A stretch of 64,000 nt of DNA from an uncultured Acidimicrobiales bacterium (GTDB lineage: Bacteria; Actinomycetota; Acidimicrobiia; Acidimicrobiales; SZUA-35). Positions 1 through 64,000 of the stretch are shown here, piece after piece. A program made the translations under genes and the position numbers. Each line of letters opens with the position of its first letter. Within the stretch, counting starts at the first letter, position 1. Below the pieces are notes generated by a model. That model did no database searches. It worked only from the letters and a program-made list of their open reading frames with translations, and was not told the origin of the DNA. The stretch covers positions 100,947-164,946 of the forward strand of contig CALIFY010000017.1 in NCBI GenBank assembly GCA_938021675.1, read 5' to 3'.

Positions 1-1
1 A

Positions 2-130
<129 letters not shown>

Positions 131-135
131 CCCTG

Positions 136-537
136 ATGCCAACGCCACACGTAGATTGGTCGGCCCTGACCGCACACGCAACCGAAGCCGCGGCTCGGGC
201 CTACGCTCCGTATTCAAACTTTCATGTCGGTGCGGCGGCCGTGGTCGACGATGGACGCATCATCTCGGGATGCAACGTCGAGAACGCCTCCTACGGGCTG
301 TCGCTGTGCGCCGAATGTGGTTTGGTGTCGGCCCTTCACGCCACCGGAGGAGGACGGCTGGTCGCCGTCTCGGTCGTCTCGGGGTCGGGCATGCCATGCA
401 CTCCGTGCGGCCGCTGCCGGCAGCTTTTGTACGAGCACGGTGGACCGGACTGTTTGATCGGTGACAACAACGGCGTCCGACCGATCTCCGAACTGCTACC
501 CGATGGATTTGGACCTGACCGAATAGCCGAGGGGTAG
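136..537 (+). CDS. cdd: Cytidine deaminase
   Basis: A 133-residue protein of the usual size for the homotetrameric cytidine deaminases, which hydrolyse cytidine and deoxycytidine to uridine and deoxyuridine. It shows the substrate-binding NVENASYGLSLCAE segment, holding the first zinc Cys and the catalytic Glu, and the second zinc motif PCTPCGRCRQ. All three zinc cysteines and the catalytic Glu are present. It lies between upp and a pyrimidine-nucleoside phosphorylase with gaps of 5 and 4 bases, so the three are almost certainly co-transcribed for pyrimidine salvage. The ATG at 136 fits the family N-terminus. Confidence 0.95.
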   Translation: MPTPHVDWSALTAHATEAAARAYAPYSNFHVGAAAVVDDGRIISGCNVENASYGLSLCAECGLVSALHATGGGRLVAVSVVSGSGMPCTPCGRCRQLLYEHGGPDCLIGDNNGVRPISELLPDGFGPDRIAEG

Positions 538-541
538 ACCG

Positions 542-1831
542 ATGACGGCAGGACAGACCTTCGATACCGAATCGCTGATCATCGCCAAGCGAGACGGGGA
601 GCCGCTTTCCGGACCGGCGATCGACTGGTTCATCGCCGGCTACACCGACGGCACCATTCCCGATTACCAGGCCGCCGCCATGCTCATGGCCGTCTATTTC
701 AACGGACTAAACGGGGAAGAACTGGCCCGATGGACCTCAGCCATGATCGACAGCGGCCACCGATACGATCTCGGGGACCTCGGCCGACCGTTGGTCGATA
801 AACATTCGACCGGCGGCGTCGGCGACAAGATTTCACTGATCCTCTGCCCCCTGGTGGCCGCCTGCGGGGCGATCATGCCTCAAGTGGCGGGGCGAGGCCT
901 GGGCCACACCGGTGGAACGCTCGACAAGCTTGAGGCGATCCACGGATGGAACCCGTCGGTCCCCCCAGAGAAATTTCGGGACATTCTGGCCGACGTCGGC
1001 GGCATCATCGCCGCCGCATCGCAAGACCTCGCCCCCGCCGACCGCAAGCTGTACGCCCTGCGGGACGTCACCGGCACCGTTGCCTCGATCCCACTGATCG
1101 CTTCGTCAATAATGTCGAAGAAGATCGCATCGGGTACGACGTCGCTCGTACTCGATGTCAAAGTCGGCGCTGGCGCGTTCATGCGCAACCTCGATGATGC
1201 CCGCGTCCTCGCCAACACGATGGTGGAAATCGGCAATCGGTCCGGAGTGAATACCGTGGCGCTCCTGACCGCCATGGACCACCCGCTGGGTCGGCTGGTC
1301 GGCAACACCCTGGAAGTCGAGGAATCGATCGAAGTACTTCACGGCGGCGGCCCGCCCGACATCATCGAGCTGGTAGTCGCTTTGGCCCGGGACATGCTGA
1401 CGCTGGTCGGCATCGACGTCGACCCCGCTGATGTCTTGGCCTCCGGTGCCGCCGTGCCGGTGTGGGAGGCGATGATCTCGGCCCAAGGCGGCGACCTGTC
1501 GGTCCCGATGCCCCGCTCCGAACACACCGACGTGGTGGTGGCCACCGAATCCGGTTGGGTGTCCGGTCTCGACGCGCTGGCGGTCGGCCAGGCCTCCGCC
1601 CGATTGGGGGCAGGCCGGGCCCGCAAGGAGGACTCCATCGATCTCGGGGCCGGTATCGAATGTCTGGCGAAACCCGGTGATCCGATAACCCGGGGTGAAC
1701 CGATCCTCCGGCTTCATTCGGATCGGCCGGACACCTTCTCGTCGGCAGCCGAGTTGTTGGCCAACGCCATCAGCTACTCCCCCGAAGCGCCAGAACCACC
1801 GCCGCTCATACTCGATCGCGTGACCCGGTAG
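542..1831 (+). CDS. deoA: Pyrimidine-nucleoside / thymidine phosphorylase
   Basis: A 429-residue member of the thymidine/pyrimidine-nucleoside phosphorylase family, which splits thymidine, deoxyuridine or uridine with phosphate into free base and (deoxy)ribose-1-phosphate. The N-terminal helical domain is followed by the phosphate-binding KHSTGGVGDKISL segment and by GRGLGHTGGTLDKLEAI, the family signature, near residue 115. The SSIMSKKIA active-site stretch and the C-terminal hammerhead domain are also present. It follows cdd by 4 bases. The sequence does not distinguish a thymidine-specific (DeoA) from a broad-specificity (Pdp) enzyme. Confidence 0.93.
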   Translation: MTAGQTFDTESLIIAKRDGEPLSGPAIDWFIAGYTDGTIPDYQAAAMLMAVYFNGLNGEELARWTSAMIDSGHRYDLGDLGRPLVDKHSTGGVGDKISLILCPLVAACGAIMPQVAGRGLGHTGGTLDKLEAIHGWNPSVPPEKFRDILADVGGIIAAASQDLAPADRKLYALRDVTGTVASIPLIASSIMSKKIASGTTSLVLDVKVGAGAFMRNLDDARVLANTMVEIGNRSGVNTVALLTAMDHPLGRLVGNTLEVEESIEVLHGGGPPDIIELVVALARDMLTLVGIDVDPADVLASGAAVPVWEAMISAQGGDLSVPMPRSEHTDVVVATESGWVSGLDALAVGQASARLGAGRARKEDSIDLGAGIECLAKPGDPITRGEPILRLHSDRPDTFSSAAELLANAISYSPEAPEPPPLILDRVTR

Positions 1832-1840
1832 ACCGGGCCG

Positions 1841-2581
1841 TTAGCTCGCCCGCTCCTCGTTTAGCCGTGCCACGAGGTCTGGGAGTTGCCGGATCTCATC
1901 GAGCTGATGCCAATCGACCGTCAACCCTTCGCGTTCCACCCGCTCATGACCCCAGATCAGTTGATGGGGGACGTGGACGCCGTGGCCTCCGATATCGATG
2001 ACGGGAAGAACGTCTGAGCGCAACGAGTTTCCGACCATCAAAAACTCCGACGGGGACGCATCACACCGACCGAGCACTTGCCGGTACTGATCAGGCGATT
2101 TCTCGCTGAGGATCTCGATGCGATCGAACCGATCGGCAAGCCCGGACGCCGCGATCTTGGCCTCCTGGTGGAACAGGTCTCCCTTGGTAATTAACGCCAG
2201 CCGTACGTCTCCATCGAGCGCATCTATCGTCTCAGCCACCCCGGGGAGCAGCTCGACCGGGTGAGCCAAGATTTCTTTTCCCCACTCGATCAACCGCTCG
2301 ATGGCCTCGGTCGGAATGGTTCCGTTCGAGGCCTCGATAGCGGTCTCGATCATCGACAAAGTGAAACCCTTTGCCCCATACCCGAAGAACTCCAGGTTGG
2401 CCCTCTCCCGTTCGAGAAGACGGTCGGCCGCCTCGGTTTCGGTGATCCACGGCGCGACCAAGTTGCGAAACCGCTCCTCGATCGATGCGAAATGGCGCTC
2501 TGAGTGCCAGAGTGTGTCGTCGGCATCGAGCCCGACCAGTGATATCGGCACGCAGCCCATCGTAGAGGTCATTTCGGCCAC
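1841..2581 (-). CDS. HAD-family hydrolase
   Basis: A 246-residue haloacid dehalogenase-type phosphatase. Motif I is GLDADDTLW with the nucleophile and acid/base Asp pair near residue 20. Motif II is ALITKGD, and motif III/IV is represented by a Lys (EKSPDQY) and the VGNSLRSDV loop, in which the first acidic position is Asn. A helical cap follows motif I, as in subclass I. The track start is GTG at 2581, with an in-frame ATG at 2560 as an alternative. It is convergent with the deoA operon and divergent from add, so a 5'-nucleotidase or sugar-phosphatase role in salvage is plausible but not shown. Confidence 0.85.
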   Translation of the reverse strand: MAEMTSTMGCVPISLVGLDADDTLWHSERHFASIEERFRNLVAPWITETEAADRLLERERANLEFFGYGAKGFTLSMIETAIEASNGTIPTEAIERLIEWGKEILAHPVELLPGVAETIDALDGDVRLALITKGDLFHQEAKIAASGLADRFDRIEILSEKSPDQYRQVLGRCDASPSEFLMVGNSLRSDVLPVIDIGGHGVHVPHQLIWGHERVEREGLTVDWHQLDEIRQLPDLVARLNEERAS

Positions 2582-2616
2582 ACTTGACCGTCGGTTCCCG
2601 CCAGGCCGTTGTTAGG

Positions 2617-2622
2617 TAGCAT
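2617..2622 (+). promoter_or_regulatory. Candidate -10 box for leaderless add
   Basis: TAGCAT lies 5 bases before the ATG at 2628 and no Shine-Dalgarno sequence is visible. A TAnnnT hexamer just upstream of the start is the arrangement seen at leaderless actinobacterial transcripts, so transcription probably begins at or next to the start codon. This is a sequence-pattern inference only. Confidence 0.4.
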
Positions 2623-2627
2623 GGGTC

Positions 2628-3734
2628 ATGACTTCCGACGACGAACGCAGCGGGTCAAATCCCCGGCAAGTTGAACAGATACTGGCGGCCCCCAAAGTGC
2701 TGCTTCACGACCATCTCGATGGCAGTATGCGACCGACCACGGTTATCGATCTGGCGGCAGAACAGGGCTACACCAATCTCCCGACGACAGACCCCGATGA
2801 CCTCGCGAAATGGTTCACCCGGGGGGCCGATCGCCGCAATCTAGAGTTGTACCTTGAAACCTTCGCCCACACCGTCGGCGTCACCCAGACAAAGGATGGC
2901 CTCATCAGAGCGGCGGCGGAGTCGGCCGAGGACATGGCTGCCGACGGCATCGTCTACGCCGAGGTCCGATTCGCTCCCGAACAGCACACCGAAGCGGGCC
3001 TCACCTTAGACGAGGTTGTCGAAGCGGTCGTAGAAGGCTTCCGGATCGGCTCGGCCAACAAACCGATCCAGATCGGCACGCTGGTAACGGCTATGCGAAC
3101 GGCGGCACGATCGTACGAGATCGCTGAACTCGCCATCCGCCATCGAGATGCCGGCGTCGTCGGCTTCGACATTGCCGGTGCGGAAGCCGGCTACCCCCCA
3201 ACCCGCCATCTGGACGCCTTCCAATTGTGCATGCGGGAGAATCTCCCGATAACCATTCACGCCGGCGAAGCGTTCGGGCTCCCATCGATTGCCGAGGCAT
3301 TGAACCACTGCGGAGCGCAACGCCTTGGGCACGGGGTTCGTATCGTCGACGACATCGAGGTCGGGGACGACGGCAAGGCCACCCTCGGCCGATTGGCTTC
3401 CTGGGTCCGTGACCGTCGAGTGCCGCTAGAGATGTGTCCAACATCCAACATCAACACCGGCGTCGCCCCATCGATCGCCGAGCACCCGATCGGCTTGTTA
3501 CGCCGGCTCAGGTTCCGGGTCACGGTCAATACCGACAATCGGCTGATGAGCGACGTCACCTTGTCCGACGAGTTTCTCAACCTGTCGGAGACGTTCGGGT
3601 ACGGCCTGTCCGATATGGAATGGTTGACCCTGAACGCCATGAAGAGTGCGTTTTGGCCATTCGAGCAACGACTCCGAATCATCACCGAACAAATCAAGCC
3701 GGGGTACGCCGCGCTCCGCAATGCCAATCTCTAG
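2628..3734 (+). CDS. add: Adenosine deaminase
   Basis: A 368-residue TIM-barrel deaminase converting adenosine or deoxyadenosine to (deoxy)inosine. Zinc-site residues are visible in order: HDHLDG near residue 27 (first two His), TIHAGEAFG (His), HAGE followed by RLGHGVRI (catalytic His), and [10 protein letters not shown] carrying the metal/catalytic Asp. The TDNRLMS form replaces the TDDP of other branches and is, as I recall, typical of actinobacterial Add. It has its own probable leaderless promoter and completes the salvage cluster. A strong hairpin follows the stop codon. Confidence 0.94.
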
Positions 3735-3742
3735 CTGCCGCC

Positions 3743-3769
3743 GCTTGTCGGGCCCCGGGCCCGACAAGC
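3743..3769. terminator. GC-rich hairpin between convergent genes
   Basis: A near-perfect palindrome just after the add stop: arm GCTTGTCGGGCC, a 3-base loop, then the exact complement. It lies between add (+) and yqgE (-), which converge, so it can serve both directions. It lacks a T-run, so intrinsic termination is likely but not certain. Confidence 0.55.
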
Positions 3770-3824
3770 TCAGCTGGTTCACCAACTCAGCCGAACCTCA
3801 CGCTCAGCCCATACTCCGACCGGG

Positions 3825-4406
3825 CTAATTGAGTGATGGGTCGGGCGGGAAATGGGCATACCACTTGAGTTCGCCGCCCTGCCGCTTCAGCACCCGAGCC
3901 CACAGTCGGTCTGGGTCTTCGGTGAAGAGGTCGTCGACCGTGGCATCGACAACCCACCAGTCATCGTTGTCGATCTCGTCTTCAAGCTGCCCTGGCGTCC
4001 ATCCGGCGTAGCCGGCGAAGATCCGCACCGCATCAACTCCGCCCGCTTGAACGAGGGCCGGTTGGTCATCGAGGTCGACCGGGTGGGCTCCGAGAACGAG
4101 TTCGCCGAGCACTGGCTGGTCGCCGCTTTTGGTCGGCCGGCCAAGCGCTATCAACGCATCCCGATCGACGGGCCCGCCGGCAAACACCACGCCGGGATCG
4201 GCACCCATGTCCTCCCAATCCGGGAAGGCGTCGGCCAGCTGAAGCTGTGACGGTCTGTTTATCACCACTCCAAGAGCGCCTTCAGAGCCGTGTTCCAGGA
4301 GCAGCGTCAACGATGCGCTAAACCGTGGATCGTGCAGGTCGGGGCGAGCTACCAAAATCCGCCCTGCCAGCGACATACCGACGAATGGTACTTTCGCTTC
4401 TTCCAT
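3825..4406 (-). CDS. YqgE/AlgH family protein (UPF0301)
   Basis: A 193-residue protein with the family hallmarks: GRILVARPDLHDPRF near the N-terminus, the conserved LLLEHGSEGALGVVINRPS region shortly after, then FAGGPVDRDAL and a C-terminal YAGWTPGQLEDEI segment. The family is small, cytosolic and of unsettled function; AlgH was linked to transcriptional regulation in Pseudomonas. The ATG at 4406 (MEEAKVPF) is preferred because conservation begins soon after it. An ATG 36 bases upstream (4442) is possible but adds non-conserved residues. It is convergent with add. Confidence 0.88.
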   Translation of the reverse strand: MEEAKVPFVGMSLAGRILVARPDLHDPRFSASLTLLLEHGSEGALGVVINRPSQLQLADAFPDWEDMGADPGVVFAGGPVDRDALIALGRPTKSGDQPVLGELVLGAHPVDLDDQPALVQAGGVDAVRIFAGYAGWTPGQLEDEIDNDDWWVVDATVDDLFTEDPDRLWARVLKRQGGELKWYAHFPPDPSLN

Positions 4407-4512
4407 CAGAGGTCCTCGTGAGAAGTAGACAGGTATTGTCACCCATCGACGGAAAGTGGCTCACAGTTAAACTCACCCCAAACTTGGGGTAACACACATC
4501 ATTGCAGCACAG

Positions 4513-4545
4513 TAAAGAACCTTCAAGTTGGTTGAAGGTTCTTTA
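4513..4545. repeat. Perfect AT-rich inverted repeat (hairpin)
   Basis: TAAAGAACCTTCAA, a 5-base loop (GTTGG), then the exact reverse complement gives a 14-bp perfect stem in a stretch of lower GC than the rest of the window. It lies in the 4407-4701 spacer between divergently transcribed yqgE and map. It could be a terminator-like structure, an operator for a dimeric regulator, or a relic of a mobile element. Nothing else in the spacer looks coding. Confidence 0.6.
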
Positions 4546-4701
4546 ATTAGATTCCAGCACCGTGGAGTTCCTTGTGCAATGATATGCACTCTGTTGAGTT
4601 GGACAATCCCTCGGCCCGCACCGATGATTGCTAGAGCAAAGTGTAACGCATGACTAGCAGCGATGCTTTCACCCCCGCGAATAATCACTAGGCTGGAGGT
4701 C

Positions 4702-5688
4702 ATGGCAGGACTCCCAAAAGCCAATGAAGCATGCTGGTGCGGCAGCGGCAAGAAATTCAAGCGCTGCCACAAGGGTGCTGTCGAACCGATTCGTCAGGGG
4801 ACGATCTCGCCCCTACGACCGGTCCCCGACACGATTGCCAAGCCGACCTGGGCCGATGGTGGCTCGGTCGAGCGATGGGACGAACCCCGGGTCAAGTCAG
4901 CCGACATCATCGAGCGCATGCGCCGTACCGGCCGCGAGGCGGCCGACACCTTGGCGTTTCTGGGAACGTTGTGTCGACCTGGCGTAACCACCGACGAGAT
5001 CGACGTCGCCTGTCACGACATGGCGATCGAGCGATCCAGCTACCCGAGCCCTCTCGAATATCCCGGCATGGTCGATCCGTTCCCGAAATCGGTGTGCTCT
5101 TCGGTCAACGAGGTGATCTGTCACGGCATTCCCGACGATCGCCCATTAGCCGACGGTGACATCATCAACCTTGACGTGACGTTGTTCAAAGAGGGCGTAC
5201 ATGGCGATACCAACGCCACGTTCTTCGTCGGCGAGGTCGATGAACTATCAAAGCGGCTCGTGAGTGTCACCAGGGAATGCCTGGCACGAGGCATCGAGGC
5301 GGCGCAACCTGGTCGACCGGTCAACGAGATCGGTCGGGCCATCCAAACCCACGCCGAAGAACAAGGATTTGGGGTTGTTCGAGACTTCGTCGGTCATGGA
5401 ATCGGCGAACAGTTCCACACCGACCTCCAAATCTGTCACTACTTTCATCCGAGGCAAACAGACCTCATCGAACCTGGTATGACGTTCACCATCGAGCCGA
5501 TGATCACCGCTGGATCGTGGCGAGCCCGCATGTGGGACGACGGTTGGACTGCGGTAACCGCCGACGGTGGTCGGACGGCCCAGTTCGAGCACACGTTGGT
5601 CATCAACGACGACGGTGCGGAAATTCTTACCACACCGACCGATACCAGCGATCATCCATTCTGGACGCTGGCCGCCAGCGCGGTCTGA
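4702..5688 (+). CDS. map: Methionine aminopeptidase with N-terminal SEC-C zinc motif
   Basis: A 328-residue type I methionine aminopeptidase that removes the initiator Met from nascent proteins. The N-terminus has a SEC-C zinc motif (CWCGSGKKFKRCH), followed by a linker and the pita-bread catalytic domain. Metal ligands are visible: two Asp in NLDVTLFKEGVHGDTNATF, His in VGHGIGEQFH, Glu in FTIEPMI and Glu in QFEHTLVI. The ATG at 4702 is chosen because GGAGG lies 2 bases before CATG and SEC-C begins directly after. Actinobacteria commonly carry such extended MetAPs, whose extension is proposed to aid ribosome association. Confidence 0.93.
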   Translation: MAGLPKANEACWCGSGKKFKRCHKGAVEPIRQGTISPLRPVPDTIAKPTWADGGSVERWDEPRVKSADIIERMRRTGREAADTLAFLGTLCRPGVTTDEIDVACHDMAIERSSYPSPLEYPGMVDPFPKSVCSSVNEVICHGIPDDRPLADGDIINLDVTLFKEGVHGDTNATFFVGEVDELSKRLVSVTRECLARGIEAAQPGRPVNEIGRAIQTHAEEQGFGVVRDFVGHGIGEQFHTDLQICHYFHPRQTDLIEPGMTFTIEPMITAGSWRARMWDDGWTAVTADGGRTAQFEHTLVINDDGAEILTTPTDTSDHPFWTLAASAV

Positions 5689-5701
5689 TCGACCACCTCG
5701 G

Positions 5702-6439
5702 TCAACCCCACAGACCCAGCATCCGCGACGCCAGTGCCAGCACCACCACGACCAATACGGGGCGAATCAAGCGCTCGCCTCCGCTGACCGCCACGTTGGC
5801 CCCGGCATACCCGCCAACCCCCATACCAACACTCAGCACGGCCGCTGGCAGCCACCGCACCTGATCGTTCACGATGAATACGGGAACGGCGATGGCGGTG
5901 ATCACGAGAATGATGGCCGTCTTCATGGCGTTGGCGGTCACCAGGTCGAAACCAGCCCGGGAGAGTACGAGCAGAATGATCAGGCCGACCCCAGCCTGAA
6001 CCGCGCCTCCGTACAACCCGACGCCCAAAAACACGATGCCGCTGAACCAGCGTGGCCACCGCTCGACCGCTTGGTCAACCTTGGGTTTCCAGATCGTAAG
6101 GACGAGCAAAGGCAACATCAGGAACCCGAACAGACGCTCGAACAACTCGTCCGGTATCTGCGAGGCCGTGGCGGCACCGATGAGGGCGCCGACGCCAGCC
6201 GGTACCAACACCTCCATCGTCCGTCGCCGATTACCGACGTTACGACGGGCGAACCCATAGGCGCCGGCCGCGTTCTGAACCAACACGGCGATCCGGTTCG
6301 TGCCGTTTGCCACCGTCCCGCCTACCCCGGCTAACGACAGCAGCGGGACGGTCAGCAGCGACCCTCCGCCAGCCATCGAATTGACCACCCCAGCGAAGAA
6401 CCCGCCGACGAGCAGCGTAAGCGCCTCCACATCGGACAT
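5702..6439 (-). CDS. TSUP-family (TauE/SafE) membrane permease
   Basis: A 245-residue hydrophobic protein with about seven membrane segments. The first repeat has the family motif GGFFAGVVNSMAGGGSLLT with TVPLLS, and the second carries GVGLYGGAVQAGVGLI. TSUP proteins export or import sulfite, sulfoacetate and other small organosulfonates; the substrate cannot be read from the sequence. The ATG at 6439 (MSDVEAL) is preferred to the longer frame opening at 6616, because the first conserved helix starts here and the extra 59 residues resemble no family extension. It converges with map. Confidence 0.88.
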   Translation of the reverse strand: MSDVEALTLLVGGFFAGVVNSMAGGGSLLTVPLLSLAGVGGTVANGTNRIAVLVQNAAGAYGFARRNVGNRRRTMEVLVPAGVGALIGAATASQIPDELFERLFGFLMLPLLVLTIWKPKVDQAVERWPRWFSGIVFLGVGLYGGAVQAGVGLIILLVLSRAGFDLVTANAMKTAIILVITAIAVPVFIVNDQVRWLPAAVLSVGMGVGGYAGANVAVSGGERLIRPVLVVVVLALASRMLGLWG

Positions 6440-6594
6440 GACGGCAACGGTATCTGTGACCGTGGAACACCCAGCCCACCAGCTAACAGGCCGGACAGAA
6501 CCAAGACGAAACCTGGGCGTCGCACGACAGCGTGTGAGAGGTGCGATACTGGGGTTAGCGTTGCACGACTCCCCCGGATACGCCGGAGAACCAC

Positions 6595-7788
6595 ATGCGC
6601 CGAGGCTTGGCCTCACTCATAATGGGACTATCGCTGATTCTGGCCAGCGTGAGCTGGGCTGGGTTCACCCTGTCCCGCACGATCCTCGATCCTGGCGGTT
6701 CGGAACGACTGGCCGATCAACTACTCGACAACCCCGACGTCCGGGCTGCTCTGGTGACTCGGCTTGCCGACTCGTTGGAGTCTCAACTCCCGCCCGACGT
6801 TCCGATCCCTCGGCAGGTGGTCGAGGGCGGGGCGGCAACCGCCCTCGACGACCCTCGGGTCGAGTCGTTGGTTCGAGACGGATTCGTCCAGGTCCACCAA
6901 AACGCGTTGGCCGGGGATGCCGATCCGGTAGTCGTCGATGCCAATGCGCTTGGGGCGGCCGGTCGCGACGTGCTGGTCGAGACCCGGCCAGAGCTCGACC
7001 AAGTACTTCCCGCCGCTCCCGCCCTCGAACTCGAACTCCCAACCACTGGATTGTCGTGGATCGGTACGGTAAAAGACACGGTGGATCGGGCCACCTTGTG
7101 GACCGGAATCGCGGCGATAGCCGGCGCCGTTCTGGCGTTCGTGGTGGCCAGGAACCGAGGGGCCGTACTCCGTCGAGTGGCGTACTGGGGCTACGGCACC
7201 GCGGCCTTTTGGCTTGTCATCGGCTACGCCATCCCTTGGTTGGCCGGCATGTTGTCACCGACCTCGGCCGCCATTGCCACCGCGATAGTCGACGTGTTCT
7301 TCGGGGCGATGATACAACCAGCCCTTGCCCTGGTGGTGTTCGCCACCATCATGCTGCTCGCCAGCTTCCTCGTTCCCGCCGTCGGCCGCCGCCGGGGCGC
7401 GTCCAAGCTCCAACCCCGCATCAACCGCCAACCGGACGGCTACCCGGCGACCGCAGGTTCCGGGGCTTCAGCTACGCCCTATGGCCCCGATCAGGGGCGC
7501 CGCCAGGGTGCTCCCACCCAGGGGACCCAGCCCGTCGCGTACCCAACCGCCCAACCCACAGCGCGACCACCGACCACTCCGGTTCGAACCACAGCCGGAC
7601 CAGGTTATGAATCGACCCAGGTGATGCCGATACCGGTGGCGCCAGAGCCGGGTCCGGGAGAGCAGCGGACAACTCGCATGGGACCAGAGACGACAAGAAT
7701 GCAGCCGCAACCGGGTCTCGATGCCACCGCCCCCTGGCACGAGGGGCAGGGCTACGCCGACGAGCAGCGGTCCAATCCCCTCGACTGA
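6595..7788 (+). CDS. Membrane protein with extracytoplasmic loop and Pro-rich tail
   Basis: A 397-residue protein that I do not recognise at family level. The N-terminus is a signal anchor (residues 5-25, hydrophobic after Arg-Arg). A loop of about 130 residues, probably extracytoplasmic, follows, then three or four membrane helices at roughly residues 163-270. The last 120 residues are a Pro/Gln/Thr-rich, disordered cytoplasmic-type tail. The ATG at 6595 has a GGAG about 7 bases upstream. The architecture resembles actinobacterial envelope proteins of unknown function. It is transcribed alone. Confidence 0.75.
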   Translation: MRRGLASLIMGLSLILASVSWAGFTLSRTILDPGGSERLADQLLDNPDVRAALVTRLADSLESQLPPDVPIPRQVVEGGAATALDDPRVESLVRDGFVQVHQNALAGDADPVVVDANALGAAGRDVLVETRPELDQVLPAAPALELELPTTGLSWIGTVKDTVDRATLWTGIAAIAGAVLAFVVARNRGAVLRRVAYWGYGTAAFWLVIGYAIPWLAGMLSPTSAAIATAIVDVFFGAMIQPALALVVFATIMLLASFLVPAVGRRRGASKLQPRINRQPDGYPATAGSGASATPYGPDQGRRQGAPTQGTQPVAYPTAQPTARPPTTPVRTTAGPGYESTQVMPIPVAPEPGPGEQRTTRMGPETTRMQPQPGLDATAPWHEGQGYADEQRSNPLD

Positions 7789-7797
7789 CCGTCGACG

Positions 7798-8628
7798 CTA
7801 CGTTCCGGCGGCGAGCTGCTGGTCGATCCAGGTCACGAGTTCGCCTAACACCTCATCTCGTTCCGGCTCGTTTAGGCACTCGTGACGGAGCCCAGGCCAG
7901 CTGCGATAGGTCACGTTGCCAAGCGCGTTGAGAGGGCGACTCGCCGACTGGGGCACAACGGGATCTTGATCTCCATGCAGTACATAGGTCGGCACGCCGA
8001 TCCGATCGAGTCGAGCTGATGTCGCTTTCATGGTGGTGAAAATTTGATGGCCGAGCCCTGCGGTAGCGCCACTTACGAGGAGCGGATCGGTGGCGTATGC
8101 CGTTTGCACCTCCTCGTCGCGGGAGAGTCCCGAGCCGTCGATCTCCGATGAAATGAACAGTTTCGGCGTGATGCGACCGAGTACCGGTGCCGCTACTCGT
8201 TGCCACAACGGGACGTCTGCGGCCAATGCCGGCGAGCTAAGTACGGCAACGTCGGGCTGGGGACGATCGCTGGTCAGGTAGGTGGAGACCATGAGCCCGC
8301 CGAGCGAGTGACCGAAGAGAATCACTGGAACGCCCAGTTCACGCCGCTCCGCCAACCGGTCCTCGATGTCGTCGAGGAACCGTTCGAAGGTGTCGATGTG
8401 GCCTCGCTTGCCGCCACTCTCGCCGAAGCCTCGATTGTCGAACGAGGCAACGTCGATCGAGCGCTCGGCCAGAAAGGCGCCGACATGAAGGTACCGACCT
8501 GAGTGCTCACCGATGCCGTGGATGAGCAGCATCGCCGCCCGGGGTGCATCGACGGCCCATCGCCGCCGCATCTGGGTAGTCCCGTCCCTCGTTTCGGCCT
8601 TGTCTTTCGTCACTGTCACATCGGTCAC
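7798..8628 (-). CDS. Alpha/beta hydrolase (monoacylglycerol lipase / lysophospholipase-like)
   Basis: A 276-residue serine hydrolase of the Hydrolase_4/monoglyceride lipase group. The HGIGEHSGRY oxyanion segment is near residue 37. The nucleophile elbow is GHSLGG, the acid is in LHGDQDPVV, and the catalytic His is in GLRHECLNE, so the triad is complete in the expected order. There is no signal peptide, so it is probably cytosolic and acts on monoacylglycerols or lysophospholipids. It converges with the upstream membrane-protein gene and diverges from the fluC pair. Substrate assignment is by family only. Confidence 0.87.
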   Translation of the reverse strand: MTDVTVTKDKAETRDGTTQMRRRWAVDAPRAAMLLIHGIGEHSGRYLHVGAFLAERSIDVASFDNRGFGESGGKRGHIDTFERFLDDIEDRLAERRELGVPVILFGHSLGGLMVSTYLTSDRPQPDVAVLSSPALAADVPLWQRVAAPVLGRITPKLFISSEIDGSGLSRDEEVQTAYATDPLLVSGATAGLGHQIFTTMKATSARLDRIGVPTYVLHGDQDPVVPQSASRPLNALGNVTYRSWPGLRHECLNEPERDEVLGELVTWIDQQLAAGT

Positions 8629-8718
8629 GGTTCAATCGTACGGCCGGTCACTGTTCAGCGCCCGATCCGCGGACCGAATGCTCGGAATCGACCACCGGGT
8701 ACCGGCAGACTGTGAACG

Positions 8719-9105
8719 ATGAATCTCGCCGTAAACGAGCGGTTCGGATCGTGGTTGGCAGTAGCGCTTGGTGGCGTTATCGGCTCGGCTGTGCGATGGG
8801 CCGTCCAGGCACAAGTGGCCGACACGCATGTGGACTTGGTGACGGTCGGGTTGAACGTGGTCGGTTCGATGCTCGTCGGTATCGTGCTGGCTCACCATCA
8901 CCGGCTAGCCGACCGTACCTTTCATCTCCTGACGAGCGGCTTCGCCGGTGGCCTCACGACGTTCTCTACCTTCGCGCTGTCGATCGCTGTCAGGCTGGAG
9001 ACCGGCGCCCTCCTCGACGCACTACTTCACAGCCTCGGCACGGTGTTCTCCGTACTGTTGGCGGCCGGCATCGGCTATCGACTGGGCCGTTTGGTTCGCT
9101 CATGA
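8719..9105 (+). CDS. crcB: Fluoride channel FluC/CrcB, first paralogue
   Basis: A 128-residue, four-helix membrane protein of the Fluc family, which exports fluoride passively through a dual-topology dimer. The canonical signature GFAGGLTTFSTFA is intact at about residues 74-86, including the Phe-lined path and the Na+-site glycines. The Asn of GLNVVGSMLVG in helix 2 is also present. Its stop overlaps the ATG of a second family member (ATGA), implying translational coupling. No crcB-type fluoride riboswitch is apparent in the 90 bases upstream. Confidence 0.9.
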   Translation: MNLAVNERFGSWLAVALGGVIGSAVRWAVQAQVADTHVDLVTVGLNVVGSMLVGIVLAHHHRLADRTFHLLTSGFAGGLTTFSTFALSIAVRLETGALLDALLHSLGTVFSVLLAAGIGYRLGRLVRS

Positions 9106-9470
9106 CGACGAATATGGTCATCATCGTTCTTTGGTTCATTCCGGCGGCGGCCGTCGGTGCCGTGCTGCGTTACCTGGCGGCCATCTATCTCAACGAACTC
9201 GATAGCGATTTTCCGTTCGGGACCATTGCCGTCAATTTGGTCGCCTCCTTTGCCCTCGGATTGCTGGCCGCGGCAGAGGACCCACTTCCTGTGGTTCTGG
9301 GGGTCGGAGCCCTCGGCGCCCTCTCCACTTGGTCCAGCACCGCCAACGAGGCAGCGGTCCTGGCCCGGCGGGGTTTCGGCGCTCTGGCTCTTGGCTATCT
9401 GGCTCTCACCGCGTCGAGCGGAGTGCTGTTGGCCTGGTTCGGTCTGCGCCTCGGGCCATTGCTGTTCTAG
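9102..9470 (+). CDS. crcB: Fluoride channel FluC/CrcB, divergent second paralogue
   Basis: A 122-residue, four-helix protein starting at an ATG overlapping the preceding stop. It retains the helix-2 pattern (GTIAVNLVASFALG), but the signature becomes GVGALGALSTWSSTA, losing the TTFSTF phenylalanine pair. Paired crcB genes of this kind are known in Gram-positive bacteria and are thought to encode obligate heterodimers in which each subunit supplies part of one pore. Overlap and matched size support co-assembly with the first paralogue. It has no obvious role alone. Confidence 0.85.
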   Translation: MTTNMVIIVLWFIPAAAVGAVLRYLAAIYLNELDSDFPFGTIAVNLVASFALGLLAAAEDPLPVVLGVGALGALSTWSSTANEAAVLARRGFGALALGYLALTASSGVLLAWFGLRLGPLLF

Positions 9471-9498
9471 CCGTCGCCATCATCTCGATGTGCATCGA

Positions 9499-10398
9499 CT
9501 AGCTACGTCGTTCGGAACGAAACTGAGCAAGTCGGGCGAGGCCCTCAGACGCGGTGGTGGAAACGAAGTCGCTACCGAGGGCTTTTGCCGGTTCGATCGA
9601 GCACGCCGCGCCTCCGCCAAGGATGATCGTGGCGTTTGGGTTGTGGTCACGGGTCGCTTCGATCAGTTCGGCGGTCGCCGCTTCGTTGTTGGTTGCGGTA
9701 CTGCTAATCCCGACCGCTACCAGCCGCGGAGTGTTGCGAACCAAGGTGGCGAACGAATCCGGTGGTAGATCTACCCCGCAGTCGACGACTTCGTAGCCTC
9801 CGAGGCGGAAAATGTCGGCCGCGATCGATGTGGCTAGTCGGTGTTCTTCGTTGGCCGGGCAACCGAGCACGACCGTTCCTTTCGACACACCTCTTCTCGA
9901 AGTTCGTAAACCGAGCCGGCCGACAATTCTTTGGCACACGTTTGTCGCCGCGTGTTCTTCGGCGATGGAGATCGCGCCCGCTCGCCATTCCTTACCGAGC
10001 CGGTGGAGAACGGGGATGATGACGTCGTTGTATGCATCGAGGGGGTCCAGGCCGGCGGTCAGTGCCGCCTCCAACGTGACCCAGGCCCCCTGATCATCGA
10101 ACGCGGTGACTCGGTTGAAGAGCCGGTCGTGCCAGTCTGCGCGCTTCGGAGGTGACGATTGGCCCGCCGCGGAGTTGGAAACCAGAAGGTCGAGATCGCG
10201 ACGGCGTACCTTCCACTCCCGCCCATCCTTGTGAGCGATGAGTCTGCCGATACGAATGTAGCGATAGGCCGTCATGTAGTGAACGCCAAGCTCGCCGGCT
10301 ACCTCGGGCAGGGTGAGTTCTGTGGCGCCGGAATCATCGATCGGCTGCCCATGGATCTCGCTTGGCTCGGTATGTGTTCCGTCCAACACGTCACCCAT
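9499..10398 (-). CDS. CarH/LitR-like B12-binding transcriptional regulator (candidate photoreceptor)
   Basis: A 299-residue regulator. Residues about 30-70 form an excisionase/MerR-like winged helix (GVHYMTAYRYIRIGRL). It is followed by a B12-binding helical bundle and a C-terminal Rossmann B12-binding domain (GCPANEEHRLATSI; ILGGGAACS). The bundle contains W-x9-E-H (WRAGAISIAEEH), the signature of AdoCbl photoreceptors such as Thermus CarH, and the His in NEEH fits the lower axial ligand. The ATG at 10398 is preferred; an in-frame GTG lies at 10410. A 16-bp palindrome overlaps the start, suggesting autorepression. Target genes are unknown; it is 9 kb from the B12 locus. Confidence 0.82.
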   Translation of the reverse strand: MGDVLDGTHTEPSEIHGQPIDDSGATELTLPEVAGELGVHYMTAYRYIRIGRLIAHKDGREWKVRRRDLDLLVSNSAAGQSSPPKRADWHDRLFNRVTAFDDQGAWVTLEAALTAGLDPLDAYNDVIIPVLHRLGKEWRAGAISIAEEHAATNVCQRIVGRLGLRTSRRGVSKGTVVLGCPANEEHRLATSIAADIFRLGGYEVVDCGVDLPPDSFATLVRNTPRLVAVGISSTATNNEAATAELIEATRDHNPNATIILGGGAACSIEPAKALGSDFVSTTASEGLARLAQFRSERRS

Positions 10399-10400
10399 TC

Positions 10401-10416
10401 GATTTAGCACTAAATC
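10401..10416. promoter_or_regulatory. Palindrome at the CarH-like gene start (candidate operator)
   Basis: GATTTAGCACTAAATC is a perfect palindrome (7-bp arms, 2-base centre), AT-rich against a GC-rich background, directly upstream of the regulator's ATG. A -10-like TAGATT on the minus strand (10418-10413) overlaps it. The position suits autoregulation by the encoded dimeric or tetrameric HTH protein; binding is inferred. Confidence 0.45.
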
Positions 10417-10451
10417 TAGCGTGCGGAGTCAAACTCTGCTAAAAAGTAGTT

Positions 10452-10541
10452 GAGCGGGCCGTTCAGACTGGTCCGGCTTAACCCCAAATTTCGCCCTTTT
10501 GAGGCAGTTTGTCCGAACCCGCCGCGCTGAACGGCCCGCTC
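10452..10541. repeat. 15-bp perfect inverted repeat flanking 60 bases
   Basis: GAGCGGGCCGTTCAG at 10452-10466 is matched by its exact reverse complement at 10527-10541. The 60-base interior has no open reading frame of note. This occupies most of the roughly 300-base spacer (10399-10713) between the divergent CarH-like and VOC genes. It could fold as a long cruciform or be a very small non-autonomous element. Confidence 0.65.
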
Positions 10542-10713
10542 TGCTCAACAGCCTACCCCAAGAGCTTCCACACCGCCCGGGGTCCCGGGCTGGGTTTGTC
10601 GACCAACAACTACCGTTGTCTATGCCCTCGATAGCTCGTTCCTGTCTGTTGCCCGACGTGTCGGAACGGTGCTAGAGCTGGAGCCACTCGAACGGCAAGA
10701 ACGGAGCTTCGAT

Positions 10714-11064
10714 ATGGCCATCACCGGCGTCCACACATTGCTTTACTCCTCTGAACCAGAGGCGCTTCGGACACTTTTGGGCGATGTGCTCGGGCTGGGC
10801 CACGTCGACGACGGACAAGACGCCGGCTGGTTGATCTTCAAGCTGCCCCCTGCCGAGCTCGGCGTGCACCCCGGGGAAACTCCCGCTCACGAAATCTCGC
10901 TACTGTGCGATGACCTCGATGCCACGATGGCCGAGTTGCAGGCGAAAGGGGTGACGTTCCTGGGCGAACCGGTCGACGAAGGTTGGGGCATCACGGTGAA
11001 GATGATGCTGCCTGGCGACGTCGAGATGCTGTTGTACGAAGCCAGACACAACACGGCGATTTGA
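10714..11064 (+). CDS. VOC-superfamily (glyoxalase-like) protein
   Basis: A 116-residue vicinal-oxygen-chelate fold protein with paired beta-alpha-beta-beta-beta modules: ITGVHTLLYSSEPEALRTLLGDVLGL, then HEISLLCDDLDATMAELQAKGV and a C-terminal PGDVEMLLYE. The C-terminal Glu/Tyr strand is typical of metal-binding members. The ATG at 10714 is preferred over the track start at 10669 because the fold begins immediately there and an AACGGAGC purine stretch precedes it. Substrate cannot be predicted; members include glyoxalases, dioxygenases and antibiotic-binding proteins. It is divergent from the CarH-like regulator and may be one of its targets. Confidence 0.8.
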   Translation: MAITGVHTLLYSSEPEALRTLLGDVLGLGHVDDGQDAGWLIFKLPPAELGVHPGETPAHEISLLCDDLDATMAELQAKGVTFLGEPVDEGWGITVKMMLPGDVEMLLYEARHNTAI

Positions 11065-11076
11065 CGGTGGGCCTAC

Positions 11077-11460
11077 CTACCGCACGTCATCACAGTCGAT
11101 GGTGAACTCGCTGATCACCGCGCCGGTGGTTTGGTCGACCGCTTTGACGTAGCCTTGCGCCAGTTCGGAATCACCCTCGCATTGGGCTTCGGCCGCCTCT
11201 CGCATCTGATCGGTAGGCGGCACCGAGTGGGTCACGTCATCTAGTTCGGCAACATCTACCTCGCCGCCATCCAACTCGGGGATATCGGGATCGGCGCCAT
11301 CGGTTGCTGTCATCTCGGTGAGGTCAGGGGGATCGGCCGGATCGATAGGCGTTGCCTCTTCGGCAGTACAGGCAGCGGCACTGGCGGCGAATCCGAGAAT
11401 CATCACCGGAACCGACATGTAGCGGATCGGGTGTCTGGCCCGTGGGGAGAATCGCAACAC
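11077..11460 (-). CDS. Small acidic putative lipoprotein
   Basis: A 127-residue protein with an Arg-rich N-region, a short hydrophobic stretch and SAAAC at residues 27-31, a weak lipobox (Ala at -3). The mature part is very acidic (Asp/Glu/Pro-rich) up to about residue 75. It ends in a small domain containing two Cys (AQCEGD and TIDCDD) that could form a disulphide. The GTG at 11460 is preferred to the ATG at 11418 because it provides the positively charged signal-peptide start. I do not recognise a family. It is probably anchored to the outer face of the membrane. Confidence 0.6.
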   Translation of the reverse strand: MLRFSPRARHPIRYMSVPVMILGFAASAAACTAEEATPIDPADPPDLTEMTATDGADPDIPELDGGEVDVAELDDVTHSVPPTDQMREAAEAQCEGDSELAQGYVKAVDQTTGAVISEFTIDCDDVR

Positions 11461-11513
11461 GGCATAAGCGTACGGGTTTGGAATTCAAGCTCATCGCCCA
11501 AGCGATAGCGCCG

Positions 11514-12419
11514 ATGTGTTTCGATGTGACGACCGTGCGTCGACTTCGATTCGAGTACCCCGAGGACCAGAATCCGATCTGGACACCGCGACAACCCGCG
11601 TTTTCTTGCGCGGCCAACGCCGTATCGCTGATGATGCCGTCGATCGAGCCGTATTTTGTTCGATCGGTTGGGGCGGTGATCCCCTCTTTACCAGAGGATC
11701 TGCGCCCGGTTGCCGAGGCGTACATCGCCCAAGAGGCGCAACATCACCGCCAACACCATCAGTTCAACAAAATGCTGTCCGACCGATATCGACCAGTTGG
11801 TTGGCTCGATCGGCGGATGCGGGCCACCTACGCCTGGCTCGAACGCACACGGTCAGCACAGTTCAGCCTGGCGTTCGCCGCAGGTTCCGAAACGATGGCC
11901 TACTCGGCTGCGCGGTGGGCGGCGGACCATCGCCAGGAGCTATTCGACCAAGCCGACGAGGTGGCGGCCACGCTGTTCCTCTGGCACCTGGCCGAAGAGG
12001 TCGAACACAAATCGGTGGCCTTCGATGCCTACTGGACGACTTTCGCCGATCATGGCCGGGCGTGGCTGCAATACTTGGTGGCCATGGTGATCGCCGTCGT
12101 CCTCGTCATCGTGTTCGTCGTAGCCGGAACCACCACCATGCTGGCTTGCGAACGACGGCTCCACCATCCGATCAGTTGGATTCGGTTATCTCGGTGGAGC
12201 ATCGGTTTCGCCTATGAGCTACTGACCAATCTCGTACTCAGCCTGTTTCCCAACCATCACCCAAGCCAACTGGTCGACCCCGCCTGGTATGAGGTTTGGC
12301 TCCGAGAATACGACACCGACTCGGCGACCCTTCCGGTCTGGAACCAATCGGCCGGCGGACGATCAGCGCCGGCCGAGGGCATCAACCCCTCGACGGTCCG
12401 CAAGGCTGCCGATGGCTAG
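11514..12419 (+). CDS. Predicted metal-dependent hydrolase (PF10118-type)
   Basis: A 301-residue helical protein resembling the PF10118/COG3687 family. Candidate di-metal ligands lie in two His/Glu clusters: QEAQHHRQHH near residue 75 and HLAEEVEHKSVAFD near residue 160. A hydrophobic segment (about residues 180-210) suggests membrane association. The frame is open upstream, but residues before the ATG at 11514 overlap the divergent lipoprotein gene and are Arg-rich, so the later start is chosen. The 3' end overlaps the next gene by 8 bases. No activity is established for the family. Confidence 0.78.
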   Translation: MCFDVTTVRRLRFEYPEDQNPIWTPRQPAFSCAANAVSLMMPSIEPYFVRSVGAVIPSLPEDLRPVAEAYIAQEAQHHRQHHQFNKMLSDRYRPVGWLDRRMRATYAWLERTRSAQFSLAFAAGSETMAYSAARWAADHRQELFDQADEVAATLFLWHLAEEVEHKSVAFDAYWTTFADHGRAWLQYLVAMVIAVVLVIVFVVAGTTTMLACERRLHHPISWIRLSRWSIGFAYELLTNLVLSLFPNHHPSQLVDPAWYEVWLREYDTDSATLPVWNQSAGGRSAPAEGINPSTVRKAADG

Positions 12420-13746
12420 TACCGAACGTCCACCGACAGGACGAGACGCTCGGCGCGACTGCGATCCGGTGATGCCCGAAGTCGACTGGTTGACCGGGCT
12501 GGCCTCTCGGGCCGCCTTCGTCCGCCAGGTAACGCAATCGGACCGTGATCGTGATCCGTTCACCGTTGCCATCATCAAGATTTCCGATTTCGCTGAACTC
12601 AACCGTCAGCTCGACTACGACGCCGGCGATGCCCTCCTTCGCCGCATCGGACGAACCCTGGCCAACCAAACCAGTGTCAACACCATCGCCGCCCGCTTGG
12701 GTGGCGCCGAGTTCGGTTTGCTCGCCGTCGACATCGAACCGGTCGAAGCCGCCCGGTTGATCGGTCCCATGGCCGCCGAACTGCGGGGGGTCATCACCGA
12801 CTGGACCGCGCTCGAGGCCGAAGAGGCCGGAGTTCCTTTGGTCGAACCAGGCCTGGCCATCGGTGTGTCATCGGGGTCGTCGGAACGGGTATGGATCGAA
12901 GCCGCGACCGCCGCCGAGGTAGCCGTTCAAGAAGGGGCCCACCACGGGTTGTCGCCGGTGGTGGAATACACGACAAACGACCAACGAATCATCCGATTCG
13001 AACGACAGCGCAAAGCTGACAACGAACTGGTAATGGCCATTTCGGCCGGCCGGCTCGAAACCATAAGTCGAGGAATTCAAATCGCTCGCCGAACCGACGA
13101 CACCGACGAGGCCCAAGACTGGACCTGGCTCCGGCTGCAAGCCGCCAGTGCCGACATCGGCACCATCGACACAGCCATCGTCGGCTCAACGACCGGGAGA
13201 CGGGTCGAACGGTGGCTCATCGAAGAAGCGGTGAAACTCATCGGGCGGGCCACCACATCTCTTCGGGTCACGGTGCCCATTTCGAGCGAGGCGGCGGCCG
13301 GCCACGGCCTGGCCCACATTCTGTTCCCGATCGTCGAACGGTACCGCATCCCCCCGAGTCGGCTGGTGTTCGAAATCGACGAACGAGCGATTTCCGAGGC
13401 CGGCGGCGCCCACTATCTGATCGAACAACTCGACGACCTCGGATCGAGCGTCGTGATCGCCGGTTGCGAGGGGGGCTGGACGACCTGGGAGGTTGTCGAA
13501 GCTGCTCCGGTCGCTTATCTCAAACCAGCTGAACGCTTGGTTCGCCGGGCCGGGAGCGGCGATGAGCGAGCGGCGCGAGCCCTCGCAACCCTCGCCGCCA
13601 ATACCGAGGACGCCGACGTCGAACTGATCGCTCCTGGGGAAACCGATATCGACGGGGCGGGGCTCGCCGAGCTCGGCTTCGGTTATCTCGAAGAGGCTGA
13701 GCAACGCTCGATCGATGCCGCAATCCCTTCGAATTCGTTCGATTGA
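12412..13746 (+). CDS. Degenerate GGDEF-EAL protein
   Basis: A 444-residue protein with a diguanylate-cyclase-like fold (about residues 20-165) and an EAL-like fold (about 205-435). The GGDEF motif reads RLGGAEF, losing the acidic metal ligand. In the EAL half no E-x-L motif is found, and the later FEITE equivalent reads FEIDERA. Both catalytic activities are therefore probably lost, leaving a possible c-di-GMP/GTP-binding or scaffolding role. There is no transmembrane or sensor domain. The ATG at 12412 overlaps the upstream stop by 8 bases, implying coupling with the PF10118 gene. Confidence 0.75.
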   Translation: MASTERPPTGRDARRDCDPVMPEVDWLTGLASRAAFVRQVTQSDRDRDPFTVAIIKISDFAELNRQLDYDAGDALLRRIGRTLANQTSVNTIAARLGGAEFGLLAVDIEPVEAARLIGPMAAELRGVITDWTALEAEEAGVPLVEPGLAIGVSSGSSERVWIEAATAAEVAVQEGAHHGLSPVVEYTTNDQRIIRFERQRKADNELVMAISAGRLETISRGIQIARRTDDTDEAQDWTWLRLQAASADIGTIDTAIVGSTTGRRVERWLIEEAVKLIGRATTSLRVTVPISSEAAAGHGLAHILFPIVERYRIPPSRLVFEIDERAISEAGGAHYLIEQLDDLGSSVVIAGCEGGWTTWEVVEAAPVAYLKPAERLVRRAGSGDERAARALATLAANTEDADVELIAPGETDIDGAGLAELGFGYLEEAEQRSIDAAIPSNSFD

Positions 13747-13844
13747 CCCCATCGTCTGGCCACCATCATCACCAGTAGGTTTGCTTGGGCTGGTCGGCAA
13801 CACCGGCGGTAGCTAAACACACCGACCACATCGGCGATCCCGCC

Positions 13845-13850
13845 TACAGT
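13845..13850 (+). promoter_or_regulatory. Candidate -10 box for leaderless isochorismatase-like gene
   Basis: TACAGT is 7 bases before the ATG at 13858, with no Shine-Dalgarno sequence between. It matches the TAnnnT pattern of leaderless promoters seen elsewhere in this window. Confidence 0.4.
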
Positions 13851-13857
13851 CATCACA

Positions 13858-14448
13858 ATGACGGCCAACACCATCCGCCCGGCCCTGGTGATCGTCGACG
13901 TCCAGAAGGGGATCGACGACCCGGCATGGGGCCGACGAAACAACCCGAACGCCGAGACGGTACTGGCGGCGCTACTCGCCTACTGGCGACGTCGCGCCCT
14001 GCCTCGATTCCACGTGCGCCACGACAGCACCGAAGACGATTCGCCGTATCGACCGGACCGGCCCGGCAACGAGTTTAAACCCGAGGTCGCGCCGGTTGAG
14101 GACGAGGCGGTGGTCATAAAGACGACGAACAGCGCGTTCATCGGCACCGACCTAGCCGACCGGTTGACCGCTTCGGGATGCGATGCCGTGTTCTACGGCG
14201 GCGTCTTGACCAACAACTCGCTTGAGGCCACGGTTCGCATGTCTGGCAACCTCGGTTTCCGTTCCTTCGTCGTTGCCGATGCCTGTTGGGCGGTCGACAC
14301 GATCGACCTTCGAGGTCGTACCTGGCCAGCCGAGGACGTTCATGCGTTGTCGCTAGCCAACCTCGACGGTGAGTACGCCACGGTCATCAAATCTGAAGAC
14401 ATCCTGGCCGATACTGCGGAACAACCGCACCGGCCGTCCCCTTCATAG
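13858..14448 (+). CDS. Isochorismatase-family protein with Ser in place of the catalytic Cys
   Basis: A 196-residue cysteine-hydrolase fold. The catalytic Asp (LVIVDVQKG, about residue 15) and Lys (VVIKTTNSAFIGTDL) are in place. The usual GVxTNxCVxxT motif reads GGVLTNNSLEATVR, so the nucleophilic Cys is replaced by Ser. Family members with a different residue here (isochorismatase proper) use another mechanism, so the protein may be active on a different substrate or be non-hydrolytic. It is preceded by a probable leaderless promoter and followed directly by a GNAT frame overlapping its stop. Confidence 0.8.
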   Translation: MTANTIRPALVIVDVQKGIDDPAWGRRNNPNAETVLAALLAYWRRRALPRFHVRHDSTEDDSPYRPDRPGNEFKPEVAPVEDEAVVIKTTNSAFIGTDLADRLTASGCDAVFYGGVLTNNSLEATVRMSGNLGFRSFVVADACWAVDTIDLRGRTWPAEDVHALSLANLDGEYATVIKSEDILADTAEQPHRPSPS

Positions 14449-14804
14449 CAATCGTCCAGGCGTTCGAAACGCCGGTCGCCGACGACGCCGAGTGGCCATG
14501 GGTACGTCTGGTCGAGCGGCATAGCCTCGGTTGGGTCACGGCCAGGAACGGCGACGATGAACTGATGGGCTTCGTCAACGTGGTGTGGGACGGCCTCCTT
14601 CACGCCTGGATACAGGATGTCATGGTCGAGCGATCTTTTCGGCGCCGGGGAGTGGGCGCTCGGTTGGTCGCCGAGGCCGGCGACCACGCCAAGGTCGCCG
14701 GCTGCGAGTGGATGCACGTCGACTTCGATGACCACCTCCGGCCGTTTTACCTTCAGGCCTGCGGCTTCGAACCTACGAACGGCGGTCTTCTCGCGCTCCG
14801 CTGA
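14445..14804 (+). CDS. GNAT-family acetyltransferase, start codon unclear
   Basis: The C-terminal 79 residues from the ATG at 14565 (MGFVNVVWDGLL) give the GNAT core, including the acetyl-CoA loop RSFRRRGVGARLV and the tail HLRPFYLQACGF. The same frame continues upstream with family-like sequence (LVERHSLGWVTARNGDDE) as far as the isochorismatase stop. No ATG, GTG or TTG exists between the preceding in-frame stop (about 14396) and 14565. Either an unusual start (ATA 14445 or ATC 14451) coupled to the upstream stop is used, the gene has lost its start, or only a truncated protein is made. Coordinates mark the homologous span. Confidence 0.65.
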   Translation: MAIVQAFETPVADDAEWPWVRLVERHSLGWVTARNGDDELMGFVNVVWDGLLHAWIQDVMVERSFRRRGVGARLVAEAGDHAKVAGCEWMHVDFDDHLRPFYLQACGFEPTNGGLLALR

Positions 14805-14805
14805 C

Positions 14806-16461
14806 TCAGCGAAGCCTGATGGACCCTGGGGGCGCGAGTTGGACGAACGTCCGACCTCTGGTCAACCGGATCGGACGACCAGCGCTGTCTTTCAGTTCGA
14901 TCGGCGCCTCGGGTGATGTCCGGCTCCACGTTCCGCTGATCCGCTTTCCTGCGGTGAAGATGTGGGCCGCGCTGGCACCGGTGGTATGGGCGTGTGGTGA
15001 TCCAAAGTCGGCCGGGCTTGCCCCGTAGTCGACCCGCAGCACGACCACGTTGTCGACGACGAGTTGATCTCCCGATGCGACGGTGTGGGGTCGTCCATCC
15101 TGGGTGCGGGCCCACCCGTCGGCTCCACCGACCCAAGCGAAGGAAGCCGTCGTGCGGCCGAATGCAACCTCGACACCGTTGGGCGCTGACACGCCGCCAA
15201 CGACTGGCTCACCCGGTCGACGGTAGTTGAAGATGGGGCGCGGTAGGCCGCCTCGGCTGTTGGCCGCCAGGTAGAGCGGGTAGGCGTTGACATACATGTT
15301 GTGGGGAGCCGAGCGGGAGCGGCTCCGGTAATAGGCGCTCGGTACTCGGTTGGCGTTTACATCGATCAGGTCGGCACCAGCGACCCGATCCAACACGCCA
15401 CTGTTTGCGCCCGAAGCGGAAAGGAGCGGCCGATTGAACTGAGCGAGTACGTCGATGTCTGTGGTCCGGATCGAGCGGACGGGCCCGATGGCGTCCGGAA
15501 CGTCTGAATGGAATACCGAGATCAGCCGGGTGAGGTTGCCCTCGACCATCTCTTCATAGATCACGTCGGCCCGTTCGATCCCGGTCTGGGGAATCGCAGC
15601 ACCGACGTTGTCGATCTTGACCGCGAGTGCCGACCGACGAGCCGAGCGTCTGGCTGGGACCCCGGTCAACGGTTGGGTCTCTCGGTAGATCTCCGCCATC
15701 CGCCGCTGGTACTCGGTCGAACTCAGGAATCCGGCCACGACGTCGCGGAACGGTGTGCCGTTGTCGATGACCGTGGTCCAGTAGGCGAGGCCGTTCGGTT
15801 CTGGTACCCGTCGGAGCATACCGACGTACAGCATCGTGGCTCGCACTCGCGACCCAAGCCGGCCGCGATACTCTGCCGAATCCGAAAAGGCCACCATGAG
15901 CCCACCGCGGCTCAAGCCACCGGCCAGCTGGCCTCGCCAGTACGCCGCCCCGGCACCATCGGCCGATCGGCTGAGCACGTTCTCGTATACCCGGTTGACA
16001 TATCGGTCATTTGACAGGTCTCCGTATGCCCGCTGGAACTCGGCCGACTTGACAAATTGCTCGGCGATCCGTTCGATCGACACACCGGATCGGGCGACAC
16101 CGGACCAGTAATCAAGCCCGGCAAAGTCGGGAGCTCGACGGAAGAACGCATAGTAGAGCCGCACGATCGGGGCCAATGTGCCCTCGAATTCGGGACTTTG
16201 AGCTAGCTCTTCAGCTACCGCGCTTGGCGGCGTACCGGCTTTGATTCGCGACACCCAGTAGTCGAGCCCGTCCCGGTCCGGCGACCGGGAGAGGAAATCC
16301 TCATACTGCTGAATCACGAAATCGTCGGGGGTCGGCGAGCCCGCCGTTGGCCGAGAATCGAATGTCGCTCCGACGGCTGATGCCGGGACGACGAGAGCGA
16401 TCACTACGGTGGCGAGAAGGGCGATGGAACGGAATCGCATGAGTCTCTGTCGGCCGGTCAT
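14806..16461 (-). CDS. Secreted DUF4214 (x4) - DUF3048 protein
   Basis: A 551-residue protein with a Sec-type signal peptide (hydrophobic run ending VPASAVGA). It is followed by four repeats of about 55 residues, each with an LSRSPDRDGLDYW-like core (DGLDYWVSRI, AGLDYWSGVA, AGAAYWRGQL, NGLAYWTTVI), as in DUF4214. The C-terminal half (from about residue 275) resembles DUF3048/YerB: AVKIDNVGAAIPQTGIERAD, then GPVRSIRTTD. DUF4214 repeats occur in surface and S-layer-associated proteins; DUF3048 is of unknown function. The fusion suggests a cell-surface role. The ATG at 16461 is used; a TTG 12 bases upstream is possible. Confidence 0.8.
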   Translation of the reverse strand: MTGRQRLMRFRSIALLATVVIALVVPASAVGATFDSRPTAGSPTPDDFVIQQYEDFLSRSPDRDGLDYWVSRIKAGTPPSAVAEELAQSPEFEGTLAPIVRLYYAFFRRAPDFAGLDYWSGVARSGVSIERIAEQFVKSAEFQRAYGDLSNDRYVNRVYENVLSRSADGAGAAYWRGQLAGGLSRGGLMVAFSDSAEYRGRLGSRVRATMLYVGMLRRVPEPNGLAYWTTVIDNGTPFRDVVAGFLSSTEYQRRMAEIYRETQPLTGVPARRSARRSALAVKIDNVGAAIPQTGIERADVIYEEMVEGNLTRLISVFHSDVPDAIGPVRSIRTTDIDVLAQFNRPLLSASGANSGVLDRVAGADLIDVNANRVPSAYYRSRSRSAPHNMYVNAYPLYLAANSRGGLPRPIFNYRRPGEPVVGGVSAPNGVEVAFGRTTASFAWVGGADGWARTQDGRPHTVASGDQLVVDNVVVLRVDYGASPADFGSPHAHTTGASAAHIFTAGKRISGTWSRTSPEAPIELKDSAGRPIRLTRGRTFVQLAPPGSIRLR

Positions 16462-16546
16462 CGCCGTCGCCAACCTTTTCGACGTGATGTCTTGGATCTT
16501 CCTCTCGCCCTACCATTTGGTGCCGTCACCGGTCACCATGACGTGA

Positions 16547-16924
16547 ATGAGACTCGAATCGTTCGAACACGTTCAACTCGCCATGCCCGCCGGCGCAGAA
16601 GCGGTGGCGGTGGCCTTCTACGAGGGTTTGCTCGGCATCGAGCATGTGCCGAAGCCCCCGGATCTCGCCGCCCGCGGTGGATGCTGGTTCGAATCTGGCG
16701 AACTAAAGGTGCACCTTGGGGTCGATTCGGATTTTCGGCCGGCCCGCAAAGCTCATCCGGCGTTCGTTGTAACCGGCCTCGACGCGCTCGTGGCCAAACT
16801 CATGGCGGCCAACATTGCAGTGTCCGATGGATCCCGACTCGATGGTTTCCGGCGCCGAGTCGATATCGATGACCCGTTCGGCAACCGAATCGAGCTAATG
16901 GAACGAGCAATGTCGGCACGGTGA
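16547..16924 (+). CDS. VOC-superfamily (glyoxalase-like) protein
   Basis: A 125-residue single-domain VOC protein. The first module is FEHVQLAMPAGAEAVAVAFYEGLLGI, and the second is HPAFVVTGLDALVAKLMAANI with the C-terminal metal/ligand strand DPFGNRIELME. The layout fits dioxygenase- or glyoxalase-like members that dimerise to form the active site. The substrate cannot be read. It stands alone between a divergent surface-protein gene and another VOC gene about 90 bases downstream; the two differ clearly in sequence, so they are not a recent duplication. Confidence 0.82.
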   Translation: MRLESFEHVQLAMPAGAEAVAVAFYEGLLGIEHVPKPPDLAARGGCWFESGELKVHLGVDSDFRPARKAHPAFVVTGLDALVAKLMAANIAVSDGSRLDGFRRRVDIDDPFGNRIELMERAMSAR

Positions 16925-17016
16925 TGTATTCGCTACACGGAAGTCACCTCGCGTAGCTGATGGAACCAGCACCGCTACGGCCGAGCGTCCAGTAGTTCGG
17001 CGTTACTCTCTACCGC

Positions 17017-17415
17017 ATGCCGATTCACTTTGGGTATGCCATCTACTACGTCGAGGACGTAGCCGCCACCTTGGGCTACTACCGCGATGCGTTCGAACTC
17101 GAACTGCGCTTCGTGACCGATGAGAACGACTACGGCGAACTCGACACCGGTGGGACCACGTTGGCCTTCGCCTCAAACGGTCTTGCCCAGACCAACCTGG
17201 ACGGCGGCGGCGGATTCACCGCCATCGACCCAACAACGCCGCCACCGGGTGCCACCATCACACTGGTCACGCCCGACGTGTCTCAGGTTTTTGAAGCCGC
17301 CATCGCCGCCGGCGGCACGCGGTACGTCGATCCAACGACAAAACCTTGGGGCCAAACGGTCGGGTACCTCCGCGACCCGAACGGCATTCTGGTCGAGATC
17401 GCCTCACCGATGTAA
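17017..17415 (+). CDS. VOC-superfamily (glyoxalase / bleomycin-resistance-like) protein
   Basis: A 132-residue VOC protein. It begins HFGYAIYYVEDVAATLGYYRDAFEL, carries the central GGTTLAFAS strand, and ends YLRDPNGILVEIASPM, with the typical DPNG-ILVEI metal-binding end. The fold resembles glyoxalase/bleomycin-resistance proteins, but resistance should not be inferred. Its 3' end overlaps by 12 bases the decayed formamidase remnant on the other strand, so it marks the border of the degraded region that follows. Confidence 0.84.
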   Translation: MPIHFGYAIYYVEDVAATLGYYRDAFELELRFVTDENDYGELDTGGTTLAFASNGLAQTNLDGGGGFTAIDPTTPPPGATITLVTPDVSQVFEAAIAAGGTRYVDPTTKPWGQTVGYLRDPNGILVEIASPM

Positions 17416-17727
17416 CGGCCAAATCGGGGCCAAGAGTTCGGCCGACGGTGCGGTGCCCATGAGCCCTGGGTGCACGAGGCCGGTAAACGATACCCCCACC
17501 ACCGTTCGAATCGGCAAAGACTCCGGTGTAGCCCAAGCCTTCTTGGCCATCCAGAGGACCGGTCTTCTTGGCGGGATGGGACCGACGTCGACGATGTCGG
17601 TCATGAGAAGATCACCGGGTTTCACGGTCACGCTGGCCGGAACCTCGGGATGCCATCGATTGTGGCCGACGTATTGCTGGTCGGTGAACGAATTGGTCGA
17701 ATCAAGTGGATAGACGGCTTTCGGCAT
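17404..17727 (-). pseudogene. Formamidase/acetamidase (FmdA/AmdA) remnant
   Basis: The open frame of 107 codons joins two non-adjacent parts of a formamidase/acetamidase. The N-terminus MPKAVYPLDSTNSFTDQQ with VGHNRWHPEVP and TVKPGD is followed at once by LLMTDIVDVGPIP, then by GVSFTGLVHPGLMGTAPS. An intervening family segment, MGYTGVFADSNGGGG, is found in a different frame on the same strand around 17500-17536. Intact enzymes are about 400 residues, so most of the protein has been deleted and the rest frameshifted. The normal role would be hydrolysis of short-chain amides to ammonia and acid. Confidence 0.8.
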
Positions 17728-18069
17728 CAGGAACTCCTGTCACTAGATAACGCAGGTCGGTCGCCAGCAAGATCGCCGCCGTGTCAGCGTTGTCGCCCTA
17801 TGTGCCGGTGAGCCATAGGAACGACGGGATCGCACCGGTCACTACCCCAGGACGGCGGCGATCACTCCCGTGTAACGACCAAAACGTTCCTGGTGAACTC
17901 GAAAAGGTAGAGACCCGGCGCTCCGAGAATTGTGTTCTGGTCGCCTCTCGCAGGAAAGACAAATAGGCAGGCGTAACGACTTGAAGAATCCCAACAAATA
18001 GATTTGGCGGGCCCGCGGATCAGCCTTGACATACTCTGATCTCACTATCTAGAGATCGATATTTTCACT
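17728..18069. other. Non-coding or decayed spacer
   Basis: No convincing reading frame is visible. Near the right end are TTGACA (18026-18031) and the inverted repeat GATCTC-N8-GAGATC (18038-18057), just before the first recognisable codons of the antiporter pseudogene. They could be a remnant promoter with its operator, but the spacing to any -10 box is poor. Confidence 0.4.
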
Positions 18070-19049
18070 ATGAACCTGTCGCCCGGGACTGTCAACTTTG
18101 CTTTTGAGCAAGATCAGGAAACCACGGTTGCATTCGCCGCTTGGTTTCTCCTCGACCTACCGTTGCTCTGGGGTGTACTTCTTGGCTTCGTCGTGGCTGC
18201 AGTTTCCCGGCAGTAGTCGTACCTAGCCTGCTACATCTACAAGAAAGGGGATACGGGAGCCAAAGGTATTCCCTCTCTGGTTCTCGCCGCCGCGTCGTTC
18301 GATGATGTGCTGTCGATAACCGGTTTCGGCGCAGCGATAGGCCTCATCTTCACCTCTGAAAACGAACCGGGTGTAGCCGATAGCTTGCTTCGAGCCCCGG
18401 TAGAAGTGGCGGCCGGCCTCGGAGTCGGCCTGCTAGCGGGATCGCTATGCGCCGCGCTAGCGTCGACCCACCGATGGCTCCGGTTCGCCGTACTGGCCGG
18501 ATCGGGCCTTGCCGCCGTCTACGGTGGTTGGGCGATCGGATTTGCCGGTGGGGGAAGCCTGGCGGCGATGACGATCGGAGCGATAGCCGCCCGCGCTGGG
18601 AAGAACGGGCAACCCATACCGCACAGACTCTCGGAAGAACATGGTCCGCAGCCCAGCCAATGCTGTTCGGTCTTATCGGCGCCGCCGTGGCGCTGGACAC
18701 GGTCGAACCGTCGTACGTTCGAGGCGGTCTGGCGGTGGTGACCGTTGGGTTGCTGGTGCGTCTTTTGGTCACCTATTTCTCTGTCTCGGCCAAACGTTTC
18801 ACCACCGGTGAACGTCTTTTCGTCGCCATGGCCTGGATACCAAAAGCAACCGTACAAGCAGCCATCGGCGCCCTCGCCTTAGACCTAGCCCGCCAAAACA
18901 ATGCCGGCCAACAAGCCGAAAACTATGGGACCCAGGTCGTCACTGTCGCCGTATTAGCAATACTTTTGACCGCCCCGCTCGGCGCCATCGGTATCGCTTG
19001 GAGCGGGCCGCGCTGGCTTCAACGGGGCGAGCCAACACGCCGCGGTTAG
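18070..19049 (+). pseudogene. Na+/H+ antiporter (NHA/NhaP-like) pseudogene
   Basis: Pieces of a cation:proton antiporter occur in order across shifting frames. From 18070: FLLDLPLLWGVLLGFVVAAVS. A missing C near 18206-18208 then shifts the frame so that SPAVVVPSLLHLQERGYG reads on to about 18257. The original frame resumes with AKGIPSLVLAAASFDDV up to about 18595. A third shift leads to TLGRTWSAAQPMLFGLIGA and the C-terminal helices ending at 19049. Read without repair, a TAG stop (18214) truncates the product. About 100 N-terminal residues are absent. Its normal role would be sodium/proton exchange at the membrane. Confidence 0.82.
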
Positions 19050-19768
19050 TGGGGAACGAACCAGCTGAGATCGACGTCGGCAACGGCACCGATTACCAGA
19101 ACCGAAGGAGAGGGGATTGGGTCGGCGCCCAGTTTCGACAGCGGTCCGCGCCAGACATCCTGGCCAGGGTATGTGCCCCACGTAACGTAGGCGGCCGGAG
19201 TCTCATCGGACAGGCCGCCCGCCCGCAACCGGGCCGAAATTCCAGCCGCCCGCCCTGCACCCATCAACACCACGATCGTTCCCCCGACACCAGCCATCGC
19301 CTCCCAATCGACGGTCCGACCGCTCGATGGATCCTCGTGACCGGTGACGATATGGAACGATAATGCCTCGTGTCGAAGTGTCACCGGGATGCCGGCGTAG
19401 GCCGGTGCAGCGATGGCCGAGCTGATTCCGGGAACGATCTCGAATGCCACACCAGCCGCGGCGAGAGCCGCCGCCTCCTCGCCGCCGCGGGCGAAGACAC
19501 ACGGGTCACCGCCCTTGAGTCGAACGACCAGCTCACCACGCCGGCCTCGTTCGACCAAGAGCTCGTTGATCTCGCCCTGCGTCATCGTTGGCCGTCTAGG
19601 GAGTTTGGCGGCGCTGATCGACTCACACCCGTCGGGTACGAGATCGAGGAGTTCATCGTTGACCAATCGGTCGTACACCAACACGTCAGCCTTGGCCAAC
19701 AGCTGTGCTCCCTTCACCGTGATAAGACCCGGGTCCCCCGGGCCTGCGCCTACCAGATACACGGTCAC
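19046..19768 (-). CDS. cobA: Uroporphyrinogen-III C-methyltransferase (SUMT)
   Basis: A 240-residue SAM-dependent methyltransferase that makes precorrin-2 from uroporphyrinogen III, the branch point to cobalamin and sirohaem. It shows YLVGAGPGDPGLITVKGAQLL at the N-terminus, VVRLKGGDPCVFARGGEE, the GIPVTLR strand and FEIVPGISSAIAAPAYAG. The GTG at 19768 is chosen because GGAGG lies 7 bases upstream; the longer frame would run into cobH. It has no fused HemD domain. It is the last gene of the minus-strand cob operon and is convergent with the antiporter pseudogene. Confidence 0.93.
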   Translation of the reverse strand: MTVYLVGAGPGDPGLITVKGAQLLAKADVLVYDRLVNDELLDLVPDGCESISAAKLPRRPTMTQGEINELLVERGRRGELVVRLKGGDPCVFARGGEEAAALAAAGVAFEIVPGISSAIAAPAYAGIPVTLRHEALSFHIVTGHEDPSSGRTVDWEAMAGVGGTIVVLMGAGRAAGISARLRAGGLSDETPAAYVTWGTYPGQDVWRGPLSKLGADPIPSPSVLVIGAVADVDLSWFVPH

Positions 19769-19817
19769 TTTTTCGCCTCCGATCCGAGATCGCCGATCCT
19801 TCGGCTCCTGGTGCCCA

Positions 19818-20423
19818 TCATGGTTCAGACGCTTCGGCCCGAACTGCGCGTACCACGGCATTGAGCGCCCCGGCCGCCACCGCACTACCGCCGCGCTCCC
19901 CCACGTTTGTTACCGATATCGGCGCCAGCTCACTTTCCAGCAGTGCTGCTTTGGACTCGGCGGCACCGACAAAACCGACGGGAAGTCCGACAACGGCCGC
20001 CGGTGCCACGTCACCCCGGCGATACAACTCCAAGAGCTCAAACAGCGCGGTCGGTGCATTCCCGAAGACAAAGACAGCGCCTTCGGGGTATTCGGCAACG
20101 GCTACTCGGATGGCGGCCGCCGATCGGGTCAGACCTGGTGGGGCGATCGGCACCTTCGGTAGGTAACAGGTTGTCGGGTAGCGGGTGATTCCAGCCGACA
20201 CCATGGCCGCATCGACCACGACCGGGCTCGCGCCCCCGATGGCGTCGATCAGGGCACCATCTGCTTTGTCGCCGACCCGCACGGAATCGGCGAACGACAG
20301 GTCGGCGGTGGCATGAATCATCCGCTCGACGATGGCTCGCTCCAGCGGACGGCGATCCGATAGGTCGATCCGGTCGGCGAGAATCCGATAACTCTCGACT
20401 TCGATGGGGTGGACGTTGACCAC
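19818..20423 (-). CDS. cobH: Precorrin-8X methylmutase
   Basis: A 201-residue enzyme that moves the C11 methyl group to C12, giving hydrogenobyrinic or cobyrinic acid. The catalytic His is in RMIHATADLSFADSV near residue 40. FGNAPTALFELLEL and GLPVGFVGAAESK are the conserved C-terminal family motifs. The GTG at 20423 is preferred: GGAG lies 5 bases upstream and the family N-terminus (VHPIEVESYRILADRI) begins there. The longer frame overlaps the ferredoxin gene. It follows that ferredoxin gene by one base. Known as CbiC in the early-cobalt pathway. Confidence 0.92.
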   Translation of the reverse strand: MVNVHPIEVESYRILADRIDLSDRRPLERAIVERMIHATADLSFADSVRVGDKADGALIDAIGGASPVVVDAAMVSAGITRYPTTCYLPKVPIAPPGLTRSAAAIRVAVAEYPEGAVFVFGNAPTALFELLELYRRGDVAPAAVVGLPVGFVGAAESKAALLESELAPISVTNVGERGGSAVAAGALNAVVRAVRAEASEP

Positions 20424-20424
20424 A

Positions 20425-20658
20425 CTAACTCCCGACGAGCGCATCGCTAATGGCGTCCGTCGGACACACCTCGATACACAACCCACACGAGATGCAAGCA
20501 GCGTCGACGACGGCCGGCCGTTTCGGGGCTCGGAGCAATGCCTTGGTCGGACACGTGACGAGACAGGCACCGCAGGCTGTACAGGAGGCGTCGATCCGTA
20601 CCGTGCCAATGGGATCAACGCTCGCCACCTGAGACCTCACTTTCAGAGTCGTATCCAC
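20425..20658 (-). CDS. 2[4Fe-4S] ferredoxin
   Basis: A 77-residue protein with two complete bacterial ferredoxin motifs, CTACGACLVTCP and CISCGLCIEVCP, each able to bind a [4Fe-4S] cluster. It is embedded in the cob operon: its frame overlaps the cbiG-cobJ stop by 44 bases if the ATG at 20658 is used, and internal GTGs (20640 or 20628) would shorten the overlap. Position suggests it supplies electrons to a corrinoid-pathway step such as ring reduction or cobalt reduction, or to CobJ-type ring contraction. No precise partner can be read from the sequence. Confidence 0.85.
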   Translation of the reverse strand: MDTTLKVRSQVASVDPIGTVRIDASCTACGACLVTCPTKALLRAPKRPAVVDAACISCGLCIEVCPTDAISDALVGS

Positions 20659-22408
20659 GAGGGGTTACCATCGCTCCATCGATGACCGTCGTCGTCGATG
20701 AGCCGACGACGACAACCGAGAACATGTCGACATCGGCCGGATCGAGTTCGCCGATCGTCGTCATGATGACCTGCTGGTTCGGCCTAGTTGCGTTCACCAC
20801 GATGCCAACCGGCGTCGTGGCAGGCCGCGAGGCGCCGAGGATGTCCCTCGCCCGTTCGAGTTGGACGGTTCGTCGTTGGGATCGAGGATTGTAGAGGGCG
20901 ACCGCCATGTCGGCATCGGCCACCGCCCGTAACCGTCGCTCGATCAACGGCCACGGTGTGAGGAGATCGGACAAACTCAGCAACGCATGATCGTGGGCGA
21001 GCGGCGCTCCGAGAAGCGACGCGGCCGCCAAACTCGCCGTCACCCCCGGGACGACCTCGATCGCAGGGCTCCCAAATCGGGGCGCCACTTCATAGACGAG
21101 CGTCGCCATGGCGAAGACCCCCGGGTCGCCCGAACAAACCAGTGCAACCCGCTGACCGTGCGACGCCCGCTCGACCGCTTCTTCACACCGGTCTACCTCG
21201 CTGCCGATAGGGCTCGGCACGACGACCTGATGGGCCCCGACCAGATCGGCGCACTGGTCGGTGTAATACCGGTAGCCGATGATGACGTCGGCGGCGCGAA
21301 TAGCGGCCACCGCCTCGGGGGTCCGGTGCCGCGGATGTCCTGGGCCAAGGCCGACGACGGCAACCGATCCCTCAGGCCCCGCCCGACGAGCCACGGCCAC
21401 CGTGGCGGTCGTCCCTTTGGTTTTCTCGACGATCAGCTCGGCCCCGGGGCCAGCGGCCAACAATGCCGCCGCCTCGGCCACCGACGCGGTACCAACCTCG
21501 GTGAGCACTACCTCGCTGGGATTCGGCACATCGACGGTCGCCAACTGGGGGCCGGTGAATGAACGCACCGGTAACCCCAGCGTGGTGACCACCGGGTCAC
21601 CGGCCCGACGATCAATCGTCGCCACGCCAGCCACCGAAGACGGCGCAAGATCGTGTTCGGCCAACACTCGATCGAGAAGCGACGCAGCAGCTTCGGCCGG
21701 CGAGTCACTCGACGCGCCGATCCCGACCACCAGACTCGGCGGGCGTAACACCACCGACGGATCGCGGCGCTCAGGTTTACGCCGGTCGCTGATCACGATC
21801 GACGGTCGGGCCTGACCGTCACCAGAACTCTCGACCGTATGACGTGCATTTTCTGCCGGCTCGAAACGGGCATCATCGAATGCCGGAGGAACCGGCCAAC
21901 CGAGATCGTTTCGAAGGCTCAGCGTCTCACCGTCGAGGTTCGCTCTGGTTACCTTGGCAACGTCACCTTCGGCGACGAACCCCGGGAGGTCATCGAAGGC
22001 CAGCGTTCCGGTGGCATCGGATGCGGTGGTGATGACCGGGGTGGTGGACAGCAGGGCGCTGACGTCGCCGGCCAAACGATTGGCGGTGATCGACCGTCCG
22101 TGATGCCCACCGACGATCGGCACGGCGAACCGGCCACCGTCGTCGACTGCGACCACCGAAGGATCGTCGGACTTTCCCGCCAACAACGGAGCGATAGCTC
22201 TCACCGCGATTCCCACCGCGCAGAACAGCACAAATGCGTCGACCTCATGCCAACGGGCGGCGACGGTATCGACCAGAGAACCGTGGACGGATTCATAGGG
22301 CAACCGTGCTGCCCGATGCCGGCCAGCTTCGGTGAGAGAAATCGACAGCACAGAGCCGGCCGTGTTCTCCGTCGTCGGTGTGCGCTCGGCGATCACGGTC
22401 GTCCCCAC
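20615..22408 (-). CDS. CbiG-CobJ fusion: cobalt-precorrin-5A hydrolase / precorrin-3B C17-methyltransferase
   Basis: A 597-residue bifunctional protein. Residues about 1-125 are CbiG N-terminal (FVLFCAVGIAVRAIAPLL, VGGHHG) and about 230-345 CbiG C-terminal (VVGIGASSDSPAEAAASLL, FTGPQLATV). From about residue 350 a complete CobJ/CbiH methyltransferase follows (VAVVGLGPGHPRHRTPEAV, ALVCSGDPGVFAMA, EVVPGVTASLAAASLLGAP). CbiG opens the delta-lactone and releases the C20 fragment as acetaldehyde; CobJ methylates C17 and contracts the ring. The start is GTG at 22408, overlapping cobL by 16 bases. CbiG belongs to the early-cobalt route. Confidence 0.92.
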   Translation of the reverse strand: MGTTVIAERTPTTENTAGSVLSISLTEAGRHRAARLPYESVHGSLVDTVAARWHEVDAFVLFCAVGIAVRAIAPLLAGKSDDPSVVAVDDGGRFAVPIVGGHHGRSITANRLAGDVSALLSTTPVITTASDATGTLAFDDLPGFVAEGDVAKVTRANLDGETLSLRNDLGWPVPPAFDDARFEPAENARHTVESSGDGQARPSIVISDRRKPERRDPSVVLRPPSLVVGIGASSDSPAEAAASLLDRVLAEHDLAPSSVAGVATIDRRAGDPVVTTLGLPVRSFTGPQLATVDVPNPSEVVLTEVGTASVAEAAALLAAGPGAELIVEKTKGTTATVAVARRAGPEGSVAVVGLGPGHPRHRTPEAVAAIRAADVIIGYRYYTDQCADLVGAHQVVVPSPIGSEVDRCEEAVERASHGQRVALVCSGDPGVFAMATLVYEVAPRFGSPAIEVVPGVTASLAAASLLGAPLAHDHALLSLSDLLTPWPLIERRLRAVADADMAVALYNPRSQRRTVQLERARDILGASRPATTPVGIVVNATRPNQQVIMTTIGELDPADVDMFSVVVVGSSTTTVIDGAMVTPRGYDSESEVSGGER

Positions 22409-23592
22409 ACCACGAAGACCGGGTTCTCCGCTTCGAGCCGGAGCCTCCCGTCGGGACCGATTGGCACCCCTCGGTTTACCTGGATCTGAATCATTTCGGC
22501 GTCGCTACCAATCATCGTCACCGCTGACAGCGCGGTCTCCATGGTCGTATAGGTGCAGGCCACCACCGCATCGGGCCGAACCCGAGCGAGCGCATGCTCA
22601 AGAGCAACCAGGCCGCCACCACCGAGGAATACCCGGTCGGGATCGGGCAACTGGTCATAGGCCTCGGGGGCACGGCCTTCGATGACCGTCACCGGCACCC
22701 GAACGCTATTGGAGGAGATGCGTTGGCAGTCTTGCCCGTTCTGTTCGATGGCGTAGACCCGGAGGCCGGGCGCCAGCCGGGCCGCTTCGATGCCGACGCT
22801 GCCCGAACCGGCGCCGACATCCCACATCGTGGCAGCCGGAAACAACTCCAGCTTGGCCAACACCGCGGCCCGAACCTCGGGCTTGGTGATCATCCCGGCC
22901 CGATGGGCAAACGATGGCTCCGGTCGCCCCCACGCCACCACCGCGTTTACGTCGTGGGGTGGTGCGTCGCTGGTCAAGATCAGGACCGAAAGGGGGTCGA
23001 ACGTACCGGACGCCAAACCGGAGAGGTCGGTTCGGGTCACCGATTCGTCGTCTTCGCCGATTCGGGAACAAACGATGGCCTGTTGATGGGTTGCGCCCGC
23101 ATCGAGTAACGCTCGGCCGACCGCTTGGGCCGGACACGTTGGGGAGACCAGGATGCCGACTTTCGATGCCGAAAGAATGAATGGCAACGCCCGTTGGAGC
23201 GATCGCCCATGACATGACACCACGGCGGCATCATCCCAGTTAACCCTCGCTCTGGCGAAGGCCATGGCGACCGACGACGGCGCCGGATACACCTCGACGG
23301 CGTCCCCAAATCGTCCGACGAGCAACCGTTCGATGCCGAAGAATCCGGGGTCCCCGCTGGCCAACACGCAGACCCGGTGGCCTTGCCCCGAACGCTCCTC
23401 AATCACATCGAGCACTTGATCGAGCGGGCCGGACAACTCGACCTGTTCGCCGGTAACGTCGGCCGGGAGCGCGGCGTGCATCCGAGCCGCACCGACCAAC
23501 ACGTCGGCCGAGTACACCGCCGACGCGGCTCGTTGGCCAAACCAGGCCCCACCGTGGAGACCGACAACACTCACCGGACAACGGTCAGCCAC
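22393..23592 (-). CDS. cobL: Precorrin-6Y C5,15-methyltransferase (CbiE-CbiT fusion)
   Basis: A 399-residue two-domain enzyme that methylates C5 and C15 and decarboxylates the C12 acetate. The CbiE half has VSVVGLHGGAWFG and VLASGDPGFFGIERLL. The CbiT half, from about residue 195, has the class I SAM motif MWDVGAGSGSVGIEAARL and the following VYAIEQN. The GTG at 23592 is chosen because GGGAG lies 7 bases upstream; a GTG at 23610 would overlap cbiD. It overlaps the downstream cbiG-cobJ by 16 bases, as expected for tight coupling. Confidence 0.92.
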   Translation of the reverse strand: MADRCPVSVVGLHGGAWFGQRAASAVYSADVLVGAARMHAALPADVTGEQVELSGPLDQVLDVIEERSGQGHRVCVLASGDPGFFGIERLLVGRFGDAVEVYPAPSSVAMAFARARVNWDDAAVVSCHGRSLQRALPFILSASKVGILVSPTCPAQAVGRALLDAGATHQQAIVCSRIGEDDESVTRTDLSGLASGTFDPLSVLILTSDAPPHDVNAVVAWGRPEPSFAHRAGMITKPEVRAAVLAKLELFPAATMWDVGAGSGSVGIEAARLAPGLRVYAIEQNGQDCQRISSNSVRVPVTVIEGRAPEAYDQLPDPDRVFLGGGGLVALEHALARVRPDAVVACTYTTMETALSAVTMIGSDAEMIQIQVNRGVPIGPDGRLRLEAENPVFVVWGRP

Positions 23593-24733
23593 GGCACAGC
23601 TCCCGTTCACCTTCGAAGTCGATCATGACAACCTGGACGTCGAGCTTGTCCCCGGCGTGACGTCGACAGTTCATGGCGGCCAGTTCACAGAGCCGCTGTA
23701 GCGGCTCCAACCGGTCGGCTGCGGTGCACACCTCGCAGAAGTGTCTGGCGGTTGCGGTCTCGGTGGCGGCTGCGACGATGGCCTCACCGGCCCCGGTGTC
23801 GGTTGCCACCCTGGCCAGAAGTTCGGTGTCGACTTTGGACCGGTGGAAATGGGTCATCATCACGCCGGCCGCCAGCTTGGTGATCTTGCCCGCCATGCCG
23901 ACGAAACGGACCGACCCGATGCCGACACCGGCCGCTCGCCGCAGGGCGATCCCGGTAAAGTCGCCGACCTCCACGAAGCAGACCGGCGGAAGCTCGGGCC
24001 AGGCGGTTTGAGCCCATCCATCGCTTCGCGATCCGGTGGCCAACACGACCACGTCGGTCGCTTCGGCCCCGGCCACGTCGATTTGTTGCACGACGCTGGC
24101 CCGATAGCTGGCGGTGGAGAACGGTTTCACGATCCCCGAAGTTCCAAGGATTGAGATGCCACCGACGATTCCTAGCCGGGCGTTCGATGTTTTCTCGGCC
24201 ATCTGTTGTCCGCCGGGCACCGCGATGACACAGACGACCGGCCGATCGGTGACCTCGGCGATGGCCTGACGAATCATCCGCGCCGGAACGGCGTTGATCG
24301 CCGGTCCGCCAACCTTGAGTCCCAGCCCAGGTTTGGTGACGGCGCCGACGCCGTCACCGCCTCGTAGTTCGACCGCGCTGGCCGGATCGTCGGCCAAGAC
24401 TGGCAACTTCTGTACCGGTCCGAGACTGGAGTGGTCGTCGGCCCAAGCGACGGTGGCGGTGACATGGGCGCCATCGGTACAGTCCGGATCGTCACCGGCG
24501 TCTTTGATCACCGCGACCCGGTATGGCCAATCGAGATCGATATCGGCGGTTTCGAACGTGACCCGGCCACCCCTGGGAAGTGGCACGTCGACCGATTCCG
24601 GTGCTTCCCCGGTTACCAGCCACGTCACGGCGGCCTTTGCCGCAGCCGAAGCGCAGGTGCCGGTCGTCCAACCGGTGCGGAGCCCGGTGGCGTTGGCGAC
24701 GTCGGGTGACAGGTCGGGCTCTGAGGTCGACAC
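23585..24733 (-). CDS. cbiD: Cobalt-precorrin-5B C1-methyltransferase
   Basis: A 382-residue CbiD, which methylates C1 in the early-cobalt pathway and is unrelated to the CobA/CobJ-type methyltransferases. Family motifs visible are LRTGWTTGTCASAAAKAA near residue 20, PRGGRVTF, TKPGLGLKVGGPAINAVPA, LGIVGGISILGTSGIV and MAGKITKLAAGVMMTHF. The GTG at 24733 is used: it lies 4 bases after the cobM stop and just ahead of the conserved N-terminus, whereas the longer frame overlaps cobM by over 100 bases. It overlaps cobL by 8 bases. Confidence 0.93.
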   Translation of the reverse strand: MSTSEPDLSPDVANATGLRTGWTTGTCASAAAKAAVTWLVTGEAPESVDVPLPRGGRVTFETADIDLDWPYRVAVIKDAGDDPDCTDGAHVTATVAWADDHSSLGPVQKLPVLADDPASAVELRGGDGVGAVTKPGLGLKVGGPAINAVPARMIRQAIAEVTDRPVVCVIAVPGGQQMAEKTSNARLGIVGGISILGTSGIVKPFSTASYRASVVQQIDVAGAEATDVVVLATGSRSDGWAQTAWPELPPVCFVEVGDFTGIALRRAAGVGIGSVRFVGMAGKITKLAAGVMMTHFHRSKVDTELLARVATDTGAGEAIVAAATETATARHFCEVCTAADRLEPLQRLCELAAMNCRRHAGDKLDVQVVMIDFEGERELCRG

Positions 24734-24737
24734 GGTG

Positions 24738-25547
24738 CTAGCGGGTGGTGCGGTTGCTGGCCCGCCCGGCGGTCGTGCCGGACTGGGAACGAAGCCGGTA
24801 TGCCGTCGTGTAGTTCGGCGAGTACAGGTGACTTCGACTCTCGACGGGCCGTTCATCGAGAACGTCGCCGATCAGCACCAGTACCGTCATCGTGGCGCCG
24901 GTGCTCCTGATGGCATCGGCGAGCTGGCCAACGGTTGTGCGAACGATTTGCTGATCGGGCCAGGTCGCCCGGACGAGTACGACGGCGGGGGTCTCCGGCC
25001 TGTAGCTGCTGGCGTCGCCGAGGAGGTCTTCTTGTAGTTCGTCTGGCCGGGCACCGGAGAGGAAGACGGCCATCGTGGTGCCGTTCTCGGCGAACGCCTT
25101 CACGTCCTCGTTTGCCCGCATGCTGGCGCTCGTCCGGCCGGCGAGGCGGGTGAAGATCAGAGATTGTCCACGGCTAGGGATGGTCAGTTCACGGCCGATC
25201 TCGGCCGCCGCCCCGGCCACCGACGTCACCCCCGGAACGATTTCGAAGTGCACATCACGTTCACGACACCAGTCGATCTGTTCTTGGATGGCCCCATAGA
25301 CGCTCGGGTCGCCGGAGTGCAGCCGGGTAATTCTGGCGCCCGGGTTGGCTTCGAAGACAGCCAAGACATCTTCTAACGTCATGATCGCCGAATCGTGAAG
25401 GGTGACGTCGTCGCGGCAATGGCTCAACATCGACTTGGGAACCAAGCTGGATGCCCAGATGACTATGTCGGCTTCCGCCAGCCGGTTTGCACCCCGCAGT
25501 GTGATGAGGTCTTCAGCGCCAGGGCCGGCGCCCACGAATGAGATCAC
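24738..25547 (-). CDS. cobM: Precorrin-4 C11-methyltransferase
   Basis: A 269-residue tetrapyrrole methyltransferase. It begins SFVGAGPGAEDLITLRGANRL, carries RLHSGDPSVYGAIQEQ and FEIVPGVTSVAGAAAEIGRELT, and has the CbiF/CobM-specific ASSLVPKSML and SLIFTRLAGRTS segments. It transfers methyl from SAM to C11 of precorrin-4 (or cobalt-precorrin-4). The ATG at 25547 overlaps the cobI stop by 4 bases (ATGA type), and cbiD follows after 4 bases, so this is the middle of a translationally coupled operon. All expected domains are complete. Confidence 0.93.
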   Translation of the reverse strand: MISFVGAGPGAEDLITLRGANRLAEADIVIWASSLVPKSMLSHCRDDVTLHDSAIMTLEDVLAVFEANPGARITRLHSGDPSVYGAIQEQIDWCRERDVHFEIVPGVTSVAGAAAEIGRELTIPSRGQSLIFTRLAGRTSASMRANEDVKAFAENGTTMAVFLSGARPDELQEDLLGDASSYRPETPAVVLVRATWPDQQIVRTTVGQLADAIRSTGATMTVLVLIGDVLDERPVESRSHLYSPNYTTAYRLRSQSGTTAGRASNRTTR

Positions 25548-26506
25548 GGTGTCACCGTCCCAGCCCGGTTGGGCTCTTCGACTTCGGCCTTGGCCGTCGC
25601 CATGTCGATGTTGCCGACCGGCACCGGCCCGGCGCCGGTCGGCGCCGGTGAGATCACCGAGCTCAGATAGCTGGCCGGTCTATCTCTAACGTCGGGGACG
25701 ACGGCGATGCGTTCACCGGGCATCCCGATCAGCTCGCCGAGCACGGCGCCATCCAAACGATCGGCCGCTTCCAGTTGATCGGCCACCGCGGCGATCCGTC
25801 CCCCGCCTTTGTAGAAAATCACCGTCCGGGATCGGTCGCTCAACTCCTGGGCGATGACCTCCTCGGGAGCGCTGGCCGGTAACAACACCATCGACTGCTG
25901 CTCGTCGGTCAATACGACACCGCCGGCACCTGCCAGCGCTTGGAAGGCCATGACGCCGGCCACGGTCTCAAAGGTTGTCTCGGGGCGCCGCGATCGAACT
26001 CCAGAAAAGACCGAAGACACCGTCGAATAAACGTTGGGGTCACCAAGGGTGATGAACGCCACTTCCTCGCCGGCCTCCAAATAGTCGACCATGCGGTCAC
26101 ACACGTTATTCAGCGCACCCGCCCTCGCCTCATGATCGGGTTGCATGACGAAGACCATGCGTTCGACGGCGACGTCGGGAGCGGCTTGACGGACGACCGT
26201 CTCGGCTCGTCCGACAACGTCGAGTCCGGTGCAGGGGGCGACCACCCGGTCCGCTCGGCGGAGCGCATCGATGGCCCCGATCGTGATGGCCTCTGCCGGC
26301 CCCGGACCGACCCCAACCCCGACAAGCCGACCGGGAACGGGCCGATCGGGGGTGGCCCGCTCACCGGTGGTGGTGCCCGTCCCCCGCGTCAGTCGGGCAT
26401 CGATAGCGTCTCGAATCAGCTCGGCCTCTGATGTTCCGACCGCTGACGAGAGCTGGGCGAGCCGATTTTTCAATGGCTCTGGCAGGTACACCGAGGTCTT
26501 TCGCAC
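25544..26506 (-). CDS. cobI: Ribbon-helix-helix domain fused to precorrin-2 C20-methyltransferase
   Basis: A 320-residue protein. The first 40 residues (RKTSVYLPEPLKNRLAQL, then TSEAELIRDAIDARL) are a complete ribbon-helix-helix DNA-binding module. After a Gly/Thr/Pro linker, from about residue 60, a CobI/CbiL methyltransferase follows (LVGVGVGPGPAEAITIGAID, AFITLGDPNVYSTVSSVF, FETVAGVMAFQALAGA). It adds the C20 methyl to precorrin-2. The GTG at 26506 is chosen because TACCCT stands 6 bases upstream, the leaderless pattern; a GTG at 26551 is possible. Tandem 13-bp repeats lie just upstream. The RHH domain may make this an autoregulator of the cob genes; that is inference. Confidence 0.88.
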   Translation of the reverse strand: MRKTSVYLPEPLKNRLAQLSSAVGTSEAELIRDAIDARLTRGTGTTTGERATPDRPVPGRLVGVGVGPGPAEAITIGAIDALRRADRVVAPCTGLDVVGRAETVVRQAAPDVAVERMVFVMQPDHEARAGALNNVCDRMVDYLEAGEEVAFITLGDPNVYSTVSSVFSGVRSRRPETTFETVAGVMAFQALAGAGGVVLTDEQQSMVLLPASAPEEVIAQELSDRSRTVIFYKGGGRIAAVADQLEAADRLDGAVLGELIGMPGERIAVVPDVRDRPASYLSSVISPAPTGAGPVPVGNIDMATAKAEVEEPNRAGTVTP

Positions 26507-26512
26507 CGGTAT

Positions 26513-26518
26513 AGGGTA
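26513..26518 (-). promoter_or_regulatory. Candidate internal -10 box before RHH-cobI
   Basis: On the minus strand TACCCT ends 6 bases before the GTG at 26506, the spacing of leaderless starts. It would be a promoter inside the cob operon, after cobB, and it lies next to operator-like repeats. Confidence 0.4.
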
Positions 26519-26541
26519 CGACGTAGGGCAGACGAGGCCAA

Positions 26542-26570
26542 CGGCGATCACTAGCGGCGATCACTAGTGA
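26542..26570. promoter_or_regulatory. Tandem 13-bp repeat and palindrome upstream of RHH-cobI (candidate operator)
   Basis: CGGCGATCACTAG occurs at 26542-26554 and again at 26556-26568 (14-base period). The second copy ends in the perfect 10-bp palindrome TCACTAGTGA (26561-26570). The site covers the cobB stop codon and lies 36-64 bases upstream of the GTG of RHH-cobI. Ribbon-helix-helix dimers typically bind short tandem or palindromic repeats, so the CobI N-terminal domain is an obvious candidate ligand. Confidence 0.5.
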
Positions 26571-27943
26571 AGGTCAGCATACGACGGTGCCCGATAACAC
26601 GAGGCAACGAATCGAGAGGCCGGCGACGGTTCTCCACCAAGATGGAGATGCAGATAGCTGGCGAACAGCGACTCGTGAGCAAACCCTTCGGATCGACTAG
26701 CAAACCGAGACGTGAGCGCCAGCGCGTCACCTCCCGGTTCGACCGTCGAATAGTGAAATTCGTGGCCCCGCAACACCGCACCAGCGGGGGCCACCGGATT
26801 TGTCCGTTCAACTCGGGCCGATCGATACCCGAGGGTCAAGCGGTCACTCATCGTGGCTGCGGCATCCACGACACCGAGCATGTCCTTGCCATTCAATGAT
26901 CGGGTCAGCCACAACAACCCTCCGCACTCGGCCCAACAGGGAAGACCCATCGCTATTCGGTGCGACACCTCTGTCGCCAGCCGCCGGTTCTCCCCCAACC
27001 GCTCGGCGAAGATTTCAGGAAACCCGCCAGCGAGGTAGAGCCCGTGTACGGGGTCGGGAAGCACCTCGTCGGTCAGGGGGTCGAAGCCGACGAGCTCAGC
27101 TCCAGCTGCCTCGAAGGCCTCCAGGTTGTCTCGATACACGAAGGTAAACGCCTCGCCGCCAGCCACTGCGATCCGTAGCGGGCCATTCAACGTCGACCGG
27201 GGAACAACCGGCTCCGGCAGCGGCGGAACGGAGACCGAGCGCTTCGGTGCCAACCGGGCGACGTCGACGATCCGAGAGAGGTCGCAGCCCTCGGCGACCA
27301 CCGCCGCCAACCGGTCGACAGCGGTGGCCACGACCGTCGGCTGTTCGGCGACGGGGACAAGGCCGAGGTGGCGGTCGCGCCACGTCAAGTCATCGCTGCG
27401 AGGCAGCGTCCCGAAGACCTCGACATCGATGGCCTCAAGGGACTCGACGAGCAACTGTCGATGACGCTCGCTCGACACACGATTGATGATGACTCCAGCA
27501 AGGTGGACCGACGGCTCGTGATCCCGGAAACCTCGAACCAAGGCGGCGATTGACGCGCTCATGGCCGAGCCGTCGACGACCAATATCACCGGCGCGTCGA
27601 TGAGTCTCGACAGGTCGGCGGTCGACGATGGGGTACCGTCGACCGCTCCGTCGTAGAGGCCCATAACGCCTTCCACCACTAGAACGTCGGCACCGTGGGC
27701 GGCCCGGCCGGCGAGGCCGGGAATGACCTCCGAACCACAAATCCAAGCATCGAGATTTCGCGGCGGTCCCCCGGTAGCCACCGAGTGGTAGCCGGGGTCG
27801 ATGAAGTCCGGGCCGACCTTGGCCGAACGGATGCTGTGCCCGGCGTTGCGGAGCGCCGCCATCAGACCGGTTGCGACCGTAGTCTTCCCAACCCCTGAAT
27901 GTGTTCCGGCGACGACCAGCCGAGGCCCGAGACTTACGGTCAT
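26564..27943 (-). CDS. cobB: Cobyrinate a,c-diamide synthase
   Basis: A 459-residue glutamine-dependent amidase (CobB/CbiA) that amidates the a and c side chains of (hydrogeno)cobyrinate. The N-terminal synthetase domain has the P-loop VVAGTHSGVGKTTVATGL followed by KVGPDFIDPGYH and VVEGVMGLYDG. The C-terminal type I glutamine amidotransferase domain has GLYLAGGFPE and the nucleophile loop WAECGGLLWL. The stop codon lies inside the repeat and palindrome that precede RHH-cobI. It starts 31 bases after cobO. Because CobN is encoded nearby, its substrate is probably hydrogenobyrinate, though cobyrinate is equally possible. Confidence 0.93.
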   Translation of the reverse strand: MTVSLGPRLVVAGTHSGVGKTTVATGLMAALRNAGHSIRSAKVGPDFIDPGYHSVATGGPPRNLDAWICGSEVIPGLAGRAAHGADVLVVEGVMGLYDGAVDGTPSSTADLSRLIDAPVILVVDGSAMSASIAALVRGFRDHEPSVHLAGVIINRVSSERHRQLLVESLEAIDVEVFGTLPRSDDLTWRDRHLGLVPVAEQPTVVATAVDRLAAVVAEGCDLSRIVDVARLAPKRSVSVPPLPEPVVPRSTLNGPLRIAVAGGEAFTFVYRDNLEAFEAAGAELVGFDPLTDEVLPDPVHGLYLAGGFPEIFAERLGENRRLATEVSHRIAMGLPCWAECGGLLWLTRSLNGKDMLGVVDAAATMSDRLTLGYRSARVERTNPVAPAGAVLRGHEFHYSTVEPGGDALALTSRFASRSEGFAHESLFASYLHLHLGGEPSPASRFVASCYRAPSYADLH

Positions 27944-27974
27944 CGCCCGACCACCGGAACCATCCGATAGCCGA

Positions 27975-28496
27975 TCAGAACTCGATGCCCTTCATAGCCT
28001 TGATGCCTTTGTCGTATGCGTGCTTGACCTTGGTCATCTCGGTGACGGTGTCGGCAATGTCGATGAGTTCTTGTGGAGCGTTCCTGCCGGTGATGATCAC
28101 GTTTGTGCGTTCGGCGCGGTTGACGACCGCCTCCACAACGTCAGCGACCTCAACCCACCCGTACTTCACCGAGTAGGTCAGCTCATCGAGGATCAACAGG
28201 TCATACTCGCCGCTGGCCAGCTTTTCGGCCGCCACCGACCAGGCGTGGCGACCCTTCGCGATGGTCTCATCCATATCGGTTGACTCCCAGGTGAAACCGT
28301 CTCCGAGCACCTGCCAGTCGATGTCGAGCTCCTCGGCAAGCTTCCGCTCGCCAACCTTCCACTTTCCGCCTTTGACGAACTGCACGACTCCGACCGTCCA
28401 TCCTCGAGCCCAGCCTCGCACCATGACACCGAACGCAGCCGAGGACTTCCCCTTCCCATCGCCGGTGTTGATGAGCACGATCGATTGCCTGGCCAT
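27975..28496 (-). CDS. cobO: Cob(I)yrinic acid a,c-diamide adenosyltransferase
   Basis: A 173-residue CobA/CobO/BtuR-type ATP:corrinoid adenosyltransferase. P-loop-like INTGDGKGKSSAAFG lies near residue 10. VVQFVKGGKWKVGE, the LLILDELTYSVKYG Walker-B-like strand and VIITGRNAPQELIDIAD are also present. It adds the 5'-deoxyadenosyl group to cob(I)alamin precursors. The ATG at 28496 is chosen over the longer frame (28595), whose extra residues come from the upstream repeat region. It is the first gene of the minus-strand cob operon. Confidence 0.93.
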   Translation of the reverse strand: MARQSIVLINTGDGKGKSSAAFGVMVRGWARGWTVGVVQFVKGGKWKVGERKLAEELDIDWQVLGDGFTWESTDMDETIAKGRHAWSVAAEKLASGEYDLLILDELTYSVKYGWVEVADVVEAVVNRAERTNVIITGRNAPQELIDIADTVTEMTKVKHAYDKGIKAMKGIEF

Positions 28497-28569
28497 AAAC
28501 TCAGTGTGCCGTCCACGCAGCCCCGTTCGCATCCTTCGTGGCGAGGCGTTGTCGGTAGGCCAGTAAGAG

Positions 28570-28680
28570 CACTGGCCTTTGGCCATCAGACTCACTGGCC
28601 TTCGGCCCGTAAGAGCACTGGCCTTCGGCCAGCAAGAAGCACTGGCCTTTGGCCAGCAAAAGCAACGTGCCTTCGGCCGG
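28570..28680. repeat. Tandem array of 23-24-bp palindromic units
   Basis: Units start at 28570, 28593, 28616 and 28640 with CACTGGCCTTYGGCC plus an 8-9-base linker (AGTAAGAG-like), and a degenerate fifth begins near 28663. Each unit holds an inverted repeat such as CTGGCC-TTC-GGCCAG, so RNA from either strand would fold into a string of short hairpins. The array lies between cobO (-) and the cobalamin riboswitch (+), that is, in the divergent control region of both B12 operons. Possible roles are repeated operator sites or transcription-attenuating hairpins. Confidence 0.75.
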
Positions 28681-28689
28681 TCCGCCGAC

Positions 28690-28815
28690 TAGCCTTGAGA
28701 ACGATTCGGGGAACACCGGTGCGATTCCGGGGCTGTCCCGCAACTGTGTTGATCGGCTGCTCCCTGCAGCCAATCCGAGCCAGAGCACCGGATCGACCGA
28801 CACCAATTTAGCCAC
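28690..28815 (+). promoter_or_regulatory. Cobalamin (B12) riboswitch
   Basis: The core GGGAACACCGGTGCGATTCC (28709-28728) followed by GGGGCTGTCCCGCAACTGT (28729-28747) matches the conserved B12-box consensus GGGAA-n3-GGTG-n2-A-n-TCC-n3-GCTG-n-CCCGCAACTGT. Downstream are the GGCTGC/GCAGCC stem and GAGCCAGAGC, close to the GCCAGRA box. It ends a few bases before the GAGGA ribosome-binding site (28816-28820) of cbtB, so control is probably translational. It would shut off cobalt uptake and insertion genes when adenosylcobalamin is plentiful. Confidence 0.9.
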
Positions 28816-28829
28816 GAGGATGGACAAGC

Positions 28830-29048
28830 ATGAGCGCTGTAGCGACAACCCAAGCCGCTAAACCCGTTGCCACCGGCCAGGTAGAGGCGATCTACGTTCC
28901 GAAGGAACTTTGGATTGCCGCCTTGCTTGCCACAGTGTTTTCCTACTTGCTTTTCTCCGAGAACGGCGCCCTCCTCACGGAGAACTGGGAGGTCATGCAC
29001 GAGTTCTTCCATGATGGGCGGCACGTGTTCGGCGTCCCCTGCCACTAG
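28830..29048 (+). CDS. cbtB: Cobalt transporter subunit CbtB
   Basis: A 72-residue single-pass membrane protein. One hydrophobic helix (about residues 27-45) is followed by the family's His-rich end HEFFHDGRHVFGVPCH, a likely metal-binding tail. CbtB partners CbtA in a B12-regulated cobalt transporter predicted from riboswitch-linked gene pairs. GAGGA lies 9 bases upstream of the ATG. The B12 riboswitch directly precedes it, and cbtA follows after about 50 bases. Confidence 0.9.
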   Translation: MSAVATTQAAKPVATGQVEAIYVPKELWIAALLATVFSYLLFSENGALLTENWEVMHEFFHDGRHVFGVPCH

Positions 29049-29096
29049 TTACTTTCAACTAGTTGATTGAACCGTCCCGCTCACCGGGGCGTACGC

Positions 29097-29840
29097 ATGC
29101 AGCTCACGTCGATTCAGATAATAGTGCGCGCTATCGCTGCCGGCATCGTCGGTGGACTACTTGCCGCGGCGTTTGTGGCCGTCGTGGCCGAGGACAGCAT
29201 CGATGAGGCGATAGCTATCGAGCAAGCCCAGACCGTCGACCAATCGACCGAGCAGTCCGACGACGAACCCCTCGTCAGCCGCAGCGGCCAGGTGATCGGC
29301 GGCCTCTTGGCTGCCATCTTCTATGGACTGTTCACCGGAACCGTCTTCGGCACGGTATTCGCGTCGGTCAGACACCGCATCCGGGCCGCAGACGATTTCC
29401 GGCGGGCGATCATCCTGGCTGTCGCGGCATTCCTGGCCACCGCCTTCATCCCGGCGCTCAAGTATCCGGCCAACCCCCCGGCGGTCGGTGACCCAGCGAC
29501 CATCGGTCAGCGGACATTCCTTTATTTTACGTTCCTCGGCGCCTCCATCACCGTGATGTTCGCCGTCGGCCTGCTCTATCGCCAACTACGCGATCGCTTC
29601 GATCAACCGAGTTCACAGGTGGCCACGGTTGCCTTGGCGGTGCTGGCCTATGTCGCCCTCATGGTGGTGTGGCCCACCAGCCCCGACACCATCCCAACCG
29701 ACTTCCCGCCCGATTTGCTGTGGCGGTTCCGGCTCGAATCGATGGCCACACTAGCCATCGCCTGGTCGACACTCGGCCTTGGTCTCGGCTGGCTGCTGAC
29801 CAGGTCCGACGCTCACCTCGACACACCGGAGCATCAGTGA
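29097..29840 (+). CDS. cbtA: Cobalt transporter subunit CbtA
   Basis: A 247-residue membrane protein with about five or six helices, matching the CbtA family: an N-terminal IIVRAIAAGIVGGLLAAAFV segment, a charged loop rich in Glu/Gln/Asp, then a FYGLFTGTVFGTVFASV helix and further spans. It is the predicted integral membrane partner of CbtB for cobalt import. The ATG at 29097 is preferred over 29067 because the first helix begins just after it. Its stop overlaps the GTG of the next gene (GTGA), so translation is coupled. Confidence 0.87.
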   Translation: MQLTSIQIIVRAIAAGIVGGLLAAAFVAVVAEDSIDEAIAIEQAQTVDQSTEQSDDEPLVSRSGQVIGGLLAAIFYGLFTGTVFGTVFASVRHRIRAADDFRRAIILAVAAFLATAFIPALKYPANPPAVGDPATIGQRTFLYFTFLGASITVMFAVGLLYRQLRDRFDQPSSQVATVALAVLAYVALMVVWPTSPDTIPTDFPPDLLWRFRLESMATLAIAWSTLGLGLGWLLTRSDAHLDTPEHQ

Positions 29841-30628
29841 ATCCTGCCGAGTTGCTGCACGCGGTGACCTCAACCGTCAACTATTTGCGGATCTCCGCCG
29901 GGCAAGATTCCGCATCGGAGTGGCTGTCGTGCGGCGAGCTAGTACACGACCACGATCGGCTCTTGACCGTCGTCCGCTCTACCGCTGAAGGGCGTGGCAC
30001 CGATCGCGACGACATCGCTATGTCGCTATTCCTTCAGGCATACGCGTTTCGCGTCGCGTCGGCAGCAATCGGAGGTTGGCTGCTGAGCGAGGGCACAGCA
30101 ACGTTCGATGTCCGCCCATCGAACACCGCTATCGCTCTGGGCCGGCATCGACCAAACGCCTTGGCCCTTCATCATGTGAAGTACCGGCCCGAACCGATCC
30201 ACGATGTTCTGTTCGAGCAACATCTCGGTCCGATGGTTCTTGCCGCCCGAGCGACTGCAGCCGATTCCGATGGTGAGCGAGTCGGCGAGAAGCTCCTGTG
30301 GGGAAACGTCGCGGCCGGATGCGCCTCGGCCTTCGGCGCGTTCCACGGCAACCTGGAGGACCGGGGCGCCGTCCGCGACGCGGCGACTCGGTTCTTTCAC
30401 GATGCCCCCGACGAGGTTCGCTCAGCCGGTCAGTTCGCCACCGTGCAAGGCCAACAACCTGAACCGGGTTGGTTCTGGGAACGGAACAGCTGCTGTCTGC
30501 TATATCAACTCCCGACCGCCGACACCTCCGTCGAGCCGTTCAAGTGCGAAGACTGCTCGCTCTGGAGCGCCGAGGATCGAATCATCCGGTATGCCACAGC
30601 AACCGCCACCATCAACAGCTCGGAGTGA
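29837..30628 (+). CDS. FhuF-like Fe-S protein in the cobalt operon
   Basis: A 263-residue protein whose C-terminus carries a four-cysteine motif, NSCCLLYQLP then KCEDCSLW (Cys at about 219, 220, 237 and 240). It resembles the unusual CC-x(n)-CxxC [2Fe-2S] motif of ferric-siderophore reductases such as FhuF; the spacing here is 16 rather than the usual 10 residues. The rest is only weakly like the FhuF/IucA-type fold. The GTG at 29837 overlaps the cbtA stop, and cobN follows after 8 bases. That position suggests reduction of cobalt or a corrinoid rather than iron uptake. This is inference. Confidence 0.72.
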   Translation: MNPAELLHAVTSTVNYLRISAGQDSASEWLSCGELVHDHDRLLTVVRSTAEGRGTDRDDIAMSLFLQAYAFRVASAAIGGWLLSEGTATFDVRPSNTAIALGRHRPNALALHHVKYRPEPIHDVLFEQHLGPMVLAARATAADSDGERVGEKLLWGNVAAGCASAFGAFHGNLEDRGAVRDAATRFFHDAPDEVRSAGQFATVQGQQPEPGWFWERNSCCLLYQLPTADTSVEPFKCEDCSLWSAEDRIIRYATATATINSSE

Positions 30629-30636
30629 GCCGGCCC

Positions 30637-33600
30637 ATGATCCTATTTATCTCCAATGCCGACACCGAGATCTTGGCCGCCCGCTCCATCGTCGATGAGC
30701 TACCGGACGAACTTGGCGAACTGCGTTGGGCCAACCCCGATCGGCTCGATGGCGCCCCCGGTATCGACGGCGTGGCCATGGTGGTCATCCGCCTGCTCGG
30801 CGGCATCCGGGCCTGGGACGGACCGTTCCAAGAACTGCAAGCCGAGTGTGTCCGCCGGGCCATCCCCCTGGTGGCGGTGGGCGGAGAAGCGACACCGGAT
30901 GCCGAGTTGGCGGCAGCATCGACCGCTCCGGCCGGTCTGGTAGCCGAAGCTCACCGGTACCTGGCCGCCGGTGGACCGACCAACACCGAGCAACTTTTCC
31001 GGTTCTTGTCCGACACCGTTCTGCTGACCGGTCACGGCTTCGAGCCTCCCGTAGAACTCCCACGGTATGGCGTTTGGGATGGGGCGGGGATCGGTCGTCC
31101 CGACGTCGTCCGCGACCCCGACAAGCCGCTGATCGGGGTGGTGTTCTACCGCGCTCATCTGGTGGCCGGCAACACGACATACGTCGCCGATCTCTGCCAG
31201 GCGATCGAGGAGGCGGGGGCCGATGCGCTGGCGGTGTACACATACTCGCTTCGAGCTGATGCCGATGGCGGCGTGCCGGCCCTCGCGCTCTGTGGCGAAC
31301 ACCGCATCGACACCCTCATCACATCGATCTTCGCTGCCGGGGCCACCGGTGGCGAAGACGGCGACCAGTGGCACGTACCGATGCTGGCCGAGTTGGGCGT
31401 CCCGGTCATTCAAGCCCCATCCAGCAGCCGAGCCCGGTCGGCTTGGCGCGATGACGACGCCGGCCTGTCACCCATCGATATCGGTATGGGGGTCGCCATC
31501 CCCGAGTTCGACGGGCGGATCATCGGTCCGACGTTCGCCTTCAAAGAGGTGGTCGAGCAAGACGACCGATTCGACGCCGGTGGCGAAGTGGTTGCCACCC
31601 GGGTCGATCCTGAGCGAGCGGCCCGCTTGGCCGGCATGGCCGTCCGCCAGGCCACCCTCCGGCGGCGCCCGACGACCGAAAAACGGGTGGCGATCGTGTT
31701 GTCGGCATACCCGACGAAGCGCAGTCGTCTCGGCAACGCGGTCGGACTCGACACTCCAGCGTCGGCCATCGAGGCGCTCCACGCCCTCAGGGCAGACGGC
31801 TATCGGGTCGATCGGATCCCGGATACCAGCGACGAACTCATGGCCGAGCTGGCGGACAAACTCACCTACGACCTGCCGACCCTCGACGAATCACAACTTG
31901 CGGCGGCCCCCGGACGGCTCGACGCCGACCGTTACGTCGAGTGGTTCGAGTCGCTCCCCGACGACGCCCGAAACGGCGTGATCGACCTGTGGGGCGACGC
32001 CCCCGGCGAGGTCTACGTGGCAGACGGTCAACTCGTCTTTCCCGGCGTAGACCTCGGCGGCGTGTTGGTGACGATTCAACCACCCCGAGGCTTCGGGCCA
32101 GACCCCATCGGCACATACCACGCCCCGGACATGCCACCTCCCCACCACTACCTCGCGTTCTACCGGTGGCTGGCTGCATCTACCAGCGACGGGGGCTGGG
32201 GAGCGGACGCGGTCGTCCACCTCGGCAAGCACGGAACCTTGGAGTGGTTGCCGGGAAAGGCAGCAGCGCTCTCGGCCTCGTGCTATCCCGATGCCGCGCT
32301 CGACGATCTTCCGTTCATCTACCCATTCGTGGTAAACGATCCCGGCGAAGGAACACAAGCGAAGCGGCGAACCCACGCCGTCGTGATCGACCACCTCCCG
32401 CCACCGCTCACCCGAGCCGATACCTACGATGATTTGGCTCGGTTGGAACAGCTCCTCGACACGTACGCCCAAGTCGATGCCATGGATCCGAGCAAGCTTC
32501 CGGCGATCCGCAAACAGGTGTGGGAGTTGCTGGTCGCCGCCGAGATCCATCGAGACCTCGATCTCGGCGAAGCGGTTCCCGACGAGAACGACTTCGACGA
32601 CATGATCCTTCACGTCGACGGCTACCTGTGTGCCCTGAAAGACGCTCAGATTCGGGGCGGGCTGCATCTACTCGGTCGAGGTCCCGACGGTGACACGCTT
32701 ATCGAATCGGTACTGGCGGTCACCCGCCTACCTCAGGGCTCGGTTCCGGCATTGCGAGCCACGGTGGCAAAGGAACTAGGAATCGACCTGGAGGGGGCGG
32801 GCCGGGTAGACGTCGACCGGGTTGAGGCGGCATGCCGAGACCGGGTCGAAGCTCTGGCGGCCACCGGCTGGGACGCCAAGACCACCGATGATCCGACCCT
32901 GGGATGGGTGGCCCGCCGTCTCGTTCCGAACTACGAGCAGACCGCCGATGAGATCGACAACCTCCTGGGTGCACTGGCCGGACGGTACGTTCCGGCCGGG
33001 CCGAGTGGGGCCCCGAGTAGGGGTGGGGCCCACGTCCTGCCCACCGGTCGTAACTTTTACTCGGTCGACCCCAAAGCGATCCCTTCGCCATTGGCTTGGG
33101 AGGTTGGCCGAACGCTCGCCGATCGACTCGTCGCCAAGTATGTCGAGGAAAGCGGTACAGCCCCGACGACGGTCGGTCTCGTGTTGTGGGGAACCGCCGC
33201 CATGCGTACCACGGGCGACGATGCGGCGGAGGCGTTGGCCTTGCTCGGTGTTCGCCCAACGTGGAACGATGAAAGCCAACGGGTCACCGGACTTGAGGTC
33301 ATTCCATTGACCGAACTCGGTCGTCCTCGGGTCGATGTGACCCTACGAATTTCCGGGTTCTTTCGCGATGCGTTCCCTCATGTCATCGCGTTGCTCGACG
33401 ATGCGGTGGCCCTGGTGGCGGCGCTCGACGAACCGGCCGACCAGAACCCGATCGCTGCCGCCGGTTCGGCCGACGCACGGATCTACGGCCCTCCGCCCGG
33501 CGGATACGGATCCGGTATCTTGCCGGTGTTGGAGTCCAAGAACTGGCGAAGCGACGCCGACCTGGCCGAGGTCTACCTCGCCTGGTCGGGCTTCGCCTAC

Positions 33601-34191
33601 GGCCGCGATCGGTTCGGCGAGGAAGCGTCGACGGCGATGCGGCGACGGTTTGCGGCGATCGACGTAGCGGTCAAAAACCAGGACAACCGGGAACACGACA
33701 TCTTTGATTCCGATGACTACCTTCAGGATCACGGTGGCATGGTCGCCGCCGTCCGTGCCCTGTCGGGCCGAGAACCGAAGGCGTGGTTTGGCGACACCGC
33801 AAACCCGGCCGATCCGAAGGTCCGTAGCCTGGCCGAAGAAGCCGCTCGGGTGGTGAGGAGCCGAGTCATCAACCCGAAATGGATAGGAGCCATGCAGCAG
33901 CATGGCTACAAGGGTGCCTTCGAGCTGGCAGCAACCGTCGACTACCTCTTCGGCTATGACGCCACGGCCAAGGTCGTCGAAGATTGGATGTATGAGAAGG
34001 TCACCGAGGCCTACGTCGCCGATCCGGGCACCCGCAAGTTTTTTGAAGAATCGAACCCGTGGGCTCTCCGATCGATCGCCGAACGCTTACTAGAAGCCGA
34101 TCAGCGAGACATGTGGGATGCATCCGATGAAGCCAAAGCGGTGCTAGAACAGGCGATCCTCGAAGCCGAAGGCTGGGAGGAATCTCGCTGA
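30637..34191 (+). CDS. cobN: Cobaltochelatase large subunit CobN
   Basis: A 1184-residue CobN/BchH/ChlH-family chelatase subunit, close to the family's usual length of about 1200-1300. It binds the corrin ring and inserts cobalt at the expense of ATP hydrolysed by its AAA+ partner. Recognisable segments are VVHLGKHGTLEWLPGKAAAL, FPGVDLGGVLVTIQPPRGFG and NPKWIGAMQQHGYKGAFELA. The ATG at 30637 fits the family N-terminus (ILFISNADTEIL); longer upstream codons overlap the FhuF-like gene. Its stop overlaps the ATG of the ChlID-type ATPase by one base. It belongs to the riboswitch-controlled operon. Confidence 0.94.
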   Translation: MILFISNADTEILAARSIVDELPDELGELRWANPDRLDGAPGIDGVAMVVIRLLGGIRAWDGPFQELQAECVRRAIPLVAVGGEATPDAELAAASTAPAGLVAEAHRYLAAGGPTNTEQLFRFLSDTVLLTGHGFEPPVELPRYGVWDGAGIGRPDVVRDPDKPLIGVVFYRAHLVAGNTTYVADLCQAIEEAGADALAVYTYSLRADADGGVPALALCGEHRIDTLITSIFAAGATGGEDGDQWHVPMLAELGVPVIQAPSSSRARSAWRDDDAGLSPIDIGMGVAIPEFDGRIIGPTFAFKEVVEQDDRFDAGGEVVATRVDPERAARLAGMAVRQATLRRRPTTEKRVAIVLSAYPTKRSRLGNAVGLDTPASAIEALHALRADGYRVDRIPDTSDELMAELADKLTYDLPTLDESQLAAAPGRLDADRYVEWFESLPDDARNGVIDLWGDAPGEVYVADGQLVFPGVDLGGVLVTIQPPRGFGPDPIGTYHAPDMPPPHHYLAFYRWLAASTSDGGWGADAVVHLGKHGTLEWLPGKAAALSASCYPDAALDDLPFIYPFVVNDPGEGTQAKRRTHAVVIDHLPPPLTRADTYDDLARLEQLLDTYAQVDAMDPSKLPAIRKQVWELLVAAEIHRDLDLGEAVPDENDFDDMILHVDGYLCALKDAQIRGGLHLLGRGPDGDTLIESVLAVTRLPQGSVPALRATVAKELGIDLEGAGRVDVDRVEAACRDRVEALAATGWDAKTTDDPTLGWVARRLVPNYEQTADEIDNLLGALAGRYVPAGPSGAPSRGGAHVLPTGRNFYSVDPKAIPSPLAWEVGRTLADRLVAKYVEESGTAPTTVGLVLWGTAAMRTTGDDAAEALALLGVRPTWNDESQRVTGLEVIPLTELGRPRVDVTLRISGFFRDAFPHVIALLDDAVALVAALDEPADQNPIAAAGSADARIYGPPPGGYGSGILPVLESKNWRSDADLAEVYLAWSGFAYGRDRFGEEASTAMRRRFAAIDVAVKNQDNREHDIFDSDDYLQDHGGMVAAVRALSGREPKAWFGDTANPADPKVRSLAEEAARVVRSRVINPKWIGAMQQHGYKGAFELAATVDYLFGYDATAKVVEDWMYEKVTEAYVADPGTRKFFEESNPWALRSIAERLLEADQRDMWDASDEAKAVLEQAILEAEGWEESR

Positions 34192-36194
34192 TGCCGCCAT
34201 TGTTTCCCTTTAGTCAGGTCGTTGGGATGGGCGATGCAAAGCTGGCGTTGCAATTGGTCGCCATCGATCCGCTGATCGGCGGAGTTCTTCTGAGAGGCCA
34301 AAAGGGGTCAGCAAAAACGACCTTGGCCCGGGGGTTGGCCGCCATCGTCGGCGACCACGCGCCGTTCGTTGAACTTCCACTCGGCGTGACCGAGGATCGC
34401 CTGATCGGCACGCTCGATCTGGCCAGGGCGTTAGCCGGCGAAGACCAACCGTTCAGCCCTGGGCTGTTGGCCAACGTCGACGGCGGCGTGCTCTATGTGG
34501 ACGAGGTCAATCTGTTGGCCGACCATCTGGTCGACGCCCTTCTGGACGTAGCGGTGTCTGGCGTCAACCGGATCGAACGCGAGGGGATCTCCCACGAACA
34601 CCCATCGAGGTTCGCCCTGATCGGATCGATGAATCCCGAGGAGGGCGAACTTCGCCCCCAGCTTCTCGATCGATTCGGCCTGTCGGTTGAGGCGGTGGCC
34701 AGCGACGACGTCGCAGACCGGACGACCGCGGTTCGACGGCGCTTGATCCACGATGGCGCTGCCGTCGAAGGCGACGACGTCCCGCCAGCGGGAGATGGAG
34801 ACGAGGGGTTGCGGGACCGACTCCGCAAGGCAACCCCGGCGGCGCTCCCCGAGACGATTCTTGAGCACGCCTCGGCGCTGGCTGTAGCGGTTGGCGCCGA
34901 AGGGTTACGAGCCGACCTCGTCCTGTGTCGGGCGGCGGCGGCAAACGCCGGACTGAACGGACGTCCGCTGACCACCGAGGACGACCTCCGACGGGTCGCT
35001 CCTTTGGTCCTCAGTCATCGAAGTAGACGGAACCCGTTCGACCCGGCAACCATCCCGGCCGACGAGCTCGGCGCGGTGGTCGACTCGGTTCTTGGCGACG
35101 AGCCCCAAAACCCCGGCGCTCCCGACAACCAGCAGCCCGATTCCTCGCCGCCGCAAACCGATCGACGAGACAATACCGACGGACCAGACCCCACCGGTGC
35201 CTCCGACGACGGCCGAACCACGAGTGACACCTCACAGGGCAACGGCGGGGACGACCGGAGCGATGGACACGACGAGGGACGGGCCCAGCGACTCATGACC
35301 CTCGGTGCGCCGCTGCGACCATCAGATCTCTCCGACCCATCGCCGGCCGGCCCGACGAACGCGCCGGCGAGCGGCAACCTCACCGGCCGCCGCACCCCGG
35401 TGGAGTCCACCCGGGGTCGACTGATTCGCGACGTCGGCGCAGATTCGGGAAGCGAGCGGCCGATCGCGGTGGCCGCCACCGTCCGTCACCTCGCCCGTCG
35501 GCGGTCGGCCGACCCCGACGCCGTCTTTGACACCACCGACATCCGGGAAGCGGTCAGAGCCGACAGAGCCGGCAGTCTCTTGATAATTGCGGTGGACACG
35601 AGCGGTTCGATGGGCGGCGAGGCACGAGCACGGCTCGCCACCGGCACCGCGCTCGGCCTGTTGGCCGATGCCTATGAGCATCGAGATCAGGTGGCTGTCG
35701 TAGCTTTTGGTGGAAGCGGCGCTCGAACGGTTCTCACTCCGACCGGGAGTATCGAAGTTGCGAAACGCAAACTCCAGGAACTCGAATCCGGCGGTGCGAC
35801 CCCACTGGCCGCTGGCCTCAACGAGGCGCTTCGAGTGGCCGAGGGGCGACGGGACAAGACCCGGTCTCCCATGATCATTCTGCTCAGCGATGGGCGAGCC
35901 ACCGGGCAAGCCGGTGGCGACGCTATGGGAGACGCGGTCGAAGCCGCGACGAATCTGGCCAAACGTGGGGCTACATCGTTGGTTCTGAATTGTGAAACCG
36001 GCACACCACGCCTGGGCCTGGCGGCCCGCCTCGCCGAGGCGATGTCCGCGCCGTGCTTAGACCTCAGTGATCTCGACCTCGCCGATGACAATCCGTCCAC
36101 GGGCGGCACCGGATTCGACGTTGGTCGCCTAACCGCCATCATCCGCTCCCGGGTCGCACCGACCCGGGCGTCGTCTACGGAGCGCCTGTCATGA
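34191..36194 (+). CDS. Fused ChlI/ChlD-type chelatase ATPase (AAA+ and VWA)
   Basis: A 667-residue protein with an N-terminal AAA+ ATPase (Walker A GQKGSAKTTLARG near residue 37; Walker B VDGGVLYVDEVNLL) and sensor motifs (GSMNPEEGELRPQLLDRFGL). A highly acidic, Pro-rich linker follows (about residues 300-400), then a VWA/MIDAS domain (IIAVDTSGSMGGEARA near residue 462). This is the architecture of magnesium-chelatase I+D subunits merged into one chain; such proteins partner CobN in organisms lacking CobS/CobT. It overlaps cobN by one base and is followed by cbiX with overlapping ends. Confidence 0.9.
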   Translation: MPPLFPFSQVVGMGDAKLALQLVAIDPLIGGVLLRGQKGSAKTTLARGLAAIVGDHAPFVELPLGVTEDRLIGTLDLARALAGEDQPFSPGLLANVDGGVLYVDEVNLLADHLVDALLDVAVSGVNRIEREGISHEHPSRFALIGSMNPEEGELRPQLLDRFGLSVEAVASDDVADRTTAVRRRLIHDGAAVEGDDVPPAGDGDEGLRDRLRKATPAALPETILEHASALAVAVGAEGLRADLVLCRAAAANAGLNGRPLTTEDDLRRVAPLVLSHRSRRNPFDPATIPADELGAVVDSVLGDEPQNPGAPDNQQPDSSPPQTDRRDNTDGPDPTGASDDGRTTSDTSQGNGGDDRSDGHDEGRAQRLMTLGAPLRPSDLSDPSPAGPTNAPASGNLTGRRTPVESTRGRLIRDVGADSGSERPIAVAATVRHLARRRSADPDAVFDTTDIREAVRADRAGSLLIIAVDTSGSMGGEARARLATGTALGLLADAYEHRDQVAVVAFGGSGARTVLTPTGSIEVAKRKLQELESGGATPLAAGLNEALRVAEGRRDKTRSPMIILLSDGRATGQAGGDAMGDAVEAATNLAKRGATSLVLNCETGTPRLGLAARLAEAMSAPCLDLSDLDLADDNPSTGGTGFDVGRLTAIIRSRVAPTRASSTERLS

Positions 36195-37156
36195 TCGTCG
36201 AACGAAGTATTTCTGTACCGCTGCGAACCTCGGCCGCACGACCGGTTCGGGCCCAACGGGAACCCGCCACGGCGGCCGAGGGTTTGCTGTTGGTCGGTCA
36301 CGGGTCCCGCTGCCTGATCAGCGAAGCGCAAATGCATGAGATCGGTGATCACGTGTCTGCGGCGTTACCCGACATGGTGGTGGAAGTCGGATTCCTTGAG
36401 ATGACCGACCCACCGGCCGGTGCGGTGCTCGATGCCATGGTCGAGCGGGGCTGTCGGCGGGTTGTGATCCTGCCGCTGATGCTCCTCGCCGCAAGCCATG
36501 CCAAGAGCGATGTGCCGGCCATCGTGCTCGAAGGGCGCGACCGGCACCCAGGGGTTGAGATCATCTTCGGTTCGCCGCTCGGTGTGGCGCCGGAACTGAT
36601 CGAGATCGCGGCCCGCAACATCCACCAGCGTGAGGCCGGGGGCATGCCGCTCATCGTGGTGGCCCGAGGCACGTCAGATCCCGATGCCAACGGCGACGCT
36701 ACAAAGGCGGCCCGGCTGTTGGCGGAGTGGGTTGACGCTGGCTTCCTCTACACGGGGTTCACTGGAATGACCTGGCCGTTGGTGCCCGACGCGCTTACCA
36801 CCGCCGCTCGTTTGTTGCCCGAAAACGGGGGCGGGCCGAAGCAGATAGCGCTGTTCTTTTGGTTCCTATGCAATGGCAAGCTGATCGAACGGGCGCGGGA
36901 GCAGATCGAGGCGTTCACCGCCGAGACCGGGATCGAAGTCGTCGACGCCGGCTACTTTGGGCCAGACCCCGCGCTCGCCGACGTGGTCGTCCGCCGGTAC
37001 CAGGAAGCGACAGAAGGGCGCCCGATCGTCAACTGCGATGCCTGCGCCTACCGTTCGCCGTTTCCTGGCCACGAGGCAAAAGCTGGCCAACCTATCGGTG
37101 TCGGACACTCTCACCTCGCGGCCGAGCATCGACACTCTCACCAGCATTCCCATTAG
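36191..37156 (+). CDS. cbiX: Sirohydrochlorin cobaltochelatase CbiX with His-rich tail
   Basis: A 321-residue two-domain class II chelatase. The N-terminal half contains LLLVGHGSRCLISE (catalytic His), and PLMLLAASHAKSDVP carries the second metal-site His. The C-terminal half has a degenerate copy (IVVARGTSDPDANGD) and ends NCDACAYRSPFPGHEAK. The last 16 residues are His-rich (eight His), a probable cobalt-binding store. It inserts cobalt early, into sirohydrochlorin, and needs no ATP. Its presence in the same operon as CobN (late insertion) is notable. It overlaps the preceding gene by 4 bases. Confidence 0.92.
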   Translation: MIVERSISVPLRTSAARPVRAQREPATAAEGLLLVGHGSRCLISEAQMHEIGDHVSAALPDMVVEVGFLEMTDPPAGAVLDAMVERGCRRVVILPLMLLAASHAKSDVPAIVLEGRDRHPGVEIIFGSPLGVAPELIEIAARNIHQREAGGMPLIVVARGTSDPDANGDATKAARLLAEWVDAGFLYTGFTGMTWPLVPDALTTAARLLPENGGGPKQIALFFWFLCNGKLIERAREQIEAFTAETGIEVVDAGYFGPDPALADVVVRRYQEATEGRPIVNCDACAYRSPFPGHEAKAGQPIGVGHSHLAAEHRHSHQHSH

Positions 37157-37207
37157 GCAGAATCGTCGATCCCCGGATTGCGGGTTCGCCGTCAGCGTAT
37201 GCCGGGT

Positions 37208-37579
37208 CTAGCTTGTCGCATCGCTCGGCTGGGAGGGGCTTTGCCCGTCTTCCTTGGCGATGCGCTCCAGCATCTCTTTGTCAAACTCGGCCTCAGCCAC
37301 CAGCGATTTTAGCAACGCGTTCTCAAACTCAAGCTCTTTGAGGCGTTTCGCTTGCTGAGTTTTCTTCTCCCCGTGCGTTTGGGGCCAGCTGTTTCCGGTG
37401 GGCTCTGGAACGCCAAACTTCCGAAATGCTGCTTCGAGATCGAGGCCGGCATCGAGTATTCGTCCGCCTTCGAGGACTGGCCGTACAACTGGAGCTGAGG
37501 TTTCTCCGCGTACTTCCATCTTTCTATCTTTCCGACGAGAGTTGAGTGAGACTGCGGGCCATTGGTCCTCCGACGTCAT
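37208..37579 (-). pseudogene. IS3-family transposase OrfA remnant
   Basis: A 123-codon frame whose central part KTQQAKRLKELEFENALLKS and following DKEMLERIAKEDG matches the leucine-zipper end of IS3/IS407-type OrfA proteins. The preceding FGVPEPTGNSWPQTHG is a corrupted helix-turn-helix (compare FGVSEQTYYRWR in intact proteins). No OrfB (DDE integrase) lies downstream on this strand, where cbiX ends instead, and no clear terminal repeats are seen. It is therefore a dead element that marks a breakpoint after the cobalamin operon. Confidence 0.72.
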
Positions 37580-37590
37580 TGTCGTGTGAG

Positions 37591-37631
37591 TTAGTGACGG
37601 ACGTGTCCGCTGTCACTAAGCAAATTTGCTT
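37591..37631. repeat. Two adjoining palindromes in the 37.58-37.85 kb spacer
   Basis: TTAGTGAC (37591-37598) and GTCACTAA (37612-37619) flank an imperfect centre that also holds GGAC/GTCC. Overlapping the end is the perfect 14-bp palindrome AAGCAAATTTGCTT (37618-37631). The region is unusually AT-rich. It may be the operator of the downstream ArsR regulator or an end of the decayed insertion element. No other feature is visible in 37580-37854. Confidence 0.55.
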
Positions 37632-37854
37632 CCTGCTCATACCTGCTACATGTCCAGACGCCAGCCGCTTGGGACTTTTTCGGCCACAACTAATGACCGT
37701 TGCAATTGACCTCGCTGTCGAACTATGATCCCGCCCGTTTGCCGAACGGCATCTCGCCACCTCCAGAAGGCCCGTCAGGCGGCCAGAAGGCCCAGCTGAC
37801 GGCGGTGGAGCGCCGGTTGCGCCTCCGATCTTTATCGTTTATCGTCGATGATGC

Positions 37855-38172
37855 ATGAACGGCCTCACGCAAGCTGCCGCAGACGAGTACGCGTCCTGGT
37901 TCCGATGTCTCGCTGACGGGACGCGGTTGAGGGTGCTCCACGTGGTCGCATCGGCACACGGACCCATCACCGTGGGCGAAATAGTCGACAAACTCGACAA
38001 GAGCCAGTCGACGATCTCACGCCATCTGAGCGTGCTCGCCGAGGAACGATTCGTGCTGACAGAGGCCCACGGGGTGAGGACCCTGGTCCGGGTGAACCCG
38101 GACTGTATGAGAGCACTTCCCGAGGCGGCGGCCGCCGTGATGGGAGCGAACCCGCCGAGGCCGTCGTCATGA
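37855..38172 (+). CDS. ArsR-family transcriptional regulator
   Basis: A 105-residue winged-helix repressor: LADGTRLRVLHVVAS, the recognition helix DKSQSTISRHLSVLAEERFV and the wing TEAHGVRTLVRVN. The ELCVCDL metal-binding motif of ArsR/SmtB is absent (the site reads GPITVGEI), so metal sensing, if any, uses other ligands. The ATG at 37855 is kept because the fold starts soon afterwards. The stop overlaps the ATG of the permease gene (ATGA), so it almost certainly controls that transporter and itself. Confidence 0.87.
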   Translation: MNGLTQAAADEYASWFRCLADGTRLRVLHVVASAHGPITVGEIVDKLDKSQSTISRHLSVLAEERFVLTEAHGVRTLVRVNPDCMRALPEAAAAVMGANPPRPSS

Positions 38173-39107
38173 TCTCTACCGTCGTGCTGCTTACCGAGCT
38201 GTTGGTCCTCTTCATTGGCGTGTCGTTTCTCGTCGAAATTCTGCAACGACGATTCGGCCCCGACCGATTGCAACGGTGGATGGGCGGCCATCCCGTCGCC
38301 GCCGCGCTGAAAGGCATGGCGATCGGCTTTGTCACCCCGTTTTGCACGTACTCGGCAATCCCGCTGCTCGTCGGCATGCGCCGAGCAGGTGTGCCGCCAG
38401 CCGGGTATGTGGCCTTCCTCTCTGCCGCCCCGGTCCTCGATCCAATCCTGTTCGGAGCGCTGTGGCTGATCGTCGGGCCGACAGTGGCGTTCACCTACTT
38501 CGCCATCACGTCCATCGCCGCGCTGGTTCTCGCCCTCTCGACCCAACAGCTGGGCATCGAGCGACACCTGAAACCGCCGGTGGATCACGCCACTACTCGA
38601 CAACCCATCACCGTTGGCACCTCCGACACTTCGATGTCGATTCCACCTGGCACCACTCCGTGTTCGGTCAGACCATCCCCGTGGCAAGGCTGGCGCTACG
38701 AGTCACCGGCCGCACTACTGTCGTCAGCCACGCTGCTGCGATCGTTTGGGCCGCTGCTCCTCCTCGGGGTGGGGATCGGCAGAGGGATCGAAGCGATCGT
38801 CTCGCCTGACGCCGCTGCTCGACTCACGACCGGAAGCCCGTGGCTGGCCATCCCGATCGCTTCGGCCATGGGAACACCTCTCTATTTCGGCACCGAACTA
38901 TTCGTGCCGATCGCCAACTCGCTCCACAACGCAGGCGTCGGAGTCGGTGCCATCGTTGCCCTCACGATCTCCGGGGCCGGCGCAAACGTCCCCGAGTTCA
39001 TCGTGTTGTCGAAGATGGCCAAACCGGTCGCAGTCGGCGTCTTTTTCGTGTACGTGTTCACCGTGGCGATGGCGGGGGGATTCCTGGCCCACACGCTCGC
39101 CGGCTAA
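38169..39107 (+). CDS. ArsP/DUF318-type permease
   Basis: A 312-residue membrane protein with about eight helices in two halves joined by a hydrophilic loop (about residues 140-175). TPFCTYSAIPLLVGMRRAGV in the first half carries the conserved TPFC-S motif of the PF03773 family, which includes organoarsenical efflux protein ArsP and SO_0444-type copper/zinc exporters. The second half has a similar GTPLYFGTELF turn and GAGANVPEF. Coupling to an ArsR regulator implies efflux of a toxic metal, metalloid or organoarsenical; the actual substrate is unknown. A strong terminator follows. Confidence 0.85.
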   Translation: MISTVVLLTELLVLFIGVSFLVEILQRRFGPDRLQRWMGGHPVAAALKGMAIGFVTPFCTYSAIPLLVGMRRAGVPPAGYVAFLSAAPVLDPILFGALWLIVGPTVAFTYFAITSIAALVLALSTQQLGIERHLKPPVDHATTRQPITVGTSDTSMSIPPGTTPCSVRPSPWQGWRYESPAALLSSATLLRSFGPLLLLGVGIGRGIEAIVSPDAAARLTTGSPWLAIPIASAMGTPLYFGTELFVPIANSLHNAGVGVGAIVALTISGAGANVPEFIVLSKMAKPVAVGVFFVYVFTVAMAGGFLAHTLAG

Positions 39108-39127
39108 ACCCTCGTGCAACCTGATCA

Positions 39128-39155
39128 AAAAACCCGCTATTTCTAGCGGGTTTTT
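39128..39155 (+). terminator. Rho-independent terminator after the ArsR-permease operon
   Basis: Arms AAAAACCCGCTA and TAGCGGGTTTTT surround the loop TTTC, giving a GC stem with a five-T tail. The A-run on the left lets it also work on the minus strand, downstream of the tRNA genes. Confidence 0.9.
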
Positions 39156-39173
39156 GTAACTCTGTGTGGTTTG

Positions 39174-39246
39174 TACCCCGTACGGGATTTGAACCCGTGC
39201 TACTGGCATGAGAAGCCAGCGTCCTAGGCCGCTAGACGAACGGGGC
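39174..39246 (-). tRNA. tRNA-Glu (CTC anticodon)
   Basis: The minus strand folds as a complete 73-base cloverleaf: acceptor GCCCCGT paired with ACGGGGT, D stem GTCT/GGAC, anticodon stem CTGGC/GCCAG with loop TTCTCAT (anticodon CTC, codon GAG), and a T-arm around TTCAAAT. CCA is not encoded. It lies 48 bases from tRNA-Gln and just downstream of gltX on the same strand. Confidence 0.92.
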
Positions 39247-39293
39247 TAACGAAGATCGGAGCCTATCGTTACAAAGGCCTCAACCATCACACG

Positions 39294-39365
39294 CTCGGGG
39301 AGGAGGACTTGAACCCCCAACGACTGGACCAGAACCAGCTGTGTTACCAATTACACCATCCCCGA
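39294..39365 (-). tRNA. tRNA-Gln (CTG anticodon)
   Basis: The minus strand forms a 72-base cloverleaf: acceptor TCGGGGA/TCCCCGA, D stem GTGT/ACAC, anticodon stem GCTGG/CCAGT with loop TTCTGGT (anticodon CTG, codon CAG), and T-arm GGGGG/CCTCC around TTCAAGT. CCA is not encoded. If the organism lacks GlnRS, this tRNA would be glutamylated by the neighbouring GltX and then amidated; that is inference. Confidence 0.92.
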
Positions 39366-39452
39366 AGGACCAGGCCAGGCTACCGGCCTACTCCCCCAAT
39401 CGACCACCGATTTAGCTCCAGGTTCATCACCTAACCGCGGCCAGCTCCCGTT

Positions 39453-40139
39453 TCAGCTCAGGTACGCGTCGATTCGGCGGAACCCGATCAAACGTCCAAC
39501 GGCGACGGCAAGCGTCTCTTGGGCGAGCCGCTCATTGGAGGTCGCCGCTTCGGTAACCGAGACCCGTGGTTCGAGCCCAACCTCCTTCGCCGTCAAACTC
39601 GATCGTTTGGCGTGGAACGGGTCGGTCACGATAATGACCTCCTCGATCTCCTCATTGGCCAAGAAGCGAGATACCGCGGACAACGATTCGTACGTGGACG
39701 TGCCATCGACCTCCAACCGGAGGTCCTCATCGGGGATCGACGCCGACTCTCGAAGGTAGTCGTATCCGGTTTTGGCTTCGGTGGTGATGTCGGTTGCTTG
39801 GCCCCCGCCGGTAACGACAACCAGCTGGACCCGGTCATCGAGGTAGAGATTGGCGGCCCGGTCGAGTCGGCCCTGCAGCGCCGCCGACGGCCGACCGTTG
39901 TATTGAGCCGCCCCGAGCACAACAGCGGCCGGGGCGGAACCCTCGTACTTCGCTCGGGTCCCCAGCCATACGTCGACAAAGTTGACGGCGACATAGAGGA
40001 CGACCAACCCGAGAACGATGGCCACAAATCGACCGGACGGCTTCAAGCTCATCTCATCGTCGCGACGACGACCGTCCCCATCACGACCGGTCGGCTCCTC
40101 GGGCCCATCATCGTCGGCAGGAAGATCAGAGTCTGCCAC
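39453..40139 (-). CDS. YdcF-like (DUF218) membrane-anchored protein
   Basis: A 228-residue protein with an acidic, Arg-containing cytoplasmic N-terminus, one membrane helix (about residues 37-58) and an extracytoplasmic DUF218 domain. The domain shows AAVVLGAAQYNGRPSAALQGRLDRA, VVVTGGGQ, DGTSTYESLSAV and the conserved VIIVTDPFHAKRS. Members include SanA and ElyC, linked to envelope integrity, but biochemical activity is unknown. The GTG at 40139 overlaps the gltX stop by 14 bases, so it is coupled to gltX; the two tRNA genes follow on the same strand. Confidence 0.85.
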   Translation of the reverse strand: MADSDLPADDDGPEEPTGRDGDGRRRDDEMSLKPSGRFVAIVLGLVVLYVAVNFVDVWLGTRAKYEGSAPAAVVLGAAQYNGRPSAALQGRLDRAANLYLDDRVQLVVVTGGGQATDITTEAKTGYDYLRESASIPDEDLRLEVDGTSTYESLSAVSRFLANEEIEEVIIVTDPFHAKRSSLTAKEVGLEPRVSVTEAATSNERLAQETLAVAVGRLIGFRRIDAYLS

Positions 40140-41487
40140 GGGCGGTCTTCAACCTTGTGCGCACGTCATCCCGCTCGAGCTCCGCCATTGGCTCGAACAA
40201 CGGAAGACCGGACCGACGTCCGGTGATGGCCATTCTGGCCGGGAGCTGCGATTTTGCACCAAGCTCCTCTCCGACCCCCAAAATTAATTCGGACAGCGCG
40301 TCCGAGGTCCATTCAACGGTGTCGATCCGCTCGATAATTCGGTCGAGAATTTCTGGTACCGCCTCTTTGCCCATCACCTTCCGCCAGTCTTTCTCGACTG
40401 GCTCGGGCGGCCCGCTGACCACCCACTCGATGAGTGCAGGAATCTCTTCGTAACGACGGGCGCGCTCTTGAACCCAAGGTGCCAGCCGTTGGTACAGGCC
40501 GGGATCCACTGCGCCGTCGGGACCGCTTGCAAACGGTCGGGAACGCTCGACGAACTCCTCGACGGAAAGCATCCGGATGTACTCGCCATTGAAATGATCG
40601 AGCTTTTTGATGTCGAAGAAAGCTGGGGCTGGGTTGATGTCGGCCAGGTCGAAGAGTTCGATCAGCTCGCCGATAGGTCGAATCTCCACATCGTCCTTCG
40701 GTCCCCAACCCAGCGTGAGCAGATAGTTCCGCATCGCTTCCGGGAGATAGCCACGATCTGCGTAGTCGCCGACCGCGACATCATCCCGCCGTTTGGATAA
40801 CTTCTTCCGCTGTTCGTTGACTATCAGCGGCAGGTGAGCGTACGTCGGATGATCCTCGGCCCCCATCGCCTCACGCAACAGCAACACCCGAGGCGTGGTG
40901 TTGACCAAATCCTCGCCCCGGACCACATGGGTGATACCCATGTCAAGATCGTCGTAGGCGTTGGCGACGTGGAACATCGGCACACCAGAGGAGCGGACGA
41001 TCACGAAGTCTTCCAACGTGGCGTTGTCGAACTCAACGCGACCGCGGACGAGGTCGTCCCAGCCGGTGACCCCGTCATCTGGGGTTCGGAAACGCACGAC
41101 AACCCCAGTGCCCGGTTGCACATCCCGGGCACGACAATGTCCGTCGTACCCTGCGTTTTCGCCGACTCGGGCCTTGACATCATCTTGCGAACAGTCGCAC
41201 CGGTAAGCCAGTCCGCGGTCGACAAATTCGCTGGCGGCCGCAACGTAGTGCTCGAACCGGTCGGACTGGCGATACTCCTCATCCCAGTCGATGCCAAGCC
41301 ATTCCAGACTGTTGTGAATCGCGTCGACGAGTTCAGGCCGGCTCCGGTCGGCATCGGTGTCCTCGATGCGGAGCACGAAGACACCGCCGCTCTTTCTGGC
41401 AAACAGCCAATTGAACAGCGCTGAACGAGCGCCGCCCACGTGGAGGTAGCCGGTCGGTGCCGGAGAGAAGCGAACGCGAGTCGTCAC
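40126..41487 (-). CDS. gltX: Glutamyl-tRNA synthetase
   Basis: A 453-residue class I aminoacyl-tRNA synthetase. The HIGH-equivalent motif is in RFSPAPTGYLHVGGARSALF near residue 10, the KMSKS-equivalent is KKLSKRRDD, and the C-terminal anticodon-binding helical domain is complete. It charges tRNA-Glu and, in bacteria without GlnRS, also tRNA-Gln. A GTG start at 41487 is used, with a GAAGGGG purine stretch directly before it. It is divergent from typA. Downstream on the same strand are ydcF-like, tRNA-Gln and tRNA-Glu, a suggestive grouping of enzyme and substrates. Confidence 0.95.
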   Translation of the reverse strand: MTTRVRFSPAPTGYLHVGGARSALFNWLFARKSGGVFVLRIEDTDADRSRPELVDAIHNSLEWLGIDWDEEYRQSDRFEHYVAAASEFVDRGLAYRCDCSQDDVKARVGENAGYDGHCRARDVQPGTGVVVRFRTPDDGVTGWDDLVRGRVEFDNATLEDFVIVRSSGVPMFHVANAYDDLDMGITHVVRGEDLVNTTPRVLLLREAMGAEDHPTYAHLPLIVNEQRKKLSKRRDDVAVGDYADRGYLPEAMRNYLLTLGWGPKDDVEIRPIGELIELFDLADINPAPAFFDIKKLDHFNGEYIRMLSVEEFVERSRPFASGPDGAVDPGLYQRLAPWVQERARRYEEIPALIEWVVSGPPEPVEKDWRKVMGKEAVPEILDRIIERIDTVEWTSDALSELILGVGEELGAKSQLPARMAITGRRSGLPLFEPMAELERDDVRTRLKTARGRL

Positions 41488-41590
41488 CCCTTCAGATTAG
41501 AGCAGGAAGAGTCCTAAACCATGGCGATTACGGGAGCCGACCCCTACTTGTTGTCCCGTAACCCCTAGAGACGGATACCGTTCACCTGCT

Positions 41591-43441
41591 GTGACTACCG
41601 GCCCGACCCTCATCCGCGAAGATCTTCGAAATATCGCGATCATCGCTCACGTCGATCATGGAAAAACCACGCTCGTCGATGCCATGCTTCGTCAGTCCGG
41701 TGCGTTCCGGACAAACGAAGTGGTCCAAGAACGCATCATGGACTCCGATGACCTTGAACGGGAAAAGGGCATCACGATCTTGGCCAAGAACACCGCGGTT
41801 CGTTGGGGTGGCGTCAAAATCAACATCGTCGACACTCCGGGCCACGCCGATTTCGGCGGTGAGGTGGAGCGAGCACTCACCATGGTCGACGGCGTGATGT
41901 TGCTGGTCGATGCCAGCGAAGGACCCCTCCCCCAAACCCGATTCGTGCTCCGCAAAGCAATGGCAGCCCAGCTACCGATCATCCTTGTCATCAACAAGAT
42001 CGACCGGCCTGATGCTCGTCTCAAAGAGGTCGTCGACGAGGTCTACGAGCTGTGTTTGGACCTCGATGCCGAAGACATCGACTTCCCGGTCGCCTACGCG
42101 ATCGCCCGCGAAGGCAAAGCAGCCCTCGACCCTGAATCGGCATCGGCCACCGACGCCGATCTGACTCCACTGTTCGAACTGCTCCTCAAGACCATCCCGG
42201 CGCCGAGCCATGATCCCGATCATCCACTACAAGCCTGGGTCACCAACCTTCAGGCATCGCCATACGTCGGGCGAATCGCCATCAGCCGCGTCCGTCACGG
42301 CACTATCAAGCGAGGCAAATCGATCGCCTGGTGCCAAGCCGACGGGTCGATCACGACGGCAAAAGTCGGGTCGCTTTACGTCACCGAGAACCTCGACCAG
42401 GTCGAAGTAGAGGAAGCCGGGCCCGGTGAAATCATCGCCGTAGCCGGTATCGAAAAAGTCACCATTGGTGAAACCCTGAGCGATCCGGCCGACCCGCGAC
42501 CGCTGCCGGTCATCGCCGTCGACGAACCGACCCTTAGCATGACGATCGGAACAAACACCTCTCCGATGGCCGGCGATGAAGGTGAGAAGGTCACGGCTCG
42601 ACTGATCAAAGCACGGCTCGACTCCGAACTGATCGGCAACGTCTCGCTCCGTGTACGCACCACCGACCGGGCCGACACCTGGGTTGTCGAGGGTCGAGGT
42701 GAGTTACAGCTCGCCGTTCTGATCGAAAACATGCGCCGCGAAGGCTTTGAACTCACGATCGGTAAACCTCAAGTCGTCACCAAAGAGGTGGACGGCAAGA
42801 TTCACGAGCCGTTCGAGAACATCACCATCGATATCCCCGAGGAACATGTCGGGTCGGTCAGTCGGCTTCTCGGCGAACGCAAAGCGTTGATGTCCAACAT
42901 GGCCAACCACGGGACCGGCTGGGTCCGTCTCGACTACACCGCCCCAGCCCGGGCCCTCATCGGGTTTGGGACCGAGCTACTTACCGAAACTCGGGGCACG
43001 GGCCTCATGTCGCACGTGTTCGACAGCTTCCAGCCATGGGCTGGCCAGCTCCGCAGTCGGAGCACCGGTAGCATCGTGGCCGACCGAACCGGACCGGTCA
43101 CCGCCTATGCCATCACCGGGCTTCAAGAGCGAGCATCGCTCATGGTCTCTCCAACCGACCCGGTGTATGAAGGCATGGTCGTCGGTATCAACCCTCGGGC
43201 CGAAGACATGGACGTCAATATCTGCCGAGAAAAGAAACTGACCAACGTCCGGGCCTCTTCTTCCGACGACACGATCCGGCTCACCCCGCCAGTGATCTTG
43301 TCTCTTGAACAGGCACTCGAATTCATCGCCGACGACGAAGTTGTCGAAGTGACACCCCGCTCGGTTCGCATCCGGAAGGCGATCCTTAACAGCGGCGAGC
43401 GAGCCCGCGAACTCAAGAAAAAGAAGAAGCCTTCGAGCTGA
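41591..43441 (+). CDS. typA: GTP-binding translational regulator TypA/BipA
   Basis: A 616-residue ribosome-associated GTPase, the usual length for TypA. G1 is [10 protein letters not shown] near residue 20, G2 is EREKGITI, G3 is [10 protein letters not shown] and G4 is NKIDRP. Domains II, III and V follow, and the BipA-specific C-terminal domain contains [13 protein letters not shown]. It aids ribosome assembly and translation under stress and cold. The GTG at 41591 is preceded by TACCGT 9 bases upstream. The stop codon lies at the edge of a 19-bp tandem repeat shared with the convergent gene's stop. Confidence 0.95.
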
Positions 43442-43443
43442 CA

Positions 43444-43488
43444 GAGCTACGTCGACAAGACGGAGCTACATCGACAAGACAGAGCTAC
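43444..43488. repeat. 19-bp tandem repeat at the typA / hypothetical 3' junction
   Basis: GAGCTAC-N12 units begin at 43444 and 43463, and a third GAGCTAC at 43482-43488 forms the TAG stop codon of the minus-strand hypothetical gene. The repeat copies that gene's last codons and stop into the spacer shared with typA. Confidence 0.8.
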
Positions 43489-44006
43489 AGGTCGACGAAG
43501 AGCGAACGCCAGTCGGCCTCGTAGGCGGCCCCGATGGCGTCGTGCGACGTCCGAAGTGCCGCTTCCGCTACCCGATCAACGACGTAGCGACGCTCCGAAT
43601 AGTGGTGGGATGAGCGGATCTCGGCGAACTCTCGACGCCGCCGTTCAGCCAGTTCGACGTCAGGATCCGGGTCGAGGAAGCCATAAATGGTAAACGCCAC
43701 GGTCAAGTCGTGGACGATTGGGGCACGGCCGAATAACGCGGCCCGCTTCATGGCCACCTCGACACAACCGGCGATGGCGTCCTCTTTCGCCACGTACCCG
43801 AGATGAAGCCGGTCGTCGAACAGGTGGACCAACCGGTACGCATATCCGGCGTCTGGTCCTGCGGTACCAAGCGCTGGGCCGCTCGGCGCCGGGCCCTGAA
43901 GATCTCCGGCTCGATCGGCCACCCAGGCGTCAGCCCGACGGGGAGGCGACGAGTAAGAGCGGACCCGGCGTGACGGATCGATTGGAACGTAGTCGGGAGC
44001 TGCCAC
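43485..44006 (-). CDS. Conserved-looking hypothetical protein
   Basis: A 173-residue soluble protein that I cannot assign. It starts VAAPDYVPIDPSRRVRSYSS, contains YAYRLVHLFDDRLHLGY and VHDLTVAFTIYGFLDPDPD, and ends with an alpha-helical stretch. There is no signal peptide, membrane segment or recognised catalytic motif. The GTG at 44006 is preferred over the track start at 44123 because it has GGTGAG about 10 bases upstream and the longer N-terminus is low in recognisable structure. Its stop is the third copy of a tandem repeat in the spacer with typA. Confidence 0.65.
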   Translation of the reverse strand: MAAPDYVPIDPSRRVRSYSSPPRRADAWVADRAGDLQGPAPSGPALGTAGPDAGYAYRLVHLFDDRLHLGYVAKEDAIAGCVEVAMKRAALFGRAPIVHDLTVAFTIYGFLDPDPDVELAERRRREFAEIRSSHHYSERRYVVDRVAEAALRTSHDAIGAAYEADWRSLFVDL

Positions 44007-44080
44007 AACTGCATGGTACTCACCTCGACACCGTTGCACCCCGTACGGTTCCGGGTCTCGACCCCGACGCCGAGGGAAAA

Positions 44081-45739
44081 TCACAGCAAGGCGTAGACCA
44101 CCGAGTCCGATAGCGCCTGCCAAGAGGCTTCGATGATGTTCTCGCTCACTCCGATGGTTGTCCAGTGACGTTCGCCATCGGTGGCGTCGATCAACACTCG
44201 GGTGACGGCACTGGTGCCGCGACCAGCATCGAGAATGCGAACCTTGTAGTCGGTCAACCGAACGGACCCCAGGACAGAAAATCGGTCGGCGGCCGCGGTT
44301 CGAAACGCGGCATCGAGGGCATTGACCGGACCGTTCCCCTCGCCGGTAGCTATCACCCGGTGATCGAAGACCGGCTCGTCGCCTGAGCGGAACCGAACCT
44401 TCACCGTGGCTTCGGTTTCGACCCCATCAAAGTGGCCGAGTGGGTTCTGTTCCAACGCCATTGACGATCCTGGACGATGCTCGACGGCCACTCGAAACGA
44501 CTCAAGCTCGAAGTGTTCGTTTGTCCACCCGGTGGCCCGTCGCATCAGCAGCTCGAGCGAGGCGTCGGCCGCCTCGAAGTGATATCCGACGTACTCCAGC
44601 TGTTTCAATTCGTCTAGCACCGACTTCATCTGGGCTCCGTCGAGCTCCAGCCCCAGTTCCTTGGCCTTGAGTTCGATGGTGGCCCGCCCCGACAGATCCG
44701 ACACAAGAAATCGGGTGCCGTTGCCGACCATTGCCGGTTCGACATGTTCGTAGGCGTCGGGTCGGCGGGCGATGGCCGAGGTATGAAGGCCGGCTTTGTG
44801 AGCGAACGCCGATGCTCCGACGTATGGCTGCTGCGGCATCGGTGGCAGGTTGACCAGTTCGGCAACGTGATGGCTGATGGCGGTGAGTTCCGCCATTCGA
44901 CCATCGGGCAGCGTGGCGATCCCCATCTTTAAGCTCAGGTTAGGAACGAACGTCGTAAGGTCGCAGTTTCCGGTCCGTTCGCCGTAGCCATTGATGGTGC
45001 CTTGGACATGGCGTGCCCCGGCCCGAACCCCGGCCAATGCGTTTGCCACCGCACAGCCGGTGTCGTTCTGGGTATGCATTCCGACCGTCAACTCGCCAAA
45101 CAGCTGGACCACGTCCGCCGTTATGCCCTCGACTTCGTGAGGGAGCGCACCACCGTTGGTGTCGCACAGCACAAGCGTCTCCGCCCCGGCCATGGCGGCT
45201 GCTTCGACCGCTCGGATACTGAACTCGGGGTTACGTTTGTAGCCGTCGAAGAAATGTTCGAAGTCGACGAACACCCGACGACCCTGTGCCACCAGATACT
45301 CGACCGATTCGCTGATCATGGCCACCCCTTCGTCGAGGGTGGTGCGCAACGCGCCGGTCACGTGATAGTCCCACGCCTTCGCCACGATGCAGACGGTCGA
45401 TGTTTTGGCTGAGAGGAGGGCACCGAGCGTCTCGTCGGTATCGATTCGCCCTTTTGGTCGGCGCGTCGATCCGAAGGCCACAAGGGTCGAATCGTCGAGG
45501 GCGAGCTCGCCGGCTGCGGCCCTGGCGAAGAATTCATCGTCCCGAGGGTTCGCTCCGGGCCACCCACCCTCTATGTAGTGCACGCCGAGCCCGTCGAGCA
45601 ATGCGGCAATCTTGAGCTTGTCGTCGGCCGACAGCGCGATGCCCTCAAACTGGGAACCATCTCGGAGGGTGGTGTCGAATATCTCCACCGATGCTGGCCA
45701 GTCCGGATCCCTGACCCCAAGACGTTCAATGTCGGACAC
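44081..45739 (-). CDS. cimA: (R)-citramalate synthase
   Basis: A 552-residue member of the 2-isopropylmalate/citramalate synthase family, condensing acetyl-CoA with pyruvate in the threonine-independent isoleucine route. FDTTLRDGSQFEGIALS starts the TIM barrel near residue 20, GMHTQNDTGCAVANALAGV contains the metal His pair region, and GTINGYGERTGNCDL is the second signature. A C-terminal LeuA-type allosteric domain (about residues 420-550) follows. It is assigned to CimA rather than LeuA because of the GSQFEG form and the IEGGWPGANPRD substrate loop. It begins 4 bases after leuB on the same strand. Confidence 0.9.
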   Translation of the reverse strand: MSDIERLGVRDPDWPASVEIFDTTLRDGSQFEGIALSADDKLKIAALLDGLGVHYIEGGWPGANPRDDEFFARAAAGELALDDSTLVAFGSTRRPKGRIDTDETLGALLSAKTSTVCIVAKAWDYHVTGALRTTLDEGVAMISESVEYLVAQGRRVFVDFEHFFDGYKRNPEFSIRAVEAAAMAGAETLVLCDTNGGALPHEVEGITADVVQLFGELTVGMHTQNDTGCAVANALAGVRAGARHVQGTINGYGERTGNCDLTTFVPNLSLKMGIATLPDGRMAELTAISHHVAELVNLPPMPQQPYVGASAFAHKAGLHTSAIARRPDAYEHVEPAMVGNGTRFLVSDLSGRATIELKAKELGLELDGAQMKSVLDELKQLEYVGYHFEAADASLELLMRRATGWTNEHFELESFRVAVEHRPGSSMALEQNPLGHFDGVETEATVKVRFRSGDEPVFDHRVIATGEGNGPVNALDAAFRTAAADRFSVLGSVRLTDYKVRILDAGRGTSAVTRVLIDATDGERHWTTIGVSENIIEASWQALSDSVVYALL

Positions 45740-45743
45740 GAGC

Positions 45744-46766
45744 TTACAGCTTCGCTATGACCGCATCGGTCAAATCGGAGGTCGAGCCTTCGAGGTCGCT
45801 GCAGGCGTCGCACGCTTGCTCGATCCGGCGAGCCGGTTCGGGGGCCCCGAGGAACTCGAGCATGAGGGCGCCGGACAGAATGGCCGCTATCGGGTTCGCC
45901 TTGTTCTGACCGGCGATGTCTGGGGCGGAGCCGTGGACCGGTTCGAACATCGACGGTCCGGAATAGCTCGGGTTGAGGTTTGCCGAGGCTGCCAGGCCGA
46001 TGCCGCCAGACACCGCTCCACCGAGGTCGGTCAGAATGTCGCCAAACAGGTTGTCGGTCACGATCACGTCATAGCGTTGTGGGTCTTGCACGAAGTAGAT
46101 GCAGGCGGCGTCCACATGGTTGTATGCCGTCTCGACCTCGGGATGCGTCGCCCCTACCTCATGAAACGATCGCTCCCAAAGGTCGCCAGAAAAGGTGAGA
46201 ACGTTCGTTTTGTGGACGAGGGTGAGATGGTTTCTACGACTCTCGGCCAGCTCATAGGCGTAACGGATACACCGTTCCACCCCGAACCGGGTGTTGACCG
46301 AGCCCTGGGTGGCGATCTCGTGTGGTGTGCCCTTGCGAAGGAACCCACCTTCACCAGCGTACGTCCCCTCGGTGTTCTCCCTGATCACCACGAAGTCGTG
46401 GCTTTGTGTCGTTCCCTGGTCGTCGGGCGCGGTCACTTTGAACGGTCGCCGGTTCACGAACAGGTCGAGCTCGAACCGCATCTTTAAAAGCAGTCCCCGC
46501 TCGATGACCCCTGGGGGAACACCCGGAGCGCCAACCGCGCCAAGGTAGATGGCATCGAAATCCCGCCATTCTTCGAGCACCGAGTCGGGCAGGACGGTGC
46601 CGTCGGCCAGGTAGCGATGTCCACCGAGATCGTAGTGTTCCGTTTCGAGTTCGACATCGGCGGCGGCGATGACTCGAAGGCCTTCGGCGACGACCTCAGG
46701 ACCGATCCCGTCGCCACCGACGACTGCTACCCGTGGCCGCTGCCCGTCACTGCCGTGCTCACTCAT
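45744..46766 (-). CDS. leuB: 3-isopropylmalate dehydrogenase
   Basis: A 340-residue beta-decarboxylating dehydrogenase: [19 protein letters not shown] at the N-terminus, [17 protein letters not shown], and the metal/substrate segment [20 protein letters not shown]. It oxidises and decarboxylates 3-isopropylmalate for leucine synthesis and, in citramalate-using organisms, also 3-methylmalate for isoleucine, which fits its pairing with cimA directly downstream. The ATG at 46766 is preceded on its strand by a three-copy 9-bp repeat rather than a clear Shine-Dalgarno sequence. Confidence 0.93.
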
Positions 46767-46780
46767 AGTTCTGCAACCTT

Positions 46781-46807
46781 CCTTCGAATCCTTCGAATCC
46801 TTCGGCC
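46781..46807. repeat. 9-bp tandem repeat upstream of leuB
   Basis: CCTTCGAAT at 46781-46789 and 46790-46798, then CCTTCGGCC at 46799-46807: three units, two exact. It lies in the leuB leader, 15-41 bases before the start codon. Confidence 0.75.
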
Positions 46808-46868
46808 CGCCAACCGCTCGGGGGCGTGGTGCTGCGGTCGATCTTCAGGCGTCAGGCTACCCACAGGA

Positions 46869-46907
46869 ACCGGGCCCCAAGACAGGGCCTCAACACAGGG
46901 CCTCAAG
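46869..46907. repeat. 13-bp tandem repeat in the leuB / membrane-protein spacer
   Basis: ACCGGGCCCCAAG, ACAGGGCCTCAAC and ACAGGGCCTCAAG at 46869, 46882 and 46895, three contiguous imperfect copies. They occupy the middle of the divergent spacer 46767-46949. Confidence 0.75.
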
Positions 46908-46949
46908 ACATGACGAGGAACGACCGATAGCAGCGACAGGAGGCGACAC

Positions 46950-47534
46950 GTGAAAACCACAAAGAAGGGCAAGCGAACCGGAGGGGGCGCTCGCCCGACC
47001 CAGGCATCCGAATTCGACATGTCGATCACCAGCACACCAGCTGAGTGGTTCAACGCGCAAGAACAGTCCCCGATCGTTCATGATGACACGCCCCTCAACC
47101 GGCACCGGGGGATGAAGCTGGTTCCCAAGGGCCGCCAGGTATCGGTATTCAACGTTGGCATCTCGGCACTTATCGGTTCGCTGGTCAGCGGCTCCGCGTG
47201 GTTCTTCCTTTATCTGACCAACACCTATACCGGGCCATGGTTCTCGGTCGTCGCAGGCATCTTCATCGCGCTGGTTGTACGCCTCCTTGCCGGCGGCGGC
47301 GAGGCTACGTTTCAGGGCGCGGTGGCGTCCGGGGTGTACGTACTGACCCTGGCAGCGTCGCTTCTACTCATCGCTCGACGCCAGCTACGTGAGATTTACG
47401 GCTCGATCGCCGATTTCGGCGTCTATGAGACTCATATCATCGAGACCCGACTCCAGGAACCGGTGCAAGTCCTAGCGATTCTGTCCGGACTGTTCGCAAC
47501 AATCATGGTGACGTACTTTCTACGGGAGCGATAA
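46950..47534 (+). CDS. Small integral membrane protein, unknown function
   Basis: A 194-residue protein with a basic cytoplasmic N-terminus (KTTKKGKRTGG), a soluble segment to about residue 65, and four hydrophobic helices (about residues 70-90, 93-110, 118-135 and 170-187). No family is recognised. The start is a GTG at 46950 with an excellent AGGAGG 6 bases upstream. It is divergent from leuB and ends in a duplicated 21-bp unit, TACGGGAGCGATAAGCCGGA plus one base, that contains its TAA stop. Confidence 0.7.
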   Translation: MKTTKKGKRTGGGARPTQASEFDMSITSTPAEWFNAQEQSPIVHDDTPLNRHRGMKLVPKGRQVSVFNVGISALIGSLVSGSAWFFLYLTNTYTGPWFSVVAGIFIALVVRLLAGGGEATFQGAVASGVYVLTLAASLLLIARRQLREIYGSIADFGVYETHIIETRLQEPVQVLAILSGLFATIMVTYFLRER

Positions 47535-47592
47535 GCCGGAGTACGGAAGCGATACGCCGGGCACTCGAGGTGAGCAGCACTCGAGGTGAGCA
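47521..47592. repeat. 21-bp and 16-bp tandem repeats after the membrane-protein gene
   Basis: A 21-bp unit containing the stop codon (47521-47541) is repeated at 47542-47562 with four changes. Immediately after, GCACTCGAGGTGAGCA is present twice in exact tandem (47561-47576 and 47577-47592). Together they fill most of the spacer before greA. Confidence 0.8.
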
Positions 47593-47617
47593 CTGCCTCG
47601 GTCAAGTCCCGGCTCGG

Positions 47618-47623
47618 TAGCAT
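47618..47623 (+). promoter_or_regulatory. Candidate -10 box for leaderless greA
   Basis: TAGCAT, the same hexamer as at add, ends 7 bases before the GTG at 47631. No Shine-Dalgarno sequence lies between. Confidence 0.4.
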
Positions 47624-47630
47624 ATGTCGG

Positions 47631-48107
47631 GTGTCTGAATCGCAAAAGCTCTCCAGAGAGGCCTTCGACCGCCTGAAGGCCGAGCACGACGATCTCACTA
47701 CCCGCGGCCGGATCGAGATCGCAAAGAAGATCGAGTCGGCCCGGGAGCTAGGCGACCTCTCCGAGAACGGCGACTACCACGCCGCCAAGGAGGAGCAGGG
47801 AAAGATGGAAGGTCGAATCGTCCATCTGGCCAAGATTGTCGAGAACGCCGAGATCGTCGAGATCCCGACCGATGGCGGTGAGCTTGAGGTGCAACCCGGA
47901 TGCGTGGTCTCCGTGCGCTATGAGGGCGACGACGACGTTGAGCGATACCTACTCGGTTCGATCGAGGAACGCCGCGACGACGTCACCGTGATGTCGCCCG
48001 GGTCCCCTCTGGGACGCGCCCTGGTCGGTGCAGGCAAGGGCGACATGGTCACCTTCGAGGCCCCGAGCGGTCCGTTGAACGTGACCGTCGTCGACATCGA
48101 CATCTAA
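47631..48107 (+). CDS. greA: Transcription elongation factor GreA
   Basis: A 158-residue Gre factor that binds RNA polymerase and promotes cleavage of backtracked RNA. The N-terminal coiled coil ends in the acidic tip [20 protein letters not shown], and the C-terminal FKBP-like domain contains YLLGSIEER and [14 protein letters not shown]. The GTG at 47631 fits the family start ([15 protein letters not shown]) and the -10 box just upstream; the longer frame from 47586 runs through tandem repeats. Its TAA stop lies in the first of three 9-bp repeats leading to leuC. Confidence 0.94.
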
Positions 48108-48128
48108 GTCATCCAAGTCATCTAAGGG
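48102..48128. repeat. 9-bp tandem repeat spanning the greA stop
   Basis: ATCTAAGTC, ATCCAAGTC, ATCTAAGGG at 48102, 48111 and 48120. The first copy contains the greA TAA stop, and the last copy ends just before the GGACGGAG ribosome-binding region of leuC. Confidence 0.8.
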
Positions 48129-48142
48129 ACGGAGAAGCTGCG

Positions 48143-49552
48143 ATGGGAGACGCAAGAACGCTGAGCGACAAGCTCTGGGAGCGCCATCTTGTTCATGCCG
48201 GGGCTAATGGCGAACCCGACCTGCTCTATATCGATCTCCACCTGGTCCACGAGGTGACGTCGCCGCAGGCGTTCGATGGTCTCCGCCTTGCCGGTCGCAC
48301 CGTTCGCCGCCCTGATCTCACGATTGCCACCGAAGACCACAACGTCCCGACCGAACATATCGACCGCCCGATTGAAGATCCGATTAGCCGCAAGCAGATC
48401 GATACGCTCCGCTCGAATACCTCGGAGTTCGGGATCATCAACCATCAGATGGGCTCGCCGGGCCAAGGCATCGTGCACGTCATCGGTCCCGAGCAAGGGT
48501 TGACCCAGCCGGGGATGACCGTCGTCTGCGGCGACTCTCATACCGCCACCCATGGCGCCTTTGGAGCCATCGCGTTTGGGATCGGAACCAGCGAGGTCGA
48601 ACACGTGCTGGCCACCCAGACGCTGCCTCAGCAACGACCAAAGACCATGTCCATCACAGTCGACGGTGTGCTGCCCCCGGGGACGACTGCCAAGGATGTG
48701 ATATTGGCAATTATTGGCCGTATCGGAACGGGCGGCGGCATCGGCCACATCATCGAGTACCGGGGTCAGGTTTTCGAATCGCTGTCGATGGAAGCCCGGA
48801 TGACGGTATGCAACATGTCGATCGAGGCCGGGGCCAAGGCCGGCATGATCGCGCCGGACGACACCACCTTCGCGTACCTCGAAGGCCGACCTGGTGCGCC
48901 CACCGGCGCTGCTTGGGAACAAGCTCTCGACGAATGGCGGACGCTACCGACCGACCCCGGGGCGGCCTTCGATCGCGAGGTCACCATGGATGGCGCCTCG
49001 ATCACCCCGCAGGTCACGTGGGGAACCAATCCGGGTCAGGTGACCGCTCTCGATAGCGACGTCCCGTCCCCCGACAGCTTCGACGAACCGGCCGATCGCG
49101 ATGCGGCGGCCCGAGCGCTCGAGTACATGGACCTCACCGCTGGCACCTCGATGCGAGACATCGCAGTCGATACGGTCTTCATCGGTTCGTGCACGAACAG
49201 CCGTATCGAAGACCTTCGAGCGGCGGCCGAGGTGGCGAAGGGCCGCAACGTGCAGGCCGGTGTACGCACGCTCGTCGTACCGGGCTCGTTCGCCGTCAAA
49301 CAGCAAGCGGTACGCGAAGGGCTTGACACCATCTTCACCGATGCCGGTTTCGACTGGCGTGAACCGGGTTGTTCGATGTGTTTGGCCATGAACCCTGACA
49401 AGCTCGCTCCCGGCGAACGCTGCGCCTCGACCAGCAACCGGAATTTCGAAGGTCGTCAAGGGCGAGGTGGACGAACCCACCTCGTCTCCCCAGCTGTCGC
49501 CGCCGCCACCGCCATCACCGGCCGGTTCGCCACCCCGACGGACCTGAACTAG
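48143..49552 (+). CDS. leuC: 3-isopropylmalate dehydratase large subunit
   Basis: A 469-residue aconitase-family subunit (IPMI large) that isomerises 2- to 3-isopropylmalate, or citramalate to 3-methylmalate. The [4Fe-4S] ligands are in [14 protein letters not shown] and [31 protein letters not shown] and [14 protein letters not shown] are further signatures. The ATG at 48143 has GGACGGAGAAG upstream. leuD follows after 69 bases occupied by five 14-bp repeats that begin with the leuC stop. It works with cimA and leuB of this region. Confidence 0.95.
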
Positions 49553-49609
49553 TGGCTCTGAACTAACGGACCTGAACTAATGGCTCTGAACTAATGGCTC
49601 TGAACTAAA
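49540..49609. repeat. Five 14-bp tandem repeats spanning the leuC stop
   Basis: Units GGACCTGAACTAGT, GGCTCTGAACTAAC, GGACCTGAACTAAT, GGCTCTGAACTAAT and GGCTCTGAACTAAA are contiguous. The first contains the leuC TAG stop. Because 14 is not a multiple of three, each copy moves its TGA/TAA triplets into a new frame, so the array closes all three frames before leuD. Confidence 0.9.
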
Positions 49610-49621
49610 GGAATCTCGACG

Positions 49622-50215
49622 ATGGACCCCGTCAGTATCGTTTCCGGAACCGCTGTCCCCCTCGACCGGTCAGATGTCGACACCGATCAAATCATCCCTT
49701 CGGACTGGCTCAAACAAGTAGAGCGAACCGGCTTTGAGAAAGGCCTTTTCTCCGAGTGGCGCGACGACCCACATTTCGTCATGAACGATGAACGGTTTTC
49801 CGGCGCAACGGTCATGATCGCCGGGCCGAACTTCGGGGTCGGCTCATCCCGAGAGCATGCGGTGTGGGCCATTCAACAGTGGGGTTTTCAGGCCATCATC
49901 TCGCCTCGGTTCGGAGACATTTTCCGAAACAACTCAACGAAGAACGGGCTCATCCCGGTCATCGTTTCTGAAGAGCTTGGCCGCCGGTTACTCCACGAAG
50001 TCGAGAGCAACCCTGCGCTGGAGCTGACGATCGACGTGGAGCGCAGGCTGCTCGAGGTGCCCGAACTCGGTATCGCTGAGCCGTTCCCACTCGACGATGC
50101 CACCAGGACGCGGTTCCTCGAAGGTCTCGACGACATCGGCCTCACACTCCAACACGAGTCGGCAATCGATACGTTCGAATCAGAGCGACCGGCCTGGCTC
50201 AACCCCGTCGGCTAG
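49622..50215 (+). CDS. leuD: 3-isopropylmalate dehydratase small subunit
   Basis: A 197-residue swivelling domain that completes the LeuCD isomerase. It begins SGTAVPLDRSDVDTDQIIPS, with PNFGVGSSREHAVWAIQQWGF and the FGDIFRNNSTKNGLIP segment typical of the small subunit. The ATG at 49622 follows AAAGGAATCTCGACG, giving a usable ribosome-binding site at the end of the repeat array. Its stop is the first of three 16-bp copies in the following spacer. Confidence 0.95.
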   Translation: MDPVSIVSGTAVPLDRSDVDTDQIIPSDWLKQVERTGFEKGLFSEWRDDPHFVMNDERFSGATVMIAGPNFGVGSSREHAVWAIQQWGFQAIISPRFGDIFRNNSTKNGLIPVIVSEELGRRLLHEVESNPALELTIDVERRLLEVPELGIAEPFPLDDATRTRFLEGLDDIGLTLQHESAIDTFESERPAWLNPVG

Positions 50216-50252
50216 AAACGCCGTGGGCTAGAAACACCGTCGGCTAGAAACG
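50205..50252. repeat. Three 16-bp tandem repeats spanning the leuD stop
   Basis: CCGTCGGCTAGAAACG, CCGTGGGCTAGAAACA and CCGTCGGCTAGAAACG at 50205, 50221 and 50237. The first contains the last leuD codons and the TAG stop (50213-50215). Confidence 0.9.
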
Positions 50253-50282
50253 CCTTCCCACCGAACGGCCACCGGCCGTTCA

Positions 50283-50360
50283 CTCAGTACCAAGAATCAG
50301 TACCAAGAATCAGTACCGAGACTCAGTACCGAGACTCAGTACCGAGACTCAGTACCGAGA
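50283..50360. repeat. Six 13-bp tandem repeats spanning the DUF4032 gene stop
   Basis: CTCAGTACCAAGA-type units begin at 50283, 50296, 50309, 50322, 50335 and 50348; the last three are identical. The minus-strand DUF4032 gene ends inside them (stop 50336-50338), so its last codons are themselves a repeat copy and further stop copies continue downstream. Confidence 0.9.
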
Positions 50361-51610
50361 CTCGCCTCGAGCTGCCGTTCGGCCGGTCTCTTCGGAAGAA
50401 TAGTCGCCAGGTAATCGGCCAGCGCCTCTTCGTTCGGCACATCGGCGCCCCGCTTCTCCGACAGGTAGTAGCGGTGCTCCATCATCTCATGGAATAACTC
50501 GGGCGGTTCGAGCCGCTGCGCCAGGTCCGCCGGCACGGCCTCCACCACCGGTTCGTAAATCTCAGCCAACCACCGAGCGGCAGCTACCGCCCGAGGGACC
50601 GGACGATCCTGCTGGCGCTCCAACCAGGCCCCGTACCGGCTGATGTCGGAGAGTAACCGTCTGGCTTGATTCTCCTGCACCTCAAGGCCAGTGCGTCGAC
50701 GGAGTTCGCGACTGCTATGACCCTCCTCGATGAGTACCGGAGTGATCTGTAGCTCTTGGCCTCCCCGACTGATTCGCAGCTCTTCCACATCGAACCCGAG
50801 GTCGGCCAATCGGCGCAGCCGCTTCTCGATCCGCCACCGCTCATCGACCCCAAACGCGTCGGTATGGGTCAATTCGTCCCACAACGCCTCGTACCGGGAT
50901 TTGAGTGCGGTGGTGTAGCTCATCGGGTCAACGTCTTCGGGAACACGGCCCTCGGCTTGCAACTCCAGCATCCCGCCGTAGATGTTTTCTTCGGCTATGG
51001 AAAGGTCGTAGGCCCGAAGCTCATCGGAGATACTCGGGTGGTTCTCGGTGGTCTCGGCATCGACCAAGTAGGCGGCAAGGGCGCCAGCGTCTCGACGAAA
51101 CAAAATGTTGGACAGCGAACAGTCACCCCAGAACACGCCCTCCAAGTGGAGCCTCACCAACAGCACAGCACCGGCATCGATCAAGCGATTCGGCAACCCC
51201 GCGTCCGGTCGGCCCAACAGGTACCAATAGGGAAGGGAGTAGTCGAGGTAGCGGGTGATAAGCACCGCGGCTTGCTCATGGGGCGTTCCAGCCACGAACC
51301 CGACCGGCTCCACCACCGGCAGATGTTCCTCGCGTAAGTCCTTCAGAACATCGTACTCGTCGACGGCTGACCGGAGATCGGTTTCCTTGAGGGCGTAGAC
51401 CCGATCGTCGTATCGAACGAACCGAACGATATGTCGGCTCATACCGTGAGCCATCTTCACCTGACGCGAATCGTCCCAGTCCACCAGGGGTGTTCCCCAC
51501 GGGAGATCGAGGAAGTCTGGATGCCCTCCCCTGGTCACAATCTTGATGTTCGGTTCGCCGGTCACCCGATCACGATACAGACCCGTTGCCTGGTCATCGC
51601 CGCCAGGCAA
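50336..51610 (-). CDS. DUF4032 protein with kinase-like fold
   Basis: A 424-residue protein. The N-terminal half resembles lipopolysaccharide-kinase-type folds: VYALKETDLRSAVDEYDVL (possible nucleotide-binding Lys), an H-x-EGVFWGDCSLSNILFRRD catalytic-like loop with Asp and Asn, and LVDAETTE as the metal-binding Asp. The C-terminal part (about residues 270-400) fits DUF4032. Phosphotransferase activity on an unknown substrate is plausible. The track start at 51610 is kept; an internal GTG just before GEPNIKIV is possible. Its 3' end is built of 13-bp repeats. Confidence 0.78.
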   Translation of the reverse strand: MPGGDDQATGLYRDRVTGEPNIKIVTRGGHPDFLDLPWGTPLVDWDDSRQVKMAHGMSRHIVRFVRYDDRVYALKETDLRSAVDEYDVLKDLREEHLPVVEPVGFVAGTPHEQAAVLITRYLDYSLPYWYLLGRPDAGLPNRLIDAGAVLLVRLHLEGVFWGDCSLSNILFRRDAGALAAYLVDAETTENHPSISDELRAYDLSIAEENIYGGMLELQAEGRVPEDVDPMSYTTALKSRYEALWDELTHTDAFGVDERWRIEKRLRRLADLGFDVEELRISRGGQELQITPVLIEEGHSSRELRRRTGLEVQENQARRLLSDISRYGAWLERQQDRPVPRAVAAARWLAEIYEPVVEAVPADLAQRLEPPELFHEMMEHRYYLSEKRGADVPNEEALADYLATILPKRPAERQLEASLGTESRY

Positions 51611-51628
51611 CGGCGTCGGTCACACCGA

Positions 51629-51784
51629 TCAGTACTGCGACTGTTGGATGGCCTGCCGGGCTTGATCGAGATGAGCCCGGGAACGGCTCAGATCGTGCAC
51701 CGACGCACCGTCATAGCGAAGGTCCTGGTGGGTGTTCCACGCATCGAGCAGGTTACGAAATGCATCTTCAGCTCTCATTCTCAT
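51629..51784 (-). CDS. Small hypothetical protein upstream of the DUF4032 gene
   Basis: An open frame of 51 codons, MRMRAEDAFRNLLDAWNTHQ followed by DLRYDGASVHDLSRSR. It is soluble and helical, with good codon character for this genome, and ends 18 bases before the DUF4032 gene on the same strand. I recall similar short actinobacterial proteins but cannot name a family. The start is either ATG at 51784 or at 51778; the longer frame (to 51925) overlaps the divergent Lrp gene and is less likely. Confidence 0.55.
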   Translation of the reverse strand: MRMRAEDAFRNLLDAWNTHQDLRYDGASVHDLSRSRAHLDQARQAIQQSQY

Positions 51785-51863
51785 ACGACTAGAATGACAG
51801 AAATTTACCAGTGTGTGGCCCTGTTTACACTGCCAATTTGCCATCTCGACAGTGAGGAACGCT

Positions 51864-52304
51864 GTGATCGACAGTATCGACCGAGATATCATCCGTGCAC
51901 TGGCGGGCGACGCCCGGCTGACCAATCAACGACTCGGCGCGTTGGTCGGCCTGAGCCCAAACGCGGCGGGAGCCAGGGTCCAAAAACTACGTCGAGACGG
52001 TGTCATCAGCGGATTCCATGCCTCCGTCGACCACGCCGTCCTCGGCCGGCCTATGGCGGCATCGATCGACATCTGGCTACGAGACCACGACGACCACCAC
52101 CGCTTCCGGTCGTTCGTTTGTAACGACGACCGCATCATCGAATGTTTCTTGCTCACCGGGCCACTCGACTATCGAATTCGAGTCAGGGTTGCGTCGGCCA
52201 CCGACCTCAACGACCTGATCCAATCGATGCAGAACGAGGGCGGAGTTCGCCAAACCGATTCCCGGCTCGTCCTCGAACAACTCCCAGTCGCACAATCGAC
52301 ATAA
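51864..52304 (+). CDS. Lrp/AsnC-family transcriptional regulator
   Basis: A 146-residue regulator. The N-terminal helix-turn-helix is IDRDIIRALAGDARLTNQRL with GLSPNAAGARVQKLRRDGVI, followed by a RAM-like ligand domain (about residues 60-140: IECFLLTGPLDYRIRV). It may sense an amino acid and control nearby transport or metabolism; leucine-pathway genes lie 2-8 kb away but no direct link is visible. The GTG at 51864 is chosen for the GAGGAACG purine stretch upstream; a GTG at 51852 is possible. Confidence 0.87.
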   Translation: MIDSIDRDIIRALAGDARLTNQRLGALVGLSPNAAGARVQKLRRDGVISGFHASVDHAVLGRPMAASIDIWLRDHDDHHRFRSFVCNDDRIIECFLLTGPLDYRIRVRVASATDLNDLIQSMQNEGGVRQTDSRLVLEQLPVAQST

Positions 52305-52393
52305 TAAATCTGCCTTGGCCGGGAACCCCTGATGGTGCGGCCGGCGTCCAAGCATTCGATACAACTCGAAGAAGCCCCACAAGGATGTCGACC

Positions 52394-54745
52394 ATGTTCA
52401 TCAAACGTCTCGCTTCGGCGGTCGCAGTCGTCGCGTTGGCCGCGACAGCGTGCACCGCGGAGAACAACGACCCGTCCACCGCTCCGGTAACCGACCTCGA
52501 CGGCGACGACATCGTCCTCACGTCTGCCCTCGACACGGTGGACGATTGCGATGCGTTGTTGAACCGCATCAAGGATGAGGCCGTAGAACGCGTCGGACCA
52601 TACGGTTTCAACCAAGGAGGGGGAATCGGGATCCCCATCGCCGAAGTCGACGCTATGGAAGAGGCGGAGGACATGGCAACCGCCGACGCCGCCGATGAAT
52701 CCCTTGGCGGCGAAGCGACCTCAGCGCCAGCAGAGAATCGAGCGGCCGATGGCGATGCCAAGGCCGGCGGTGAAGGAGAAGATTTCTCCGGCACCAACAA
52801 TCAGGAGGAAGGGGTCGACGAGGCCGACCTGGTCAAGACCGATGGACGACGCCTCGTCACCGTTTCCGGAAACAAGGTGCGGGTCATCGACGTGGAAGCC
52901 GACACTCCACGTCTTATCAACACCATCACCCTCCCCCAAGACTTCGGCGGCGGAGAGCTGTTCCTCAATGACGACACCGCCTTGTTGATGACCAGCGGGT
53001 GGACCGATACCCCGTTCCTGCGAAGCCAGGCCGACACCCTTTGGTACCCCGGTTCACCAACCGGGCGAATTATCGAACTCGACCTGGCCGAGGGGACGAT
53101 TGAGCGCACATTCGAATTCGAAGGCGCATACCTGTCCGCCCGGGAAGTCGGCGGAACGATTCGCATCGTGATGTCGGCCGCCGGTGATCGCTTCAACTTC
53201 GTGTTCCCATCCAACCCTGGGGCCGAAGGGTCAGCGGAGAAAGCGAACCAACAGCTGATCGAAGAGTCCACGATCGATATGTGGATCCCGACCTACCGCA
53301 TCACCGAAGGAGACGACACGGTCAGCGAAGGACCGCTCGTCGAGTGCGACCGGGTCCACATCCCAACAGAGTTCGCCGGATTCGGTTCGCTGGTGGTGCT
53401 GACCGTCGACATCGAAGACGGACTTCAGCTCAACGATGCCCTATCGGTCTTCACCGATGGTCAAACCGTTTACGCTTCTCCGGACCGTCTGGCGGTAGCG
53501 ACACCTCGCACCCCCGAATTCAATCAACAGGGCCGTCCGATCGATGGCGACGACTTCCGCACGGCACTGCATACCTTTGACATCTCGGACCGGAGCCGGA
53601 CCGAGTACGCCGCATCGGGGTCGGTGAAGGGGTTCCTGCTGAACCGGTTCTCCATGTCGGAACATGAGGGGTACCTTCGGGTCGCGACGACAGATGGGTC
53701 TCCGTGGAAGTCCCAGCAGAGCGAGAGCTTCGTAACCGTTCTCAAAGAGGACGGCGGCGAACTCCGCCAGGTTGGCCAGGTCGGTGAACTCGGTCGAGGC
53801 GAACAGATCTTCGCCGTGCGGTTCCTTGGCGACAAGGGGTACGTCGTCACCTTTGAACAGATCGATCCGCTCTACACACTCGACCTGTCAGACCCGGAAA
53901 ACCCGAAGACGCTCGGGGAACTGAAGATCCCCGGCTTCTCAAGCTACCTCCACCCCTTCGGTGACTATCTGATCGGCGTTGGTACCGATGGCGACGATGA
54001 GGGCAACCTCTCCGGTGCGGTTGTCTCCCTGTTTGACGTCAGCGATCCGGCTGATCCGACCCGGGTCGACAAACTGAACCTGGGACCGGTCAGTGCAAAC
54101 GATCGGGAATTCGTCGAAAGCTTCAGTCCGGTAGCCAACGACGCTCGGGCCTTCACCATCTGGGACGATGTAGCCATCATTCCGGTTGGCTGGTGGTCAT
54201 ACCTTGAGGACGGCCAGAACCCTCAGGAGAAGAACGGCGCTTCGGCGGTGCTGGTCAGGATCGGGAACGATGGCAGTTTGACCGAGATTGGCCGGGTCTC
54301 ACACCCGCAGGTCAATGAATGCGAAAGCGGCCGGATTCCGATCGAGGGTGAGGTCATCGTTGAAACCGAGGCGTCGACCTCAAGCGAACCATCGACCGGA
54401 CTCGACCCGGACGCTTCGGACTCCGACGAGAAACCAGAGGCTGAGACTCCAGAAACGACGGTCTCCAACGACGCCGAGGCCGAGTTCGTCGATGGGCCAG
54501 TCGATGAGCCAGTCGTCGAAGAGCCAATCGATGTCGAAGAGCCAATCGATGAACCAATCGAAGAACCGATCGAAGAGCCGAGCAGCGACAGCTTCATCCC
54601 CGAGGAGTACTGCTATAGCTTTCAGCCACAGATCAACCGGTCGGTCGTCGTAGACGATGATTTGTACACCATCTCCGACGACGGTGTCGCGGTAAACGAG
54701 TTCGATGGTCTGGAGACCGTGACTTGGATCCCGTTCGAACGATAG
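52394..54745 (+). CDS. Secreted beta-propeller-domain lipoprotein
   Basis: A 783-residue protein with a signal peptide (FIKRLASAVAVVALAATAC) whose C fits a lipobox. From about residue 130 it matches the C-terminal beta-propeller domain family (PF09826): NNQEEGVDEADLVKTDGRRL, then repeated GNKVRVIDVEAD / KGYVVTFEQIDPLYTLDLSD blade motifs. Near residues 655-735 an acidic insert of EEPIDEPIEEP repeats interrupts the last blades. The ATG at 52394 has AGGA 8 bases upstream; another ATG at 52385 is possible. It is probably anchored on the cell surface; function unknown. Confidence 0.85.
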   Translation: MFIKRLASAVAVVALAATACTAENNDPSTAPVTDLDGDDIVLTSALDTVDDCDALLNRIKDEAVERVGPYGFNQGGGIGIPIAEVDAMEEAEDMATADAADESLGGEATSAPAENRAADGDAKAGGEGEDFSGTNNQEEGVDEADLVKTDGRRLVTVSGNKVRVIDVEADTPRLINTITLPQDFGGGELFLNDDTALLMTSGWTDTPFLRSQADTLWYPGSPTGRIIELDLAEGTIERTFEFEGAYLSAREVGGTIRIVMSAAGDRFNFVFPSNPGAEGSAEKANQQLIEESTIDMWIPTYRITEGDDTVSEGPLVECDRVHIPTEFAGFGSLVVLTVDIEDGLQLNDALSVFTDGQTVYASPDRLAVATPRTPEFNQQGRPIDGDDFRTALHTFDISDRSRTEYAASGSVKGFLLNRFSMSEHEGYLRVATTDGSPWKSQQSESFVTVLKEDGGELRQVGQVGELGRGEQIFAVRFLGDKGYVVTFEQIDPLYTLDLSDPENPKTLGELKIPGFSSYLHPFGDYLIGVGTDGDDEGNLSGAVVSLFDVSDPADPTRVDKLNLGPVSANDREFVESFSPVANDARAFTIWDDVAIIPVGWWSYLEDGQNPQEKNGASAVLVRIGNDGSLTEIGRVSHPQVNECESGRIPIEGEVIVETEASTSSEPSTGLDPDASDSDEKPEAETPETTVSNDAEAEFVDGPVDEPVVEEPIDVEEPIDEPIEEPIEEPSSDSFIPEEYCYSFQPQINRSVVVDDDLYTISDDGVAVNEFDGLETVTWIPFER

Positions 54746-54768
54746 GACAACGGTAGGCTCGTCACCCG

Positions 54769-55752
54769 ATGGGACGAGTACTTGTTATCGGAGCCGGGCT
54801 GGCGGGATTGACCGCCGCTCGGCTCCTTTCGTTTGAAGCTCCAGACCGCGAGGTCATCGTGATCGATAAGGGGCGTAGTGTCGGAGGCCGATTGGCCACC
54901 AGGAGACTGGGGCCGGCGTCGCTCGACCACGGAGCGCAGTTCTTCACCGTCCGATCTGAAGCGTTCGGGGCGACCGTCGACCGGTGGCGAACCGACGGAA
55001 TGGTCGAAGAATGGTGTCGCGGCTTCGGAGACGACGACGGGTACCCCCGCTACTACGCCGTGGCTGGAATGAATGCGTTGGCCAAATACTTGGCCAAGGA
55101 TCTGTCGGTGGTGACCAGGCAGCGGGCCAACGCCATCGTTCCTGGACCGGACCGGTGGGCCGTCGCCTACGAAGCAGCGACCCGCGACCCGGACGAGGCA
55201 GACGCCCTGATCGTGACGCCGCCTATCCCCCAGGCTCTGGATCTGCTGACCGCAGGAGCGACCGTGTTGCCGGCTGAGTGTGCCGAGTCGTTAGGTGCCG
55301 TGGGTTATCACAAGGTGATCGCCATTCTGGCCAGGCTAGACCGGTCCCCGAATTTGCCGCTCCCGGGAGCGTTGCAACAGCCGGACCACCCGGTGTTCTC
55401 ATTCGTAGCTGACAACCAAGTAAAGGGCATCAGCGACGAACCGGCGGTGACGTGTCACATGACCCATGAGTTGTCAGGTCGGCTGTGGGGCGCCGATGAC
55501 GCCTCGGTACTCGCTCATGTGGACCGTGATCTCCGGGGTCTGCTCGGAGAGGCGCAGACGGTCGAAGTTCACGTGAAGCGTTGGCGCTATGCGGCGCCGA
55601 TCGAGCCGGCGGCCGGCCCTTGCATGGTGGCGGCGACTCGACCGGGACCGCTCGTCCTCGCCGGCGACGGCTTCAGTGGTTCGAAGGTTGAGGGGGCCTT
55701 CCTGTCGGGGCGGGCTGCCGCCGCCGAGGTGGCAAAGGCTCTCACCGCCTGA
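54769..55752 (+). CDS. Renalase-like FAD-dependent oxidoreductase
   Basis: A 327-residue flavoprotein of the renalase/amine-oxidase fold. The dinucleotide-binding motif RVLVIGAGLAGLTAARLLS is at the N-terminus, followed by VIDKGRSVGGRLATRR and DHGAQFFTV, characteristic of renalase-like proteins. The C-terminal FAD contact LVLAGDGFSGSKVEGAFLSG closes the fold. In bacteria these enzymes re-oxidise aberrant dihydro-NAD(P) isomers or act on unknown amines. TAGGCT 9 bases before the ATG at 54769 is a likely -10 box. It is transcribed alone, downstream of the propeller lipoprotein. Confidence 0.86.
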   Translation: MGRVLVIGAGLAGLTAARLLSFEAPDREVIVIDKGRSVGGRLATRRLGPASLDHGAQFFTVRSEAFGATVDRWRTDGMVEEWCRGFGDDDGYPRYYAVAGMNALAKYLAKDLSVVTRQRANAIVPGPDRWAVAYEAATRDPDEADALIVTPPIPQALDLLTAGATVLPAECAESLGAVGYHKVIAILARLDRSPNLPLPGALQQPDHPVFSFVADNQVKGISDEPAVTCHMTHELSGRLWGADDASVLAHVDRDLRGLLGEAQTVEVHVKRWRYAAPIEPAAGPCMVAATRPGPLVLAGDGFSGSKVEGAFLSGRAAAAEVAKALTA

Positions 55753-55762
55753 CGGATACCCC

Positions 55763-57220
55763 TCAATATCGGGTGTACGCCGAACGTATCCGTTCAAATG
55801 CTTCTAGGTCTGCCTGCCATCCTTGCACGATGACCGATGGGTCGACCCCGGCCTCCAACTGCTCCCTCATCGATCGGTCTCCGGCTAAGCGATCGAAGAA
55901 TTCGGGCCGATCGATGACCGTCGGCCGAGGGTCGACGTTGGCGGCGGCTTGCAACACGGTGTGAAGCATGTGAGCGCCAACGGCCATCGGTTGGACGATC
56001 AGTGGGTCAGTCACTTCGATGCGAACGCCGGGGACGGTCCTGCCGCCGTATCGGGGATCGGGCACCCCGATTCGGGGGCCAGGTGAGAAGGTCGTTGGCT
56101 CGAAACGGACCCCCGGCAAGTCGGCGTCGTTCAGCGCTGACGCTACCGCTTCGGCGTCTAGCCATGGCGCACCGATCTGACCGAAGGGTGATTCGGTGCC
56201 TTGCCCGTAGCTGAGCGTCGTCGCCTCGAACAACACGGTGCTGGGATAGGTGATGGTTGACGTCGCGGTCGGAAGACCGGGACTGGGAGCAATCCACCGG
56301 AGCCCGGTTTCAGACCATCGCTGGTCCGGGGCCCAACCGTCGACCTCGACGACTTCGAGATCGAGCGATCCGACCCCTTCGATCCAACCTTCTCCGACAA
56401 TGGCCTCGGCCAATTCTCCGACGGTCATACCGTGCACGGCCGGGATCGGATACTTACCAACAAACGACGCCTGGTCTGGGGAAAGAAGCGGGCCATCAAG
56501 CCGGGCACCGAGTGGATTTGGTCGATCCAAGACGACGAAACGAACGTCGGCTTCGGCCGCGGCCTGCATGGCCAACCCCATCGTGGAGATGTAGGTGTAG
56601 AACCGGGCGCCGACATCCTGAAGATCAAAAACTAGGGTGTCGAGACCATCGAGCATCTGCGGAGTCGGTTTTCGGGTCTCACCGAAGAGACTGTAGACCG
56701 GCATTCCGGTGACGGGGTCAACCTCATCGGGCAACTCTTCGCCTGGTCCGGCGTCAGCGCGTATCCCGTGCTCGGGAGCGAACAGCGAGACAAGTTCCAC
56801 GTTTGGCGAGGCGAGAAGCAGGTTGATGAGTCGTTGCTCGCTGACCAGTGCTGCATGGTTGGTGACCAGACCTATCCGCTCGCCGGAGAAGCGGGCGAAT
56901 CCATCAGCGCCGACGACCGCAGACCCAACGGATACTTTTGGTCTAGTGTCAGAGGTACTGGTGGCCGTTTCTGGCTCAATGTCGCTGGGGGTTGAGGTAG
57001 GTAATTCATCTGAATGGTTCAGAGTCGTGCTCGACCTACCATCGTCAACACCGGGAACGACAATCACCGATCGTTCGGCCTGGGTTTGTGGGTCCGTAGG
57101 AGTCGGAGGTTGAACTGACGTGACACCGGTGCCGCTGGACGAGCAAGCTGGCAGCCACGCTGCCACAACAAGCAGAAACAGTTGCACCCAGGGCCTATGT
57201 AGGGGTTGATCCACCGACAC
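55763..57220 (-). CDS. NamZ-type (DUF1343) exo-beta-N-acetylmuramidase lipoprotein
   Basis: A 485-residue secreted protein. The signal peptide ends in LPAC (lipobox), then comes a disordered Ser/Thr/Pro-rich stretch to about residue 120. The DUF1343 domain follows: GERIGLVTNHAALV, SLFAPEHGIRADAGPGE, DTLVFDLQDVGARFYTYIST and YGQGTESPFGQIGAPWLDA. NamZ members (GH171) remove terminal MurNAc from peptidoglycan fragments, so cell-wall recycling is the likely role. The GTG at 57220 is chosen because TAGGCT ends 7 bases upstream on this strand; the longer frame from 57307 lacks support. Confidence 0.87.
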   Translation of the reverse strand: MSVDQPLHRPWVQLFLLVVAAWLPACSSSGTGVTSVQPPTPTDPQTQAERSVIVVPGVDDGRSSTTLNHSDELPTSTPSDIEPETATSTSDTRPKVSVGSAVVGADGFARFSGERIGLVTNHAALVSEQRLINLLLASPNVELVSLFAPEHGIRADAGPGEELPDEVDPVTGMPVYSLFGETRKPTPQMLDGLDTLVFDLQDVGARFYTYISTMGLAMQAAAEADVRFVVLDRPNPLGARLDGPLLSPDQASFVGKYPIPAVHGMTVGELAEAIVGEGWIEGVGSLDLEVVEVDGWAPDQRWSETGLRWIAPSPGLPTATSTITYPSTVLFEATTLSYGQGTESPFGQIGAPWLDAEAVASALNDADLPGVRFEPTTFSPGPRIGVPDPRYGGRTVPGVRIEVTDPLIVQPMAVGAHMLHTVLQAAANVDPRPTVIDRPEFFDRLAGDRSMREQLEAGVDPSVIVQGWQADLEAFERIRSAYTRY

Positions 57221-57227
57221 AACAACG

Positions 57228-57233
57228 AGCCTA
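57228..57233 (-). promoter_or_regulatory. Candidate -10 box for the NamZ-type gene
   Basis: On the minus strand TAGGCT ends 7 bases before the GTG at 57220, the same spacing and hexamer class as other leaderless-type starts in this window. Confidence 0.4.
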
Positions 57234-57353
57234 GACGACAAGATGCCCGTCTCAGCCAGCTTTACGATCGATACGGGAATTACTATCTTCAATATCAGGA
57301 CGCCCAAGGCGCTTCCTCATCGCCGCATGTGAACAGACTTGGTGACCACCAAC

Positions 57354-59171
57354 ATGACTCTCTTCGAACGCCGCATTCGAAACGTTTTTGCCAGATCAAC
57401 TCGCAGTATTGAACCACGAAGTTGCTCGCTGGAGATCCGGGATGCCACGGTGAACGACCGGTCGGGTACGCCGTTACTCGACAAGGCGTCGCTGACGCTA
57501 GATGCCGGTTCAACGACCTGCATCGTCGGTTCGGTCGATGGTGACCAGGGTGCGTTATTGTCGATTGCCCTTGGCGTCGACTCACCGCGCCATGGCTCCG
57601 TGTTATTCGATGGCCAGGAGATCACCGGCTTCCCGCTCGCCGAACGGCGGCGCCGGGCTGCGCTCGTTCACGCCGATCCATGGATCGTTGATGGCACGAT
57701 TGCCGACAACATCGTGTTTGGGAGGCCCGGTGTTACCGCCCGAGACGTCGAGCGGGCCGCCGGCAGCGTCGGCCTCGACGAGCTGATCGCATCGTTGCCG
57801 GACGGCTATGACACGGTGGTGGGCACGGGCGGGGTGTCTTTCGGAATCGGTCGGAGGCGCCAACTGGCAACCGCTCGGGCTGTTCTGACCAACCCAAGCC
57901 TTCTGGCGTTCGACGAGCCGACCAGTGGGCTCGACGGTGATGAGGAGCGCGAGATGCTCCAAACGATCGAGCTGGCCTCGGCGGGCCGCACCACGATGTT
58001 GACTACCCACCGGCTGAGTTTGGCTCGCCGATCCGGTGCGGTGTACGTCATCGACGGCGGCCAAATCATCCCATACAACCAGCCTCGCCTCGATCGCAAC
58101 GGTGAAGTGGAGAGTCTTGGCACCCGGCCGAACCACGTGGACCTCTGGGATTTGAAGATCCCTTCGGTGGTCTCGTCTGACGGCTCGGGGCGAAGCCACC
58201 TTCGGTTGCTCCGGACCGGCGAGCGACGTGCTCCCCAGCCCATCGTTACTCCCTGGGATATCACGATCGGGGCCGAGATGGCCCCCGGTTACCTGGCCTC
58301 TGGCCTGCTCGGGCGGGACGATCACACCGAGACGTGGGTGGCGTGGAGTGTCGAGCGGGAGGAGCCGGTGCGTATTAAGGTGCCCCGGCACGATCCGGTT
58401 ACGTACCCGGCCTTCGAGCAGCTGTTACGGGAGTTCAAGGCATTGACCGCCATCGGTGATGCGCGCTTCGCCGCTGTGCACGAAGCGGACCTCGAAGCCG
58501 AGATGCCACATGTCGTGCTTGAGTATCTCGATAGCCCGTCGTTGGCCGCCGACGCTCGACGCACCGGCGGGGTCGACCCGATCGATGTGTTGGCCGCAGG
58601 GTTCGAACTCGCTGCCGCCCTGACCAACCTCCACCGGCAAGGGTATGCGAATGTGAAGCTTCGCAGTCGAGATGTCCGTACCCGCTCGGGTGTCACCGTT
58701 GTCACCGACGGCAGCCACCTCCAAGAAATCGGCAGCCCGATCAGACACCGGATTGCGCCACCTGAGGTCGCTTCGCTCGCCAGGCGCCGTGTTTGGAAAC
58801 GCCCCGGATCGTCGTATCGCGCCATCCACCAGTTACAACCTCCCGAACTTGCACCGGGTGCACCGATAGACCCGAAGATGGACGTCTTTTTCCTCGGTTC
58901 TCTTTTGCACCGAATCACTGCCGGTCCGGTAGTTACGAACTCGACGTCTGACGGGTTGGCGCTCGCTCCGTACGCCACGCTGACCAGTTCGGCTCCAGAC
59001 GATATGGCGTCAATCATCGATCGCATGTTGGCATCTACGCCGGATGCCCGACCGACGGCCGAGGAGGTTGAGTGCCACTTCCGCCGAATTCTGCCCCGGT
59101 CGCTTGTTCGGCCAAAGGCCGACGCACAACGAACACGGTCGCGGCGACTGCGCGTTGTGAGTAACGCCTGA
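57354..59171 (+). CDS. Degenerate ABC-ATPase fused to a protein-kinase-like (pseudokinase) domain
   Basis: A 605-residue cytosolic-looking protein with no membrane helices. Residues about 25-240 form an ABC-exporter-type nucleotide-binding domain: Walker B SLLAFDEPTSGLD and the H-loop TTHRLS are intact, but Walker A reads GSVDGDQGAL (no GKS/T) and the signature reads VSFGIGRRRQ instead of LSGGQ. Residues about 310-580 resemble a Hanks kinase: RIKVPR (beta-3 Lys), a YANVK catalytic loop in place of HxDxK, DGS for DFG, and a C-lobe PPELAPGAPIDPKMDVFFLG. Both halves are probably inactive or highly modified. The ATG at 57354 is used; TTG/GTG lie just upstream. Confidence 0.75.
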   Translation: MTLFERRIRNVFARSTRSIEPRSCSLEIRDATVNDRSGTPLLDKASLTLDAGSTTCIVGSVDGDQGALLSIALGVDSPRHGSVLFDGQEITGFPLAERRRRAALVHADPWIVDGTIADNIVFGRPGVTARDVERAAGSVGLDELIASLPDGYDTVVGTGGVSFGIGRRRQLATARAVLTNPSLLAFDEPTSGLDGDEEREMLQTIELASAGRTTMLTTHRLSLARRSGAVYVIDGGQIIPYNQPRLDRNGEVESLGTRPNHVDLWDLKIPSVVSSDGSGRSHLRLLRTGERRAPQPIVTPWDITIGAEMAPGYLASGLLGRDDHTETWVAWSVEREEPVRIKVPRHDPVTYPAFEQLLREFKALTAIGDARFAAVHEADLEAEMPHVVLEYLDSPSLAADARRTGGVDPIDVLAAGFELAAALTNLHRQGYANVKLRSRDVRTRSGVTVVTDGSHLQEIGSPIRHRIAPPEVASLARRRVWKRPGSSYRAIHQLQPPELAPGAPIDPKMDVFFLGSLLHRITAGPVVTNSTSDGLALAPYATLTSSAPDDMASIIDRMLASTPDARPTAEEVECHFRRILPRSLVRPKADAQRTRSRRLRVVSNA

Positions 59172-59194
59172 CGACATTCCGGCCCCATGGGCAA

Positions 59195-61285
59195 CTAAAG
59201 TCCAACCGCTTCTGCAACCGGTGCGATGTCGTCCGCTGGTTCGAATCCGAAGACCCGCCCGTAGAACCACAGCTCGACTTCGTAGGACCGGATGATGTTG
59301 GCCGCCTGTCGAAATCCATGCTGTTCACCTTCGAAGGCGACATAGGCGTGGGGGATCCCCTTTGCAGCTACTGCGGCCACGATGGCCTCAGATTGGCTTG
59401 GGGGAACGATCTCGTCCTCCAACCCTTGAAGCACCAGCAACGGAGAGGACAATTTATCGGTGTGGTTGATCGGTGATCGTTCGTTGTAGAGGTCGCTCCG
59501 TTCTGGGTATGGCCCGATCAGTCCGTCGAGGTATCGACTTTCGAACTTGTGGGTGTCGGCAGCCAATGCAGAGAGGTCGGCCACACCAAACAGGTTGGTT
59601 CCCGCGCCGAAGATCTTGGACTGCTCAAGAGCAGCCAGCACGGTAAAGCCACCGGCCGAGCCACCGCGAATAGCTAGACGGGCCGCGTCGACCCGTCCGA
59701 CGTCGGCCAGGTGGCTGGCGGCAGCGATGCAGTCCTCGACGTCGACAATCCCCCATTCCCCTTTCAGGAGTTCTCGGTAGGCCCTGCCGAAACCGGTCGA
59801 ACCGCCGTAGTTCACGTCGATTACGGCAAACCCACGACTTGTCCAATATTGGGTACCGAGCCGAAGGGCCGACCCTGAGTGCGAGGTCGGCCCACCGTGC
59901 CCCATCACGATCAACGGTGGAGTCTCGCCATCGACAGCAGAGAGGTTTGGCCCGGTCGGCGGGTAGAAGAACGCGTGCGCTGTACGTCCTTTTTCCGCTC
60001 CGGATGGGAACGAGATTGCTTCTGCCCGACTGAACCAGTCGGGGCTCACGCCAGTGTCTTCGGGTGGGCGAATCACCTTGGTCGATCCACCGCTCGGATC
60101 AATCTCGTACACACCAGGCAGCGACGTCGGCCCGGCTGCCGTCACGAGCAGCTGACCGTTTTTCCCAGCAGCAAGCCCGGCGACCGCAGAAATACCTTCG
60201 GAGGGAATCGGCGTCGGCTCAGCGCCCGGCGTATTCGGGTTGACTACCCCGAGCGAGTCTACGGCCGACGTGGTGATGATGACCGCGAGCCGTCCGTCGG
60301 AGAGTTCGGTCCATCGCTGTGTGCCAAAGACCCATGGCGGTCCCCCGATCTCTTGGCCGTCGAGGGCGGTGAGCGACTGGGAAGAACTATCGGTTGGCTT
60401 CCATTGGGCAAGGTTCCAATACCCTGACTCGTCGGTCGAGTAGATGAGGCGACCATCGTTGGTCCAGTCGGCACCGTGGATCGACACGCCGCCACCGGAG
60501 CCACCAACGACTTGAATCTCGCCGATGCTGCACGGACCGGTGACGGCCGCGACGCACAGTTCGGTCGAATCCCACGGCATGTCGGGGTGATTCCAACGAA
60601 TCCAGCTCAGCCATGCGCCGTCAGGAGAGAATCGAGGGCTAGAAACGAAGTCGGTGCCGGTGGCGAGCACTACCGCCTGTCCAGGCCGACCCGCATCGAG
60701 ACCGAGCGCAACGATCTCGTTCGCAGCCTCAGCCGTGTCATCAGTTCCGTTAGTTCCGGCAGTTCCGTTAGGTCCGGCAGGTCCGGCAAGTCCGTCATCG
60801 GCGGCTGTCTTGTCTTCGGCTTTGCCGTCGTGATCCTCACGCACACAGACGAGCCAGTCACCCCCAGGGTGTTCCCGACCATCGGCGTATCGCCAGCTGG
60901 CGGGAGACGACGGGGCTGCGGTGATCGGCTCGGGATCGCCATCTCCATCTAGTGGAAGTCGGTAAACCCGCTGGTCTTCCCAGTTGGCGAAGTAGACGTT
61001 GGTCGCTCCGAGCCACCAGGCCCCGCCCCCGTACTCGTGGACTCGTGTCCGGGCTGAATAGGGAGCGGAGATTCGATCGATCGGGGCGTTGTCGTCGGTT
61101 CTGCTGACGAGAACAACCCGGCCCGCCTCCGTTGGTCGAAGCTCCGACCACCAAACTTCGCTGCCATCACCGGTTGAGCGGACCGACACACCCCCGATGC
61201 CGACCCCGCCGGCAGCGATCGATTCAGCTGAGATAGGCGACGGCCATGACCCATACGGTGTTGGAGTTGCCATCGTCACCGTCAT
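59195..61285 (-). CDS. S9-family prolyl oligopeptidase / dipeptidyl aminopeptidase
   Basis: A 696-residue serine peptidase. The N-terminal beta-propeller (about residues 20-420, with [12 protein letters not shown]-type blades) precedes an alpha/beta-hydrolase domain. That domain holds the nucleophile elbow [14 protein letters not shown], the acid in [12 protein letters not shown] and the His in EGEQHGFRQ, so the triad is complete. A low-complexity [16 protein letters not shown] insert lies near residue 165. No signal peptide is seen, so it is probably a cytosolic oligopeptidase. Its start overlaps the aminotransferase stop (ATGA), giving a two-gene operon. Confidence 0.9.
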
Positions 61286-62496
61286 GCACCTGCCTCTGCC
61301 CCGACGAGGAGGTCGCCGAGGCGAGACAATCCCTGGCCGAGGTCATCGTCGCCCAACGCGAAAGAGAACCTGGCATATCCAGGGCTGCCAAACGCCTCCC
61401 CCGGCACGAACGCCACTTTGGCCTGTTCAAGAGCGACATCGGCCAGCTGGAGAGTCGACTCGATGGTGACCCCACCAACGGTTCGACCCATCAATGCTTG
61501 CATTGATGGGAAGGCGTAAAACGCTCCCTGGGGTAGCAGGCACTCAACCCCTTCCATTTCCGAAAGTAGCTTGTGCATGGCCAGGCGACGCCGGTCGAAT
61601 GCCGTCCGCATGTCGGCCACAGCATCGAGACCACCAGATACCGCAGCTAGCGCGGCCATCTGCGACACGTTCGCCACGTTGGACGTCTGGTGTGATTGGA
61701 GGCTGGTAAGCGCCTTTGCCATGTCCTCCGGAGCGATGATCCAGCCGACCCGCCACCCGGTCATGGCGTACGTCTTTGCCACGCCGTTAAGGACGATACA
61801 ACGATCGGCGATCTCAGGAACGAGCACCGGCATCGAGTGGAACTCGTTGTCGTCGTATACGAGGTGTTCGTAGATCTCGTCCGTGAGGACCCAAATCCCA
61901 TGTTCGGCGGCCCAACGGCCGATGGCCTCGATCTCATCTTTGGGGTAGACGGCACCCGACGGGTTCGACGGGCTTACGAAGATCAGTGCCTTTGTACGGT
62001 CGGTGCGGGCTGCCTCAAGTTGGTCGACCGTGGCTCGAAAGCCGGTCTCGATCGTTGTGGGCACGGTGATGGACACGCCGCCAGCGAGAGCGACCGGTTC
62101 GGGGTAGGTCGTCCAGAACGGTGCCGGGATAAGGACCTCGTCTCCGGGATCGAGCACACCGGCGAGTGCGTTGTAGACCGCGTGCTTACCACCGTTGGTA
62201 ACGACGACCTGCCCTGCTGAGACGTCGTAGCCAGAATCACGTGATGTCTTGGCCGCGATGGCTTCCTTGAGCTCTGGCATGCCGCCGGCCGGGCCGTAGC
62301 GATGGTTCTTCGGTTCCCGGCACGCCGCTACAGCCGCTTCGACGATGTATTCGGGGGTGGCAAAGTCGGGCTCACCGGCACCGAAACCGACCACTGACTC
62401 GCCAGCGGCTTTCAACGCCTTGGCCTTGTTGGTGACGGCGAGAGTCGCCGAGGGGGCGATCGACGCGACACGTGCTGAGATACGACCGTGGGCCAT
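61282..62496 (-). CDS. PLP-dependent aspartate/aromatic aminotransferase (class I)
   Basis: A 404-residue fold-type I aminotransferase, most like aspartate aminotransferase Ib. Motifs include [61 protein letters not shown] (with the PLP-contacting Asn), the Schiff-base Lys in [18 protein letters not shown] and the C-terminal [12 protein letters not shown]. It transfers amino groups between aspartate (or a related acid) and 2-oxoglutarate. The start at 62496 fits the family. It is followed by the S9 peptidase with a 4-base overlap. Confidence 0.9.
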
Positions 62497-62597
62497 AGTG
62501 CTCCTATTTCTTGGTAGAGGGATGGTTAGCGCTTAACACAAAATCGAGCGTCCTCATCCTCGCAGGATTGACACCCAACGCGGGCAGGTTTTCCCTC

Positions 62598-63815
62598 TCA
62601 TCTCGACAACACTTGATCGTGGACCGGTTGGTCGACAGGTGGAGGGGTAACCGGTCGACGGGTCGGTGGACCGGTAGCGGGGTGCCGTTGACCGTTTGGT
62701 CGCCAGATACGAAGTGACCGGTCTGGTTGTAGCTGGATGGTCCACTTTCCCTCGTGTACGGCATGGTGATGCCTGTTACACAGGGGAACGAGGTTGTCGA
62801 TCTCACCGTGGCCGCCATGTTCCCACTCGAGGATGTGGTGCATTTGACACCACGACAGCGGTCGATCGCATTCGACCCAAGCACAGCTGGAGTGCAGCGT
62901 GCGAAGCGCATCCCATTGAGCATCCGTTGCAGTTCGATACTTTCGCCCGGTTCCTAGCGGCATGTCGTCGCCGACGGTTACTCGTCGAATCGTGGCATCG
63001 CAGGCCAGCCGAGAGATCGATTCCAACGGGAGATCGTGGCCATCGCTGGTCTGGGCGATTGTTGCTGCGTGCCATCCCGAACGAAGCGTCTCGTGATCGG
63101 TGACTACGACCATGTGGGGCAAGCGGCTGCGACGCCCATCGCTTGAACAAACCAGCTCGACTAGGGCCTCGACGGCCAGATTGGCGGAACGGGCCGTTGG
63201 CTCGTTCTTACTGGAGGCGAGCAGCGCTCCGTGTTGATCGATTGCGCCCGTGAGGGCTTCATAGCGCTCGGGGTCGAGCTGGCCACTGAACCGCCCCATT
63301 CCCGACCGGTGATCGAACCAATGCCGAAATTCGCTGGCCTCCCGCTTCGCCCCATGATCCCGCAATCGAGCGTCGGGTGTGATCGTTTCAATCCTGCGCT
63401 TAAGCACCGCATCAAAGGTGTCGGCGGGCAACCGCGAGGCGTCCGCCGCCACCCCAGAAGCATCCAACGATTCGCGTTCGGGATCGGTCAGCGGTTTGGT
63501 CCGTCGAAGAATCGAATCGACGTGATCGACCCCAACCTGCCCCGACGTCAAACCATCGACCAGACCGGGCACCATCGACGCGGCACTAACCCGGGCCGCT
63601 TCCCGACGGGCGGTCAACCCACGCACCTCACCTTCGCCCAGCAACACCTCGGGCGCCGACACGGCCTCCCCCTTGGCAGAGAGCTCCTCAGCCCGAAGAC
63701 CGATCGCTACCACGAGCCCGTCCAACCGACGCTGCGCTAGGCGCACCGCACTCAACAGCGAACGCAACTCACGCTCACCAAACCCGCCAACATCGACGAC
63801 AGGCACTTCAAACAT
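62598..63815 (-). CDS. DUF222 - HNH endonuclease domain protein (13E12-like)
   Basis: A 405-residue protein with an N-terminal DUF222 helical region (about residues 10-300), as in the mycobacterial 13E12 repeat family. The C-terminal HNH nuclease motif is CQMHHILEWEHGGHGEIDNL, ending PLCNRHHHAVHEG, preceded by a zinc-type pair (CAWVECDRPLSWC). Such proteins are multicopy in actinobacteria and are often associated with mobile DNA, but their role is unknown. The ATG at 63815 is preferred to 63842, whose extra residues are hydrophobic and not conserved. The 158 bases after it to the window end show no further gene. Confidence 0.85.
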   Translation of the reverse strand: MFEVPVVDVGGFGERELRSLLSAVRLAQRRLDGLVVAIGLRAEELSAKGEAVSAPEVLLGEGEVRGLTARREAARVSAASMVPGLVDGLTSGQVGVDHVDSILRRTKPLTDPERESLDASGVAADASRLPADTFDAVLKRRIETITPDARLRDHGAKREASEFRHWFDHRSGMGRFSGQLDPERYEALTGAIDQHGALLASSKNEPTARSANLAVEALVELVCSSDGRRSRLPHMVVVTDHETLRSGWHAATIAQTSDGHDLPLESISRLACDATIRRVTVGDDMPLGTGRKYRTATDAQWDALRTLHSSCAWVECDRPLSWCQMHHILEWEHGGHGEIDNLVPLCNRHHHAVHEGKWTIQLQPDRSLRIWRPNGQRHPATGPPTRRPVTPPPVDQPVHDQVLSR

Positions 63816-64000
63816 CAGCCACGACACAACCCAATGCACCAAAACGAACCGTCAGATGTTACGGCCAGCATCTTGTGAGGGAAGCCGAAGCTACCGAATC
63901 GGACTGACGTAGAGACAGCAGGTCAACCGACAGATTCACTTTACCCGAACGAGTGTTCGATCGCAAGGAAGGTTCGAAATTTCGGCGGACCGACCGCCGC

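Follow-up and report, generated by a model that had tools for sequence, protein, structure and literature searches.

A soluble fusion of an exporter-type ABC nucleotide-binding domain and a PknB-like kinase fold, with both catalytic centres broken, in a small family of Acidimicrobiales

The window analysed here is a 64,000-nucleotide stretch of a contig from an uncultured Acidimicrobiales bacterium. One of its genes encodes an exporter-type ABC nucleotide-binding domain (NBD) joined to a PknB-like kinase fold, and both catalytic centres of the fusion are broken. The fusion family is narrow and patchy, and the gene is not a lone decaying one. We think it reasonably probable that the product is a conserved soluble double pseudoenzyme, derived from an operon, that works non-catalytically as a scaffold or allosteric regulator. 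The gene, its parts and its two neighbours are listed below, with residue numbers referring to the 605-residue protein.

57354..59171, + strand: pseudo-NBD/pseudokinase fusion gene, 605 aa (frame 57354-59168 plus stop)
57426..58088, + strand: exporter-type ABC NBD, residues 25-245
57528..57551, + strand: degenerate Walker A, residues 59-66 (GSVDGDQGAL from residue 59), with Gln65 for the expected Lys
57840..57854, + strand: signature equivalent FGIGR, residues 163-167 (VSFGIGRRRQ from residue 161)
57900..57920, + strand: Walker B LLAFDEP, residues 183-189
58008..58010, + strand: H-loop His219
58089..58259, + strand: linker, residues 246-302, mostly of low model confidence
58260..59096, + strand: pseudokinase domain with PknB-like fold, residues 303-581
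58377..58379, + strand: retained beta3 lysine, Lys342
58650..58676, + strand: HRDxKxxxN equivalent NVKLRSRDV, residues 433-441, with His, Asp, Lys and Asn all replaced
58707..58715, + strand: DFG equivalent DGS, residues 452-454
59109..59168, + strand: C-terminal tail, residues 586-605, of low model confidence
55763..57307, - strand: divergent upstream neighbour, NamZ-like exo-beta-N-acetylmuramidase (context only)
59195..61285, - strand: convergent downstream neighbour, prolyl oligopeptidase S9 family (context only)

Domain architecture

The original prediction described one soluble chain joining an exporter-type NBD to a Hanks-kinase fold. Its open reading frame, coordinates and motifs (GSVDGDQGAL, VSFGIGRRRQ, LLAFDEP, His219, Lys342, YANVK and DGS) are all correct. 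We chose the ATG start because orthologs begin with M[TK]T at the equivalent position. Pfam ABC_tran matched residues 42-191 of the 605-residue protein with an E value of 9.7e-11 (42.9 bits against a cut-off of 25). The profile search that had been proposed for the kinase half gave a divided answer: Pkinase stayed below its cut-off on the window copy (E 7e-4, residues 496-575) but clearly matched the kinase half of an ortholog, L002 (7.9e-19). With phmmer against PDB sequences, the kinase half of the window copy matched PknB 3f61 (8e-7, residues 13-285 of 310).

Both folds were visible when the whole chain was modelled with AlphaFold2 (mean pLDDT 76, pTM 0.47). The NBD model, residues 22-270, matched P-gp as well as ABCB8 (5och), the latter with a Z score of 28.3 and an rmsd of 2.7 Å over 235 aligned residues. 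The kinase model, residues 303-581, matched PknB (5u94; Z 26.1, rmsd 2.9 Å, 248 aligned). Because the Foldseek/VIA lists for the whole model held mostly NBD chains, we refolded the kinase half alone. That model had a pLDDT of 82 and a pTM of 0.80, and it again matched PknB 5u94 (Z 26.3, rmsd 3.1 Å, 248 aligned). The bilobal kinase fold that had been expected in the second half of the chain is thus present in the model after residue 303. No pseudokinase entry was among the 50 matches listed for the kinase-half model, a negative that carries no weight. With a kinase fold and at least one catalytic motif lost, the fusion belongs with the bacterial pseudokinases.

The chain lacks any stretch of the hydrophobicity that a membrane helix would need, in keeping with the soluble chain originally predicted. 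The maximum Kyte-Doolittle value over 19 residues was 1.21 in the window copy and no higher than 1.54 in 12 family rows, versus 2.82 in an Actinoplanes exporter. A search for an FHA domain in the 605-residue protein gave no match at E values up to 1.

An LW motif is found in the linker of 11 of 12 rows. We considered it as a novel linear motif and dropped the idea; it was reread as a remnant of the exporter C-terminal helix, on the basis of the G075 exporter, which ends LAALWSVQRG (compared by eye). A second linker motif, resembling [HV]LR[LV]V, turned up in 8 of 12 rows, whereas 2000 shuffles gave 0.4 on average and never more than 4; the regular expression was written after the data had been seen. 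The same expression matched at the tail in only 2 of 11 rows. The tail (59109-59168) often ends VxNN.

Catalytic motifs lost and kept in the two halves

Catalysis had been predicted to be lost with the folds retained, and this holds across the family. The models show both folds, and both the Walker A lysine and the lysine of HRDxK are absent from all 13 copies (the G025 copy was read by eye). The homologues that might have revealed a functional form of the gene have neither an intact Walker A nor a complete HRDxKxxxN.

In the kinase half, Arg replaces the HRDxK lysine in 10 of 11 aligned rows, and the asparagine of HRDxxxxN is likewise missing from 13 of 13 copies (G025 by eye). The window copy has YANVK at residues 431-435 and has lost the HRD histidine, which is present in 10 of the 11 aligned rows. 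The HRD aspartate is kept in only 2 of 11 aligned rows, or in 4 of 13 copies once G002 and G025 are included; its loss appears to have come later and piecemeal.

Other residues of the kinase pocket are partly kept, so that nucleotide binding or unusual catalysis is possible as judged from the alignment: the beta3 lysine in 10 of 11 aligned rows (the eleventh has Arg), the alphaC glutamate in 11 of 11 and the DFG aspartate in 10 of 11. The kinase half might accordingly be read as an ATP/ADP sensor or a non-canonical transferase, with the NBD serving only as structure, and the available part of PMC12599244 records pseudokinases with new chemistry (SelO, SidJ). However, the HRD aspartate is gone from 9 of 13 copies, in addition to the lysine and asparagine that every copy lacks. 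Few glycines are left in the glycine loop of the family, and the G025 copy has both lost the DFG aspartate and acquired Arg at the beta3 position. We consider this explanation unlikely.

The NBD half has a different pattern of loss. In 11 aligned rows the Walker A lysine has given way to Gln (8 rows), Arg (2) or Thr (1); the second contig of G007 also has Gln. As a control, GxxGxGK[ST] is kept in 18 of 18 ordinary exporter NBDs of the order. Taken with its absence from all 13 fusions, this suggests that the NBD loss is old and uniform. The Walker B glutamate is present in 11 of 12 aligned rows; the Walker B aspartate is kept only in the window copy among 12, with Glu in 9 of them. The H-loop histidine is found in 7 of 12 aligned rows. 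The original prediction treated loss of the signature as part of the device, and this part did not stand up: the loss is confined to a few copies, [ST]xGQ being kept in 8 of the 11 rows aligned at this site (LSGGQ itself occurs in none). In the signature helix, Arg169, Ala172, Ala174 and Arg175 do not vary across the family alignment.

Since Walker A is lost while the signature is mostly kept, action of the NBD in trans is allowed. The NBD would lend its signature to the ATP site of an exporter NBD that is still intact, or block that site, and the pseudokinase would be its sensing arm. One-sided degeneracy is known in heterodimeric ABC exporters, and the invariant signature helix also fits. 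On the other hand, no exporter adjoins the fusion, and the window copy itself has FGIGR at the signature. We rate this as quite unlikely, and we are a little more doubtful of the fuller version, in which a free dead NBD would control exporters in trans and would itself answer to a fused pseudokinase acting as a sensor of nucleotide or of phospho-signalling state. If the trans reading were true, a transporter regulator would have been built wholly out of dead pieces of a transporter-kinase operon, having lost its own ATP-binding lysine and, in most copies, carrying a signature able to complete the ATP site of a partner.

Distribution, genomic setting and selection

We searched all 39 genomes of the family and 99 relatives, and found the fusion in 13 of the 39. 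Within the genus it is present in 11 of 12 genomes: nine copies are unbroken, those of G002 and G007 are split at contig ends, and G008 is without it. The absence from G008 is uninformative because the S9 neighbour was also not found there. Outside the genus there is a copy in G023 and a much diverged one in G025. The named contigs that carry the fusion come from Acidimicrobiales/Acidimicrobiia metagenome-assembled genomes. With an E-value threshold of 1e-36, a profile of the kinase half matched 1 of 296 genomes of the class, the window's own. Among 397 genomes of the order, the next best match after the family was in G075 (141 bits), followed by matches of no more than 117 bits.

Each of the 13 copies has in its vicinity one or more genes of a common housekeeping block, whose order is LeuC, LeuD, beta-propeller protein, FAD oxidase, NamZ, [fusion], alpha/beta hydrolase, S9 peptidase, aminotransferase, MsrB. 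The G025 copy is about 4 kb from the closest genes of the block, and in G021 the block is present without the fusion. The lack of an adjacent transmembrane partner had been predicted from the window, and no transporter or transmembrane partner was found beside the fusion among the neighbours examined, which are enzymes or a beta-propeller protein; a partner may lie farther off. We also looked for an operon partner in the window and rejected the candidates, the neighbouring genes being those for the beta-propeller protein, an FAD amine oxidase, NamZ, the S9 peptidase, an aminotransferase and a DUF222/HNH protein. A consensus scan yielded no promoter-like site. A defence role was rejected as well: the PADLOC matches (PD-T4-6, mad3, mad6, MkoA; kinase or NBD models) were weak and partial, and no accompanying defence context was noticed.

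As judged by codon comparisons, the fusion gene is under selection, because NG86 dN/dS, estimated for seven pairs, lay between 0.065 and 0.52. The individual values are rough, with dS high or saturated and most comparisons without a YN00 estimate: 0.065 (L007-L008), 0.237 (L002-L003), 0.253 (L005-L010), 0.343 (L005-L007), 0.346 and 0.356 (the window copy with L002 and L003) and 0.522 (L005-L012). In the closest pair, L007-L008, both domains are constrained (NBD 0.067, kinase 0.052).

These results bear on whether the gene is a decaying relic, or pseudogene, of an exporter-kinase operon. The window copy is more eroded than most orthologs, with its HRD histidine lost, DGS for DFG and FGIGR at the signature; the gene is missing from most family genomes; and dN/dS reaches 0.52 in some pairs. 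Against this, the nine unbroken orthologs in the genus are full-length and two more exist in other genera, the closest pair has the low ratio just given, and the window frame is continuous over 605 codons. The copies also share their substitutions, Lys to Gln in Walker A (8/11) and Lys to Arg in HRDxK (10/11). Orthologs, common substitutions and dN/dS together weigh against decay, which we hold to be improbable, although it may still apply to the window branch alone. An origin of the fusion in misassembly or a frameshift error is extremely improbable: although the genus genomes are all fragmented assemblies, unbroken fusions occur in 11 separate assemblies, with 31-57% kinase-half identity to the window copy.

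Kinship with exporter-kinase operons and proposed role

Descent of the fusion from an actinobacterial exporter-kinase operon is likely on the basis of sequence comparison, and this goes beyond the original prediction. A kinase profile search of 396 genomes of the phylum gave 30 loci; at most six candidates were scored per genome, and the operon counts are lower bounds. In at least 13 of the 29 loci outside the window genome, the kinase is immediately preceded, on its own strand, by the end of an exporter-type NBD. Actinoplanes L071 and G075 L098 (whose contig has only the NBD end) share this arrangement; the other operon loci include G458 L143, G430 L145 and the f77 group (L131-L139 and L141). 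The order of NBD then kinase is that of the fusion. The operons differ from it in having a transmembrane domain, at the loci checked with Pfam (L071, L143, L151 and L149), and intact NBD motifs, with Walker A, LSGGQ and DEP all present wherever the sites are covered. Their kinases also keep HxDxKxxN (15/15), with DFG, DLG or DLS where the regular expression matched, and are likely to be active.

The kinases of L071, L114, L115, L116 and L098 have a glycine loop with ETWxxW, as in the window family. The NBDs of this group are also the nearest in the tree, where the family plus L071, L114 and L116 split from 28 other NBDs with support of 100/98; this tree was built without L010 (partial), L098 and L115 (both short), and included the G025 copy (L035) on a long branch of about 3. 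In a 32-row kinase tree, from which L003, L008, L035 (on account of its very long branch) and further rows of the 67 were omitted, the family and the L071/L098/L114-L116 clade split from 18 others with support of 91/86. A quick tree of all 67 rows did not resolve the sister group of the family. The family kinase HMM scored 141-168 bits on L114, L115, L116 and L098, 113 on L071 and 84-112 on the f77 operon kinases. Stand-alone kinases reached 117 bits and generic kinases 115, so L071 scored no better than a generic kinase. The donor clade is less certain for the kinase than for the NBD because the N-lobe of the f77 kinases (APGY...DVYxVWS) resembles the window family too, by eye. Kinship to the operon clade is thus strongly supported for the NBD and moderately for the kinase, as far as sequences and trees can indicate.

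Several other loci in this collection were recorded. In G570, a single frame of 830 codons (L149:6077-8566) covers most of an exporter's transmembrane region (positions 67-273 of the 274 in the profile), followed by an NBD whose motifs are intact and a kinase that reads HLDLKPSN. A second group of exporter-kinase pairs (L131-L139, L141, L151:5063-10076 and L152:5421-10793; from f77 and from G513 of f100) has kinases with a glycine-poor loop and DLS for DFG. A histidine kinase is found nearby in L151 and L152, and L152 also has a response regulator. The L117-L129 kinases have a related glycine-loop motif, EAYLAWD, and HLD[VI]KPxN, and no NBD was found within about 1.5 kb of them. In G445 (L144:5734-8625), the exporter NBD that precedes the kinase is divided over two frames, by either a real frameshift or a sequencing error.

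The role that we favour, a non-catalytic scaffold or allosteric regulator, would have arisen by fusion of neighbouring exporter and kinase genes and loss of the transmembrane half, after which the non-catalytic role would have been taken on. The docking surfaces (signature helix and C-lobe) would be kept, and the kinase pocket, with its Lys, Glu and DFG Asp mostly in place, may sense nucleotide. A regulatory or scaffolding role had been proposed in the original prediction, and it is the most economical inference from kept folds and lost catalysis. An exporter NBD is one candidate partner, and the many Ser/Thr kinases and FHA proteins of the host are others. Pkinase matches 20 times and FHA 13 times in the host genome, which makes a phospho-dependent scaffold, by analogy with MviN-FhaA, plausible.

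That analogy concerns another actinobacterial pseudokinase domain, MviN (ActPs3), which has lost its catalytic motifs and scaffolds FhaA according to the available text of PMC12599244. MviN differs, as described there, in being part of a membrane protein and in lacking the beta3 lysine (VALT), whereas the window family keeps this lysine and is joined to an NBD. The accessible main text of the same review describes no pseudokinase family with an ABC domain and does not contain the term "ABC".

The nearest system in concept is PknF-Rv1747 of Mycobacterium tuberculosis, where a Ser/Thr kinase is paired with an ABC exporter in a two-gene operon. In the portion of PMC3908365 available, the kinase positively modulates the transporter, and Rv1747 reportedly has ATPase activity and is a phosphorylation substrate of PknF. 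As presented there, the kinase gene precedes that of the transporter, which is ABCG-type with two FHA domains, and the proteins are separate; the fusion, in contrast, is a single chain with an ABCB-type NBD, no transmembrane or FHA domain and both catalytic centres lost.

PknB, the structural match of the kinase half named above, is a catalytic kinase. The window copy shares its fold (Z 26.3 over 248 residues) but has lost the catalytic loop. We found no description of an NBD-pseudokinase fusion in the literature searched, a scope that left out subscription papers and preprints.

A small family under selection that combines two ATP-using folds in one chain, both without catalysis, is well suited to the question of what such folds do in the absence of chemistry. 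The exporter-kinase operons suggest an ancestral activity in which an ABCB-type exporter was controlled by a dedicated Ser/Thr kinase. Such control of the exporter could be tested in organisms that have both genes intact.
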